Source: Methanobacteriota archaeon (GTDB taxonomy: Archaea; Thermoplasmatota; Thermoplasmata; Methanomassiliicoccales; UBA472). Taken from it: DNA of 34,884 bases. Numbering within the stretch: the stretch's first letter is position 1; every line of letters begins with the position of its first letter. Both the position numbers and the translations under genes were made by a program. The stretch lies in contig JAJFUT010000028.1 of the NCBI GenBank assembly GCA_021372315.1, positions 1 through 34,884 on the forward strand, given 5' to 3'. The notes under the pieces were generated by a model. It did not search any database. It saw only the letters and a list, made by a program, of their open reading frames with translations, and was not told where the DNA came from. This document shows, one piece after another, positions 1 to 34,884 of this stretch.

Positions 1-1
1 G

Positions 2-82
2 CAGCAGCCTGCACAGAGGCCGCAGCAGCAATACCAGCCCAGGCCGCAGAGCAACGATGACGACATCGACTTCGTGCGCTGA
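2..82 (+). CDS. C-terminal fragment of a Gln/Pro-rich protein with acidic tail
   Basis: The window opens inside a reading frame that runs to TGA at 80-82. The visible 26 residues are rich in Gln, Pro and Arg and end in an acidic stretch, NDDDIDFVR. A flexible Gln/Pro linker followed by an acidic tip resembles the tails of single-stranded DNA-binding proteins. The conserved domain lies outside the window, so that reading is only a guess. The gene converges on the PAPS-reductase-like gene. Confidence 0.5.
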   Translation, partial: QQPAQRPQQQYQPRPQSNDDDIDFVR

Positions 83-122
83 AGCGCGGGGGCACACGAG
101 TTGCGTCGGCCGCTTCTAAGGC

Positions 123-144
123 CAGCATACGTCAGAATATGCTG
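123..144. terminator. Hairpin between convergent genes
   Basis: Inverted repeat CAGCATA (123-129) / TATGCTG (138-144) with an 8-base loop. It lies between the two convergent stop codons at 82 and 147. No T-run follows on either strand, so a terminator role rests on position only. Confidence 0.35.
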
Positions 145-146
145 AC

Positions 147-2078
147 CTAGAAGTCAAAAGTGGTGTCGCCGAAGCTGATCGCTGGGCATGGTTCAATGCA
201 TCCGCCACAGTGGATGCATCTTCCTTCATCTATCGCGACCTTGTCCTGGATCATGACGAGTGCACCCTCTTTACATCTGGCGATGCACACTCCGCAACCG
301 ACGCATTCCTCGGCCTTAACCACGACTTTGCGCACGGTCTCAACCTTTTCCCTAATCCTTTCCTGTTCCTTTCCTCTGGCGATCACTGCGCCTTCCTGGA
401 AGACAGTTATGTTGCAGACGGTGCACCAGCCCTCTTCTTTGTTGATCTCGACCGGTCCGACCATGTTCAGGACGTTGGCGACCTTATCGATGTCGATGCC
501 TCTGCTGAACGCCCCCTCGATGCTGAACCCTATGACGCAAGGTGAGAAGCCCTCCTCCAATCTCATCGAGAGCTTCCTGTTCTCCTCAGATACCGTCAGC
601 GACCTCCTGGGCCTGAGGTCATCGGCCGAATAACCCTGCTTCACGAGGTCCTCTATGATCGATGGGGGCACTCTGCGCCATCTCCACAGCCCCAGGTCCA
701 CCCATTCCTTCGATATGCCTCTCTTCTCCGCGTAATCTCTCAAATATGCGTCCCAAGACCTCAACGGCCCTTCCTGCGCCATGACCATCTCCATCTCTGC
801 CAGGTCCGATGCGGGGCACAGGTAGCATCCTATTCTGTCGAGACCCCTCTCGTACCAGGGGTTATACGGGGCCTTTCTCATGAAGATGTATATCCATACA
901 TGGAGCGCGGTCCAGTCCTGGATCGGCGACGCGCCGATCTGTCCAGGGGTCCAGGGGTTCTTCCAGATGCGGGGCTTGTCCGCCCTTTGCTCCGATTCAT
1001 AGCGCCTCTGCCCTATGAACGACAGGACGCCGTTCGGGAAGTTGGTCATGATCGCCCTGACCGTCGGTCCGAGCTTGTTCGTCTTGCAGCACCAGCGATA
1101 GTCTCTGCCCGGAGGCCCGAAGAACTCGACGTTGCCCTTGAAGGCGTTCTCCGGCGCCTTCTCCTCGATCACGTCCAGTTCGTACCTCTCCTTCATCATG
1201 TTGACGTAATCGACCGTCTCAGGGAACTCCAGGCCCGTGTTCAGGAACAGAGCGGGGAGCTTGAACCCTGCATCTATCGATAGGAGAAGGCATGCAAGGC
1301 TGTCCTTTCCACCCGAGAACGAGACGATCGCGGGGATGTTGTTCTTCGCCTTGACCTCCTTTATGAACCTCACCGACTCGGAGATCCTTCTTTCCATGAC
1401 CGGTGCGTTGGCCGCTATGACCATGTCCCAGTCCTGTCCCGAAGGGATCGGTACCTCTTCCTTCTGCTCCGCAGCCCAACGGGTCTTGACGGCCACGCCC
1501 TTGCCCCTTAGGCGCATCTCCTCGGCCGGCATCTTAGCGGTCCCGGTGCTTATAGCCCTCAAGCTCTTGTCCAGGACGATTACCTCGTCACCCTTCTTGA
1601 TGCCGTCGTAGGCATCGACCACACCGGGGGCCATAAGGTTGTTGCTGTTGAGCAGTGGCTTGATGGCACCGTCATCGGCGACGATCGTCCCCTCCCTCAT
1701 GGCACCCTGCAACTTCCTAGCAGCGGACATTCTTGTGATGAAGGTCCAGCCCCCTCCCATATCGTAGCGGAGGGTGCCGTGCACCTCCCCGTCAAGGATG
1801 ACCTCGTCCATCCTGTCAAGTCCGGGGACCTTGCTCAATATGACGATCTTGCCGTCCGGTACAACAAGTGACCCGGAGCCTTGGCCGAACTGGCAGTCGA
1901 TGGTCTTTCTTATGAAATCGATATCGTGCTTGAACGCAGGTCTAGCATCGCCAGGAGGGGTCATCTCGACCTGTTTCGTCCCCTTTCCGCAGACGCCACA
2001 GGTCTCCGCCTCTAGAACTGGAAGATTGCATGACATGCACCAGCGGAGGTGCATCTTTCCTAGCCTGACGATACCCAT
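147..2078 (-). CDS. PAPS-reductase-family PP-loop protein fused to zinc ribbon, PUA domain and 2x[4Fe-4S] ferredoxin
   Basis: About 643 residues. Domains in order: an N-terminal zinc ribbon with Cys pairs at 14/17 and 27/30; a PUA-like RNA-binding domain at about 131-203; a PAPS-reductase/PP-loop domain with SGGKDS at 255-260, followed by a WCCKTNK cysteine motif; and a C-terminal ferredoxin domain with two clusters (CVGCGVC, CIHCGGC). The archaeal family is usually labelled PAPS reductase. The PUA domain and zinc ribbon point instead to sulfur chemistry on RNA, with the ferredoxin supplying electrons; that is inference. An in-frame GTG at 2126 would add 16 residues, but a TATA-like GTTTAATA lies 24-31 bases ahead of the ATG at 2078, inside that extension. 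ATG 2078 is therefore preferred and probably leaderless. No sulfate-activation genes are nearby. Confidence 0.85.
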   Translation of the reverse strand: MGIVRLGKMHLRWCMSCNLPVLEAETCGVCGKGTKQVEMTPPGDARPAFKHDIDFIRKTIDCQFGQGSGSLVVPDGKIVILSKVPGLDRMDEVILDGEVHGTLRYDMGGGWTFITRMSAARKLQGAMREGTIVADDGAIKPLLNSNNLMAPGVVDAYDGIKKGDEVIVLDKSLRAISTGTAKMPAEEMRLRGKGVAVKTRWAAEQKEEVPIPSGQDWDMVIAANAPVMERRISESVRFIKEVKAKNNIPAIVSFSGGKDSLACLLLSIDAGFKLPALFLNTGLEFPETVDYVNMMKERYELDVIEEKAPENAFKGNVEFFGPPGRDYRWCCKTNKLGPTVRAIMTNFPNGVLSFIGQRRYESEQRADKPRIWKNPWTPGQIGASPIQDWTALHVWIYIFMRKAPYNPWYERGLDRIGCYLCPASDLAEMEMVMAQEGPLRSWDAYLRDYAEKRGISKEWVDLGLWRWRRVPPSIIEDLVKQGYSADDLRPRRSLTVSEENRKLSMRLEEGFSPCVIGFSIEGAFSRGIDIDKVANVLNMVGPVEINKEEGWCTVCNITVFQEGAVIARGKEQERIREKVETVRKVVVKAEECVGCGVCIARCKEGALVMIQDKVAIDEGRCIHCGGCIEPCPAISFGDTTFDF

Positions 2079-2101
2079 GCCCGAGCGACTAAGTAAAGGA
2101 G

Positions 2102-2109
2102 TATTAAAC
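2102..2109 (-). promoter_or_regulatory. TATA-like box for the PAPS-reductase-like gene
   Basis: On the minus strand the sequence reads GTTTAATA, 24-31 bases upstream of ATG 2078, the spacing expected for a leaderless archaeal transcript. It overlaps the alternative GTG-initiated extension and so helps decide the start. Confidence 0.45.
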
Positions 2110-2180
2110 GATTGCTCCCCTTTCACAGTGACGGTTTTTCATGAATATTCCGGAAAAGTGGAGTGCATCTTTATGCATCC

Positions 2181-2190
2181 CATATATACC
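2181..2190 (+). promoter_or_regulatory. TATA box for aminotransferase gene
   Basis: CATATATACC lies 27-36 bases upstream of ATG 2217. AAGGCGG sits just before the start, so the transcript may have a very short leader or none. Confidence 0.55.
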
Positions 2191-2216
2191 TGAAAAAACA
2201 TTCAAGGCGGATTTAA

Positions 2217-3407
2217 ATGAAAGCCACGAAGCGCACGATGGGCATAAATTACGCCATACGCGATGTGCTTCTACCAGCCAGGGAACTGGAGAAGAAAGGC
2301 GTAGACGTAATTAAATTGCACATTGGGGACCCTAATAAGTATGACTTCAAGACCCCTAAACATGTCCGTGACGCACTCTGCAAGGCAGTCGAGAAATGCG
2401 ACAACGGCTATGAGGAGTCGGAGGGCAACTTCGAGCTTCGTGCAGCGATCGTGGACAGGGAGAGGAAGAAGAACAAGGTCGACATAGGCATCGAGGACGT
2501 CATCGTCACGAACGGTGTCACGGAATCCATCCAGATGATCACTGCGGCGGCCATCGAGCCTGGCGACCAGATCCTCGCTCCCGGTCCCTCTTATCCTTCA
2601 TACATGGAGTTCGCCAGGTTCTTTGGCGGAGAACCGATCACATATCGCACGATAGAAGAGGAGAACTGGCAGCCTGATATCGATGATCTCAGGAAGAAGA
2701 TCACGCCCCGAACGAAGTACATGGTCGTCATCAATCCGAACAATCCGACCGGGGCTCTCTACAGCGACAAGGTCCTGAAACAGATGACCGATCTCGCTGG
2801 CGAGTATGACCTTTTCATGATATCCGACGAAATATACGACCTCATGACGTTCGAAGGCGAGCATCACTCGCCCGCGACGCTGGCCAAGGACATCCCTATG
2901 ATCCTGTGCAACGGGTTCTCCAAGATCGACCTGTTGCCCGGATGGAGGCTGGGATATTCCGTCTTCAGGGACCATAACGGGGAACTGGCGGAGATCAAGG
3001 ACGGCATACAAAGGCAGCTCAGGCTGAGGCTTTCGGCCAACGCCCCTTGTCAGATGGCCGTGATCGAGGCGTTGAAACACCCCAAGGACCACCTGGGCCA
3101 GATGCTGACGAAGCTGAAGGACCGCAGGGACTTTGCCTGCAAGAGGATCAACGAGATACCCGGGCTCAGCGTGCAGAAGCCCCAGGCCGCGTTCTACATG
3201 TTCCCCAAATGGGAAGGTAAGAGATGGAAGACCGATATGGAGTTCGTCCTCGATATCCTTCAGAACGCGCACGTTCTCGTGGTACCAGGAGACGGGTTCT
3301 GCCCCAATTACGGCAAGGGGCACTTCAGGGCCGTGTACCTGCCTGACAAGGAGATTCTCGGCAGGGCGTTCGATCAGATCGAAGCCCACATGAAGAAGGC
3401 CGTTTAA
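2217..3407 (+). CDS. Class I/II PLP aminotransferase (alanine/aspartate aminotransferase-like)
   Basis: 396 residues, normal length for a fold-type I aminotransferase. NPNNPTG at about 173-179 and the SDEIYD aspartate at about 204 contact PLP. The Schiff-base lysine is K236 in NGFSKIDLLPGWRLGY, and an Arg near 373 (HFRAVYLPD) should hold the substrate carboxylate. The enzyme moves amino groups between amino acids and 2-oxoacids in the cytoplasm. Overall it looks like the archaeal/AlaA-type alanine aminotransferase, but alanine versus aspartate or aromatic specificity cannot be settled by eye. It is monocistronic, with its own TATA box and a hairpin downstream. Confidence 0.88.
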   Translation: MKATKRTMGINYAIRDVLLPARELEKKGVDVIKLHIGDPNKYDFKTPKHVRDALCKAVEKCDNGYEESEGNFELRAAIVDRERKKNKVDIGIEDVIVTNGVTESIQMITAAAIEPGDQILAPGPSYPSYMEFARFFGGEPITYRTIEEENWQPDIDDLRKKITPRTKYMVVINPNNPTGALYSDKVLKQMTDLAGEYDLFMISDEIYDLMTFEGEHHSPATLAKDIPMILCNGFSKIDLLPGWRLGYSVFRDHNGELAEIKDGIQRQLRLRLSANAPCQMAVIEALKHPKDHLGQMLTKLKDRRDFACKRINEIPGLSVQKPQAAFYMFPKWEGKRWKTDMEFVLDILQNAHVLVVPGDGFCPNYGKGHFRAVYLPDKEILGRAFDQIEAHMKKAV

Positions 3408-3418
3408 ACTCGATTTAA

Positions 3419-3456
3419 ATGGAGGGGCCGGTCGGAACGGCCTCCCATCATTCCTT
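3419..3456 (+). terminator. Hairpin plus T-rich tract after aminotransferase gene
   Basis: GGCCG (3426-3430) pairs with CGGCC (3438-3442) around a 7-base loop. Flanking ATGGAGG / CCTCCCAT can extend the stem imperfectly. A pyrimidine-rich tract (TTCCTTTTCTTC) follows. The hairpin begins 11 bases past the stop. Confidence 0.55.
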
Positions 3457-3574
3457 TTCTTCGATCATCGTGTTTCCGAGCCAACGACCTGCGGACCTAT
3501 GCCCGCCTCGTTCAGACCATTCGGATCTGGAATCGATACTTAACACTAATATCAATTCGATGATATTCGGTCAA

Positions 3575-3586
3575 ATATATATATAA
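3575..3586 (+). promoter_or_regulatory. TATA box of the sensory operon
   Basis: A run ATATATATATAA lies 27-38 bases upstream of ATG 3613, following about 170 bases without a gene. No clear Shine-Dalgarno precedes the ATG, which fits a leaderless transcript. Confidence 0.6.
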
Positions 3587-3612
3587 CAAACAGCGGCCAT
3601 TTATTCAATGAT

Positions 3613-5550
3613 ATGAGCATCCGATGGGTCGTCATTTTGCAGTATCTATTGGTCATATTACTGGTAACGATACTCATCGGTGGCGTCCTCCCAACTACCT
3701 TGCGGGAGGGCCAGATAAATAAGATCGAGGACAATTCCGAGGAGAACATCAGGCATGTGAACCTCGCCATGACCAGTTTCGTCACGGGGGCCATGGATGA
3801 CGTATATGGCCTAACATTGAACGATGAGGTCCGGGTCAGGGACGACCTCAACTTCACCAATTTCTTAAACGCCTCTGAGGACACGTTCGTGTACAACTAC
3901 ACCGAACAGGAACTGAAGATTATCAGCATCCTGAGAGGTTACCAGACATCGCATGAATACGTGAACTCGGTCTACATGGGCAGGGAGAACGGTGCTTTCG
4001 TCCGTTCATATCCAAGAACACTGCCCACACAATACGACCCCAGGCAACGTCCCTGGTACGAGTTGGCCTTGGAGCACCCGGGCGAGGTGGTGATCACGGA
4101 CCCGTACCGTTCAGTTACGAACAACGACGTGAACATCGGGATCGTCACGGCGCTCCTTGATGAAAATGGAACGGTATACGGTGTCGTGGGGGCGGACATA
4201 ACCCTCGTCAGCCTGACCGATTATATATCATCCGTCGGCGAAGTGAGCGGCGACGAGATGATACTTGTCGACAATCACGGGATCGTACTCGCCACGAGGG
4301 ACCCGACCATCTTGAACGAAAATGTCAGCAAATTGCTCGGAGGAGAGACATCGGACTTCATCAACACGAGTGATGGGACCATCGAGACAGACGATTCGTA
4401 CATGGTATACTACACCTCCCCCGAACTTGGATGGAAGATAGGCACGTTCATTCCATTCGAGACGGTCGACCGAGAGATCAACTCGGCGATACTGGACATC
4501 TTGCTCATCGTCGTCTTCGCTCTCGTCCTTCTCAGCGCGATCACCCTCGCCTCGCTGAATTTCTCTGTGATGAGACCTCTATCCCATCTCACGAACGTCA
4601 GCCGCAAGATATCTGAGACCGGGGACCTGGAACACGTGGTCGAGATCAAGGACCCTAAGAGCACCGGCGAGATCGAGGACCTAAGCAAATCCTTCAAATC
4701 AATGGTCGGGACCATACGAGCGGAGAAGGGAGCGAGGGAGCAGGCTATCAAGGAGCTCGAATCATACCGCGACCATCTCGAGGAGCTGGTGTCGGCCAGA
4801 ACGAGCGAGCTGGAGATAGCGAAGGAGGCGGCCGAGGCGGCGGATCGGATCAAGTCAGCCTTCCTGGCCACGATGTCCCATGAGCTCCGCACACCCCTCA
4901 ATTCCATAATCGGTTTCTCAAGCATATTGCTACAGGATATGGCCGGTCCGCTCAACGATGAGCAGAGGAAGCAGCTGGGAATGGTCGCCGACAGCTCGGA
5001 ACATCTGCTAGCCCTCATCAACGACGTGCTCGACATCTCAAAGATCGAGGCAGGCCAGATGAACTTGTCGAAATCACCGTTCGATCTTCCGACATCGATC
5101 AACAAGGTCGTCGGGATCGCCAGGCCCATCGCCAAAAAGAAGAACCTTGACATCGAGGTCGATATCGCCCCCGGGATCGGAACGTACTATAACGATTCAC
5201 GACGCCTGGAGCAGGTCATCCTGAACCTCTTGTCGAACGCTATAAAGTTCACGGACAAAGGCCTCGTCCGGATCGTATGTAGGCAAGATGCTAAGGACCT
5301 CACGATCAAGATCATCGACACTGGGATCGGGATAAAGCAATCCGATATCGAACATCTTTTCAAGCCTTTCAGTCAGTTGGACAGCGGCCTTACCCGTCAA
5401 TATGAAGGTACCGGGCTCGGACTCTCGATCTGCATGAAACTGGTCGTCCTGATGGGAGGTTCGATAGATGTGGAGAGCGAGCTTGGCAAGGGCAGCACAT
5501 TCATCGTCAGGATACCCGTCTCCGTGGACGAGGACCAAGTAACACGATGA
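3613..5550 (+). CDS. Membrane sensor histidine kinase (dCACHE-HAMP-HisKA-HATPase)
   Basis: 645 residues. TM helix 1 is at about 5-27. The extracytoplasmic region at about 30-285 carries the dCACHE-type YDPRQRPWYELA signature near 141-152. TM2 is at about 292-315, then HAMP (about 315-368) and a coiled coil (about 370-412). The HisKA motif SHELRTPLN has phospho-acceptor H423. The ATPase domain shows an N-box (LLSNAIKF, about 539-546), G1 box DTGIGI (569-574) and G2 box GTGLGLSI (599-606). All catalytic elements are present, so it should autophosphorylate in response to a small external ligand; the ligand is unknown. It is the first gene of a four-gene operon with 19 bases to the next gene, and the only complete kinase in it. 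Confidence 0.93.
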   Translation: MSIRWVVILQYLLVILLVTILIGGVLPTTLREGQINKIEDNSEENIRHVNLAMTSFVTGAMDDVYGLTLNDEVRVRDDLNFTNFLNASEDTFVYNYTEQELKIISILRGYQTSHEYVNSVYMGRENGAFVRSYPRTLPTQYDPRQRPWYELALEHPGEVVITDPYRSVTNNDVNIGIVTALLDENGTVYGVVGADITLVSLTDYISSVGEVSGDEMILVDNHGIVLATRDPTILNENVSKLLGGETSDFINTSDGTIETDDSYMVYYTSPELGWKIGTFIPFETVDREINSAILDILLIVVFALVLLSAITLASLNFSVMRPLSHLTNVSRKISETGDLEHVVEIKDPKSTGEIEDLSKSFKSMVGTIRAEKGAREQAIKELESYRDHLEELVSARTSELEIAKEAAEAADRIKSAFLATMSHELRTPLNSIIGFSSILLQDMAGPLNDEQRKQLGMVADSSEHLLALINDVLDISKIEAGQMNLSKSPFDLPTSINKVVGIARPIAKKKNLDIEVDIAPGIGTYYNDSRRLEQVILNLLSNAIKFTDKGLVRIVCRQDAKDLTIKIIDTGIGIKQSDIEHLFKPFSQLDSGLTRQYEGTGLGLSICMKLVVLMGGSIDVESELGKGSTFIVRIPVSVDEDQVTR

Positions 5551-5569
5551 TCAGAAGAACGATTGAGGG

Positions 5570-5983
5570 ATGAACATGGACGAAAGTGGAGGAAAAAGAT
5601 CGGTGACGGTCCTCTATATCGAAGATAATGAACAGAATTTCTATCTCGTTGACTTCATTCTCGCATCTAAAGGATTCAAGGTCGTCAGGGCACATGATGG
5701 GATTGAAGGGTTGAACCTTGTGTCGGATGTCAGACCCGATCTGATCCTTCTGGACATCCAGCTTCCTGGAATGGACGGTTACGCCGTAGCGCGCGAGCTG
5801 AGGAAGAAGGTCGAGCTCGAGAAAATCCCGATCATTGCATTGACATCCTATGCCATGGAAGAAGATCGGGAGAAGGCCATGTCCGCGGGGTGTACGGACC
5901 ACATTGAAAAACCGATAAACCCAAAGATGTTCTTCGAGAGGATCAACAAACACATAATCATGCTAAACGAAGGAGGGCATTGA
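5570..5983 (+). CDS. Single-domain CheY-like response regulator
   Basis: 137 residues, essentially one receiver domain. The acidic pair is E18/D19 in YIEDN, the phospho-acceptor is D62 in LLDIQLPGMDG, the switch Thr is T92 and the conserved Lys K114 in EKP. There is no output domain. Position directly after the kinase makes it the probable first phosphate acceptor. Its stop TGA (5981-5983) lies 2 bases before the next ATG, and an AGGAGGG (5971-5977) for that gene is inside its 3' end. ATG 5576 is an alternative start. Confidence 0.9.
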   Translation: MNMDESGGKRSVTVLYIEDNEQNFYLVDFILASKGFKVVRAHDGIEGLNLVSDVRPDLILLDIQLPGMDGYAVARELRKKVELEKIPIIALTSYAMEEDREKAMSAGCTDHIEKPINPKMFFERINKHIIMLNEGGH

Positions 5984-5985
5984 AG

Positions 5986-7143
5986 ATGACCAAGGTCCTC
6001 GTCGTGGATGATAATCCACAGAACATATACCTGCTCGAGACGATACTGAAATCCAAAGGGTTCGATGTCGCATCGGCAACGAACGGGGCAGAGGCGTTGG
6101 ACTCAGCGAGGATCGACCCTCCTGATCTCATCATCTCAGACATACTCATGCCGGTGATGGACGGATTCAAGCTGTGTCGCCAATGGAAAATCGATGGCAA
6201 GCTCAAACACATACCGTTCATATTCTACACGGCGGAATACACCGATCCAAAGGCAGAGAAGTTCGCCTCGGACCTCGGCGCCGAGAGGTTCGTGATCAAG
6301 CCACAGAAGCCGGACGAGCTGATCCGGATCATCCGCGAGGTGCTGGACGAGTCTATGAAGAATAGAGCGGGTCCTTCGGATGAACGATCCGAGTCAGATG
6401 TCGAGGTCCTGCAGGTCTACAACGACGTGCTCTTCCGCAAGCTGGAGAACAAGGTGAAAGAGCTCGAGGCGGATATCTCCGAACGTAAAAAGACCGAACG
6501 GGCGTTGCGAGAGAGCGAGGAGCGGTTCAGAAAGGTGTTCGAGAGCGGGACCGTCGGCATAGCGCTTTACAGCCCAGAGATCAGGATTTTGCAGATAAAT
6601 GAAGGGTTCTGTAAGATGCTGGGATACGTGGAGGGGGAGCTGGTCGGCAAGAACATGATCGATTTCACGCATGAGGATTACAAGGACCTGACGGCGCGGT
6701 CCATCGAACGGTTGAGGGCTGGAGAGCGATTCTCTGATTCGGTCGAAAAACAGTATATCAGGAAGGATGGTTCGATCCTTTGGGCGATGATCAAGATATC
6801 GACGATCCTCGATGCGGACGGCAGAATAATCTTCTTCATCGTCTTCGCAAACGACATAACGGAGCAGAAGAAATTGGAAGAAGCAAGGAAGAAGGCGTTG
6901 CGCCAGATCGAAAGCAACCTCGAGCAGCTCGCCACGCTGAACGATGAGATCCGAAATCCCTTAGCGATAATCGTCGCCAGGCTGTCGCTGGAGGATAGGA
7001 ATAGGTCCACAGAGCAGATGATCCGAGCCGTGCAGGCGATCGACAGCATCGTGAATCGGTTGGACCAGGGATGGGCGGAGTCCGCTAAGGTCCGCGAGTT
7101 CTTAGAGAGGAACAATCAGATATCAGGGAGGGAGATAACTTGA
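5986..7143 (+). CDS. REC-PAS protein with HisKA-like dimerisation segment lacking the phospho-His and an ATPase domain
   Basis: 385 residues. The receiver domain (about 1-118) has D8/D9, phospho-acceptor D52 in SDILMPVMDG, and a KP motif. A helical linker (about 140-180) leads to a PAS/PAC domain (about 175-295, with ENITEQKK-type end DITEQKKLEE). The last 85 residues look like a HisKA helix pair, but the H-box reads NDEIRNPL at 319-326. The residue aligned with the phospho-His of SHELRNPL is D320, and no ATPase domain follows. It probably senses a small molecule or redox state through PAS and scaffolds the operon's relay rather than acting as a kinase. ATG 5986 is preferred because AGGAGGG is 8 bases ahead; a TTG at 5980 is too close to that site. 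Confidence 0.85.
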   Translation: MTKVLVVDDNPQNIYLLETILKSKGFDVASATNGAEALDSARIDPPDLIISDILMPVMDGFKLCRQWKIDGKLKHIPFIFYTAEYTDPKAEKFASDLGAERFVIKPQKPDELIRIIREVLDESMKNRAGPSDERSESDVEVLQVYNDVLFRKLENKVKELEADISERKKTERALRESEERFRKVFESGTVGIALYSPEIRILQINEGFCKMLGYVEGELVGKNMIDFTHEDYKDLTARSIERLRAGERFSDSVEKQYIRKDGSILWAMIKISTILDADGRIIFFIVFANDITEQKKLEEARKKALRQIESNLEQLATLNDEIRNPLAIIVARLSLEDRNRSTEQMIRAVQAIDSIVNRLDQGWAESAKVREFLERNNQISGREIT

Positions 7144-7730
7144 GCAAAGTGCTATGCGTCGATGACAATGTCGATCTGGTAGAGGTGCTGACCGAGATGC
7201 TTACCTCGCTGATGTTCGAGCCTTACACCGTGCTAGGGGGCAAGGAGTGCATCGATCTATTGAATGGCGGCTCCTTCAAGCCTGACATAATCCTACTCGA
7301 CATCATGATGTCGCCTATGGATGGCTGGACGACGCTGAGGAACATCAGGGGCGATCCTAGATATGACAAGATCCCGGTCATGATGCTGACGGGAAAATAC
7401 CCGACGATGGCCGAGGTCAACGAATATGTAACTCTTTTCGAAGGCTACCTCATGAAACCCTTCGCCCTTGGATTCCTATCGTCCGAGATCAATAAGGTAT
7501 TGTCCAACGTGAAGAAGAGGGAAGAGATCATCGATGACGCAAGGTCAAAGGGCGCGGATGAGCTGATGTTGTCCGATTACCGAAAGCTCTCATCGACAGG
7601 GTGCCTCCTTAGCCAGTTCGAGACGATCATAACCGATGGAACGTTCACTAAGGAGCATTTCGTCGAGCTGGACGAACGTTTTGAGAACATCGTGAAAGAG
7701 CTCAAGGAAATAAAATCGATACCAGAATAA
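7140..7730 (+). CDS. Response regulator with helical C-terminal extension
   Basis: 196 residues. The receiver domain is at about 1-120 with D8/D9, phospho-acceptor D54 in LLDIMMSPMDG, T84 and K106 (LMKPF). The remaining 75 residues are charged and predicted helical, without a recognisable DNA-binding or enzymatic motif. The start is TTG 7140, overlapping the previous stop (TTGA) and preceded by AGGGAGGGAG (7125-7134), so it is translationally coupled. It is the last gene of the sensory operon and is followed by a strong terminator hairpin. The tail could bind a partner protein; its role is unknown. Confidence 0.87.
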   Translation: MSKVLCVDDNVDLVEVLTEMLTSLMFEPYTVLGGKECIDLLNGGSFKPDIILLDIMMSPMDGWTTLRNIRGDPRYDKIPVMMLTGKYPTMAEVNEYVTLFEGYLMKPFALGFLSSEINKVLSNVKKREEIIDDARSKGADELMLSDYRKLSSTGCLLSQFETIITDGTFTKEHFVELDERFENIVKELKEIKSIPE

Positions 7731-7741
7731 ATGGTAAGAAC

Positions 7742-7766
7742 GGGCATCGAAGGATGCCCTTTGTTT
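7742..7766 (+). terminator. Terminator of the sensory operon
   Basis: Perfect stem GGGCATC (7742-7748) / GATGCCC (7753-7759) with loop GAAG, followed by TTTGTTT (7760-7766). It starts 12 bases after the last stop codon of the operon and ends two bases before the convergent ribH stop. Confidence 0.75.
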
Positions 7767-7768
7767 CA

Positions 7769-8182
7769 TCACTGCGCGAGCTTCTTTAGCATCTTGACGA
7801 CGCTCTCGACCGCATCGCGGCCTTTGTCGATGCGGTCCTCGGCCTGAAGCCTGGTCATTCCAGGTCCGGTGATGCCTAACGAAACGGGCTTGTTGTATTC
7901 GACAGACAGGTCGGTGATCTTTCTCGCCGCGTTCGTGATGACGATATCGTCGTGCTCTGTCTCACCCTCGATGACGCATCCCAGTGTGACGACGCCGTCT
8001 ATGGACTTGTCCATGCACATCCTCTTCACCGCTAGGGGCATGTCGAAGACTCCTGGCACGGTAATGGTCTTCGAGATGTTGACCTCGAGGAACTCCGCAT
8101 GAGCCTTCGCCCTTTCCAGCATCATCGATGTTATGTCGAAGTTGAACTCTGACACTACTATCCCAATGTTGTATTTCTTCAT
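7769..8182 (-). CDS. ribH: 6,7-dimethyl-8-ribityllumazine synthase
   Basis: 137 residues, standard for the archaeal enzyme. It condenses 5-amino-6-ribitylaminouracil with 3,4-dihydroxybutanone 4-phosphate. Visible family features are the N-terminal IVVSEFN segment, VPGVFDMPLA at about 42-51, and GCVIEGETEHDD at about 68-79, where the family's catalytic His and phosphate-binding residues lie. It is the last gene of the riboflavin operon. ATG 8182 follows the ribC stop by 4 bases with a GGAG/GAGG Shine-Dalgarno. Confidence 0.95.
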   Translation of the reverse strand: MKKYNIGIVVSEFNFDITSMMLERAKAHAEFLEVNISKTITVPGVFDMPLAVKRMCMDKSIDGVVTLGCVIEGETEHDDIVITNAARKITDLSVEYNKPVSLGITGPGMTRLQAEDRIDKGRDAVESVVKMLKKLAQ

Positions 8183-8186
8183 ATCC

Positions 8187-9096
<910 letters not shown>

Positions 9097-9100
<4 letters not shown>

Positions 9101-9804
9101 CTTTTCTTTCCCCAGTCCTTCCAAGCGTCGATCACCTGCTGTCCTTCCAGGAAGCAGAGGTCGTTGCGCTCGGCATAAGCCTTTGCCTTGCTCTTGTCCA
9201 GGGCCTTCCCGTTGTCGCCCATCATCTCGCAGATGGTGGTGGAAGGTACGACCCCGGCCATGACAGCTAGCGCCGTCGTCAGTTCGGTGTGCCCGAACCT
9301 CTTCGTCAGCAAGTTCTTCGTCGCGTTGAGAAGGTGTATGTGTCCAGGCGCCCTGAACGAGTGCCCGAACTCCTCCCTGAGGACCGCTGGGCTCTTACCG
9401 CCGCTGTTCTTGATCAGCTTCGCGAACTCTCTCACGGTCAATGCCCTGTCCACATCAGTGATCCCGGTGAAGGTCTTCCTATGGTTGATCGTTATGCCGA
9501 AGGCTGATTTCGTATCGTACGGTATGTCGTTCGGCACCAATCCGGTTAGGACCGGGTGGTCCTTCGACGCCTCGTTGAATATGTCCGCGAGGAAAGGCAG
9601 CCCCAGAACTTCCACTATGTCGTTGTGCGCCGTGGTGCAGATGAGGCCTCCTGCGTTCTTCCTCATCTCGCGGATGCTCTCCGCCGTGACGAACTCGGAA
9701 GCGATCGCCATGTCGGTCTCGCCCTCGCGATTGTCAAAATCATAAACGAGCACCATCCTACCTTTGCTCATGTCACGAATGGCCTCATCCACGCTGTTTT
9801 TCAT
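9097..9804 (-). CDS. ribB: 3,4-dihydroxy-2-butanone 4-phosphate synthase
   Basis: 235 residues. It converts ribulose 5-phosphate to dihydroxybutanone phosphate and formate. The acidic metal loop NREGETD is at about 25-31, RAPGHIHLL at about 150-158, and HTELTTALAVMAG at about 171-183. It is monofunctional, with no GTP cyclohydrolase II domain, as in archaea. First gene of the minus-strand operon ribB-ribL-ribC-ribH; GGTGG precedes the ATG. No FMN riboswitch-like leader is visible. The archaeal GTP cyclohydrolase and CTP-dependent riboflavin kinase genes are not in this window. Confidence 0.95.
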
Positions 9805-9835
9805 TCATCCACCGAGCATTCGGAAGAGGCTTAGC

Positions 9836-9843
9836 ATAATATT
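9836..9843 (-). promoter_or_regulatory. TATA-like box for the riboflavin operon
   Basis: On the minus strand AATATTAT lies 32-39 bases upstream of ribB ATG 9804, giving a leader of roughly 8-12 bases that contains GGTGG. It is in the divergent 130-base gap shared with the PGI/PMI gene. Confidence 0.4.
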
Positions 9844-9905
9844 GTTTAGGTAATTACAAAATAAATTGTTGAAAAGGTTCCCTGGGTCCGTCCTTCATTG
9901 AAAAG

Positions 9906-9917
9906 CATATTAATATG
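9906..9917 (+). promoter_or_regulatory. TATA box for PGI/PMI gene
   Basis: CATATTAATATG, a perfect palindrome, lies 18-29 bases upstream of ATG 9935, consistent with leaderless transcription. The palindrome could also be bound by a regulator. Confidence 0.5.
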
Positions 9918-9934
9918 TAGCCGGATTCGGAGCC

Positions 9935-10972
9935 ATGTATACCGATCTTGACGACAAGGACAACATCCAGCGTATCGACGTATCCAATACGTCGTCGCAG
10001 ATCGCGGACTTTGCGTCAAATCTTCTCGAAGCGACCAGATACGAAGCGCCCGACATCGAGAGACCTCGCTCGGTCTGCATGAGCGGCATCGGCGGGTCTG
10101 CGATGGCGGCCGACATCTTGCAGGATTATCTGGCACCGGTGTCCAAGCTTATGGTCGCCATAAACAGGAACGTCGCTCTCCCCGCTTGGATAAATTCCGA
10201 CTCTCTTTCGATCATCACAAGCTACTCCGGCAACACGCAGGAGGCCCTCGACGTCCTCGATCACAGCGTAAAGGCCGGGTGCGAGATATGCTGCATAACG
10301 TCAGGCGGCAAGCTGCTGGAGAGATGCGTTTCGAACGGGATCCCTCACGTCAAGGTCCCCGGAGGCATTCAGCCCAGAGCTGCGTTGGGCTATCTGCTGG
10401 GGGCAGCGTCGGCAGTACTGGAGAAGATCGGGGCCGGAACGCCCGCGACGGATTTCGGGAAGGCTGCGCAGAACTCGCTCAGCGCGTCCGAGCGGATGTC
10501 ACCAAAGAATCCTACTGAGAGCAACATCGCAAAGAAGCTCGCCCTGAGGATGGAGGACATGCTCCCGGCGATCTATGCCCCCAAGAACATACGGTCAGTG
10601 GCCGTCCGATGGCAGAACCAGATAAACGAGAACTCGAAGATGGTCGCGTTCAGCGGAGAGGTCCCTGAGATGAACCACAATCAGATGGTCGGGTGGCTTC
10701 AAGGTTCGGGATGCGCGCCGTGCAGACCCTTGTTCCTTTTGCCGAGCATGATGGACCCGACGATCGAGAGGATGACGATGGTCACGATCCAGATGTTCAC
10801 CGAGGCCAAGCTCGAACCGATGGTCGTTCCGCTGCACGGCAACACCCACGCCGAGAATCTCGTCTCCGGGGTCATGCTCGGCGACAATGTCAGCTACTAC
10901 CTGGCGATCCTCAAAGGTTGCGACCCCGGGCCGGTCCCGGTCATCCAGGACTTCAAGTCCCGGATAGCATGA
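9935..10972 (+). CDS. Bifunctional phosphoglucose/phosphomannose isomerase
   Basis: 345 residues, close to archaeal PGI/PMI enzymes (about 300-350). Two SIS sugar-isomerase folds are present. The phosphate loops are SGIGGSAMA (50-58) and SYSGNT (96-101). The EMNHNQMVGW segment in the second half carries the conserved Glu/His pair used in the isomerisation. It interconverts glucose 6-phosphate or mannose 6-phosphate with fructose 6-phosphate, feeding glycolysis/gluconeogenesis and sugar-nucleotide synthesis. Enolase lies 5 kb downstream. ATG 9935 has the TATA box at leaderless distance. It is monocistronic. Confidence 0.92.
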   Translation: MYTDLDDKDNIQRIDVSNTSSQIADFASNLLEATRYEAPDIERPRSVCMSGIGGSAMAADILQDYLAPVSKLMVAINRNVALPAWINSDSLSIITSYSGNTQEALDVLDHSVKAGCEICCITSGGKLLERCVSNGIPHVKVPGGIQPRAALGYLLGAASAVLEKIGAGTPATDFGKAAQNSLSASERMSPKNPTESNIAKKLALRMEDMLPAIYAPKNIRSVAVRWQNQINENSKMVAFSGEVPEMNHNQMVGWLQGSGCAPCRPLFLLPSMMDPTIERMTMVTIQMFTEAKLEPMVVPLHGNTHAENLVSGVMLGDNVSYYLAILKGCDPGPVPVIQDFKSRIA

Positions 10973-11002
10973 TTCCGATCTTACCTATGTGTGTCAATAG
11001 GG

Positions 11003-11009
11003 TTTAAAT
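11003..11009 (+). promoter_or_regulatory. TATA-like box for glyA
   Basis: TTTAAAT lies 33-39 bases upstream of ATG 11042, implying a leader of about 10 bases. Confidence 0.4.
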
Positions 11010-11041
11010 GGGGGAGCTGTATCTAGTTCTCGGCTGATTCA

Positions 11042-12319
11042 ATGAAGGAAGATGCCCTCTGGATTAAGGAACAGGTCAAGGCGCACAACAAGTGGTTCGA
11101 GGAGTCGATCCCGATGATCGCATCGGAGAACCTCATGAGCCCCTTGGCTAAGGAAATGATGATATCTGATTTTCACGACCGCTACGCCGAGGGACTTCCC
11201 GGAAAGCGGTACTACCGCGGCAACATCTATGTTGACAAGGTCGAGCTGAAGTGCATCGAGCTTGCTCAGAGGATATTCCGCTGCAAGTTCGCCGACGTCA
11301 GGCCGATCTCCGGCACCGTCGCGAACATGGCCGCGCTCTTCGCCCTCACTCAGCCAGGCGAGACGATCACCTGCACGTCGTTGGACCACGGAGCGCACAT
11401 ATCCACCGCCAAGTTCGGTGCGGTCGGGTTCCGCGGCGTCAACACTGTTACGTACCCTTTCAACACGAAGGACATGGTCATCGACATCGACGGCGCAAGG
11501 AAGCTCCTGCTGGAGCAACGCCCCAAGGTCGCCCAGTTCGGTCTATCGGTGTTCCTGTTCCCGGCCCCGATCAAGGAGCTGCAGGACACGTTCCAGGAGA
11601 TCGGATGCACGGTCTGGTACGACGCGGCGCACGTCCTCGGTCTCATAGCCGGCGGGCAGTTCCAGGACCCCCTCCACGAGGGCGTCAACGTCCTGACCGC
11701 CAGCACGCACAAGACCTTCCCCGGCCCGAACCACGGCATAGTCCTCGGCCACAACATGAGCGAGGAGCTGGAGAAGAAGATGAACTCGGCCGTGTTCCCC
11801 GGTGTGACGTCGAGTCACCACCTTCACGCGATGGCGGCATTGGCCATCACGCTTGCCGAGTGGGAGATATACGGCAATGAGTACGCGAAGCAGGTCTGCA
11901 AGAACGCCAAGGCCCTCGGCCAGGCGATGAACGAGCTCGGCTTCGACGTGCTATGCGCGCACAAGGGATTCACCCAGTCGCACACGATCGCGGTTAACGT
12001 AGCAGCTCATGGTGGCGGGAACCAGGCGTCGATCGACCTCGAGAGCGCCAACATCATCACCAACAAGAACATGCTGCCGGGCGACACAAGCTCCGTCAAG
12101 CCGAGCGGGATACGCCTCGGAACGCAGGAGATGACCAGGCTTGGAATGCGCGAGAGCGAGATGAAGGAGGTCGCGCAGCTCATCTACCGTGTCGTCGTGA
12201 AGAAGGAGAACCCTGAGCACGTCAAGAACGACGTCAAGGCCCTCAAGAAGAACTTCACGAAGGTCCGGTACTGCATCAACGAGGGCGAGGAAGCGTACAA
12301 GTTCCACGACCTCGTCTGA
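11042..12319 (+). CDS. glyA: Serine hydroxymethyltransferase
   Basis: 425 residues, normal length. It converts serine and a reduced pterin to glycine and the methylene-pterin. Features seen: PMIASEN at about 25-31, HDRYAEGLPGKRYYRG at about 45-60, DAAHVLG at about 194-200, and the PLP-binding K224 in STHKTFPGPNHG. The STHKTFPGP form, as opposed to bacterial TTHKTLRGP, is common in archaea. The C1 carrier may be tetrahydrofolate or tetrahydromethanopterin; a folC homologue in the same window makes folate plausible but does not prove it. It converges on ncsA, with only 9 bases between stops. Confidence 0.95.
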   Translation: MKEDALWIKEQVKAHNKWFEESIPMIASENLMSPLAKEMMISDFHDRYAEGLPGKRYYRGNIYVDKVELKCIELAQRIFRCKFADVRPISGTVANMAALFALTQPGETITCTSLDHGAHISTAKFGAVGFRGVNTVTYPFNTKDMVIDIDGARKLLLEQRPKVAQFGLSVFLFPAPIKELQDTFQEIGCTVWYDAAHVLGLIAGGQFQDPLHEGVNVLTASTHKTFPGPNHGIVLGHNMSEELEKKMNSAVFPGVTSSHHLHAMAALAITLAEWEIYGNEYAKQVCKNAKALGQAMNELGFDVLCAHKGFTQSHTIAVNVAAHGGGNQASIDLESANIITNKNMLPGDTSSVKPSGIRLGTQEMTRLGMRESEMKEVAQLIYRVVVKKENPEHVKNDVKALKKNFTKVRYCINEGEEAYKFHDLV

Positions 12320-12328
12320 AAATCCATT

Positions 12329-13252
12329 TCAAATCCCTTTCCTTTCTTTTATTTCCTCTAGAAGCTCGCAGCCCATGCACTTCCCCTTGCTCGTAGGCTC
12401 GCCGCATCCGCACAGATCGAGCTTCCCCGGCGGGAACGATGAGGATAGGCATGGCCTGATCTGATCATAGCTAGAGACGATGCTATGCTTGGTGCCGGGA
12501 TGTCTGCTCTCCATTGAATCTATCGTTTCCCTGAACTCGTTCCTCAGTGCCTCGGTCGCGTATGGACATTCGTCGTCAGAGAACTCGAGGTCGTTCAGGA
12601 TGGCATAGAGCATCGATTCTCCCTCGGGGACCATCCTCAACGGTTCCAAACGAGGAACGAGGCCAGGCTGTACCTTCGTGTGCGGTCCGAGGCGGGCGAG
12701 CCTCTCGACGTCCCCCCTCATGAAGTTCATCAGGACGGATTGGGCGGTGTCATCGAGGTTATGTCCCGTGGCGAGGACTCCAGCGCCGATGTCCCTGGCC
12801 TTCTGGTTCAGACATCTCCTCCTGAAGACGCCGCAGTACGAGCAGGCGGTCCGGTCGCCTGAAAAAGGCACGACATCGTCGAGGTCGGTCCCGATCACTT
12901 CGTTGAAGGTGATCACGTGGTGTGTGATCCCGAGCCTCGCTGCCTGCGCCTTGGCCGAAGGCAGGGTACCTGCCCTGTACCCCTTGATCCCCTCATCGAC
13001 GGTGATCGCCTCGATATTGACGTCCCTTCTCTCCCCAAGTATCTTGACCAGAAGCTCGAGCGTGACCGCGCTGTCCTTGCCTCCAGACGTTCCGACGGCG
13101 ATCTTCAAGGGGCCCTTGATGTCAAGCTGACCTCGAATATCCTTCTTCACCCTCCGTTCAACGTATTCATTGAAATGGGAATGACAGAGATGGGTGCCGT
13201 TGTACCTTATGTACGTTATAGCCTCGGAGAGGCACTTGGAGCACTTGACCAC
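12329..13252 (-). CDS. ncsA: tRNA 2-thiouridine synthase, NcsA/TtuA (CTU1) family
   Basis: 307 residues. PP-loop ATPase that activates U34 or U54 of tRNA for 2-thiolation, with sulfur from a ubiquitin-like carrier. It has an N-terminal zinc site (C4, C7, C23, H26), PP-loop TSGGKDS at 55-61, and C137/C140 in ACSYCGVFRR plus C229 in DDECPYA. The 92-residue spacing between C140's cluster partner C137 and C229 matches the [4Fe-4S] site of TtuA enzymes. A C-terminal zinc ribbon follows (CGCGEPTSKGKCMGC). The start is GTG 13252, without a Shine-Dalgarno but with a TATA box 22-28 bases upstream, hence probably leaderless. Divergent from rfcS. Confidence 0.92.
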   Translation of the reverse strand: MVKCSKCLSEAITYIRYNGTHLCHSHFNEYVERRVKKDIRGQLDIKGPLKIAVGTSGGKDSAVTLELLVKILGERRDVNIEAITVDEGIKGYRAGTLPSAKAQAARLGITHHVITFNEVIGTDLDDVVPFSGDRTACSYCGVFRRRCLNQKARDIGAGVLATGHNLDDTAQSVLMNFMRGDVERLARLGPHTKVQPGLVPRLEPLRMVPEGESMLYAILNDLEFSDDECPYATEALRNEFRETIDSMESRHPGTKHSIVSSYDQIRPCLSSSFPPGKLDLCGCGEPTSKGKCMGCELLEEIKERKGI

Positions 13253-13273
13253 GTTCGATGATTGTGAAGGCCG

Positions 13274-13280
13274 ATATTAT
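13274..13280 (-). promoter_or_regulatory. TATA box for ncsA
   Basis: Minus-strand ATAATAT lies 22-28 bases upstream of the GTG start at 13252. It supports that start in the absence of a Shine-Dalgarno. Confidence 0.45.
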
Positions 13281-13364
13281 GATTATCCCCCTCCCTCGGC
13301 GTCAGAAAAGACGCGCGAGTCATCAATTGATTCCATCATCGGTCTTCGTCAGCCCGTCAGAAAA

Positions 13365-13371
13365 GTATATT
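13365..13371 (+). promoter_or_regulatory. TATA-like box for rfcS
   Basis: GTATATT lies 36-42 bases upstream of ATG 13407. A short leader containing GGTTGGAG would result. Confidence 0.4.
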
Positions 13372-13406
13372 GCCAATACCCCCATTAATCACGCAGGTTG
13401 GAGCGA

Positions 13407-14372
13407 ATGCAAGAGATTTGGATCGAGAAGTACAGGCCGAAGAAGCTGGACGACGTCATCGGTCAGAACGACATCGTGGACCGTCTCAAGTCATACGCTC
13501 GTTCCGGGAACCTTCCGCACCTGATGTTCGCAGGTCCCGCTGGTACAGGAAAGACGACCTCCGCCCTTGCATTGGCCAGGGAGCTATACAAGGATGCGTG
13601 GAGGGACAACTTTGTCGAGCTAAACGCCTCCGATGAGAGGGGGATCGATGTCGTCAGGGGCAAGATAAAGGAGTTCGCGAGGACGCAGCCTCTCGGAGGG
13701 GCGGCCTTCAAGATAATCTTCCTGGACGAGGCAGACGCCCTCACATCCGATGCTCAGGCCGCGTTGAGGAGGACGATGGAGAGGTACAGCTCCAACTGCC
13801 GCTTCATCCTCTCGTGCAACTACGCCTCCAAGATAATAGAGCCGATCCAATCGAGATGCGCCGTGTTCCGGTTCAGGCCCGTCAAGTCCGAGGACGTCAA
13901 GAGGTATCTGAAGAAGATAGCCGACAACGAGGGCATCAATGTCACGGAGGACGCGCTGGACGCCCTGGTCCACGTCGGAGAGGGTGACATGAGGAAGACC
14001 GTGAACTCGCTCCAGGTCGCCGCCGCGGCGGAGAAGGACATCGACCTGGACGTCGTCTACCAGACGAGCGGGAACGCCAGGCCGGATGAGGTCGTGAAGA
14101 TGCTGGAGACGGCGCTGCATGGCAACTTCGTCGAGGCTAGGGCACTGCTCGACGAGATCATGCTCAGCTATGGCCTCAGCGGCTCCGACATCATCAAGCA
14201 GGTGCACAAGAGCTTCTTCGACATCGACATACCAGACATCGACAAGGTGAAGCTGATCGACAAGACCGGGGAGATCGAGTTCAGGATCGTGGAGGGCAGC
14301 AACGAGAGGATACAGTTGGAATCCCTCCTCGCATACCTTGTGCTCGTCGGCGACCGCAGGGAAGGGGTCTAA
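13407..14372 (+). CDS. rfcS: Replication factor C small subunit
   Basis: 321 residues, typical of the archaeal small subunit. AAA+ clamp loader ATPase that opens the PCNA ring at primer-template junctions. The order is the N-terminal IEKYRPKKLDDVIGQ, Walker A GPAGTGKTT at about 44-52, Walker B FLDEADAL, sensor 1 SCNYASK, and SRC arginine-finger motif QSRCAVFRF. A C-terminal collar domain follows. ATG 13407 is preferred over TTG 13398 because family members begin a few residues before IEKYRPK. The large subunit rfcL is not in this window. Confidence 0.95.
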   Translation: MQEIWIEKYRPKKLDDVIGQNDIVDRLKSYARSGNLPHLMFAGPAGTGKTTSALALARELYKDAWRDNFVELNASDERGIDVVRGKIKEFARTQPLGGAAFKIIFLDEADALTSDAQAALRRTMERYSSNCRFILSCNYASKIIEPIQSRCAVFRFRPVKSEDVKRYLKKIADNEGINVTEDALDALVHVGEGDMRKTVNSLQVAAAAEKDIDLDVVYQTSGNARPDEVVKMLETALHGNFVEARALLDEIMLSYGLSGSDIIKQVHKSFFDIDIPDIDKVKLIDKTGEIEFRIVEGSNERIQLESLLAYLVLVGDRREGV

Positions 14373-14393
14373 GTAGCCCGCCTTTTGACAAGG

Positions 14394-14403
14394 GTTAAAT
14401 ATT
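14394..14403 (+). promoter_or_regulatory. TATA-like box for rpl40e
   Basis: GTTAAATATT lies 31-40 bases before ATG 14434. The short leader holds GAGAGG (14422-14427) as Shine-Dalgarno. Confidence 0.45.
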
Positions 14404-14433
14404 GCTTTCTAGTTCCCAAGCGAGAGGAATCAT

Positions 14434-14583
14434 ATGGCACGCTTCAAGGAGGCCGACAACAGGCTTCTTAACAAAATGATCTGCATGAACTGCTACGCAA
14501 GGAACGCCATCAAGGCAACTCGCTGCAGGAAATGCGGCTACTCGCACCTTCGCCAGAAGTCGAAGGAGAGTAGGAAGGCGTAA
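14434..14583 (+). CDS. rpl40e: 50S ribosomal protein L40e
   Basis: A 49-residue protein read directly from the sequence. It starts [14 protein letters not shown] and carries a four-cysteine zinc site: C17/C20 (ICMNCYARN) and C31/C34 ([11 protein letters not shown]), with a basic C-terminus. This is the compact archaeal L40e, lacking the ubiquitin fusion of eukaryotes. It belongs to the large ribosomal subunit. GAGAGG is 7 bases before the ATG and a TATA-like box is upstream. Codon usage matches the neighbours. Confidence 0.93.
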
Positions 14584-14711
14584 GCCTTCTATCAAACCCA
14601 TTTTCATCTTCTATATTCTCCCAGCTATCGAGACCTGTTATTGAAATCGATATCTGTTCAGATAATTTATTAATGCGCTCGATATTTACATCGGTCATAC
14701 TCATCGAATGA

Positions 14712-15713
14712 GTGGTGGCTCCACTGAAGAAGGTTCTGATAGTTGACGACAATCAGGCGATCACAGAGATCGTCACGGAGATAATCACCACTGCGGGATA
14801 TGAATCGATATCCGCCGCCGGAGGCAGGGAGGCCTTGGTGAAGGTCGAATCTGAGAGCCCAGACCTCATTCTGCTCGACGTCAACATGCCAGACATCGAT
14901 GGCTATACTCTCCTGAGGCAACTGAAGGAGAAGGGCATGATCGGGAAGATCAAGATCCTGATGCTCACGTCCGCCATCGAGGTCGACACCGACATATTCG
15001 GACTTCAGGACGTGATAAGCGGCTATATACGCAAGCCGTTCAACAACGCAGACCTCGAGGCAAGGCTCAGAGAGGCCTTGAACGAGCCGGCCCCGATCCG
15101 CATACCATCCGAGCCCGAGGCCAAGGTGAGGAAGAAGAGCGGGTTTTCCAAGCTGTTCAGGAAGGAGGAGGAAGAGATCGAGCCCTTCGACTCGATGGAG
15201 ACAGCAAGGCGCTCGAAGAAGGAGTACGACCTCAAGAAGGGGTATGCCTACCTCGTAAAGGAGGCGAAGCCGAAGAAGTCCTTCGAGATATTCGTGGACC
15301 AGGTCACTCATGACATACAGGGGCTGTGCGTCACAAGGCAGCACCCGTCCGTCGTGAGGAAGGACTGGGGGCTCGAGAAGACCCCTATCATATGGCTCAC
15401 GAACCAGCTCGGCAAGGTCTACATCAACCCGACGAACATCGGCATCCTCGGCGAGACGATCACACGTTTCGTGGAGAAGTCCGGGGACTCTGTAGTCATC
15501 ATCGATGGCATCGAGTTCCTCATCATCAACAACGACTTCGAGAAGGTCCTCCGCATGCTTCACAACATCACAGACGCGGCGATGGAGAACCGCGCGAGGC
15601 TCATCATATCCATAGACCCGAGGACGCTCCAGGTCAGGGAGCTAGCCCTCCTCGAAAGGAACATGGAGATAATCGAGGGGCTGGCAGGTCCGGAGCCACG
15701 GCAGAACAAATGA
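14712..15713 (+). CDS. Response regulator receiver fused to DUF835 domain
   Basis: 333 residues. The receiver domain is at about 5-122, with D12/D13, phospho-acceptor D56 in LLDVNMPDIDG, a Thr after LML and the KPF motif. A charged linker (about 123-170, rich in Lys/Glu) leads to a DUF835 domain (about 175-325). That domain is recognised from GYAYLVKE, the TRQHP segment, a WLTNQ strand, VIIDGIEFLI and the ISIDPRTL segment. DUF835 is an archaeal domain of unknown function, often coupled to signalling modules. The start is GTG 14712 or GTG 14715; no strong Shine-Dalgarno is seen. No kinase is adjacent, so it is an orphan regulator whose phosphodonor could be the kinase at 3613-5550 (speculative). 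Confidence 0.85.
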   Translation: MVAPLKKVLIVDDNQAITEIVTEIITTAGYESISAAGGREALVKVESESPDLILLDVNMPDIDGYTLLRQLKEKGMIGKIKILMLTSAIEVDTDIFGLQDVISGYIRKPFNNADLEARLREALNEPAPIRIPSEPEAKVRKKSGFSKLFRKEEEEIEPFDSMETARRSKKEYDLKKGYAYLVKEAKPKKSFEIFVDQVTHDIQGLCVTRQHPSVVRKDWGLEKTPIIWLTNQLGKVYINPTNIGILGETITRFVEKSGDSVVIIDGIEFLIINNDFEKVLRMLHNITDAAMENRARLIISIDPRTLQVRELALLERNMEIIEGLAGPEPRQNK

Positions 15714-15760
15714 TTTTTTAATTGGTCAGTATACCGTAGACCACAGGATGGTGCATCGTC

Positions 15761-17041
15761 ATGGTTGGTCACAAGATAACCAAGGTCTGGGCCAGGGAAG
15801 TGCTGGACTCTCGCGGGAACCCAACGGTCGAAGCGGAGATCTGGACATCGAGCGTCAAGGTAACGGCGATAGCGCCATCCGGAGCGTCGACGGGCACGCA
15901 CGAGGCCCTGGAGCTGAGGGACGGGGGTAAGAGGTACGCGGGCAAGGGCGTGACCAAGGCGGTCGAGAACGTCCGCGGCAAGATCGCCCCCACCCTGGTC
16001 GGCATGGACGTCAGGAAGCTCGCTGCCATCGATCAGGCGATGATAGATCGGGACGGAACGGAGAACAAATCGAAGCTGGGCGGTAACGCGATCACTGCGG
16101 TCTCTCTGGCAGCGGCGAGGGCAGGCTCTCTCGTCGAAGGCGTCGAGCTGCACGAGTTCCTGTGCATGAACTCCAACGTACTGCCTGTCCCGTGCATGAA
16201 CGTCATCAACGGCGGGAAGCACGCAGGCTCGAACCTTAAGATACAGGAGTTCATGATCGTTCCCTGCGGAACAAGGTCCTTCTCCGACTCGATAAGGATC
16301 GGGGTCGAGGTATACCATTCATTGAAGACGGTGCTCAAGAAGGAGTACGGTCCAGGCGCGATAAACGTCGGCGACGAGGGCGGATTCGCCCCGCCGCTCA
16401 ACACCGCGCGCGAATCGATGGACATGCTGCTGAAGGCGATAGAGGCGGCCGGATACAGGCCTGGAAAGGACGTCTATCTCGCGATGGACGCCGCGGCCTC
16501 CGAGTTCTACGTGGACGGCAACTATGAGGTCGATGGAGCGGTCAGGACGCCGGACGAGATGATCGACTTCTACGCTGGCCTGGTAAAGGACTATCCCCTG
16601 ATCAGCCTCGAGGACCCTTTCGACGAGGAGGCCTTCGACACCATGACCGAACTGACGAAGAAGATCGGCAAGAAGGTCCAGATCGTCGGCGATGACATCT
16701 TCGTCACGAACCCGAAGAGGATCGCCATGGCCGTAAAGGCCGGGGCGGGGAACGCGACACTGCTGAAGGTCAACCAGATCGGCACAGTGACCGAGGCTGT
16801 CAAGGCGGCGGAGCTGTCGTTCGAATCTGGCTATAACGTCATGGTCAGCCACAGGTCGGGAGAGAGCGAGGACTGCAGCATAGCCGATATCGCCGTCGCG
16901 CTGGAGTGCGGCCAGATCAAGACCGGAGCCCCGGCCAGGGCGGAGCGCACCTCGAAGTACAACCGCCTGCTGCGCATCGAGGAGAACCTCGGCAGCAACG
17001 CCAGGTTCCTCGGCAAGGATTCCTTCAGGTCCTCGAGATGA
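15761..17041 (+). CDS. eno: Enolase (phosphopyruvate hydratase)
   Basis: 426 residues, full length. It interconverts 2-phosphoglycerate and phosphoenolpyruvate. Visible features: REVLDSRGNPTVE at about 12-24, H154 in INGGKHAGS, catalytic E206 in GDEGGFAP, metal ligands in AMDAAASEF, SLEDPF and GDDIF, catalytic K336 in LLKVNQIGT, and SHRSGE at 363-368. ATG 15761 is 47 bases after the DUF835 stop. A GC hairpin follows the stop. Confidence 0.96.
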   Translation: MVGHKITKVWAREVLDSRGNPTVEAEIWTSSVKVTAIAPSGASTGTHEALELRDGGKRYAGKGVTKAVENVRGKIAPTLVGMDVRKLAAIDQAMIDRDGTENKSKLGGNAITAVSLAAARAGSLVEGVELHEFLCMNSNVLPVPCMNVINGGKHAGSNLKIQEFMIVPCGTRSFSDSIRIGVEVYHSLKTVLKKEYGPGAINVGDEGGFAPPLNTARESMDMLLKAIEAAGYRPGKDVYLAMDAAASEFYVDGNYEVDGAVRTPDEMIDFYAGLVKDYPLISLEDPFDEEAFDTMTELTKKIGKKVQIVGDDIFVTNPKRIAMAVKAGAGNATLLKVNQIGTVTEAVKAAELSFESGYNVMVSHRSGESEDCSIADIAVALECGQIKTGAPARAERTSKYNRLLRIEENLGSNARFLGKDSFRSSR

Positions 17042-17060
17042 GGACATTTTTACATCACGT

Positions 17061-17076
17061 CGGGGCGCTGACCCCG
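17061..17076 (+). terminator. GC hairpin downstream of enolase
   Basis: CGGGG (17061-17065) / CCCCG (17072-17076) with a 6-base loop, followed by GCATATATCTTTTA. The same AT run could be the TATA box for the pncB operon, so terminator and promoter may be nested here. Confidence 0.45.
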
Positions 17077-17148
17077 GCATATATCTTTTAGAACAATTGA
17101 TAACCACCGAAGACGTTCGGGGAAGGGGTTTAGGGAGGAGTTAGACTG

Positions 17149-18333
17149 GTGAAGTTCTTCGCGGCTTCCGATGAGGAAGTGGCAAACGGCCGGACGACCG
17201 ACATCTATTTCGAGCACACCATGAAGGTCCTGGAGGCGAAGGGGCTTTTAGGCAAGCAGACGGTCTCCGAGTTCACCGTCGGGTGGCTTCCGGACGATTG
17301 GAAGTGGGCGGTGCTCTGCGGGAGCGAGGAGCTGATACGCCTCCTCGAGAAGAAGAACATAGATCTCTGGGGCATCCCTGAGGGAACGGTGTTCAAGGCT
17401 CGGACGCACAACGGGATCAAGACCCCGTTGCTCAGGATCGAAGGCCCGTACGGCGAATATTGCAAGTTCGAGAGCCCCGCATTGGGATTCATCTGCTACG
17501 CATCCGGTGTGGCGACGATGTCGGCCCGGAGCAAGGTCGCGGCCGGTTTCAAGACGGTCATGTCCTTCGGCGTGAGGCGGATGCATCCGTCGCTGGCACC
17601 GGTCATCGACCGTTCATCGTACATCGGAGGCTGCGACAGCGTCTCCTCGATCATCGGCGGCGAGACGATAGATCAGGAAGCGACCGGCACGATGCCGCAC
17701 GCGCTCGTTATAATGATGGGCGACCAGAGGACCGCGTTCAAGGCGTTCGACGAGGTCGTCGAGCGCGGCGTGAAGAGGGTGGCGCTGGTCGATACCTATT
17801 ACGACGAGAAGGCAGAGGCGATCATGGCCTGCGAGTCTGTAAAGGACCTCTACGCTATTCGTCTGGACACCCCTGGGTCGAGGAGGGGGTCGCTCCCCGA
17901 CATCATACGCGAGGTCCGCTGGGAGATGGACCTTCGCGGCTACGGCCACGTGAAGATATTCGTCTCTGGCGGACTGAACGATTCGACGCTAAAGGAGCTG
18001 GCGAACGCCGGGGCCGACGGATTCGGGGTCGGAACGAGCATCAGCAACGCGCCTACGATCGATTTCGCCATGGACATCGTCGAGAAGGAAGGGGACCCCG
18101 TCGCGAAAAGGGGCAAGTTCTCGGGAAGGAAGCACACGTTCAGATGTGAAGGGTGCTTCGATTATGCCGTCTCGCTCGACATAGATGACGTGCCATCGTG
18201 CCCTAGGTGCGGGACCGAGATGAAGCTCATCGAGATCAAGCTCCTGGACAAGGGCAGAAGGGTCTCAGAGGAGGAGTCGCCCAAGGCCATCAGGGACAGG
18301 GTCATATCTCAGATCGAAAGATTGGAGAACTGA
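17149..18333 (+). CDS. pncB: Nicotinate phosphoribosyltransferase with C-terminal zinc ribbon
   Basis: 394 residues. It makes nicotinate mononucleotide from nicotinate and PRPP (NAD salvage). The archaeal short form is recognised from the N-terminal EEVANGRTTDIYFEHT, SFGVRRMHPSLAP near 140-153, and the PRPP/phosphate loop VSGGLNDSTLKEL plus GADGFGVGTSISNAP. The C-terminus holds a zinc ribbon (CEGCFDYA ... CPRCGTEMK) seen in Thermoplasma-type enzymes. GTG 17149 is preceded by AGGGAGGAG. Quinolinate phosphoribosyltransferase shares the fold, but the YFEHT start and zinc ribbon favour PncB. First gene of the operon with osmC and lrp. Confidence 0.9.
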   Translation: MKFFAASDEEVANGRTTDIYFEHTMKVLEAKGLLGKQTVSEFTVGWLPDDWKWAVLCGSEELIRLLEKKNIDLWGIPEGTVFKARTHNGIKTPLLRIEGPYGEYCKFESPALGFICYASGVATMSARSKVAAGFKTVMSFGVRRMHPSLAPVIDRSSYIGGCDSVSSIIGGETIDQEATGTMPHALVIMMGDQRTAFKAFDEVVERGVKRVALVDTYYDEKAEAIMACESVKDLYAIRLDTPGSRRGSLPDIIREVRWEMDLRGYGHVKIFVSGGLNDSTLKELANAGADGFGVGTSISNAPTIDFAMDIVEKEGDPVAKRGKFSGRKHTFRCEGCFDYAVSLDIDDVPSCPRCGTEMKLIEIKLLDKGRRVSEEESPKAIRDRVISQIERLEN

Positions 18334-18344
18334 GGGGCGGTACG

Positions 18345-18785
18345 ATGGAAGAAGGGGATTTTCTGACGAGGATAGAGCTTGTCGAGGACTACAAGTTCAA
18401 GATAGACTTCAACAACGTCAAGGAGGGCGTGCTGATGATGGACGAGCCGCAGCCCCTAGGGGGCGGTGACTACCCGAACGCCGGCAAGTTCCTGGCGGCC
18501 GCTGTCGGCAACTGCCTGTGCGCCAGCCTAACCTATTGCCTGAGAAGGCACAGGGCGGAGGTGATCTCCCTCACGGCCGAGGTATCCACGACACTTTCGC
18601 GAAACGAGAATGGGAGGCTGAGGATAACTCATATCTCCGTAGAGCTCCATCCCGTAGTGTCGGAGCATAATAAGCTCGACGCATGCAAGCAGATGTTCGA
18701 GGATTTCTGCATCGTGACGCAGAGCGTCAAGGCAGGGATCCCCGTGGACGTCAACGTGGTGGAAGGAGGGCATGGATCATTATGA
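18345..18785 (+). CDS. OsmC/Ohr-family protein
   Basis: 146 residues, normal for OsmC-like thiol peroxidases. These proteins reduce organic peroxides with a Cys pair at the dimer interface. The first conserved Cys lies in GNCLCASLTYCL at about 52-63 and the second in DFCIVTQSVKAGIPV near 125-139. The PQPLGGGDYPNAGKFLAAAVG region is typical of the archaeal branch. ATG 18345 follows TGAGGGGCGG by a few bases and sits 11 bases after the pncB stop. Its stop overlaps the lrp start (ATGA). The substrate is unknown; peroxide or thiol defence is the family expectation. Confidence 0.85.
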   Translation: MEEGDFLTRIELVEDYKFKIDFNNVKEGVLMMDEPQPLGGGDYPNAGKFLAAAVGNCLCASLTYCLRRHRAEVISLTAEVSTTLSRNENGRLRITHISVELHPVVSEHNKLDACKQMFEDFCIVTQSVKAGIPVDVNVVEGGHGSL

Positions 18786-19231
18786 CGATGACGCTGGACG
18801 ATAAGGACCTAGCCATACTGGCCGAGCTGAAGAAGGATGCCCGCAGGAGCACGAAGGCGATAGCCAAGGACCTCAACATACCGAGGGCGACGGTCCACGA
18901 AAGGATCAAAAGGATGATGGACCGAGGGGTCATCAAAGGGTTCACGGTCATCCCGGACTACACCAAGCTGGGCGAGCCGGTGACGGCCTTCATACTTGTT
19001 TCCTTCCTTCCGAACACCACCGTCTCCCAAAGGGAGGTGGCCACGCTCATATCCAAGATCGATTGTGTGCAGGAAGTGCACCTGGTGTCGGGGGAGCACG
19101 ACATCATACTGAAGGTCAGAGGGGAATCCATGGAGAGCATAGGCTCCCTCGTCATTGACAAGCTCAGATCATTGCCAGGCGTCGGAAAGACGCTCACCAT
19201 GGCCTCGTTCACGACGATCAAGGACATCTGA
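18782..19231 (+). CDS. Lrp/AsnC-family transcriptional regulator
   Basis: 149 residues. The N-terminal winged helix (LDDKDLAILAELKKDARRS, then IPRATVHERIKRM as recognition helix) is followed by a RAM ligand-binding domain at about 65-145 (VTAFILVSF ... VHLVSGEHDIILKV). Lrp proteins form dimers to octamers and respond to amino acids or other small molecules. It is the last gene of pncB-osmC-lrp and is translationally coupled to osmC, so it may regulate this operon or act more broadly. ATG 18782 is set by the ATGA overlap. Confidence 0.9.
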   Translation: MTMTLDDKDLAILAELKKDARRSTKAIAKDLNIPRATVHERIKRMMDRGVIKGFTVIPDYTKLGEPVTAFILVSFLPNTTVSQREVATLISKIDCVQEVHLVSGEHDIILKVRGESMESIGSLVIDKLRSLPGVGKTLTMASFTTIKDI

Positions 19232-19256
19232 GGATAAAACGGGCCCAATCCATGCA

Positions 19257-19283
19257 GGCGGGGGCGGTCGAACCCTCCCGCCC
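19257..19283 (+). terminator. GC-rich hairpin after the pncB-osmC-lrp operon
   Basis: GGCGGG and CCCGCC form the outer stem of a hairpin starting about 26 bases past the lrp stop. No T-run follows directly. Confidence 0.45.
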
Positions 19284-19560
19284 TTGGGCGAGGTCCTTTC
19301 ATGATGATTTTCTCCAAGGCCATAATGTATTTCTTGTTGCATCGAGAATATAATGAAGCGTTGGCATCGTGGGACCGATGCGAATTAAAATATTATCGTG
19401 CAGGGGCACTATTTCTATTCTATACGGTGTTGAGTCCTTGTGGAATTTTTAATATAAAAAATAGTACAATTTTGGGCATCTGGACGAAAAAATGATTTTG
19501 AAACGAAATGTTAAATATGCAACATCGAATAGTGTATTTTTGCAGATGAGAGGGCAGTAA
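19284..19560. other. AT-rich stretch without a supportable gene
   Basis: About 280 bases with base composition clearly more AT-rich than the rest of the window (runs such as AATTTTTAATATAAAAAATAG). A 64-codon open frame at 19301-19495 has no recognisable motif, no Shine-Dalgarno and unusual codons, so it is not called. No tRNA or box C/D structure could be completed. It may be a long leader or promoter for the following small gene, an unrecognised RNA, or transferred DNA. Confidence 0.5.
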
Positions 19561-19567
19561 CTTAGGC

Positions 19568-19585
19568 CATGGCTTGGGGGCCATG
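19568..19585 (+). promoter_or_regulatory. Hairpin that would mask the start codon of the next gene
   Basis: CATGGC (19568-19573) and GCCATG (19580-19585) are perfect inverted repeats around TTGGGG. The downstream arm contains the ATG at 19583. If transcribed, the stem could hide that start codon. Function is inferred from position. Confidence 0.35.
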
Positions 19586-19963
19586 ACCGGTGTGCTTTTC
19601 TTTGACGCGGGCAGGGATCTATTGGATAATCATCAATCAGCGCAAGCTATGCTCTGCGAGTCAAGTTGTCATGAACTTGAACCAAGGCTTGAGCTGTACT
19701 CACACAGACCGATCAAGGGGCCCGATCAGCAGTCATCGGGATATCTGGCCGCAACGCGAGATCAGTTCATCTTCGGTGCGGTCGCGACGTCGAGGGTCCT
19801 ATGCAGGTGCGGGGCGGTCGCAGAATTGGACCGGTCCGTTATGAGGACGAAGAGGGACCTCGGCAAGGCGGTCGAGTGCCGGAGGTGCCGAAACGACCGC
19901 ATCGCCCGTGAGAAGGAAGAGCTCGACGCCGAATTTTTCGGCCTTCAGGAAAACAATGAATGA
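19583..19963 (+). CDS. Hypothetical small zinc-ribbon protein
   Basis: About 126 residues; not recognised. The first half is without motifs. The second half has a cysteine arrangement VLCRCGAVAE and VECRRCRNDR, a CxC...CxxC pattern about 25 residues apart. It is followed by a charged helix, resembling a zinc-ribbon with basic flank. The 3' half has codon use like neighbouring genes, and a hairpin (ATGGCC/GGCCAT, then TTCCTTAATT) follows the stop, which supports a real gene. The start is uncertain: ATG 19583 lies in a hairpin and lacks a clear Shine-Dalgarno, TTG 19574 would add three residues, and a later ATG at 19649-19651 is possible. Nucleic-acid binding is a guess. Confidence 0.55.
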   Translation: MTGVLFFDAGRDLLDNHQSAQAMLCESSCHELEPRLELYSHRPIKGPDQQSSGYLAATRDQFIFGAVATSRVLCRCGAVAELDRSVMRTKRDLGKAVECRRCRNDRIAREKEELDAEFFGLQENNE

Positions 19964-19968
19964 TCGAG

Positions 19969-19992
19969 ATGGCCAACGGCCATTTCCTTAAT
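19969..19992 (+). terminator. Hairpin after the zinc-ribbon gene
   Basis: ATGGCC (19969-19974) / GGCCAT (19978-19983) with loop AAC, followed by TTCCTTAATT. It starts 5 bases after the TGA at 19961-19963. Confidence 0.55.
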
Positions 19993-19994
19993 TA

Positions 19995-20002
19995 TTTATA
20001 TA
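19995..20002 (+). promoter_or_regulatory. TATA box for the G3E GTPase operon
   Basis: TTTATATA lies 38-45 bases upstream of ATG 20040. A leader of about 15 bases would carry GGTGA (20031-20035) as Shine-Dalgarno. Confidence 0.5.
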
Positions 20003-20039
20003 TGCCGCTAAATAGCAGCGCATCACCACTGGTGAACCA

Positions 20040-20633
20040 ATGGACATGATGGTAGTTTCGGGATTCCTGGGTTCGGGCAAGACGACGATGATCCTATCCA
20101 CCGTTGGGAGGGTCATCGAGACCACGAAGAAGAAGGTGGTCATCATCGTCAACGATTTTGGCGACATCGGCATCGATGGCAAGTTGATGGAGAAGTACGG
20201 GCTGTCGGTGACTGAGATGCCAAGCGGCTGCATCTGCTGCACGCTCGGTTCCGATTTCCTCGAGACCGTAAGGACGGTATCCGACAAGTTCTCGCCGGAC
20301 CTGATCATCGTCGAGCCGACCGGCATCGCGGACCCGGCCAATATCATCGACACGATGAAGCTCTACAGGGGACCAATCGGTGTCATCAGGACGTTCGTGG
20401 TCGCCGATGCGGTCAGGTTCCCGCTCATCATGAAGGCGCTAGGCAAGCCGTTGAAGAACCAGATCAATGCGGCAGACGTCATTCTGATCAACAAGATCGA
20501 CGAAGCCCCGGCCGCGGCCGTCGATGAGGTTAGGGCGAACCTCGATTCTCTGGGGTTCAAGAAGAAGGTCATAGCTGTCTCAGCGACCGCCGGTACGAAC
20601 CTCGACGAGGTCGTCCAAGCGATGGTGATGTGA
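20040..20633 (+). CDS. G3E-family GTPase, CobW-like, without C-terminal domain
   Basis: 197 residues. Walker A GFLGSGKTT is at 8-16, the EPTG motif at 92-95, and NKID (151-154) gives guanine specificity. The metal-binding CxCC motif typical of CobW/YjiA proteins is GCICC, with C64, C66 and C67. HypB and UreG lack this motif, so HypB is rejected. CobW proteins are usually 300-400 residues with a second domain; this one stops right after the GTPase domain. The family delivers Zn, Co or other metals to target proteins. The next gene starts 4 bases downstream and may encode the missing partner or the client. ATG 20040 follows GGTGA; ATG 20046 or 20049 are alternatives. Confidence 0.85.
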   Translation: MDMMVVSGFLGSGKTTMILSTVGRVIETTKKKVVIIVNDFGDIGIDGKLMEKYGLSVTEMPSGCICCTLGSDFLETVRTVSDKFSPDLIIVEPTGIADPANIIDTMKLYRGPIGVIRTFVVADAVRFPLIMKALGKPLKNQINAADVILINKIDEAPAAAVDEVRANLDSLGFKKKVIAVSATAGTNLDEVVQAMVM

Positions 20634-20637
20634 AGTG

Positions 20638-21066
20638 ATGGCCGAGGACTTCTCCGCATACGCCGCCAAGGTGGCCGTCGCTTTCGCCAGCGAAAGATCG
20701 CCGGAGGAGATGAGATCGTTGATCGGAGAGCTCCTTCACAAGGTGGCGATCGACTGCGTCGAGGAGGGCACGCGGCTCATCGGGCACATCAAATGCATCG
20801 CGGAGATCGAGCCAGAGAAGTTCGTGACTTGCAGCGTCGTCTCGCACGACGCCAAGCCAAGATGCGCCGGGAGCTTTGAGCGGCCATCGAGGTCCGTGGA
20901 GCTCGTCATCAACGTCCTCCAATACGGTCTGGGCAAGGATGTTCTAGAAAAGATCGTCGAGAAGGAGTCCTTGAGAGGTTTCGGTCCCGACGCGAAGGTC
21001 ACGATCGAGGACCTTTCGAAGAAGGACGACATCTGCGAGAAGCCCAGGCTGATAGCCATCGGCTGA
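20638..21066 (+). CDS. Unrecognised protein coupled to the G3E GTPase
   Basis: 142 residues (143 from GTG 20635); family not recognised. A helical N-terminal third (AAKVAVAFASERSPEEMRSLIGELLHK has this character) leads to a mixed region with potential metal ligands: C near 40, H/C in GHIKC, C and H in VTCSVVSHD, and C in KPRCAG. It ends in a charged segment with one more Cys. It does not resemble the CobW C-terminal domain. It is translationally coupled to the GTPase (4-base gap) and ends where topA ends, the stops abutting as TGATCA. Client or cofactor of the GTPase is an inference from coupling alone. Confidence 0.72.
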   Translation: MAEDFSAYAAKVAVAFASERSPEEMRSLIGELLHKVAIDCVEEGTRLIGHIKCIAEIEPEKFVTCSVVSHDAKPRCAGSFERPSRSVELVINVLQYGLGKDVLEKIVEKESLRGFGPDAKVTIEDLSKKDDICEKPRLIAIG

Positions 21067-23565
21067 TCAGGCCGGATCGGCGGTCTTCTTGACAACCTTC
21101 TTGGTCGTCGCCTTCTTCGCTGGAGCTTTCTTCGCCACCGTCTTTTTGACCGTGGTCTTTGCGGGGGCCTTCTTCTTCACCGGAGCTTTCTTCACTGGCT
21201 TGGTCTCGGCCTCGCCGGACTTCGCTGCCTTTTTCACGGCCTTCTTCTTCGCCGGAGCTTTATTAGCGGTCCCGCTCGCCGAAGATTTCTTCTCAGCCTT
21301 CGCCGCCTTGGCCTTCTGGTTGTCTGGGCAGTCCATGTTAGGGCAGAACTTCCAGGCACCCTTCCCCTTCATGCTGAACATGGGGGCCTTGCAGCTCGGA
21401 CAGAGGTCGCCCGTCGAGAATATCGCGCCATACTGCGGTAGAGGGTACGTCCTCTTGCATTCCGGGTAGCCAGAGCATCCGAGGAACCTCTTTCCGGCCC
21501 TCGAGAAGAGCACCTTGAGGTCCTTTCCGCATTCGGGGCACTTGCCGACGACGTCCATTCCTTTGTTCGATTCGCATTCCGGGTCTATGCAGATGATCCT
21601 TAGAGGGTTCCCGCGCCTGATGACCTTGATCATCGGCATCTTGCACACCTCGCAGACCTCCTGGGTAGGTTGGACGAGCGCTCCGGACGGCTTCCTGTAC
21701 GTCCTCTGGCAGTTGGGATAGTTCATGCAACCGATGAACTCCGTCCCCTTCTTCGTCCTGATGACCCTCAGGTCGCCTCCGCAATCGGGGCACTTGCCCA
21801 GATTATGCTGCTCGGCGAGGGCCGATCGGATCTCGTCCCCTATCTGCTTCTTGTTCATCTCCATCGCGTCGAGGACGTCCGAGAGCATGTCCTGCGACTC
21901 CTCGACGATCTCTCCGATCGTCGCCTTGCCGTTGGCGATGTCGTCCATGTCCTGTTCGAGATGGGAGGTCATCTTGCTCTGTGTGATCGTGTTGGCGTGC
22001 TTCTCCAGTGCCTCGATGACGGCGATGCCGCCCTCGGTCGGAACGAGATCGTTCCCGACCGCGTACTTCCTGTCGTAGAGCTTCTGGATGATCTCATGCC
22101 TGGTACTCTTGGTGCCAAGTCCGAGCCTTTCCATCTCCTGAAGGAGCGTTCCCTGGGAGTAACGGGCCGGAGGCCTCGTCTCCTTCTTCTCGAGGTTGGT
22201 CCTCTTGAGCGTGACGGTCTCGTCGACCTTGAGATCGGGGACGATCACCTCGTTGACCCTGATGTAATGGTAATACTTGCGCCATCCCGGTTCCAGGATG
22301 CGGTAGCCCTTGACATCGAAGGGCTCTCCGGCGACCTTTATCACGGCGTCGCGCGATTCGGACTTCGCCGGAGGCGCGACCGTTGCCATGAACCTCCTGA
22401 CGATCAGCTCGTAGACCGTCCACTTGTCCCCCTTGAGCTGCTTCTTGGTCGCAGCCTCCGTCGGATAGATCGGCGGATGGTCGGTCGTCTCGACCCTGCC
22501 CCTGGATGCGTGAAGCTGCGGCTGCTTGAGCAGTTCCTCCGCCTCCTCCTTGAGGTCAGATTCCTTGAGCTTCTCAAGGATGAACTTCAGCGAGAGCGAG
22601 CGCGGATAGACGGTGTTGTCCGTCCTAGGATATGATATGAACCCTGATGTGTAAAGGTCCTCGGCGATCTTCATCGCCGCGCTGGCGCTGATCCCCAGGC
22701 GGTTGGCCTCGGCCAGCAACATCGTCGTGTTGAACGGCGGAATGGGGTATTCTTCCTTCGTCTTGATCTCGTAGGTCGCGACGACCGCGGTCTTCTCGTT
22801 GGAGACCTTGGCATGGACGCCATTTGCGGCGTCCTCCTCCCAGAACGGATTTCCTTGGTGGGTCCCGCTGAAGTCCTCTCCCTTGTTGAACCCTGCAGTG
22901 ATGTTCCAATAAGGCTTCGGGACGAATGTCTTTATCTCTCTGTCCCTGTCGACCACAAGGCTAAGGGTAGGGCTCTGCACCCTTCCGACGGACAGGAAGT
23001 TGTTGCCCATCTGCCCTGATGCCAATGATATGAACCTTGTAAGTGACGCTCCCCATGCGAGGTCGATGACCTGTCTGCATTCGGCCGACTCCGCAAGCTT
23101 GTGGTCCGGCAGCGTCAGTTCGGAGAACGCCCTCTCTATCTCGATCTTGGTGAACGCGGAGAACTTCGCACGTCTGACATCCTTCATGTCAAAGTCCAGG
23201 AGCTTGACGGTCTCCAGACCGATGAGCTCTCCTTCGCGGTCGAAGTCGGTCGCGATTATGATCTCGTGGACCTGTTTCGAGAGGTCCCTCAGTGCATCGA
23301 TGATGTTGTTGGCAGTGATCTTCTTCTCTGGCTCGACGTACACTAGCGTCTTGGGATCGACGCTGTGCCAATCGTTGTATTCATCAGAATAGTCGAGCTC
23401 TATCACGTGCCCTCTCAGGCCAGCAACGTAGTACGTGTCGCCGCCCCTTTCGAACTCGAAGGTTTGAACTCCGTGCAGGCGATTACGCCTCATCGTGCCG
23501 CCAGATAGGATGAAGGCGATCCTGGCGGCCGCGTCGGACTTCTCCGAAATAATGAGACTCTTCAT
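21067..23565 (-). CDS. topA: DNA topoisomerase I (type IA) with four zinc motifs and Lys/Ala-rich tail
   Basis: 832 residues. The TOPRIM domain has DFDREGE at 107-113. The active-site tyrosine is Y312 in FISYPRTDNT. QVIDLAWGASLTR and LSVGRVQSPTL are conserved core motifs. After the core come four Cys4 zinc motifs (about 600-748): CPDCGGDL...CMNYPNC, CEVCKMP...CIDPEC, CPECGKDL...CSGYPEC, and CPSCKAPM...CPNMDC. The last 84 residues are almost all Lys, Ala, Pro, Thr and Val with KAPAKK/VKKT repeats, like a histone H1 tail. It relaxes negatively supercoiled DNA. A TATA-like box sits 24-33 bases upstream of the ATG, suggesting a leaderless mRNA. Reverse gyrase is excluded because there is no helicase domain. 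Confidence 0.95.
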   Translation of the reverse strand: MKSLIISEKSDAAARIAFILSGGTMRRNRLHGVQTFEFERGGDTYYVAGLRGHVIELDYSDEYNDWHSVDPKTLVYVEPEKKITANNIIDALRDLSKQVHEIIIATDFDREGELIGLETVKLLDFDMKDVRRAKFSAFTKIEIERAFSELTLPDHKLAESAECRQVIDLAWGASLTRFISLASGQMGNNFLSVGRVQSPTLSLVVDRDREIKTFVPKPYWNITAGFNKGEDFSGTHQGNPFWEEDAANGVHAKVSNEKTAVVATYEIKTKEEYPIPPFNTTMLLAEANRLGISASAAMKIAEDLYTSGFISYPRTDNTVYPRSLSLKFILEKLKESDLKEEAEELLKQPQLHASRGRVETTDHPPIYPTEAATKKQLKGDKWTVYELIVRRFMATVAPPAKSESRDAVIKVAGEPFDVKGYRILEPGWRKYYHYIRVNEVIVPDLKVDETVTLKRTNLEKKETRPPARYSQGTLLQEMERLGLGTKSTRHEIIQKLYDRKYAVGNDLVPTEGGIAVIEALEKHANTITQSKMTSHLEQDMDDIANGKATIGEIVEESQDMLSDVLDAMEMNKKQIGDEIRSALAEQHNLGKCPDCGGDLRVIRTKKGTEFIGCMNYPNCQRTYRKPSGALVQPTQEVCEVCKMPMIKVIRRGNPLRIICIDPECESNKGMDVVGKCPECGKDLKVLFSRAGKRFLGCSGYPECKRTYPLPQYGAIFSTGDLCPSCKAPMFSMKGKGAWKFCPNMDCPDNQKAKAAKAEKKSSASGTANKAPAKKKAVKKAAKSGEAETKPVKKAPVKKKAPAKTTVKKTVAKKAPAKKATTKKVVKKTADPA

Positions 23566-23588
23566 CGAGGTCGCACCAAGAATGTTCG

Positions 23589-23598
23589 TTTATTTAAC
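23589..23598 (-). promoter_or_regulatory. TATA-like box for topA
   Basis: Minus-strand GTTAAATAAA, 24-33 bases upstream of ATG 23565, inside the 43-base gap to nikR. Confidence 0.45.
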
Positions 23599-23608
23599 GG
23601 ATTGGTAT

Positions 23609-24082
23609 TCAGTGATGGTGGTGATGATGTGCTCCCTCGTGCTCGGTCACTTTGCCATCATGGTGATGCTCCGTGAACTCTCCAGACAGCATCACAGGAA
23701 CGCCGTTCTGGACCCCCCTGACGCTCCCCAGCTCATCGGTCAGCGCCATTATCTCCCTGACCTTGCCCGACACGATCAGAACCTCGAGGCACCTTTCAAG
23801 GTCCATATGGACGTGCACTGATGAGGAAATCAGGTGATGGTGGTTGTGCTGGATGTCCATGAGCTTGTCCTTCACATCCCCTTTGTTGTGATTGTAAAGC
23901 AAGGTGATCGTTCCGCATACGGCGGCCTCAGCATCCTCCACGGTGTTGTGCGTCAGGGCATCCCTGATGAGGTCCCTGAACGCCTCGGACCTGGTCTTGT
24001 AGCCCTTCGACTCGATCATCTCATCGTACATCTGGAGGAGGTCAGGTTCTATTGACACCCCGATACGCGTCACGTTGTCCAT
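23609..24082 (-). CDS. nikR: Nickel-responsive regulator NikR with natural C-terminal His6
   Basis: 157 residues. The N-terminal ribbon-helix-helix DNA-binding domain is RIGVSIEPDLLQMYDEMI with helix RSEAFRDLIRD. The ACT-like nickel-binding domain has H79, H90, H92 and C98; spacings of 11, 2 and 6 match the square-planar Ni site of E. coli NikR (H76, H87, H89, C95). After the family end comes an extra tail EHHHDGKVTEHEGAHHHHHH ending in six histidines, which could buffer or sense metal. NikR represses nickel import when Ni is plentiful. The Ni-dependent hydrogenase maturation genes hypA and hypD lie 3 kb away. Confidence 0.95.
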   Translation of the reverse strand: MDNVTRIGVSIEPDLLQMYDEMIESKGYKTRSEAFRDLIRDALTHNTVEDAEAAVCGTITLLYNHNKGDVKDKLMDIQHNHHHLISSSVHVHMDLERCLEVLIVSGKVREIMALTDELGSVRGVQNGVPVMLSGEFTEHHHDGKVTEHEGAHHHHHH

Positions 24083-24162
24083 GTTCTCGCACTCGGATTC
24101 GCATATGCCCTGATAACACTTTCTAGGCCGATTCTTAACACGCGTTCCTCGGTCATCCTTAT

Positions 24163-24987
24163 ATGACGGACCCCCAATTACTGGCCGTGAACGATGTCAC
24201 TAGGCTTGTCAAGGCCTTGGAGACCGCCGCCGACAGCTCGCTGGGCGGTTCGGACGTCGGTGTCCTGTTCTCTGGCGGGGTCGACAGTTGCGTGATAGCG
24301 GAGCTGGCGCGAAGAAGGTCGAACACGACGCTTTACACGATAGGTGTCAAAGGCTCCCATGACATGACCGTCGCCGAGGCTACGGCCAAGAACCTCGGTC
24401 TCGAATGGGTCGGTACTGTGGTCCGGGAGGACGACATTAGGGAGGCCGTCATAGGTATCCAATCCGTCCTGGGCAGGATCGGTCCGCTTGCGATCTCGTT
24501 CGAGATGCCTCTTTATTTCATAGCCAGAGATTCCAAGGAGCTGCTGCTTGCCAACGGACAGGGGGCCGACGAGCTGTTCGGGGGATACGCCCGCTACGGG
24601 ACGATGGACGCTCGAACGAGAAGGGAGGAGATGGCGAAGGACGTCGCCGGGCTCGTTTCATCCGGTTCGGCCAACGAGCGTCGTTTGGCATCGCATTTCG
24701 GAAAGTCGATGGTCCATCCTTATCTCGATCGGGGGGTGATCGATGCCGCTGCGGAGCTTCCGGATTGCCTCATTGTCAATGATGGCATCATGAAGGTTGC
24801 GCTGAGGGATGTCGCGAGGTCGCTTGGCCTCACAGAGGAGGCCGACAGGAGGAAGAAGGCGGCGCAGTACGGTTCGGGCGTCATGCGCATGATGAAATCC
24901 ATGGCAAAGCATGATGGCACGGAGCTTAGGGACTGGGTCATGTCCCCCGATCTTTCGCCCAAGGAGGGAGAGCATGAAGTACGATGA
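24163..24987 (+). CDS. Stand-alone asparagine-synthetase-like PP-loop protein
   Basis: 274 residues, equal to the C-terminal ATP-pyrophosphatase half of asparagine synthetase B. PP-loop LFSGGVDSCV is at about 35-44 and the AsnB signature NGQGADELFGGYARY at about 128-142. There is no N-terminal glutaminase domain with its Cys2 nucleophile. It may amidate or adenylate a substrate using free ammonia or a separate glutaminase; the substrate is unknown. It is the first gene of an apparent operon with folC and nth, overlapping folC by 14 bases. ATG 24163 is probably leaderless. It is divergent from nikR. Confidence 0.82.
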   Translation: MTDPQLLAVNDVTRLVKALETAADSSLGGSDVGVLFSGGVDSCVIAELARRRSNTTLYTIGVKGSHDMTVAEATAKNLGLEWVGTVVREDDIREAVIGIQSVLGRIGPLAISFEMPLYFIARDSKELLLANGQGADELFGGYARYGTMDARTRREEMAKDVAGLVSSGSANERRLASHFGKSMVHPYLDRGVIDAAAELPDCLIVNDGIMKVALRDVARSLGLTEEADRRKKAAQYGSGVMRMMKSMAKHDGTELRDWVMSPDLSPKEGEHEVR

Positions 24988-26263
24988 GGCATTGGAATGG
25001 CTGTTCTCGCTCGAGAACATGGGGATCAAGCTCGGTCTCGACAGAATGCAGGACCTGATGGCGGCCCTCGGGAACCCCGAGAGGTCGTTCAGGAGCGTCC
25101 ATGTCGCCGGGACGAACGGCAAGGGTTCTGTATGCGCGATGCTGGCATCGATATTCCAGGAGGCCGGATTGGTCACCGGATTATACACATCTCCTCATCT
25201 GGTCGATTTCGAGGAGCGGATACAGGTCCAAGGGGCAATGGTCCCGAAGGTCGAGGTCGCGGCCCTTGCTGAAGAGATCCGGCAAATCGTCGAATCCCCG
25301 GAGTTCCCCAAGGGAAGGAGGCTCACGTTCTTTGAGATCACCACCGCCATCGCTTTCCTTCATTTCAAGAGGAAGGGGGTGCAGATGGCCGTCGTCGAGG
25401 TGGGCATGGGAGGCAGGCTTGACGCGACGAACGTCATCGAGCCATTATGCACGGTCATTACAAGGATCAGCCTCGAACATACCCAGCATCTCGGAGACAC
25501 GGTCGCGAAGATCGCCTTCGAGAAGGCTGGGATAATTAAGGAGAACGTCACGGTGATCACCGCCGAGACCGACGAGACCGCACTGAGGGTCATCGACGCG
25601 GTGGCCAGGGACCACGCGGCGCCCCTGCTCGTAGCGGGAAGGGAATTCGATTTCAAGGTCACGGCCAGTGGCTGGGACGGCATCATGGTGAGGCTGGGGT
25701 CCATAGACGGGACCGTCAAGGTGCCGCTCGTTGGAGCGTTCCAGGCAAGCAACGCCGCCATGGCCTGCGAGTGCGCGCTGGACGTGTCAGTAAAGAGCGT
25801 TCGCATCAGGGAGAAAGACATCTCTTCTGGTCTTTCGAAGGTCATATGGCCGGGTCGCATCGAGGTCGTCTCAGAAAGACCGAGGATTGTCTTCGACGTC
25901 AGCCACACACCGGATGGCGCCAAGGTCGTCGCGGACGAGCTCAAGATGCTTCATGACGGAAGGTGGGTCCTGGTCCTCGGCGTGCTCGACGACAAGGACA
26001 TCGAAGGTATCGCCGGAACATTTGGGGGCATGGCCTCCAAGGCGATAGCCACATCGCCTAAGACGAAGAGGGCGTATCCGGCCGAAACGGTTGCCAAGGC
26101 GTTGAGGGAACATTGCGATGACGTTACGGTCGTCAGCGACGTCGGGGCCGCGATCGACGAGGCGATCGAATCGTGCATGCCAGGGGAAGCGATCCTGGTC
26201 ACAGGCTCTCTCTACATGATCGGGGAGGCGAAGGAATGGCTGGAGCAAAGGCGTCGAAGATAA
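24974..26263 (+). CDS. folC: Folylpolyglutamate synthase / dihydrofolate synthase (Mur ligase family)
   Basis: 429 residues, normal length for FolC. It adds glutamate to folates (or dihydropteroate) with ATP. Features: start MKYDEALEWLFSLENMGIKLG, P-loop GTNGKGSV near 42-49, the SPHLVDFEERIQV omega loop, EVGMGGRLDATN, ITRISLEHTQHLGDT, and WPGRIEV with FDVSHTPDG in the C-terminal domain. ATG 24974 is chosen because AAGGAGGGAGAGC lies just upstream, within the end of the previous gene. In organisms using methanopterin instead of folate the substrate might differ. Confidence 0.9.
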   Translation: MKYDEALEWLFSLENMGIKLGLDRMQDLMAALGNPERSFRSVHVAGTNGKGSVCAMLASIFQEAGLVTGLYTSPHLVDFEERIQVQGAMVPKVEVAALAEEIRQIVESPEFPKGRRLTFFEITTAIAFLHFKRKGVQMAVVEVGMGGRLDATNVIEPLCTVITRISLEHTQHLGDTVAKIAFEKAGIIKENVTVITAETDETALRVIDAVARDHAAPLLVAGREFDFKVTASGWDGIMVRLGSIDGTVKVPLVGAFQASNAAMACECALDVSVKSVRIREKDISSGLSKVIWPGRIEVVSERPRIVFDVSHTPDGAKVVADELKMLHDGRWVLVLGVLDDKDIEGIAGTFGGMASKAIATSPKTKRAYPAETVAKALREHCDDVTVVSDVGAAIDEAIESCMPGEAILVTGSLYMIGEAKEWLEQRRRR

Positions 26264-26913
26264 GGAGCGATCTGAAGCTGATCGGTGGTGACATCGAAGG
26301 CCATGCGTTCCCCGGGGCGGACGACCTGCACGACCCCGAATGGCCGACGGACCCTTTCCACGTGCTTATGGCCACGGTCCTCTCTCACAGGACGAAGGAC
26401 GCGAACACGCATAGGGCTGCCAAGCAGCTCTTCGAGAGATACTCGGACCCTAGGTCGATCGCCGATGCAGACCCGTCCGAGATAGAGGATCTCGTCAGAC
26501 CCTCTGGCTTCTACAAGGTCAAGGCGAGAGGTCTGCAGAAGATATGCAAGGAGCTCGTCGAAAGGTTCGACGGCCAGGTGCCTGGGACGATGGACGAGCT
26601 TCTCACGCTCCCGATGGTGGGAAGGAAGACGGCGAACTGCGTGCTCTCCTACGGATTCAAAAAGGACGGTCTTTGCGTCGACGTGCACGTCCACAGGATA
26701 TCGAACAGGATCGGATGGGTATCGACGAAGCATCCGGACGACACCGAGCTTGAACTGAAGGCCAAGGTGCCTAAGGAGCTATGGTGCGACATCAACAGCA
26801 TGCTCGTCCGGTTCGGGCAAAGGACGTGCCTACCGCGGAACCCCAGATGCTCGAGGTGCCCCCTGCTCGGGGGCTGCGACTTCGGTTCCTCTGTCATCAG
26901 CTCGAAGGACTAG
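26236..26913 (+). CDS. nth: Endonuclease III (DNA glycosylase/AP lyase)
   Basis: 225 residues. It removes oxidised pyrimidines. Helix-hairpin-helix LPMVGRKTANCVL carries the catalytic Lys in GRKTAN, and VDVHVHRISNRIG carries the catalytic Asp. The C-terminal [4Fe-4S] ligands have the canonical C-x6-C-x2-C-x5-C spacing in CLPRNPRCSRCPLLGGC. ATG 26236 overlaps the folC end by 28 bases and has GGGGAGG upstream. Its TAG shares bases with the convergent stop of the next gene (CTAG at 26910-26913). Confidence 0.95.
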   Translation: MAGAKASKIRSDLKLIGGDIEGHAFPGADDLHDPEWPTDPFHVLMATVLSHRTKDANTHRAAKQLFERYSDPRSIADADPSEIEDLVRPSGFYKVKARGLQKICKELVERFDGQVPGTMDELLTLPMVGRKTANCVLSYGFKKDGLCVDVHVHRISNRIGWVSTKHPDDTELELKAKVPKELWCDINSMLVRFGQRTCLPRNPRCSRCPLLGGCDFGSSVISSKD

Positions 26914-27200
26914 ACGTCGAGCATGTCGTCGACCTTCTTGCTCATCTCCTTGCCGATCTGTATCTCAGATTCCCATTGCGGCAAGGTGTCGAGGACCTCT
27001 TTGAGCTCTCTCATGCAGTCGATGCAGACCCATTTCTCGCCGACGGGCTTCATCGGTTTCTTCAGATAACCGACCGATCCGCACAGCGCACAGGTGTGCA
27101 TCTTCTTGGTGCAATGCTCAGCATAAGCATCCAGCTTCTTGCCTTCGAGTATCGACTCCATGGTAAGTTCGTTGCGGTCCTTCCCTTCTTCGGCTTTCAT
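26910..27200 (-). CDS. Hypothetical small zinc-binding protein
   Basis: 96 residues, not recognised as a named family. Four cysteines form C37-x2-C40 (CALC) and C59-x2-C62 (CIDC), a treble-clef or zinc-ribbon spacing, with H29/C30 ahead of them. The C-terminal third is an acidic helix (KEVLDTLPQWESEIQIG...). It has its own promoter (CATATATC, 29-36 bases upstream) in the 128-base region shared with hypA. It converges on nth with a 4-base overlap of stop codons. Zinc binding is inferred from the cysteines; the role is unknown. Confidence 0.75.
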   Translation of the reverse strand: MKAEEGKDRNELTMESILEGKKLDAYAEHCTKKMHTCALCGSVGYLKKPMKPVGEKWVCIDCMRELKEVLDTLPQWESEIQIGKEMSKKVDDMLDV

Positions 27201-27228
27201 GTTCCGACCGTCCCGTCATCGACGGCTG

Positions 27229-27236
27229 GATATATG
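27229..27236 (-). promoter_or_regulatory. TATA box for the small zinc protein gene
   Basis: Minus-strand CATATATC lies 29-36 bases upstream of ATG 27200. Confidence 0.5.
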
Positions 27237-27281
27237 TTCCTTATCAAGGGCGTCAGAAAATAACCTTCGAAGCATGTTCAG

Positions 27282-27297
27282 GACATTTTGCGATGTC
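27282..27297 (+). promoter_or_regulatory. Inverted repeat abutting the hypA TATA box (possible operator)
   Basis: GACAT (27282-27286) and ATGTC (27293-27297) flank a 6-base spacer and touch the TATA box at 27298. That position is suited to block TBP/TFB binding. NikR is an obvious candidate binder given the neighbourhood, but the half-sites do not match a NikR consensus known to me. Confidence 0.3.
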
Positions 27298-27307
27298 TAA
27301 TATATAT
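27298..27307 (+). promoter_or_regulatory. TATA box of hypA-hypD
   Basis: TAATATATAT lies 22-31 bases upstream of ATG 27329, leaderless spacing. It rules against the in-frame ATG at 27293, which lies upstream of the box. Confidence 0.6.
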
Positions 27308-27328
27308 CAGCCCACGTTCGGTGTTCGA

Positions 27329-27703
27329 ATGCACGAAGTATCGGTCATGTCCAGCATACTCGAGAGCGTCAGGAACGAACTCGATTCCCACACGTTCGAC
27401 AAGGTCGAGGAGCTAGTACTTGTCGTCGGGGAGCTGACGTACCTCGGAAAGGACCAGCTGGAGTTCGCATACGAGATACTCACGAGGGGGACGGTGCTGG
27501 AGGGTTCCAAGCTCGTCATCGAGGACGAGGCCGTCGAGGTCAGGTGCGATTCGTGCGGTTACAAGGGTCCGGCGGAATATCTGTCGGACGAATCATTTCA
27601 TACCAACATCCCGAAGCTGACATGTCCCAAGTGCGGCCTGAACGTGCAGGTCCTCAAGGGGAAGAGCTGCAGGGTCACGTCCGTCAAGGTGGTGAACGAT
27701 TAA
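27329..27703 (+). CDS. hypA: Hydrogenase maturation nickel chaperone HypA
   Basis: 124 residues. It begins MHEVSVMSSIL; the N-terminal Met-His-Glu is the conserved nickel site, which fixes the start at 27329. The zinc domain has C73/C76 (RCDSCGYKG) and C99/C102 (TCPKCGLN). HypA inserts Ni into [NiFe]-hydrogenase together with HypB. Its stop TAA overlaps the first base of the hypD ATG. HypB is not in the window. Confidence 0.95.
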   Translation: MHEVSVMSSILESVRNELDSHTFDKVEELVLVVGELTYLGKDQLEFAYEILTRGTVLEGSKLVIEDEAVEVRCDSCGYKGPAEYLSDESFHTNIPKLTCPKCGLNVQVLKGKSCRVTSVKVVND

Positions 27704-28776
27704 TGTTCAGGTACAGGGAAGAGGCGACGGCCAAGAAGATCATCGAATCGCTCAGGGCGATGGATCTGAAAGATATCAGCATCATGCACGTCTGTGGGAC
27801 GCACCAGGACACCTTGGTCAAGTTCGGCATCGAGGCAATGCTCAAGGACGTCGGTATCAGGATCAGGCAGGGACCTGGATGCCCCGTCTGCGTCACGACG
27901 ACCAAAGAGGTCGTCGAAGCGATAACGCTGGCCAAGAGCGGGGTCACGATCACGGTGTTCGGCGATATGCTCACTGTCCCGACCCCGATCGGCTCGCTCG
28001 CGGACGCCAAGGCAGAGGGTGCTGACGTCAGGGTCGTGTACTCGTCCACGGACGCCATCAAGGTGGCGAAGGATGCCGAGAAGGTCGTCTTCATGGCCAT
28101 AGGCTTCGAGACGACGAGCCCTACGACGGCCGCGGTCCTGCTGGACGACCCACCTGAGAACTTCAGCGTAATGAGCTGCCACAGGATACTCCCGCCGGCG
28201 TTGGACGCGCTGTTCCACATGGGCGAGGTCAAGATCGACGGGCTCATACAGCCCGGCCACGTGGCCACGATCATCGGCCTCAGGCCCTTCGATCGATTCT
28301 CCAAGGACCTGAAGGTCCCGCAGGTCGTCGGCGGATTCGAGCCCCTGGACGTCATGGTCACGGTCTATATGATCGCCAAGCAGCTCGTCGAGGGAAGGGC
28401 CGAGGTCGAGAACGAGTATTCGAGGGTCGTGAGGCCGGAGGGCAATCCGATCGCGATGAGGATGCTCGAGGACGTGTTCCATCCGGTGGACCGCAACTGG
28501 AGGGGGTTCCCCGTCATTCCGGGCGGCACGTTGGAGCTTAGGCCCGAGTTCGAAGCTCACAACGCGCGCAAGGTCTACGAGGAAATCATCGCCAAGGCGC
28601 CGGTCGTCAGGGAGGACATGGGCGGCTGCAGGTGCGGAGAGATGCTGCGGGGCATAATCGAATCGAAGGACTGCCCCGCGTTCGGAAAGAGCTGCACGCC
28701 CAAGCGCCCGATGGGCCCGTGCATGGTCAGCCGCGAGGGCGGGTGCAACATCAGCTATCGCTACCGCCAAGAGTGA
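27703..28776 (+). CDS. hypD: Hydrogenase maturation protein HypD
   Basis: 357 residues. HypD is the Fe-S scaffold on which, with HypC, the Fe(CN)2CO unit of [NiFe]-hydrogenases is assembled. Seen: HVCGTHQ with C31, GPGCPVC with C60 and C63 (the conserved thiol site), GFETTSPTTA, LIQPGHVATIIG, and the C-terminal cysteine-rich [4Fe-4S] region (CRCGEML, DCPAFGKSC, GPCMVSREGGC). ATG 27703 overlaps the hypA stop by one base. A longer in-frame reading back to 27544 lies within hypA in another frame and is not used. Confidence 0.96.
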   Translation: MFRYREEATAKKIIESLRAMDLKDISIMHVCGTHQDTLVKFGIEAMLKDVGIRIRQGPGCPVCVTTTKEVVEAITLAKSGVTITVFGDMLTVPTPIGSLADAKAEGADVRVVYSSTDAIKVAKDAEKVVFMAIGFETTSPTTAAVLLDDPPENFSVMSCHRILPPALDALFHMGEVKIDGLIQPGHVATIIGLRPFDRFSKDLKVPQVVGGFEPLDVMVTVYMIAKQLVEGRAEVENEYSRVVRPEGNPIAMRMLEDVFHPVDRNWRGFPVIPGGTLELRPEFEAHNARKVYEEIIAKAPVVREDMGGCRCGEMLRGIIESKDCPAFGKSCTPKRPMGPCMVSREGGCNISYRYRQE

Positions 28777-28887
28777 ACATCGATACGCTGGTCCGAACGT
28801 TTGGAGCCTCACGACTGGAGGTGGTCTCAGGTTACTATTTATCGTTGGTGAACTTTACCAATCAGGACCATTTCCGAGGGCGATAGG

Positions 28888-30024
28888 TTGACCGAGACGA
28901 CTAACGGATCGAACGTGAACGGTGAAAGGCCCCCTGCCATGAACGGCACGGCGGCCAGCGAGGTCGATCAATATAAGGCTGGGAAGAAGGTCATCTGCGT
29001 CTCCCTTCCCCATCTGAGCGCGAAGCCGGTCAAGACGATGGGCTCGACGCCGGAGGAGTTCCTTCCGACGGTGCAGAAGGCAGCGCTATCGTGGGTCAAC
29101 TATGCCGCGCCAGACCTAGAGGTCGACGGGGCGAAGGTCGCCGCGATGTTCGGGTTCAGCGAATCGATGATATCCGGACTTCTCAAGGGGTACTACGCCA
29201 GCTTCGAGGACAGGGAGGTCGAGCTGGGCATCATGATCCCGGCGGTCAGGGTCACGGGTTCCAAGCTCAACGTGTTCCCCCTCATCGTCCTGGTCAAGAA
29301 GAACCTCATACTCACGATTCATAGCATGGAGGTCGTCCGTCTGGTACAGTTCTCCAGGTACGCCGACTCCTATCTCACGAAGCTCCCCGACGTCATGCCT
29401 CAGGAGGACAAGCTCACGATGATGCTCGTCCGCATCATCGACGAGAACAATACGAGGAACTTCGAGCAGCTGAGGGGGATCGAAGAGCTATCGGATAGCT
29501 TATCGGAGACGCTGGTCGATCCCACTACCCCGAGGGGGGAGATCGGGAAGCAGATCTACGGTGTGAAGCACTCGCTGATCACGTACCTGAACACGCTCTG
29601 GAGGACGCTCGACGTGATCAACTCCCTGCGTTACGGTGATGCTGACGTCATCACGGACAACACGAAGGTCTTGGCCAAGGTCGGGCTCCTGGCCGACGAC
29701 CTGAACAGGCAGATCGAGCTCAGCGAGCACATGTCCGAGGTGCTCGCCTCCGGACTAGAGGTGCTCCAGTCCCTCTACAACAACCAGCTGCAGGTACTCA
29801 ATAACAGGATGTCGCTCACGATGACGTGGCTTACCATCCTTGGTACGGCCGTGCTCGTGCCCAACACGCTGGCCACGATATTCGGCTTTGTGTTCGGGCT
29901 CGACGTCCTGGAGATCATCTGGACGATGTCCGTCATAACGATGTCGACCATCGCCGCGACCGCGTTGGCATGGTGGTGGGTCAAGAAGAGGGTCAAGCTG
30001 CCGAAGAAGGCGGACGAGGCATAA
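28888..30024 (+). CDS. CorA-like divalent-cation channel homologue lacking the GMN motif (copy 1)
   Basis: 378 residues. An acidic/mixed cytoplasmic domain (about 30-230) leads to a long helix (about 235-305) and two C-terminal TM helices, the CorA/MIT topology. Where CorA has YGMNF after TM1, this protein reads PNTLATIFGFVFGL, so the GMN selectivity loop is missing. TM2 ends in WWWVKKRVKLPKK, positive-inside. It may transport a different cation or have a non-transport role. The start is TTG 28888, with CGAGGG 8 bases ahead and a TATA-like CTATTTAT at 28836-28843. Followed after 7 bases by a paralogue. Confidence 0.8.
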   Translation: MTETTNGSNVNGERPPAMNGTAASEVDQYKAGKKVICVSLPHLSAKPVKTMGSTPEEFLPTVQKAALSWVNYAAPDLEVDGAKVAAMFGFSESMISGLLKGYYASFEDREVELGIMIPAVRVTGSKLNVFPLIVLVKKNLILTIHSMEVVRLVQFSRYADSYLTKLPDVMPQEDKLTMMLVRIIDENNTRNFEQLRGIEELSDSLSETLVDPTTPRGEIGKQIYGVKHSLITYLNTLWRTLDVINSLRYGDADVITDNTKVLAKVGLLADDLNRQIELSEHMSEVLASGLEVLQSLYNNQLQVLNNRMSLTMTWLTILGTAVLVPNTLATIFGFVFGLDVLEIIWTMSVITMSTIAATALAWWWVKKRVKLPKKADEA

Positions 30025-30031
30025 CGACCGA

Positions 30032-31168
30032 GTGGATTCCATGCAAGAGACCAGAGGTCCGAACGGAGATGAGGCGTTCCGCGGCCCTGGCCATGAAGAC
30101 CTTCCCAAGTTCGTATGCGTGACCATCCCTCCCGCCCCGGCCAAGGTCGCGAAGGTCACCTCGAAGGACGCCGAGGACCTGACCGGCATCGCGAAGGAGG
30201 ACATTCTGACCTGGATCGATTATGTCGCCGATGATTTCGACCGTGAGGCATTGATCATCGCCAGGAAGTTCGGTTTCTCTGAGCGCATGGCCAAGAAGCT
30301 CGTCGAGGACTCCTACGAGGCTTACGAGGACCTTGACAGCGAGATGGGAATGGTCATGCCGGCCATCCAGATCAAGGATGTCGAGGTGGACGTCAAGCCG
30401 ATAATCATCTTGGTCAAGAAGAACCTCATCATAACGGTACACGACCGTTCGGTGACGAGGCTCGTTCAGTTCTCCAGGTACGCGGATGGCTGGATGTCGA
30501 AGTTGCCGGTCATGATGCCGACGGTCGACAAGCTCACTCTCGTCCTGGCGAGGATCATCGGAGTGAACAACGAACGCAACTTCGAGCAGCTCCGCCAGAT
30601 AGAGGACAGGGCGGACGATATCAGCGAGGCCTTGCTCGACCCGACCATGCACTACATGGAGACGGGGAGGTACATCTACGAGGTCAAGCACGGCCTGATC
30701 AACTACCTCACCTCCTTGTGGCGCTGCCTGGACCTGCTGAACCAGCTGAGGTATGGGGACGCCGAGCTCATATCGGACAATCAGAAGGTGCTTCAGAACA
30801 TCTCCAATCTGGCGACGAACGTCAACAAGCACATCAGCCTGACGGAGCACATGTCGGAGGTGCTGGTCTCGGGCACGACGATGCTCCAGACGCTTCACAA
30901 CAATCAGCTGCTCATCATCAACAACAGGCTCATATTCATCATGACGTGGATGACGATAATCGGCACGATGGTGCTCGTCCCGAACACGATCGCGACGGTC
31001 ATAGGCTACATGTACACGGTCCCCGAGGAGCACTTCGTCTGGACGATGGCCGTCATCATCGGAGCGACGGGGGTCTGCACATTCCTGGTCTATTATTGGA
31101 TATATTCGCACATGCAGCTGGCCGAGACACCGGAAAAGGTCAAGGGAACGTCTCTGCCTGGCAGATGA
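30032..31168 (+). CDS. CorA-like divalent-cation channel homologue lacking the GMN motif (copy 2)
   Basis: 378 residues, the same length as copy 1 and clearly a tandem duplicate: shared LVKKNLI, RLVQFSRYAD, RNFEQLR, LRYGDA, EHMSEVL and NNQL. The TM1-loop reads VPNTIATVIGYMYTVPEEHF, so GMN is again replaced. The acidic loop EEHF after it differs from copy 1, suggesting divergence of the pore mouth. Seven bases separate the genes, so co-expression and possible hetero-oligomers are likely. The start is GTG 30032 or ATG 30041; neither has a strong Shine-Dalgarno. Confidence 0.8.
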   Translation: MDSMQETRGPNGDEAFRGPGHEDLPKFVCVTIPPAPAKVAKVTSKDAEDLTGIAKEDILTWIDYVADDFDREALIIARKFGFSERMAKKLVEDSYEAYEDLDSEMGMVMPAIQIKDVEVDVKPIIILVKKNLIITVHDRSVTRLVQFSRYADGWMSKLPVMMPTVDKLTLVLARIIGVNNERNFEQLRQIEDRADDISEALLDPTMHYMETGRYIYEVKHGLINYLTSLWRCLDLLNQLRYGDAELISDNQKVLQNISNLATNVNKHISLTEHMSEVLVSGTTMLQTLHNNQLLIINNRLIFIMTWMTIIGTMVLVPNTIATVIGYMYTVPEEHFVWTMAVIIGATGVCTFLVYYWIYSHMQLAETPEKVKGTSLPGR

Positions 31169-31266
31169 TGCACTTCCGGGCCAACGTCGAAATGGGGCGG
31201 AACGGTCCAAAGGTTCGGCGAGGCCATCTTCATCCAAATCTCTTGACGCATCCCTGTTCAAAAATT

Positions 31267-31275
31267 GATAATATC
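31267..31275 (+). promoter_or_regulatory. TATA-like box for the ABC exporter operon
   Basis: GATAATATC lies about 60 bases before ATG 31333, implying a leader of roughly 35 bases. That leader holds a small hairpin CTGCG/CGCAG (31296-31308) and a GGGGGGAAGGA Shine-Dalgarno. Confidence 0.4.
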
Positions 31276-31332
31276 TGAAGTGCACTCCCCTCCCGCTGCG
31301 AGCCGCAGTTCGCATCCATCGGGGGGAAGGAA

Positions 31333-32049
31333 ATGGAAGCAGTCAAGGTCACGGATCTTCACAAGAGCTATGGTGATTTTCAGGCCGTCAAGGGCATAAC
31401 GTTCGACGTGCACGAGGGGGAGGTCTTCGGCCTGATCGGCCCGAACGGGGCCGGCAAGACGACGACGCTCAGATTGCTTGCGACCCTGCTCGAGATCACA
31501 GGCGGCAAGGTCGAGATATTCGGAAAGGACCTCAAGAACGAGGCTCCAGAGATACGGAAGATCATCAGCTATCTCCCCGAGGACGCGGGAGCGTACAAGA
31601 ACATGACCGGGCGGCAGTACCTTGAGTTCATCGCCGGCTTCTTCATCGGCGAGAAGGACCCCGTGGAAATGGTGAAGCGCGGTCTGGAGATCGTCAACCT
31701 CGATGATCGCATCGATGACAAGGTCGAGACGTACAGCAAGGGAATGGCCCGCAAGCTGCTCGTCGGAAGGGCGCTGATGATGGAGCCGAAGCTCGCGATC
31801 CTGGATGAACTGACCTCTGGTCTCGACGTCGTGAACGCACAGGGGATCAGGAGGATCGTGAGGAACAAGACCAGGGAAGGAACGACGGTCCTGCTCTCCT
31901 CCCACAACATGCTCGAGGTCGAGCTGATGTGCGACAGGATCGCCCTAATCAACGACGGCAGGATAATGGAGATGGGCACCCCGAAGGAGCTCAAGGAGAA
32001 GTACTCGGCCAATAACATCGAGGACGTCTTCGTGGAGGTGGTCAGATGA
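31333..32049 (+). CDS. ABC transporter ATP-binding protein (ABC-2 exporter)
   Basis: 238 residues. Walker A GPNGAGKTT at 36-44, Q-loop LPEDAGAY, signature YSKGMARKLLVG in place of LSGGQ (normal for ABC-2/NatA-like ATPases), Walker B LAILDELTSGLD, and H-loop SSHNM. The usual DEP of the Walker B extension is DEL here. It powers the permease encoded next, overlapping by 4 bases (ATGA). Substrate unknown; NatA-type sodium or drug export is the general expectation. Confidence 0.92.
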   Translation: MEAVKVTDLHKSYGDFQAVKGITFDVHEGEVFGLIGPNGAGKTTTLRLLATLLEITGGKVEIFGKDLKNEAPEIRKIISYLPEDAGAYKNMTGRQYLEFIAGFFIGEKDPVEMVKRGLEIVNLDDRIDDKVETYSKGMARKLLVGRALMMEPKLAILDELTSGLDVVNAQGIRRIVRNKTREGTTVLLSSHNMLEVELMCDRIALINDGRIMEMGTPKELKEKYSANNIEDVFVEVVR

Positions 32050-33341
32050 GCGGGCTGAGCAGGATAATCGGCAAGGAGATCAAGGAGCTGCTCACGCCGG
32101 CCACACTGATACCGATCATCATCATGGCGGTCATCTTCGGTTCTTTGGGGAGCGCCTTCAGCGGCGTCACGGAGGACATCGATGAGAAACCGGAGTTCGG
32201 GCTCGTCATCGATGACACAGGAAACCTCTCATCCGTCGCCAGGCTATCGCTCGTGACGAACAGCGTCATAACGTTCGACGGCAGCAGCCTCGAGGAGGGT
32301 CTGTCCCGGTTGAAGGAAGGGAGCATCGGCAACGCGCTCGTCCACATCCCCGGGAACTTCACCAGCAACATCGAGAGCGGCTCGCAGGGATGGGTCGAGA
32401 TATTCTATCACAAGACCGGCACGGGCCTGATCGACCTTGTTCAATCGAGCCTAGTGCTCAGCTCCGTCACGGCCATGTCCCAGGACATCAGTTTGCGCAT
32501 GATCAGCAACGACATGACCGCCGTACCAGAGGTCGTGATCTCGCCGGTCGCCGTCTACAGCACGACATTCCTCAACGGCAACGAGATGTCCGGAGTGACC
32601 CCGGACCAGATCGATACGGTGTTCCAATCGTCTGGGTTCGTAGTGCCGATCATCGTCATGCTAGTCATCATCATGGCGGGCGGGATGGTCATAACATCGA
32701 TGGGAAGCGAGAAGGAGAACAAGACGCTCGAGACGCTTCTCACGCTCCCCGTCAAGAGGACATGGATTGTCTTCGGCAAGCTGGCCGGTGCAACGATAGT
32801 TGGGCTCATAATGTCGATGATATACATGGTCGGCCTCGGCTATTACTACAGTTCGTTATTGTCCTCGGCGACGATCGACCTGGATAGCTACGGCCTCTCC
32901 CTGGGCATCCTGGACTATGTCATCATCGGGGTGTCGCTCTTCATGGCGCTGCTATGCGGCCTGGCGATATGCATGATACTCGGCATCTTCACCAAGAACT
33001 TCAAGGCGGCGCAGACGATGACGCTCCCGGTGACGATGCTGGCGATGATCCCCATGCTCATCAGCCTGTTCAGCGACTTCGGAAGCCTGCCCTCGTGGCT
33101 CCAGGTGGTCGTCTTCGCGATACCGTTCTCGCACCCGATGTTCGCCGTGAACAACCTGATGCTTGGCGACTACGCGATCGTGTTCGCCGGCATCGCTTAC
33201 ACAGCTGGATTCGCCATCGTCATGATGGCCATCGCCGTGGCGCTGTTCAAGAAGGACATCCTGCTGACCGGAAGGATAAGGAACGTGAACGAAAAGGGAA
33301 AGTTCCGGAACCCGCTTCGGTCGATGCTAAGGAAGAGATGA
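32046..33341 (+). CDS. ABC-2 type transporter permease
   Basis: 431 residues. TM1 is at about 17-37, then an external domain of about 150 residues (up to about 195) and about five more TM helices. The cytoplasmic GSEKENKTLETLLTLPVKR motif between TM2 and TM3 is the ABC-2/NatB signature that contacts the ATPase. The C-terminus is basic. It is coupled to the ATPase gene by the ATGA overlap. The substrate cannot be read from the sequence. Confidence 0.9.
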   Translation: MSGLSRIIGKEIKELLTPATLIPIIIMAVIFGSLGSAFSGVTEDIDEKPEFGLVIDDTGNLSSVARLSLVTNSVITFDGSSLEEGLSRLKEGSIGNALVHIPGNFTSNIESGSQGWVEIFYHKTGTGLIDLVQSSLVLSSVTAMSQDISLRMISNDMTAVPEVVISPVAVYSTTFLNGNEMSGVTPDQIDTVFQSSGFVVPIIVMLVIIMAGGMVITSMGSEKENKTLETLLTLPVKRTWIVFGKLAGATIVGLIMSMIYMVGLGYYYSSLLSSATIDLDSYGLSLGILDYVIIGVSLFMALLCGLAICMILGIFTKNFKAAQTMTLPVTMLAMIPMLISLFSDFGSLPSWLQVVVFAIPFSHPMFAVNNLMLGDYAIVFAGIAYTAGFAIVMMAIAVALFKKDILLTGRIRNVNEKGKFRNPLRSMLRKR

Positions 33342-33367
33342 GCCTGGCGGCTCATCTCAATTTTTTT
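33335..33367 (+). terminator. Intrinsic-type terminator of the ABC exporter operon
   Basis: Perfect 10-bp stem GAGATGAGCC (33335-33344) / GGCTCATCTC (33349-33358), loop TGGC, then AATTTTTTT (33359-33367). The left arm contains the permease stop codon, and the T-run touches the convergent helicase stop. Confidence 0.8.
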
Positions 33368-34787
33368 AATATTCGCCTTTCTGGACCGGGATGACCCTGA
33401 CAGTGGGCTTCCTGCCCTTTATTGTGGTCTTCCCCATCCCGTTCAGCGCCTTAACGGCGGCGGTCTTCTGGATCTCGAAGATGGTATGGTCGTTCTCGAT
33501 GATCATGTTCCCGATGTCCATATCGCTTATCCTGAGCTGGTTGGTCAGCACGTCGAAGAGATCGATCTTCTTAAGGCCGTCCTTCTCGCCGATGTCAAGC
33601 TCCATCTTGACCATCCCGAAGATGTCGGCGACATCGGTGAAGTCCGTGACCCTTCTCACGAGGTCGCGCTTCCCGGTCTCGGGGACCTCCACCTGTTCGA
33701 CGTCCACGACCCCGTATTCCTTGATCTTCTTCAGGAGGTACATCTCGGCGGACGTGATGAACGTGATCGCGATCCCTTCCTTGCCAGCCCTTCCGGTCCT
33801 GCCGATGCGGTGGACGTATATCTCGGGGTCCTCGGGTATGTCATAATTGATGACATGAGTGACGCCTTCGATGTCCAGTCCCCTTGCGGCGACGTCGGTG
33901 GCGACGAGGATCATGATCTTCCCAGACCTGAAGTCCTTCAAGGTCTTCTCCCTCTTGGCCTGGGTGATGTCTCCGTGAAGCTCGGCCGCAGGATATCCGT
34001 ACGACTGGAGCCTCTTCGCGATGATGTCCACCATCATCTTCGTCTGCGCGAACACTATGGCCTTCGGGTGCTCCTTGTCAAGGACGCGGCACAATGCCCA
34101 TATCTTGTTCTTCCTCTCGATGTTGAAGTAGACCTGCTTCGTGGTCGGAAGGACGAGCTCCTGCTCGCTGATGTCGACCTTGGTGTACGCCCTCATGTGG
34201 CCTTCGGCGATCTTCCTCACTCCTTCAGGTATTGTGGCGGAGAACAGCATCGTCTGGCGCTCCTTCGGGACCTTCTCCAGGATGTAATCGATGTCCTCGA
34301 TGAATCCCATGTCCAGCATGCGGTCGGCCTCGTCGAGCACGAGGAACTCGATCTCCGAGAGGTCCAGCGTCTTCCTCTGAAGGTGATCGATGATACGGCC
34401 AGGCGTACCGACGACGATGTCGACACCTTTCTTCAAGCTATTTATCTGCTCATCGATGGACCTTCCGCCATAGATCGCGAGGACCCTGACGTCGTCCATG
34501 TAGTAGGCGAGCTTCTTGATCTCCTCAGCGACCTGGACGCCGAGCTCCCTGGTCGGGCACAATATCAGGGCGAAGGGCTTCCTTCCCCTGCTGATGTTCT
34601 GCAACAGCGGAAGACCGAACGCGGCCGTCTTGCCGGTACCGGTCTGCGCCTGAGCCATGACGTCCTTTCCTGCCAGGAGCAACGGGATCGTCTCCAGTTG
34701 AACGGGGGTCGGTTCCTTGAACCCCATTCTCTCTACGGCCTTGAGCAACAACGGATCAAGACCGAGCGTATCGAAACCATCTGTCAT
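33366..34787 (-). CDS. DEAD-box RNA helicase with DbpA-like C-terminal domain
   Basis: 473 residues. Q motif FKEPTPVQ at about 23-30, motif I AQTGTGKT (47-54), PTRELGVQ, GTPGRIIDHL, motif II VLDEADRM, motif III SAT, ATDVAARGLD, and motif VI HRIGRTGRAG. The last 75 residues (DIGNMIIENDHTIFEI ... TIKGRKPTVRV) look like the RRM-type DbpA RNA-binding domain. The start MTDGFDTLGL fits family members. Likely roles are RNA remodelling, ribosome assembly or cold response, but the target RNA is unknown. It converges on the ABC operon across a shared terminator region. Confidence 0.94.
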   Translation of the reverse strand: MTDGFDTLGLDPLLLKAVERMGFKEPTPVQLETIPLLLAGKDVMAQAQTGTGKTAAFGLPLLQNISRGRKPFALILCPTRELGVQVAEEIKKLAYYMDDVRVLAIYGGRSIDEQINSLKKGVDIVVGTPGRIIDHLQRKTLDLSEIEFLVLDEADRMLDMGFIEDIDYILEKVPKERQTMLFSATIPEGVRKIAEGHMRAYTKVDISEQELVLPTTKQVYFNIERKNKIWALCRVLDKEHPKAIVFAQTKMMVDIIAKRLQSYGYPAAELHGDITQAKREKTLKDFRSGKIMILVATDVAARGLDIEGVTHVINYDIPEDPEIYVHRIGRTGRAGKEGIAITFITSAEMYLLKKIKEYGVVDVEQVEVPETGKRDLVRRVTDFTDVADIFGMVKMELDIGEKDGLKKIDLFDVLTNQLRISDMDIGNMIIENDHTIFEIQKTAAVKALNGMGKTTIKGRKPTVRVIPVQKGEY

Positions 34788-34824
34788 TTTAAATCACTTA
34801 TAAACGCGTGATATCCCTAACTAA

Positions 34825-34832
34825 CTTATACC
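34825..34832 (-). promoter_or_regulatory. TATA-like box for the DEAD-box helicase gene
   Basis: Minus-strand GGTATAAG lies 38-45 bases upstream of ATG 34787, giving a leader of about 10-15 bases. A closer TTATAA (34798-34803) is too near the start to be its TATA box. Confidence 0.4.
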
Positions 34833-34884
34833 TTTATCCATGGGAACGACCATCAAATCGTTCGTTCAACCGGTCCGATGGCCT

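Follow-up and report, generated by a model that had tools for sequence, protein, structure and literature searches.

Organization and conservation of the locus

Sequence analysis of the window, defined here as the whole stretch of 34,884 nucleotides that was analysed, from a Methanomassiliicoccales genome assembled in 127 contigs (1.75 Mb), revealed four co-directional and nearly contiguous open reading frames, located at 3613-5550, 5570-5983, 5980/5986-7143 and 7140-7730. The frames of genes 2 and 3, as well as those of genes 3 and 4, abut or overlap. The features of the locus are as follows:

3575..3586, + strand: TATA-like stretch TATATATATAAC, candidate promoter (sequence read; prediction only)
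3613..5550, + strand: gene 1, membrane sensor histidine kinase, dCache-HAMP-HisKA-HATPase (Pfam, motifs, orthologues)
5570..5983, + strand: gene 2, stand-alone receiver, CheY-like (Pfam Response_reg, 88 bits)
5986..7143, + strand: gene 3, REC-coiled coil-PAS-DHp hairpin lacking the His, without HATPase (Pfam, motifs, AF2 model)
6877..7131, + strand: C-terminal DHp-like module of gene 3 (LNDEIRNPL ... LDQGWAESAKVREFL), without His and without ATPase (HisKA match, 83 copies)
7140..7730, + strand: gene 4, REC-MetOD2 (divergent), REC D54 (Pfam Response_reg, profile-profile comparison of the tail, AF2 pLDDT 88)
7470..7727, + strand: MetOD2-like helical output domain, residues 111-196 of gene 4 (hhalign, local HMM)
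7742..7766, + strand: hairpin with T-rich tail, candidate terminator between convergent genes (hairpin scan)

The four domains of the gene 1 product (dCache_1, HAMP, HisKA and HATPase_c) all scored above the Pfam cut-offs, and hydrophobic stretches were found near residues 1-31 and 287-320. The phospho-accepting residue is His423 (codon 4879-4881), with a Thr at H+4, and the N and G boxes are intact (NLLSNA, DTGIG, GTGLGL), so that the protein has both the HisKA and the HATPase of a canonical histidine kinase. The closest solved structure to the gene 2 receiver is DivK (best PDB match 1m5t, E 2e-23). Two starts were considered for gene 3, of which the ATG at 5986 is better spaced to the AAGGAGG sequence at 5970-5976, a TTG at 5980 being possible too. 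Each of the three receivers of the operon keeps the DD/ED pair, the acceptor Asp, the Thr and the Lys. A preliminary description of this DNA had proposed four genes encoding a kinase, three receivers and a pseudo-kinase; open reading frame calls, Pfam and motif searches bore out this domain composition, with the kinase complete and the three receivers intact, and the three acceptor residues that it listed are all present (D62 of gene 2, or D60 if the ATG at 5576 is the start; D54 of gene 3 from TTG 5980, or D52 from ATG 5986; and D54 of gene 4).

The same description had enclosed the genes between a single promoter and a terminator. A TATA-like stretch does occur at 3575-3586, but no counterpart of this element is conserved upstream of the orthologues. 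Likewise, a hairpin (GGGCATC-GAAG-GATGCCC-TTTGTTT) is present at 7742-7766, but it lies between convergent genes and cannot be demonstrated to be a terminator because terminator-like matches are no commoner in the window (4) than expected from shuffled sequence (3.3 +/- 2.0). Both signals are thus plausible and not demonstrable from the sequence. Scans with Rfam models and for tRNA genes gave no matches in the window.

Genomic comparison among 147 genomes of the order revealed strong orthologues of the histidine kinase in four of them and CheY orthologues in exactly those four. Gene 3 was found in the same four genomes, at the level of family members and closest match, and gene 4 in three. The four-gene order is kept in OWC_0010 and PtaU1.Bin124, both intact, with 46-64% identity, indicating that the arrangement is not due to chance; the gene 3 orthologue of PtaU1.Bin124 lacks the PAS domain. 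Since the flanking genes are mostly different among the window, OWC_0010 and PtaU1.Bin124, it is the unit that is conserved and not its place. The fourth copy (G014) is decayed, with in-frame stops in the histidine kinase and in gene 3 and with no gene 4 found, and its D-xxx-N motif is degraded as well (RDQMKVAV). When gene 4 was used to scan contigs broadly, most matches were generic receivers. The self-contained unit of the preliminary description is therefore co-inherited, and homologues of its genes do occur together, contrary to the outcome that the description had named as counting against it.

The tail of gene 4 and the C-terminal module of gene 3

Gene 4 starts within the end of gene 3, the two sharing 4 bases (TTGA, 7140-7143), and the gene 4 product was modelled by AF2 as a receiver with a four-helix extension. 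A fold search with this model gave good matches for the REC part only; the structure matches reaching the tail (PorX, ARR1) had an rmsd above 10, and thus no MetOD2 function can be inferred from them. Profile-profile comparison of three Methanomassiliicoccales tails with 45 tails from the order of a Methanoregulaceae relative, the window's own locus being excluded, resulted in an hhalign score of 44.0 and a probability of 93.6%, as compared to scores of at most 16.2 in 100 column shuffles and 8.2 with the reversed profile. For the window tail alone, the probability was 81%, and a local MetOD2 HMM scored it at 30 bits. With the Pfam MetOD2 model (PF18548, cut-off 30.6 bits), a full-length relative of gene 4 from a Methanoregulaceae genome (L042) scored 50.8 bits and the OWC_0010 orthologue 16.2 bits, while the window sequence gave no match. 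Gene 4 thus has the REC-MetOD2 architecture, with the MetOD2 domain C-terminal to REC, at a score below the Pfam cut-off. Genes of this type are present in 98 of the 120 genomes of the relative's order.

Judged by these profiles, gene 4 ends in a homologue of MetOD2 ("methanogen output domain 2"), a catalogued output domain described as four-helical, possibly nucleic-acid binding and functionally uncharacterised, with a reported distribution limited to Methanocellales and Methanomicrobiales (Galperin et al., 2018; PMC5847659). The preliminary description had held that none of the proteins carries an output, and had itself named a profile search of the last gene's tail as the check on this statement. 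Such a search recovers MetOD2, which Pfam alone missed in the window sequence, and the idea of an output-less operon was accordingly rejected.

In gene 3, Response_reg and PAS were over the Pfam cut-offs, and the HisKA match was sub-threshold (25.0 bits against a cut-off of 26.9) yet significant (E 2e-5). In this alignment, NDEIRNPL of the module stands against SHELRTPL of HisKA, which places an Asp (D322 counted from TTG 5980, codon 6943-6945) at the phospho-His position and an Asn (N326, codon 6955-6957) at H+4. With Asp in place of His and no ATPase domain, the DHp of gene 3 cannot autophosphorylate, and the protein is not a canonical histidine kinase; its composition is that of a REC-PAS-HisKA response regulator without HATPase, with HisKA below threshold. 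The AF2 model of gene 3, built on an alignment of three sequences, has a mean pLDDT of 70 and mostly 52-68 over the module, and at this low confidence it aligns in part with LOV-kinase structures. A module profile matched DHp sequences of the PDB only weakly (ERS1, E 0.6; phytochrome A), and therefore membership in the DHp class rests on the Pfam HisKA match together with the predicted hairpin.

Of 12 genomes chosen from the order of the Methanoregulaceae relative, 11 have the module, with 80 occurrences in total, nearly always at the C-terminus of the protein. The collection of 83 distinct copies, nearly all from 11 Methanomicrobiales-type genomes, has Asp at H+0 and Asn at H+4 without exception, and the dyad was still invariant (62/62) after filtering to less than 70% identity. 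The H+1 position, which holds the catalytic acid in kinases, is by comparison variable, ranking 53rd of 75 columns in conservation; His occurs there in 21 of the 83 copies and never at H+0. No HATPase follows the module in any of the 79 testable copies. As a check of selection bias on the D/N invariance, the search was repeated at relaxed thresholds, and no copies with a His that would bridge the strong module class and true HisKA were found in the loci examined.

In HisKA kinases, the acid at H+1 is needed for kinase activity only and the Thr or Asn at H+4 for phosphatase activity only; replacing the His by Ala lowers phosphatase activity but does not abolish it, and CheZ and NarX rely on a DxxxQ motif that pairs an acid with an amide (Willett and Kirby; PMC3510030). 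The module has the acid and the amide on the docking helix that are expected of CheZ/HisKA-type phosphatases. This pattern of conservation suggests that it has shed the kinase features of HisKA and fixed the phosphatase one, and hence that it is a putative phosphatase.

The genomic context of the module was also analysed. In the 12 genomes, which were chosen for having several REC-MetOD2 genes each, a REC-MetOD2 gene lies directly 3' of the module gene and on the same strand in 10 of 80 cases, as compared to about 0.07 pairs expected under uniform placement, an expectation that allows for this choice of genomes; other orientations were absent. In nearly all such pairs in the loci examined, including the three operons described here, the two frames overlap or abut, with spacings of -5 to +4 bases. 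In paired modules, H+1 is Q, E or S, and His at this position was found in 0 of 12 paired as compared to 21 of 71 unpaired modules.

Proposed function of the operon

The reading that we prefer, at a probability of roughly 45%, is a two-component system in which one protein supplies the kinase arm and another the predicted phosphatase arm, both acting on REC-MetOD2. The membrane kinase would bind an external ligand through dCache, autophosphorylate at His423 and pass the phosphate to the receivers of the operon, an activity predicted from its domains. The effector would be the REC-MetOD2 protein of gene 4, acting through its helical MetOD2 domain. Gene 3 would encode a cytosolic REC-PAS sensor whose dimeric DHp hairpin keeps the D-xxx-N dyad on the receiver-docking helix. 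As conservation and gene pairing suggest, it may bind phosphorylated REC-MetOD2, its overlapping neighbor, and hydrolyse the phosphoryl group, at a rate that would be set by phosphorylation of its own REC and by the PAS ligand. The DivK-like receiver of gene 2 may serve as a sink or as an allosteric regulator of one of the DHp proteins. If true, one fold would have its kinase and its phosphatase function divided between proteins, and the switching-off of archaeal receivers without bacterial-type outputs would be explained.

Several observations weigh against this reading. Conservation of the RNPL segment could reflect a structural kink, a REC-MetOD2 gene stands beside only about one in eight modules, and AF2 modelled gene 3 with modest confidence. 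Moreover, DivL, a DHp protein without the His, binds phosphorylated DivK and has no kinase or phosphatase activity (PMC4211667), and therefore loss of the His does not in itself imply a phosphatase.

Gene 3 might accordingly act in a non-catalytic manner, sensing the phosphorylation state by binding the phosphorylated receiver of gene 2 or of REC-MetOD2 and informing the kinase or another partner via dimerisation. The proximity of gene 2 to DivK among solved structures and the combination of PAS and DHp in gene 3 speak for such a role, the main rival, which we nevertheless consider less likely, since DivL keeps a CA domain that the module lacks, and the invariance of D and N at catalytic positions, with H+1 left free, exceeds what docking by itself would demand.

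It is still less probable that all receivers, MetOD2 included, merely bind partners or drain phosphate, in the manner of archaeal REC-only hubs. Archaeal response regulators are indeed predominantly REC-only and REC-PAS proteins (PMC5847659), the stand-alone FilR2, whose function is unassigned, is a phosphorylation target of FilI (PMC3991700), and REC-only proteins of M. acetivorans receive phosphate from a hybrid kinase (PMC11784639); gene 4, unlike a bare sink, has the conserved C-terminal domain of a widespread family. For the CheY-like product of gene 2, a role as phosphate sink or protein-interaction switch, as the preliminary description suggested for the unit, is possible. A phosphorelay was also suggested there; in the form of a four-step relay through gene 3, for which the operon does provide a kinase, a DHp-like domain and more than one receiver, it was rejected as very improbable because the operon has no Hpt or other second phospho-His and the would-be phosphate carrier of the pseudo-kinase is Asp in 83 of 83 copies.

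Returning to the separation of kinase and phosphatase arms, a broader and more tentative proposal, to which we give well below even chances, is that methanogens have a large undescribed family of sensors in which a histidine kinase core has turned into a dedicated receiver phosphatase, often in an overlapping pair with its REC-MetOD2 effector. If such a family exists, signals would act via control of dephosphorylation while the kinase is supplied separately, as in this operon.

Comparison with known systems

Parts of this arrangement have already been described, namely stand-alone receivers encoded together with a kinase, REC-MetOD2, and proteins of the REC-PAS-HisKA type (PMC5847659, PMC3991700, PMC11784639). 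A literature search that covered mostly open-access papers and few subscription ones turned up neither the invariant D-xxx-N module nor the gene pair that it forms with REC-MetOD2. REC-PAS-HisKA and HisKA-only archaeal signalling proteins have been listed with no studied member and with partners unidentified, and the HisKA-only proteins were suggested as possible receiver phosphatases (Galperin et al., 2018; PMC5847659). The gene pairing names a partner for these proteins, REC-MetOD2, and the D/N dyad names a predicted activity together with two residues.

Among known proteins, the methanogen distribution of the module fits that of the AF_1472-type REC-(PAS)n-HisKA or nonenzymatic HK-like proteins (PMC5847659). 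The latter have a conserved His according to Galperin, whereas the module has Asp in all copies; AF_1472 itself was compared by description only. Gene 4 resembles REC-MetOD2 proteins (PF18548) in that a homologous helical domain comes after the REC, and differs from them in its score below the Pfam cut-off and in its origin from Methanomassiliicoccales. The DivL/DivK pair of Caulobacter likewise combines a PAS-DHp protein lacking the phospho-His with a DivK-type single receiver, but DivL has, besides its CA domain, a Tyr where the module has Asp. DivL is not known to form a gene pair with DivK.

Phosphatases of the CheZ, CheX and NarX types share with the module an acid and amide dyad on or near the receiver-docking helix. 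In contrast to the D-xxx-Q of CheZ and NarX, the module has D-xxx-N, with Asn as the amide, on a HisKA-derived hairpin and in the H+0/H+4 register, and its activity is predicted. Finally, the FilI/FilR1/FilR2 system of Methanosaeta harundinacea is similar in that a methanogen kinase is co-transcribed with a stand-alone receiver and is also paired with a second regulator, FilR1, whose output is an ArsR-related DNA-binding domain; the Fil system differs from the present operon in having no pseudo-kinase.

Core of gene 3 and related proteins

In PtaU1.Bin124 (L041 / L037), a Methanomassiliicoccales genome with the same four-gene order, the third gene lacks the PAS domain, and therefore the conserved core of gene 3 is the receiver (REC) together with the His-less DHp module. 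A second protein of the full domain order is encoded elsewhere in the genome of the window:

G000:C7, about 12645-13577: L126, REC-PAS-His-less-DHp protein of 345 aa

Both L126 and its relative in genome G011 (L125) keep the D and N of the module. Two further copies of the module, L210 and L235, are followed by about 165 residues; as judged by eye from the sequence, this stretch resembles an RyR-type domain rather than an ATPase.

Decayed operon copy in G014

The copy of the operon in genome G014 (L038) carries an in-frame TGA within the kinase and an in-frame TAG within gene 3. The TAG is not necessarily a stop, because some members of the order Methanomassiliicoccales read this codon as pyrrolysine. 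The TGA in the kinase and the absence of gene 4 point to decay of this copy.

Other genes of the window

7769-9804, minus strand: archaeal riboflavin/FAD cluster, convergent with the operon
14712-15713, plus strand: REC-DUF835 response regulator

The riboflavin/FAD cluster encodes lumazine synthase, DHBP synthase and a cytidylyltransferase. It also encodes a second lumazine-synthase-like protein, which is probably the archaeal riboflavin synthase. A long REC protein similar to the REC-DUF835 regulator was found in 20 of the 22 family genomes, and thus this protein may be a core regulator across the family.

What the first reader, a model, noticed from the sequence alone, without database searches (positions are those of the whole stretch)
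20040..21066. Truncated CobW-like GTPase coupled to an unrecognised Cys/His-containing protein
The G3E GTPase ends right after its GTPase domain, keeps the CxCC metal site, and is followed after 4 bases by a protein of unknown family with possible metal ligands (GHIKC, TCSVVSHD, KPRC). Separate GTPase and partner genes suggest a two-protein metallochaperone or enzyme-activation system. NikR and hyp genes are within 8 kb, so the metal could be nickel, cobalt or zinc.
Basis: partly seen in the sequence, partly recalled or inferred. Interest (0 to 1): 0.62.

Follow-up and report, generated by a model that had tools for sequence, protein, structure and literature searches.

The report
Two-gene CobW-type metal-delivery GTPase
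In a little-studied order of methane-producing archaea, a protein switch thought to hand metals to enzymes is encoded as two neighbouring genes instead of one, and sister copies of the pair sit beside the enzymes that start methane production from methanol.

Summary
In detail: a 197-aa G3E (CobW-type) GTPase with GCICC, then after 4 bases (counting from the ATG) a 143-aa protein with no Pfam, NCBIfam or PDB relative. The GTPase is not truncated: its model covers the whole G domain of E. coli YjiA and stops at YjiA residue 197 of 318. The partner is the missing C-terminal part as its own gene: its profile matches the C-terminal domain of one-gene GTPases of the same genomes and of bacterial arsinothricin clusters (hhalign P = 1.3e-9, 111 columns; best column shuffle 0.05, in a run without the bacterial rows). 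77 of 78 distinct partners follow such a GTPase directly. Three clades of pairs have their own places: A (the window) beside topA, NikR and hypA/hypD; B beside a corrinoid protein and an MtaA-like enzyme; C before RamA at methanol-methyltransferase loci. 36 of 78 partners end in His/Cys-rich tails (the window's does not). Best reading: a split COG0523 metallochaperone with clade-specific clients; the metal is unknown. The link of archaeal COG0523 genes to corrinoid methyltransferases is in print (Haas 2009); I found no description of the split. Verdict: a new variant of a known kind.

The parts
20040..20633 (+). G3E / COG0523-type GTPase, complete G domain only (197 aa)
   Evidence: PF02492 5.2e-39, 2-178/180; AF2 model pLDDT 83 aligns 1-197 to YjiA 4-197 of 318, Z 16.8
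20229..20240 (+). C-I-C-C putative metal site of the GTPase (residues 64-67)
   Evidence: sequence; C-x-C-C in 76 of 77 paired GTPases, one R-I-C-C
20635..21066 (+). partner: separately encoded C-terminal domain of a G3E GTPase (143 aa; GTG 20635 or ATG 20638)
   Evidence: hhalign to C-terminal domain of fused relatives P 4.8e-8 / 1.3e-9; no Pfam/NCBIfam hit
20782..20793 (+). G-H-I-K motif of the partner (residues 50-53), Gly50, His51 and Lys53 invariant in the family
   Evidence: 77 of 77 pairs; counterpart A-H-V-K / G-H-I-K in the fused proteins
19995..20004 (+). TATA-like box 36-45 nt before the GTPase ATG (TTTATATATG)
   Evidence: sequence; similar A+T stretches at this distance in most clade-A upstream regions by eye; not tested statistically
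19574..19963 (+). small conserved neighbour with CxCG ... ECxxCRN (core about 19736-19960), function unknown, perhaps not part of the system
   Evidence: found in 14 of 15 clade-A stretches; CxCG and ECxxC in all 14 aligned; no Pfam family
21067..23565 (-). topoisomerase I-like gene, convergent with the pair (synteny marker)
   Evidence: 15 of 15 clade-A stretches; family named from the sequence (TopA-like with zinc ribbons), not from a family scan
23609..24082 (-). NikR-like nickel regulator with His-rich tail
   Evidence: PF08753 2.7e-26; 13 of 15 clade-A stretches
27293..27703 (+). HypA (nickel chaperone), same conserved block
   Evidence: PF01155 4.9e-27; in 9 of 15 clade-A stretches, several of which end before this point
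27544..28776 (+). HypD (ORF start uncertain, overlaps HypA; Pfam match starts about 27730)
   Evidence: PF01924 1.3e-127; 8 of 15 clade-A stretches

Best explanation
The two genes encode one COG0523-type (CobW-like) metallochaperone in two pieces. The first protein is the complete GTP-binding domain with the CxCC metal site in its switch region; the second is the C-terminal domain that one-gene relatives carry in the same chain, here a separate subunit marked by the invariant G-H-x-K motif. Shown by sequence analysis: the complete G domain, the homology of the partner to the C-terminal domain of one-gene GTPases, the almost strict pairing, and three clades of pairs each tied to its own chromosomal context. 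Inferred: the two proteins form a complex; GTP binding lets CxCC take up a divalent metal; the partner chooses the client and, where it has a His/Cys-rich tail, holds metal; GTP hydrolysis releases the metal into the client. For clade C the likely client is the methanol methyltransferase system (MtaB zinc site, MtaC corrinoid or RamA); for clade B a related MtaC/MtaA-like system; for the window's clade A the client is unknown. Its neighbours (NikR, HypA, HypD) make nickel my first guess (about 0.4), zinc second (0.35), cobalt third (0.25).
For: Complete G domain. Partner is homologous to the C domain of fused proteins: hhalign P 4.8e-8, 110 columns, collinear, 1.3e-9 with bacterial fused proteins added and 1e-6 with bacterial ones alone; controls: best of 100 column shuffles 0.053, best of 36 unrelated local families 0.003. 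Pairing: 77 of 78, 26 of 30 in the other direction. Correlated divergence r 0.91 over 77 pairs, within groups 0.74-0.98. Contexts do not mix: A topA 15/15, NikR 13/15; B MtaA-like 6/9, MtaC-like 5/9; C RamA 12/17, MtaB 10/17; no MtaB, MtaC or MtaA in A, no topA or NikR in B or C. His/Cys tails 36/78 against 18/521 neighbouring ORFs. PF07683 absent from own genome and 20 relatives. Haas 2009 reports COG0523 genes beside mtaA, mtaB, mtaC and ramM in other methanogens (passages).
Against: No biochemistry and no predicted complex. The window's own partner has no His-rich tail. 4 of 30 GTPase-only genes have no partner (3 of them beside RamA) and one partner has no GTPase (L097), so the partner is not always needed. 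In clade A no metalloenzyme gene is directly adjacent; NikR and hyp lie in a long conserved block that also holds enolase and other housekeeping genes, so synteny alone may explain them. One clade-A stretch has a RamA-like hit (L066). The partner's AF2 model is of middling confidence (pLDDT 67).
Confidence: 0.66

Rival explanations
1. A MeaB-like cofactor-gating GTPase: the pair does not carry metal ions but uses GTP to load, protect or re-activate the corrinoid cofactor of methyltransferase proteins together with RamA.
For: Clade C lies directly before RamA in many loci and clade B behind a corrinoid protein; three partner-less GTPases of clade C also touch RamA; the G-domain model is close to MeaB as well (Z 14.8).
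Against: Clade A, which holds the window, has no corrinoid or methyltransferase gene in 15 stretches apart from one RamA-like hit; CxCC in 76 of 77 GTPases and His/Cys-rich tails in 36 of 78 partners point to metal ions.
Confidence: 0.17
2. For clade A only: a nickel-insertion pair for [NiFe]-hydrogenase or another nickel protein, working with HypA under control of NikR.
For: NikR in 13 of 15 and HypA in 9 of 15 clade-A stretches; the G-domain fold is shared with HypB and UreG.
Against: The gene order is one long conserved block with housekeeping genes; the own genome holds a separate HypB-like gene (G000:C68, PF02492 63.8 bits; called HypB-like from its size and place in the list, not tested); NCBIfam hypB score 38.6 against a cut-off of 121.2.
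Confidence: 0.25
3. The partner is the client (a metal-receiving protein), not a subunit of the chaperone.
For: Separate gene; His, Cys and tails could receive metal.
Against: It is homologous to a domain that is fused to the same kind of GTPase in the same genomes and in bacteria; it co-occurs with the GTPase in three different contexts.
Confidence: 0.08
4. An artefact: a one-gene GTPase broken by a frameshift or misassembly in this MAG.
For: Close packing of the two ORFs in different frames.
Against: The same two-ORF layout in 77 distinct pairs from many genomes and assemblies, including single-contig ones such as G136.
Confidence: 0.01

Closest known systems
COG0523 GTPases (CobW, YjiA, ZigA/YciC, Nha3)
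   Same: Same G domain, Walker motifs and CxCC; whole model aligns to YjiA 4-197
   Different: YjiA and most members carry a C-terminal domain in the same chain; here it is a separate gene and of a kind that Pfam CobW_C does not recognise
COG0523 'subfamily 13' of archaea beside corrinoid methyltransferases (Haas et al. 2009, PMC2770081)
   Same: Same gene context for clades B and C (mtaB, mtaC, mtaA-like, RamA)
   Different: The passages read do not mention a separately encoded C-terminal partner; membership in subfamily 13 was not tested; the window's clade A has another context
Fused G3E GTPases with an A-H-V-K / G-H-I-K C-terminal domain (own genome C79; bacterial arsinothricin clusters)
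   Same: Partner profile matches their C-terminal domain, P 1.3e-9
   Different: One gene instead of two; G domains of the archaeal ones form a separate clade (support 100); the last Cys of the motif varies there (GCFCC, GCFCS, GCFCT)
UreG with UreE; HypB with HypA (two-protein nickel delivery)
   Same: Small GTPase plus separate metal-handling protein, His-rich tails
   Different: Not members: UreG TIGR00101 E 0.022, 14.6 bits against 204.2; HypB 38.6 against 121.2; partner unrelated in sequence to anything in Pfam
NF041053 CobW-related selenoprotein
   Same: Full-length match to a 195-aa GTPase-only model, 1-195
   Different: 89.3 bits against a cut-off of 180; Cys, no Sec

Membership tests
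COG0523 / G3E GTPase (G domain) | CobW/HypB/UreG nucleotide-binding domain over its whole length | tested here: met
   PF02492 134.1 bits against cut-off 20.7, positions 2-178 of 180
COG0523 / G3E GTPase (G domain) | CxCC metal motif (Haas 2009; review PMC9164220, passages) | tested here: met
   GCICC in the window; C-x-C-C in 76 of 77 paired GTPases
COG0523 / G3E GTPase (G domain) | Walker B glutamate and NKxD | tested here: met
   IVEPTG and INKID in the window protein; E92, K152 invariant and D154 nearly so in A3
Classical two-domain COG0523 protein (CobW_C, PF07683) | CobW_C domain in the same chain | tested here: not met
   Chain ends after the G domain; PF07683 in 0 of 21 genomes, control 7 of 14
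Classical two-domain COG0523 protein (CobW_C, PF07683) | partner itself is a CobW_C domain by profile | tested here: inconclusive
   hhalign P 0.012 with 9 CobW_C sequences and 0.026 with 16 (lowest of 200 shuffles 0.027); YjiA at ranks 13, 20 and 27 of Foldseek, among unrelated ferredoxin-like folds
C-terminal domain of fused A-H-V-K/G-H-I-K GTPases | profile homology over most of the domain | tested here: met
   P 1.3e-9, 111 columns; controls
UreG | NCBIfam TIGR00101 cut-off | tested here: not met
   14.6 bits against 204.2
HypB | NCBIfam TIGR00073 cut-off | tested here: not met
   38.6 bits against 121.2
CobW (TIGR02475) / ZigA (NF038288) / CobW_rel_Se (NF041053) | equivalog cut-offs | tested here: not met
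   92.6/332.1, 93.4/600, 89.3/180 bits
Metallochaperone | GTP-dependent binding and transfer of a metal to a client | not testable with these tools
   needs purified proteins
COG0523 subfamily 13 (Haas 2009) | place in the published COG0523 tree | not tested
   sequences of that tree were not at hand

The most novel reading that the evidence does not exclude
Methanomassiliicoccales have turned the CobW-type chaperone into a kit of dedicated GTPase-adaptor pairs, one for each client system: a separately encoded, fast-diverging adaptor with a metal-storing His/Cys tail addresses the GTPase to its client, and the clade-C pair is an unrecognised component, next to RamA, for assembling or activating the methanol methyltransferase (MtaB zinc site / MtaC corrinoid) on which methane formation in this order depends, while the window's pair serves a nickel or zinc client of general metabolism.
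Probability: 0.33. Interest if true: 0.7.

Novelty: new variant of a known kind. Interest (0 to 1): 0.52.

Why it matters
The C-terminal domain of COG0523 proteins is held to choose the client (reviewed in PMC9164220, passages) and is hard to study in one chain. Here nature has made it a separate, exchangeable subunit, with three clades of pairs in defined contexts, so client choice can be tested by swapping partners. If clade C serves MtaB, MtaC or RamA, it adds a missing step to methanol-dependent methanogenesis of gut and wetland archaea. It also gives a domain that Pfam does not know a set of relatives, including 'GTP-binding proteins' of bacterial arsinothricin clusters.

Tried and rejected
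CobW_C identity of the partner: suggested by topology of the AF2 model and by weak Foldseek ranks of YjiA, but profile comparison stays at P 0.012 to 0.026, hardly below shuffles, and the fused C domain gives 0.16; not claimed. VIA-align's top 50 rows for the partner are generic ferredoxin-like folds, best Z 8.8 to a designed protein; YjiA is not among those 50 rows, which excludes nothing. A search of IMG/VR with the partner profile gave no relative; tblastn of three partners against plasmids gave none. Outside the order none of the other genomes drawn from the phylum had the partner (43 of 389 with a match, all same order) or the fused protein (16 of 194, all same order). Other phyla could not be sampled with the genome tools as I used them, so Methanosarcina was not examined. 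A palindrome TCACCACTGGTGA at 20023-20035 looked like an operator but is not kept in relatives, and matches of that pattern with up to 2 mismatches are expected by chance (mean 1.44). A frameshift artefact is ruled out by relatives. Papers: 10 searches showed no description of the split pair; the main review of the family (PMC8360895) is not held, so 'not in print' is only as good as these searches.

Dropped rows and limits of counts: de-duplicates partners by core sequence and leaves out L003 and the bacterial loci; neighbouring ORFs in its background are greedy ORF calls and may include false genes. In one search, 3 of 19 CobW-type proteins (L164, L166, L168) were dropped for lack of the RxKG pattern used, so 16 were used although the script label says 19. 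In one search about half of the clade-A rows were left out to thin the tree. The stretches differ in length (3.9 to 34.9 kb), so misses there are partly truncation; 41 stretches of clades A, B and C were examined (15, 9, 17), L097 (lone partner) not among them. Correlated divergence does not correct for shared phylogeny. The clade labels come from simple N-terminal patterns plus the tree, with 6 rows re-labelled by hand.

Full report
WHAT IS THERE. The window is contig C61 of a 1.75-Mb archaeal genome; its nearest named relatives are MAGs of Methanomassiliicoccales. A TATA-like stretch lies at 19995-20004, so the pair probably has its own promoter (sequence; inference).

THE GTPASE IS COMPLETE, NOT TRUNCATED. 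It matches Pfam cobW PF02492 with 134 bits over 2-178 of 180 positions, carries GCICC, IVEPTG and INKID, and its AF2 model (pLDDT 83, made with two relatives) aligns from residue 1 to 197 with YjiA 4-197 of 318 (Z 16.8, 2.9 A, 184 residues; HypB, UreG and MeaB follow at Z 14.8-15.8). So it ends where the G domain of YjiA ends. It falls below every NCBIfam equivalog cut-off listed (CobW, ZigA, HypB, UreG, CobW-related selenoprotein).

THE SECOND PROTEIN IS A FAMILY. Neither it nor ten relatives match any Pfam family credibly and no PDB sequence is related. Within the order, 77 of 147 genomes hold homologues at E<=0.01. With a profile, 43 of 389 genomes drawn from the phylum match, all of the same order. 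The own genome has three such pairs: C61 (window), C16 and C127. Of 78 distinct partners in the stretches that I held, 77 lie directly downstream of a GTPase on the same strand; the exception is L097 8287-8775. In the other direction, in 12 genomes, 26 of 30 GTPase-only loci have the partner; the four without are three genes beside RamA (L156, L157, L161) and one in L158. Distances between GTPases and between their partners correlate with r 0.91 over 77 pairs (1000 label permutations at most 0.12) and 0.74-0.98 within groups; shared phylogeny is not removed from this figure.

WHAT THE SECOND PROTEIN IS. The same genomes also encode longer G3E GTPases of 355-373 aa (own genome: a tandem at C79). 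Their C-terminal part has no Pfam model. A profile of 73 partner sequences aligns to the C-terminal part of 15 such proteins with hhalign probability 94.8 and P 4.8e-8 over 110 columns, collinear, with G-H-I-K facing A-H-V-K. 100 column shuffles gave P no lower than 0.053, the reversed profile 0.074, and 36 unrelated gene families from the same loci no lower than 0.003. When bacterial one-gene GTPases of the same build turned up among the plasmid hits (Pantoea, Enterobacter, Priestia, Alicyclobacillus, Leptolinea; five of six next to arsinothricin or arsenic genes), adding them raised the match to P 1.3e-9 over 111 columns, and the bacterial proteins alone gave 1e-6. So the partner is the separately encoded form of a C-terminal domain that elsewhere is fused to the same kind of GTPase. 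Whether this domain is itself a distant CobW_C (PF07683) is open: P 0.012 and 0.026 in two tests, near the best shuffles; the AF2 model of the partner (pLDDT 67, strand-helix-four strands-helix-strand) puts YjiA at ranks 13, 20 and 27 of Foldseek with TM 0.35, among unrelated ferredoxin-like folds. CobW_C is absent from the own genome and 20 relatives (0 of 21; it rings in 7 of 14 control genomes). A tree of G domains separates the pairs, the fused archaeal proteins (support 100) and the bacterial CobW proteins (support 87).

CONSERVED RESIDUES. Across 77 pairs Gly50, His51 and Lys53 of the partner never change; Ser67 is kept in clade A (40 of 40) and mostly B (15 of 17), and is mostly Asn in C (16 of 20). 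36 of 78 partners have six or more His or Cys in the last 40 residues, against 18 of 521 neighbouring ORFs; some tails in clade C are very long (for example L084, L090, L101). The window's partner has no such tail. The GTPases keep C-x-C-C in 76 of 77 (one R-I-C-C, seen in L024).

THREE CLADES, THREE ADDRESSES. Clade A (the window) lies in a conserved block: topA in 15 of 15 stretches, NikR in 13, a small CxCG...ECxxCRN protein in 14, enolase in 13, HypA in 9 and HypD in 8, several stretches ending before that point. Clade B (own C16) has a corrinoid protein in 5 of 9 and an MtaA-like URO-D protein in 6 of 9, with a zinc-ribbon protein and a hydantoinase_A protein in 6 of 9 each. Clade C (own C127) has RamA in 12 of 17, MtaB in 10 and MtaC in 8; the order GTPase-partner-RamA is direct in L063, L078-L082, L092, L093, L100 and L101. 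Identities rest on NCBIfam scores over cut-off for RamA (731 bits, cut-off 500) and MtaB (723, cut-off 720), and on domain hits for the others. Clade-specific genes do not cross over, except one RamA-like hit in a clade-A stretch (L066).

MECHANISM. From the known behaviour of G3E GTPases (UreG, HypB, MeaB, CobW; review passages, and established knowledge), the most likely cycle is: GTP-bound G domain and partner form a complex, the CxCC site takes up a divalent metal, the partner docks on the client, hydrolysis releases the metal. Shown here: domain identity, pairing, clades, contexts. Inferred: complex, metal, client, cycle. For clade C the zinc of MtaB is the simplest client, since zinc is the usual metal of characterised COG0523 proteins (recalled) and MtaB and MtaA are described as zinc-dependent in Haas 2009 (passage); a MeaB-like role on the corrinoid with RamA is the main rival. 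For clade A, NikR and hyp genes make nickel a fair guess, but the block also holds housekeeping genes, so this is weak.

WHAT IS KNOWN. Haas and co-workers (PMC2770081; passages, part 1 of section 5) already found archaeal COG0523 genes beside mtaA, mtaB, mtaC and ramM, and state that most COG0523 proteins have a variable C-terminal domain and that the small UreG works with separate partners. Nothing that I read describes a separately encoded C-terminal domain. Ten text searches found no paper on the split pair; the 2021 family review was not available.

VERDICT. The finding is real and better than stated: a split COG0523-type GTPase in several copies with separate addresses in one archaeal order. 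It is a new variant of a known kind. The metal and client of the window's own copy remain unknown.

Noticed in passing
window 23609-24082 (-): NikR-like protein with a long His-rich tail (EHHHDGKVTEHEGAHHHHHH); of 521 neighbouring ORFs it has the highest His+Cys count in the last 40 residues (10), and NikR homologues in L064, L070 and L004 have such tails too.
   Followed up: partly
window 19574-19963 (+): Small protein with CxCG ... ECxxCRNxRI directly upstream of the pair, present in 14 of 15 clade-A stretches, no Pfam family; looks like a zinc-finger protein.
   Followed up: partly
L084:7501-8307, L090:7115-7894, L101:7467-8129: Partners of clade C with very long His/Cys-rich stretches after the domain.
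   Followed up: no
L168, L171, L172, L174, L175: Fused G3E GTPases with the G-H-I-K/A-H-L-K C-terminal domain lie next to arsinothricin or arsenic genes (arsM, ArsN1, ArsR) on bacterial plasmids; role not described in anything I read.
   Followed up: partly
L142 3709-6628 (own genome C79), L147: Tandem of two fused G3E GTPases with a Cys-containing HTH-like protein nearby and an Lrp/AsnC-like gene next door, in some genomes near glutamate-synthase-like genes (names read from sequence).
   Followed up: no
L062, L072-L075: Clade-B surroundings hold a zinc-ribbon-like protein and a Hydantoinase_A/MutL-like ATPase, perhaps another activation factor for the corrinoid system.
   Followed up: no
L024 905-3030: Tandem GTPase-partner-GTPase-partner, one pair of clade A (its GTPase has RICC instead of CICC) and one of clade C.
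   Followed up: no
L156, L157, L161: GTPases of clade C without a partner, directly beside RamA.
   Followed up: no
L097 8287-8775: The only partner without a GTPase next to it.
   Followed up: no
window 28888-31168 (+): Two CorA-like divalent-metal transporter genes in tandem behind hypA/hypD.
   Followed up: no
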